From Candidatus Altimarinota bacterium (GTDB lineage: Bacteria; Patescibacteriota; Gracilibacteria; Absconditabacterales; Absconditicoccaceae): 5,197 nt of DNA. Within the stretch, counting starts at the first letter, position 1, and the number at the start of each line of letters is the position of its first letter. A program made the position numbers and the translations under genes. Below are positions 1 to 5,197 of this stretch, one piece after another. The notes beneath the pieces were generated by a model, which had not been told where the DNA came from, did not search any database, and saw only the letters and a list, made by a program, of their open reading frames with translations. Location of the stretch: contig JAMOTU010000168.1 of the NCBI GenBank assembly GCA_027062165.1, positions 1-5,197 on the forward strand, given 5' to 3'.

Positions 1-7
1 TTTACAA

Positions 8-13
8 TATAAT
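8..13 (+). promoter_or_regulatory. Putative -10 box (TATAAT) just upstream of valS
   Basis: A perfect TATAAT lies 13 bases before the valS ATG. Initiation about 7 bases after the box would give a 5' leader of only a few bases, so the transcript would be leaderless or nearly so. No Shine-Dalgarno sequence is present between box and start. The matching -35 region lies outside the window; TTTACA at 1-6 is too close to serve as one. In DNA this AT-rich the box could occur by chance. Confidence 0.4.
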
Positions 14-26
14 ATTACTACTATCA

Positions 27-3000
27 ATGACTGAAAAAAAGTTTCCTAAAAAGTATAACCATGACTTTGAAGAACAAATATATGAAGAGTGGAATCAAAA
101 GGGATATTTTTCTCCAGAAAAATTGGAAGAGATAAAATGAAAACTTAAAGATAGATTTATGATATCAATGCCTCCTCCTAATGTTACAGGAGTTCTTCAT
201 CTATGACATGCTTTGATGCTTTCTATTGAGGATGCTATGGTAAGATATGCTCGTATGAAATGAAAAAAAACTTTGTGGATTCCGTGAACAGATCATGCGT
301 GAATAGCTACTCAAGTAGTAGTAGAAAAAAAATTGGCGAAAGAAGAGTGAAAAACTAGACATGATTTAGGTAGAGAAAAATTTTTAGAAAAAGTTTGGGA
401 ATGGGTTAGATTTTCTAGATCAACTATAATTTCTCAAATTAAGAAAATGTGAGCTTCTTGTGATTGGTCTAGAGAACAATTTACACTTTCAGAGAGACTT
501 TCGAGAGCAGTTAGAAAATCTTTTTCAAATTTATATAAAAAATGAAAAATTTATCAATGAGAATATATTGTTAACTGGTGTCCTAGATGTCAGACTGTTC
601 TTTCTGATATTGAAGTTAAATATATCCCAGAAAAAGGAAAACTTTATTATATCAAATACTTTGTTGAAGGTAAATGACAAGCAATAACTGTTGCAACTAC
701 TAGACCAGAGACTATTTTTGCAGATGTAGCTATTGCTGTTAATCCAAGAGATAAAAGATATAAAAAATGGATTTGAAAAAATGTATATATTCCAATAGTA
801 AATAGACCTATTCCAGTGATTGCTGATGAAGAAGTAGATCCTGCATTTGGAACAGGAGCTTTAAAAATTACGCCTACTCATGATCCAGATGATTTTGAGA
901 TAGGAAAAAAACATTGATTGCCTATGGATAGATTTGCGATAGACTGGGAATGAAAATTTACAGAATTAGCTCCTGATTTTTTGGTATGAAAACCAGTAGA
1001 AGAAGTTTTTGATAACCTTATTCAAGTATTAGACGAAATAGGTAATTTAGAAAAGATAGAAGATTATGAACATAATGTGCCTCATTGTGATAGATGCTGA
1101 ACTATAGTTCAGCCTATGGTTTCTAAACAATGGTTTGTAGATGTTAAAGAATTTGCTCAAAAATCTATAGAAGCTGTTAAGAAAGGCGATACTAAGATAT
1201 TGCCTGAAAGATTTAATAAAACTTTCTTTGATTGGTTGGAAAATATTAGACCTTGGTGTATTTCTAGACAACTTCGGTGGTGACATAGAATTCCTGTTTG
1301 GACTTGTAAGAAAGGTCATATTAATGTTTTTGATGATCAGCAGATTTTAAATAATTGGTTAGATGTTGATCAAAAGTCTGATATAATTTTGTCCTTGATT
1401 ATATTCAATTTAATTGCAGATAGTAGATTGAAAAATCCATTTAATATAGAAGAATTAATAAAATTATTAACTACACCTTCTTTGACTCCTCAAGAAGGTA
1501 GAGTAGTAGATGTTTATTTGAAAGTTTACAGGCAAATGCTTCAAGAGTTATCTATTGATGAAAAAACAAAAAATAAGTTAAGTAGTGAAATTAAAAAAAT
1601 AGAAAGTATTTTTGATTTAGAGAATGAAAAAAATTTAATAAAAGCTTGAGAAAAACTTGTAGATATTCTAGAGAATAGTTATTTGATAGAAAAAGTTGGA
1701 GATAAATATAGATTTACTTTAATTTGTCAGGAATGTTGAGATAAAGATTTGCACCAAGAGGAAGATGTTTTGGATACTTGGTTTTCATCAGCACTTTGGC
1801 CGTTTAGTGTTTTGTGATGGCCTGAAAATACTGATGATCTTAAGGAATATTATCCTAATGATGTGTTAGAGACAGGATATGATATATTGTTTTTCCGAGT
1901 TGCAAGAATGATGATGATGTGATTTGCAAATATGAATGAAGAACCTTTTAAAAATGTTTATCTTCATGGATTAGTAAGAGATGCAAAAGGAGAAAAGATG
2001 TCAAAGAGCAAATGAAATGTAGTAGATCCATTGAAAGTAATAGAAAAATATGGTGCTGACAGTCTAAGATTAGCACTTGTTAGATGAGTAACACCAGGTA
2101 ATGATATAAAATATTCTGATGAAAAGGTGGAAGGAAACTGGAAATTTTTGAATAAGCTTTGGAATGCTTCAAGGTTTGTATACTTAAATGTAAATCAAGA
2201 ATGAAATATAAAATTTGAATATGATTTACTTTATGAAGATATAAAAAACAACGTCGAAGAACTTGGAGAGTTTGATAAATGGATTTTAGCAGAACTTGAT
2301 GAATTGATAAATCAGGTAGAAAAATATATGGATAAATTTATGCTTTGAGAAGCTATTAATAAAATTGTAGATTTTGCTTGGTCACTTTATTGTGATTGGT
2401 TTATAGAAATTTCAAAAATAGAAAAGAGTGAATTAACTTTAAAAATTTTAGTATATGTACTAGGAACTATTTATAAACTTTTGCATCCTTTTGCTCCTTT
2501 TGTAACAGAAAAATTATGGCATTTGGTAGGTTTTGATTGAGATTTAATTATTCAAGATTATCCTAAGCCAATATGATGATTACAAAAATCTGTAAAAATT
2601 AATTTATTTATTGATTTAGTAGGTGAGTTTAGAAAGCTTAGAAATAAATTATGATTAAAACCTCATGAAACTGTAGATGTAGTAATACAAGCTAATGAAG
2701 ATTATATAAAATTTTTGTCAAATAATATTAACTTATTGAAAACTTTAATAAAGGCTGATAATGTTTTGCTAGATAGTTGAAAAAGTGAAAGTATATTCGA
2801 ATGATATGATGTTAGTGTAGTTTATGATATAAAACTTTGATTAAAAGGTAATAAGAAGTTATCTAAATCAGAGCAGATAGAAATACTAGAAAAAAAGTTG
2901 AAAGAAGAAAAACAATTTTTACAAACATTAAAAAATATTTTATCTAATGAAGAATTCTTAAAAAATGCACCAAAAAAAGTGGTAGAGCAAAAAAGAAAAA

Positions 3001-3068
3001 AGATGGAAGAAGTAGAAAAGAAGATTTTAAAATTAGAGGTAGAGTTGAAAAAATTAAAGGCATTATAA
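27..3068 (+). CDS. valS: Valine--tRNA ligase (ValRS), class I, read with TGA=Gly
   Basis: Cytoplasmic enzyme that charges tRNA-Val with valine using ATP and hydrolyses mischarged Thr-tRNA. The 1013-aa product spans the whole family architecture. The class I HIGH motif is HLGH at residues 58-61 (its Gly is TGA) and KMSKS is at 657-661. The CP1 editing domain shows TTRPET (224-229) and THDPDDF (284-290). R226, T229, K280, T282, D286 and D289 keep the spacing I recall for the Thermus editing pocket, offset by ten. WGHRIPVW (418-425) and DTWFSS (583-588) complete the core. The anticodon-binding domain covers roughly 745-870, and a Lys/Glu-rich C-terminal coiled coil (about 945-1013) is the usual tRNA-binding arm. 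There are 31 in-frame TGA codons; the stop is TAA. Residues 417 (CGG) and 624 (CGA) fall on conserved Trp positions and are probably Trp. An extra segment of about 135 residues (432-566) is unusual. The ATG is chosen because the following residues match the family N-terminus; no in-frame stop is visible upstream, and no Shine-Dalgarno is present. Confidence 0.97.
1275..1277 (+). other. CGG codon at conserved Trp of ValRS (probable CGG=Trp)
   Basis: Codon 417 of valS. The surrounding protein reads RQL-x-WGHRIPVW. In ValRS from E. coli and most other organisms this segment is RQLWWGHRIP, with Trp at x. Arginine here would replace a near-invariant active-site-region residue, whereas Trp restores the consensus exactly. 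Confidence 0.8.
1320..1724 (+). other. Large insertion within the ValRS zinc-knuckle region
   Basis: Residues 432-566 of ValRS lie between two metal-ligand-like pairs, C427...H431 (CKKGH) and C567-x2-C570 (CQECG), just before DTWFSS. In ValRS enzymes that have a zinc ribbon here, the two knuckles are typically separated by roughly 15-20 residues; E. coli-type enzymes have a short loop without cysteines. Here about 115 residues are added. The segment is rich in Lys, Glu, Leu and Ile and reads as several helices, ending in a stretch around 542-566 that could form a beta hairpin. It contains only one TGA codon and matches its surroundings in frame and base composition, so it looks like a resident domain rather than a recent insertion. 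I recognise no named domain in it. Confidence 0.75.
1896..1898 (+). other. CGA codon at conserved Trp of ValRS (probable CGA=Trp)
   Basis: Codon 624 of valS. The surrounding protein reads ILFF-x-VARMMMMG, which corresponds to the family consensus FFWVARMIMMG with Trp at x. Arginine inside this hydrophobic stretch of the catalytic core would be anomalous. It is the only in-frame CGA in the gene. Confidence 0.8.
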
Positions 3069-3098
3069 ACTATTTTTATTTTTTAATATTTTATTTTA
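3069..3098 (+). promoter_or_regulatory. A/T-only spacer between valS and the membrane protein gene
   Basis: Thirty bases, 29 of them A or T. The spacer contains TAATAT at 3084-3089, ten bases from its end to the next ATG, an arrangement similar to the TATAAT before valS. This could be a weak -10 for a near-leaderless transcript. A TTGAAA at 3045-3050 and a TATAAA at 3064-3069 are also present, but only 13 bases apart, which is short for a standard promoter. No hairpin typical of an intrinsic terminator is visible after valS, so read-through into the next gene is possible. No Shine-Dalgarno sequence is present. Confidence 0.3.
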
Positions 3099-4859
3099 AT
3101 GTTTAAGAAAATAATAAGTACAGTGTTTGCTATTCTAGTGGCATTAGTTGTTATATTAGGTATTTTTAAAATAGTTCCTGAGTATATGCAACAGCATCCT
3201 TATTATTATGAAATGTTAAAATCCGGGTTAGTTTGGAAAGTTATGGTTAATAATATTTTGATTAGTTTTTTAACTGCGTTGTTTTTATATTTTGTTTTTA
3301 ATTCTTCAGTTAATAGAAAAATTATTCGGTTTGTTGGTACTTTGTATTTGATGTTGTTTGTGTTTTGAGTGCTTTATATTAAATTTAAGTGAGAGATAAT
3401 AGGTTCTTGATTATTTATGTGGTTTATAAATAGCTTATTGATGTTTGTAATAATTATAATTTTTATTACATTTTTACTTTTAATCTGAACTTGGATTAAA
3501 GAAAGATTTTTAAAATTGCCAACTGTAGATATTTTTTGAGTAGTTACCAACTTTTGAATTGGATTGTCTGTATTTTTGTTATTGAACTATTTATTGATTT
3601 TATTAAATATTTTGCATCCTTTAATAAGTTGGGTTTTGTTGATTGTAGCTATTTGGTTGATTTACTTTAAAAGAGATTATCTAAAAGTAAATTTAAGGAT
3701 TATAGAAGAGGTTTTGAATAAATGATTTGATTATAATGAAAAGTCAGCTTTATATGTAATTTTTGTTATATTATTATTAACTTTTTCTTTGATGTATTTA
3801 AATTATTGATTTTTGATGAGTTGGATTCCTTATCCTACAGCTTGGGATGCTAATCACGCTTATATGTTTTATCCAAAAATGTGGGCACTTAATCATTGAT
3901 TTTATTGGAATGAGCCTGGTATGAATACAACTCCTTATCTTTGGTTAGCTTATATTACGTATTGGTTTTCGTTATTTGTTCCTTTTTATGATAAATTTTG
4001 GATAGCTCCTGATACTTGGGCTGTAGAAATGAATTTTTTAAGTGGAATCTTTGTTTTAATTTTTTGATTAGCTCTTGTGCGAGAAGTTTTGAATATTATA
4101 GATAAACTAAATAATGGTGATTCCAAAATTAACGATAATATTAAACAAAGTTTATTTTTGTTATGATGGTTTTTGTTATTATTATGGTTGACATCTGGTA
4201 TGGGAGCATTTTTAGTATTTGTTGATAATAAAACCGATTTGTGAGTTTTAACTTTGATAATATTAGCACTTTATGGTTGATTTTTGGCTTTTAGAAAGAT
4301 TATAGAGGGAGAGGGTAAGGGAGGTCTGAAGAGAGAGGAGAGGTCCGAAGAGATAAATATAGAGAATTGAAGTTATAATAAATTCTCTCCAGATTATATT
4401 TCTTTTCAGAATTCTTCGAACATTATCTCCTATCTTTTGCTTTCTGCATTCTTTTTCGCTGTAGCTGTAGCTTCTAAGCCTACTGCTTTCTTTGATGTTG
4501 TTAATTTTGCTTGATTTGTTTCTATATACTTTCTTGGTATTTTTGTTGGTATTTTTATATTTTTGGCAGCTATTTTTGTATTAGGCTATCTTCAGTTTAG
4601 AGGAATTAAAAATTATTTTACTAAAGAAATTTCTATATTACTATTTGGAAGACCTGCCGTGTTGACTGGTATTTTAGGAATTTTTGAAGTAATTCTTAAA
4701 AGAAGTTTTAAGTATATTCCTTATCTTTTTATATGGGGTATAGCTTTTGTAATATTTTTAGTGATGATTAAATGAGTTTGGCTAATATGAGAATTGATTT
4801 TTTATCCTGATAGATTTAAATCATTGAAAGACATTTTTATGACATTATTTTTTGGATAA
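3099..4859 (+). CDS. Polytopic membrane protein, probable GT-C-type glycosyltransferase
   Basis: The 586-aa product is dominated by about 13-15 hydrophobic membrane segments (for example 5-23, 48-67, 76-94, 105-130, 150-190, 217-238, 279-296, 312-328, 381-397, 443-459, 468-500 and 540-568). GT-C enzymes move sugars from polyprenyl-phosphate donors to acceptors on the outer face of the membrane. Three features point to that fold: a loop after a membrane segment with PTAWDANHAYMFYPK around D250, similar to the acidic first catalytic loop followed by YHLP in ArnT/PMT-like proteins; an NKTDLGVLTL segment (377-386); and ASKPTA (458-463), similar to the family's KxTA motif after a helix. The match is by eye, so donor and acceptor are unknown; a general membrane protein remains possible. 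The start is the first ATG after an in-frame TAA at 3084. There are 17 in-frame TGA (Gly) codons. CGG at codon 77 and CGA at codon 328 are probably Trp. A charged loop of about 40 residues (399-440) is encoded by an unusual purine-rich tract. Confidence 0.85.
4321..4353 (+). repeat. Short direct repeat in a purine-rich coding tract
   Basis: GAGGTCTGAAGAGA (4321-4334) recurs as GAGGTCCGAAGAGA (4340-4353), with one mismatch and an offset of 19 bases. The offset is not a multiple of three, so the two copies encode different residues. The repeat sits in a G+A-rich stretch (about 4300-4370) that is clearly richer in G than the rest of the gene. It encodes the Glu/Lys/Arg-rich loop of the membrane protein. 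It may reflect slippage duplication or a small insertion. Confidence 0.6.
4361..4388. repeat. 8-bp inverted repeat inside the membrane protein gene
   Basis: AGAGAATT (4361-4368) and AATTCTCT (4381-4388) are perfect reverse complements separated by a 12-base loop. The pair sits at the switch from the purine-rich tract to a pyrimidine-rich stretch (about 4381-4450). There is no T-run characteristic of a terminator, and the open reading frame continues through it. In AT-rich DNA such a stem may be chance. Confidence 0.4.
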
Positions 4860-4862
4860 GAT

Positions 4863-5197
4863 ATGAAAATAGCTATTTTGTGATGAACTTCATGATTTGG
4901 AAAATGGTTAGCTAAACAATTTAAAGAATTTTCAAAAAAATATAATGTTGATCTTGATGTTTGGATAACTGGAAGAAATCAAATTAAATGAGAACAGACA
5001 GCAAAAGAGTTAGATGTTAAATTTACAACGAATAATGTCGATGCTGTTAAGGAGGCAGATATAATTGTTATTTCTGTTACTATTTGAAATACGAAAAGAG
5101 TAATAAATGAAATATGACCTTATTTGAAATATTGATCTATATTGGCAGATGTAACTTCTGTAAAAAAAATGCCATATGAAGAAATGAATAAATTTAA
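4863..5197 (+). CDS. Prephenate dehydrogenase-like (TyrA-like) oxidoreductase, 5' part
   Basis: The first 111 codons of a gene that runs off the window. The N-terminus is a Rossmann dinucleotide-binding fold: MKIAILGGTSGFGKW, with a glycine loop at residues 7-13 in which G7, G8 and G11 are TGA codons. It then has ITGRN at the end of the second strand, ADIIVISV, and ADVTSVK followed by an MP segment. The DVTSVK motif and overall order match the prephenate dehydrogenase family, which oxidatively decarboxylates prephenate to 4-hydroxyphenylpyruvate in tyrosine synthesis; the GGTxGFGKW form resembles archaeal TyrA proteins. Arg rather than an acidic residue after the second strand hints at NADP use (inference). 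The catalytic C-terminal domain is outside the window, so another 6-phosphogluconate-dehydrogenase-like or F420-dependent reductase cannot be excluded. There are seven in-frame TGA codons. The ATG lies three bases after the preceding TAA, suggesting co-transcription and coupled translation. No Shine-Dalgarno is present. Confidence 0.8.

Follow-up and report, generated by a model that had tools for sequence, protein, structure and literature searches.

The window, by which we mean the whole stretch of 5,197 nucleotides that was analyzed, holds a valS gene for valine--tRNA ligase (ValRS), a membrane-protein-like gene, and the start of a prephenate-dehydrogenase-like gene (4863-5195; PF02153, 52.6 bits) that continues past the window end (Table 1). 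The valS product matches the profiles NF004349 (1047.9 bits) and TIGR00422 (976.2 bits), both above their cut-offs, and its reading frame is open only with TGA as a sense codon. Its in-frame codons include 1 CGG, 1 CGA, 1 CGT, and no CGC, alongside 31 AGA, 2 AGG, 23 TGG, and 31 TGA. The membrane-protein-like gene had no match in Pfam or NCBIfam at an E value of 0.001. Since its two CGR codons (CGA and CGG together), at 3327 and 4080, lie opposite Lys in the relative found in genome G002, they back neither a Trp nor an Arg reading.

Table 1. Features of the window and the residues or codons with which they align (1gax, ValRS of T. thermophilus)
Feature	Position	Strand	Remarks
valS, valine--tRNA ligase	27-3068	+	1013 aa with TGA read as Gly (31 TGA)
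CGT control codon of valS	252-254	+	Aligned with Arg of 1gax
CGG codon 417 of valS	1275-1277	+	Trp site (1gax); 9 TGG, 6 CGA, 1 CGG in 16 orthologues
CGA codon 624 of valS	1896-1898	+	Trp site (1gax); 5 TGG, 11 CGA in 16 orthologues
Membrane-protein-like gene	3099-4859	+	586 aa, hydrophobic; G002 relative at 37% identity
CGG codon 77 of gene 3099-4859	3327-3329	+	Lys in relative G002
CGA codon 328 of gene 3099-4859	4080-4082	+	Lys in relative G002

The original prediction held that valS contains exactly two in-frame CGR codons, that both stand on Trp residues of ValRS, and that the CGT near the start of the gene sits where Arg is expected. The two codons, their coordinates, and their residue numbers proved exact. 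In the T. thermophilus enzyme both positions are occupied by Trp, in the contexts ISRQL-W-WGH and TGYDILFL-W-VSRM, the residue opposite the CGT is Arg, and the remaining Arg codons of valS are all AGA or AGG. An alignment of homologues at residues 417 and 624, which had been proposed as a check, contains nothing but TGG, CGA, and CGG at these two sites. The placement of the organism in the Absconditabacterales was likewise correct, as it shares both order and family with SR1 bacterium RAAC1, and the named ValRS matches are SR1 bacterium RAAC1_SR1_1 (48%) and Absconditabacteria STD2_163 (46%).

All 49 genomes of the order belong to one family, and in 47 of them the search matched ValRS or a related synthetase. 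From 32 loci we assembled 16 distinct, full ValRS orthologues (score above 600 bits, length above 900), leaving out two duplicates and 14 lower-scoring loci that represent other synthetases or far relatives. CGR codons were entered in the alignment as X, so that they did not steer it. CGR occurs in at least one orthologue at 36 valS columns; 27 of these 36 also contain TGG and 1 contains an Arg codon. Counted by codon, the 16 orthologues have 137 CGR, of which 127 lie in TGG-containing columns. Among pairwise cells, CGA stands opposite Trp 1010 times, CGR 586 times, and Arg 5 times (n = 1842), and CGG opposite Trp 86 times, CGR 42 times, and Arg 0 times (n = 153); the corresponding counts of Arg are 593 of 1061 for CGT, 3736 of 5934 for AGA, and 388 of 777 for AGG. 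When the 15 other orthologues are considered, 15 of 1021 valS columns contain only TGG, CGA, or CGG with at least 4 TGG, and the probability that two randomly placed CGR codons would both land on such columns is 2.0e-4, a value that is slightly circular since CGR was allowed in the column definition. Ahead of its CQECG motif, the window ValRS also has roughly 130 inserted residues (residues 434-562; window 1326-1712), in place of about 17 between the two matched parts of T. thermophilus ValRS, and 112 to 129 of the 129 insertion columns are filled in the 16 orthologues of the order.

A set of 30 tryptophanyl-tRNA synthetase (TrpRS) sequences, drawn from at least 48 matches in the order, gave a similar distribution. 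At the one column where all 30 outgroup sequences have Trp, the order has TGG in 21 sequences, CGA in 5, and CGG in 4; CGR was coded as Trp in an earlier alignment and as X in the final one, and the counts at this column agree. At three Arg columns CGR fills 0 of 90 cells in the order, but 33 of 90 in outgroups from the phylum. Counting against a Trp reading, 10 of the 19 CGR codons in the TrpRS genes of the order lie off Trp-majority columns. The assembly from which the window comes, which is 76% complete, yielded no TrpRS.

Codon inference over the whole genome, another proposed check, was carried out on a sample of it, made up of the window and 60 further stretches with 210,481 readable bases in all (27 of the stretches being read as N), and was positive at that scale. 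Comparison samples were taken from G002 (400 kb), RAAC1 (380 kb readable), and two standard-code genomes of the same phylum, G104 and G052 (400 kb each). Of overlapping reading frames only the longest was kept, with a minimum of 60 residues, and pairs were best BLASTP matches with at least 30% identity. Opposite the CGR codons of the present genome, G002 has Trp in 12 cells, Arg in 2, and other residues or codons in 12, of which 4 are CGR (n = 26), versus Trp in 0, Arg in 164, and others in 115 opposite CGY and AGR (n = 279; Fisher 9e-15, a rough value, as is the one below, because aligned cells of one gene are not independent). Opposite CGR of the present genome, RAAC1 has Trp in 7 cells, Arg in 0, and others in 10 (2 of these CGR), and the RAAC1 counterparts of TGG in the present genome are CGA at 24 and TGG at 18 of 64 sites. 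By distinct site there are 38 CGR codons, 5 lacking a same-order counterpart and 33 possessing one, which is TGG at 16, CGR at 4, Arg at 2, and something else at 11; the 13 of 33 sites with neither Trp nor CGR opposite (2 of the 13 being Arg) count against a Trp reading. Aligned with G104 and G052, CGR of the present genome gave a thin sample of 13 cells (Trp 1, Arg 0), and CGR of RAAC1 gave Trp 27, Arg 2, and other 37, versus Trp 2, Arg 111, and other 121 for CGR when G104 and G052 are aligned with each other in both directions (Fisher 3.5e-18). TGA of the present genome stands opposite Gly in G002 in 219 of 299 cells. Usage of Arg codons in the sampled frames is 232.8 AGA and 11.9 CGT per 10,000 codons. 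AGG was briefly a candidate Trp codon, with 5 of 41 cells opposite Trp in G002 in a first pass that counted opposite-strand shadow frames; it was rejected since, in the longest non-overlapping frames, AGG stands opposite Arg in 22 of 32 cells and opposite Trp in none.

The assembly (1.08 Mb, 242 contigs) yielded 18 tRNA genes with Rfam and ARAGORN, including tRNA-Trp(CCA) and tRNAs with GCG, CCG, and UCG anticodons. A tRNA for Trp with a UCG or CCG anticodon had been anticipated, and genes of both kinds carry A1:U72, G73, and no A20, like tRNA-Trp, while the GCG tRNA carries the Arg marks G1:C72, A73, and A20. The identity marks considered here (G73, no A20, and A/G1:U72) are those used by Shulgina and Eddy (2021; PMC8629427). 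In fetched loci across the order, all 17 distinct CCG and UCG tRNAs (12 CCG and 5 UCG, those of the present genome included) have A/G1:U72, G73, and no A20, in a sample that is not neutral because most were gathered by similarity to the present genes, although the CCG tRNAs of RAAC1 and G002 and the UCG tRNA of G015 were reached by other routes; GCG, UCU, and CCU tRNAs have A73 and A20 in 11 of 11 cases. The original prediction had named two contrary outcomes, CGR codons at conserved Arg residues and an ordinary tRNA-Arg as the sole reader of CGR. Neither was seen, given the empty Arg cells of TrpRS and the Trp marks on the UCG and CCG tRNAs.

With the anticodon masked, the CCG tRNA and the tRNA-Trp(CCA) of this genome share 76% identity, the highest value that the CCG tRNA reaches with any of the fetched anticodon families. 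The UCG tRNA is nearest to His (0.67), Gly-UCA (mean 0.67), and Trp (0.65-0.62), with no clear donor. A tRNA-Gly(UCA) is not among the 18 tRNAs of this incomplete assembly, and 5 distinct genes for it occur in the fetched loci of relatives.

The placement of the codons, the tRNA genes and their marks, and the exchange of TGG and CGR between relatives are observations, and they make it very probable that this organism uses CGA and CGG as Trp codons, read by UCG and CCG tRNAs with Trp marks that are predicted to be charged by TrpRS, with CGU and CGC encoding Arg through the GCG tRNA and TGA encoding Gly. Trp charging of these two tRNAs and Trp insertion at CGR are inferences. The reading of CGR as Trp that had been put forward from the window is thus supported by homologue alignment, genome sample, and tRNAs alike, and the code itself is already known.

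NCBI lists the Absconditabacteria code as table 37. The screen to which the original prediction referred is that of Shulgina and Eddy (2021; eLife 10:e71402, PMC8629427), in which CGA and CGG as Trp together with UGA as Gly were predicted for six species of Absconditabacteria with UCG and CCG tRNAs; the assignment is repeated in a 2026 paper (PMC13092985). The present genome agrees with that description in its codons and amino acids, in UCG and CCG tRNAs with G73, no A20, and A/G1:U72, in a GCG tRNA for CGU and CGC, in Arg codons that are chiefly AGA, and in low GC. It differs in that it may fall outside the six species of the 2021 screen. Since the code had been predicted there, we regard this genome as a further member rather than as the bearer of a new code. 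Table 25, the code of SR1 and Gracilibacteria, shares UGA as Gly, which is supported here in valS and in the genome sample, but it reads CGA and CGG as Arg, whereas the present genome has them at Trp sites; of the features that table 25 leads one to expect, CGR at Arg sites was exceptional in this genome and in the order, and Arg-type UCG or CCG tRNAs were absent among those fetched from the order. Annotation of such genomes with table 25 would put a wrong Arg at Trp sites. A 2023 study of phages of these bacteria used table 25, and neither CGA nor CGG appears in it (PMC10746230). In Anaerococcus and an RFN20 clade of Bacilli, CGG is captured by a CCG tRNA that has Trp features, as it would be here, but these are Firmicutes, in another phylum, and CGA stays Arg in them (PMC8629427, PMC13092985). 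Sense-codon reassignments are few in bacteria, and those in the literature covered rest on computation. A search of literature titles, with most subscription journals lying outside it, returned no experimental test of the code and no TrpRS study of the group among the matches listed.

One alternative is that CGR is ambiguous, being mostly Trp and sometimes Arg, because the UCG and CCG tRNAs keep C35 and G36, bases that ArgRS accepts in ordinary tRNA-Arg. These anticodon bases are indeed common to the two tRNAs and ordinary tRNA-Arg, and Shulgina and Eddy (PMC8629427) leave ambiguous translation of CGR to experiment, which they say alone would settle it. We nevertheless think this unlikely, considering that G73 and the lack of A20 hold in all 17 tRNAs and that CGR occupies Trp positions under strict conservation in ValRS and TrpRS, where ambiguity would probably be damaging. 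That CGA and CGG are still Arg, with the valS sites being real Trp-to-Arg replacements or sequencing errors, would suffice for two sites taken alone, which could be mutations, and fits the 2 of 26 CGR cells opposite Arg in G002. This explanation becomes very improbable when set against an exchange of TGG and CGR repeated at 27 valS columns in 16 orthologues, CGR at the invariant TrpRS Trp in 9 of 30 genomes, its absence from the TrpRS Arg columns, and UCG and CCG tRNAs without Arg marks. A reassignment of CGG alone, as in Anaerococcus, with CGA left as Arg, would explain why CGG of the present genome is matched to Trp in G002 more cleanly (8 of 12) than CGA (4 of 14, plus 4 opposite CGA), but it is hardly credible when valS codon 624 is TGG or CGA in 16 of 16 orthologues, when CGA of RAAC1 stands opposite Trp in 27 of 65 cells and opposite Arg in 2 of 65 in the standard-code genomes, and when the UCG tRNA of the present genome itself carries Trp marks.

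TGA also occurs inside trpS in families f79, f81, f86, and f88 of the same class. In all 13 trpS genes from these sister families the invariant Trp column is TGG, and of their 20 CGR codons none falls where any of 37 outgroup sequences has Trp, while 5 lie at Arg-majority columns. Searching the sister families for Arg-type UCG tRNAs by similarity to a single outgroup gene gave little, and patterns were used instead. A pattern search of 25 genomes for UCG and CCG tRNAs gave 27 matches (18 UCG, 9 CCG), not every one of which need be a tRNA, since reversed control patterns matched a few times; ARAGORN called tRNAs in all 18 that were fetched (14 of 18 UCG, 4 of 9 CCG). A UCG match was present in 9 of 19 sister-family genomes (2 of 11 in f81, 6 of 6 in f86, 1 of 1 in f88, 0 of 1 in f79), with none found by pattern in the other 10. 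The fetched UCG tRNAs, 9 from sister families and 5 from standard-code families of the class, have A20 in 14 of 14 cases and A73 in 13 of 14, and the 9 found in sister families with TGA as Gly are all Arg-type.

Since the UCG tRNAs found in the sister families are Arg-type and their trpS Trp column is TGG throughout, UGA as Gly looks to be spread more widely than the CGR reassignment. This distribution of codons and tRNA genes would assign the CGR change to the branch leading to the Absconditabacterales. In the mechanism that we propose, the Arg-type UCG tRNA still present in several sister genomes would have been lost in the order, and the CCG tRNA would most likely have arisen from tRNA-Trp by duplication and a change of anticodon. 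The window is a clear further case of the code, with a control inside the class in the form of Arg-type UCG tRNAs in sisters with UGA as Gly. Outside the order, 3 of the 4 fetched CCG tRNAs are Arg-like. The fourth, from genome G172 of family f79 (locus L326), combines Trp marks (A1:U72, G73) with an Arg mark (A20) and is perhaps an independent or intermediate case of CGG as Trp; Shulgina and Eddy (PMC8629427) mention that CGG may be Trp in some Gracilibacteria.

What the present analysis adds to the known code is this sister-family contrast, a lead in the anticodon-reading loop of TrpRS, and valS genes in which CGR outnumbers TGG. The terms "TrpRS" and "tryptophanyl" occur 0 times in the text of the 2021 paper (PMC8629427). 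In a co-crystal of the E. coli enzyme (2025; PMC12135181), C35 is read by T225, D226, and K274, and A36 by S227 together with the backbone of T225. The base-35 contacts T225 and K274 are kept in 30 of 30 TrpRS sequences of the order. Position 226 is Asp in 13 of 30, and at position 227 there are 2 sequences with Ser, 13 with Thr, 10 with Ala, and 5 with another residue, so that a hydroxyl residue is retained there in 15 of 30. The phylum outgroups have Asp at 226 in 29 of 30 and Ser or Thr at 227 in 21 and 8, class members without TGA in trpS have Asp and Ser in 6 of 7 each, and the sisters with TGA as Gly have Asp in 8 and Gly in 5 of 13 at 226 and Ser in 8 and Asp in 5 at 227. The intact D226-S227 pair accordingly occurs in 2 of 30 sequences of the order, 21 of 30 of the phylum, 5 of 7 of the class, and 3 of 13 of the sisters, where Asp226 and Ser227 are mostly in different sequences; the significance of these contrasts is overstated by kinship, since the sequences of the order come from related species. 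As the pair is also rare in sisters without CGR as Trp, the loop is no clean switch. C35 is common to the CCA, CCG, and UCG tRNAs, whereas base 36 is A in the first and G in the other two, a pattern that fits a TrpRS that would have retained its base-35 contacts and relaxed its reading of base 36.

Fifteen valS columns contain only TGG, CGA, or CGG and thus count as invariant for Trp; there, 5 of the 16 orthologues, from three genera, have more CGR than TGG: RAAC1, STD2_163, and L031 with 10:5 each, and L032 and L034 with 8:7 each (the five loci being L019, L020, L031, L032, and L034). The corresponding ratio in the window is 2:13. Shulgina and Eddy (PMC8629427) likened the CGA and CGG changes to earlier stages, with the codons still rare, and mention one assembly in which both approach UGG. 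We tentatively suggest, while leaning somewhat against it, that the capture of CGR by Trp was accompanied by a rebuilt TrpRS, one enzyme that keeps T225 and K274, has lost the A36-reading serine, and charges CCA, CCG, and UCG tRNAs, and that CGR, as the main Trp codon over UGG in at least three genera, would represent a completed sense-codon takeover rather than an early stage. The rarity of the intact D226-S227 pair in the sisters lowers the odds of this suggestion. The loop offers a bench-testable case of a synthetase acquiring a second anticodon set.

Two other features of TrpRS were considered and rejected. An Ala-to-Ile change before the loop, present in 30 of 30 sequences of the order and 0 of 30 outgroups, had appeared specific to the order but also occurs in all 20 additional members of the class and is therefore not tied to the CGR change. 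A duplicate TrpRS as the source of new charging was set aside as a general explanation, with a single TrpRS in 44 of the 46 genomes of the order that had a match. The two exceptions are G023, with two matches above the family cut-off, and G009, with one such match and a weak fragment.
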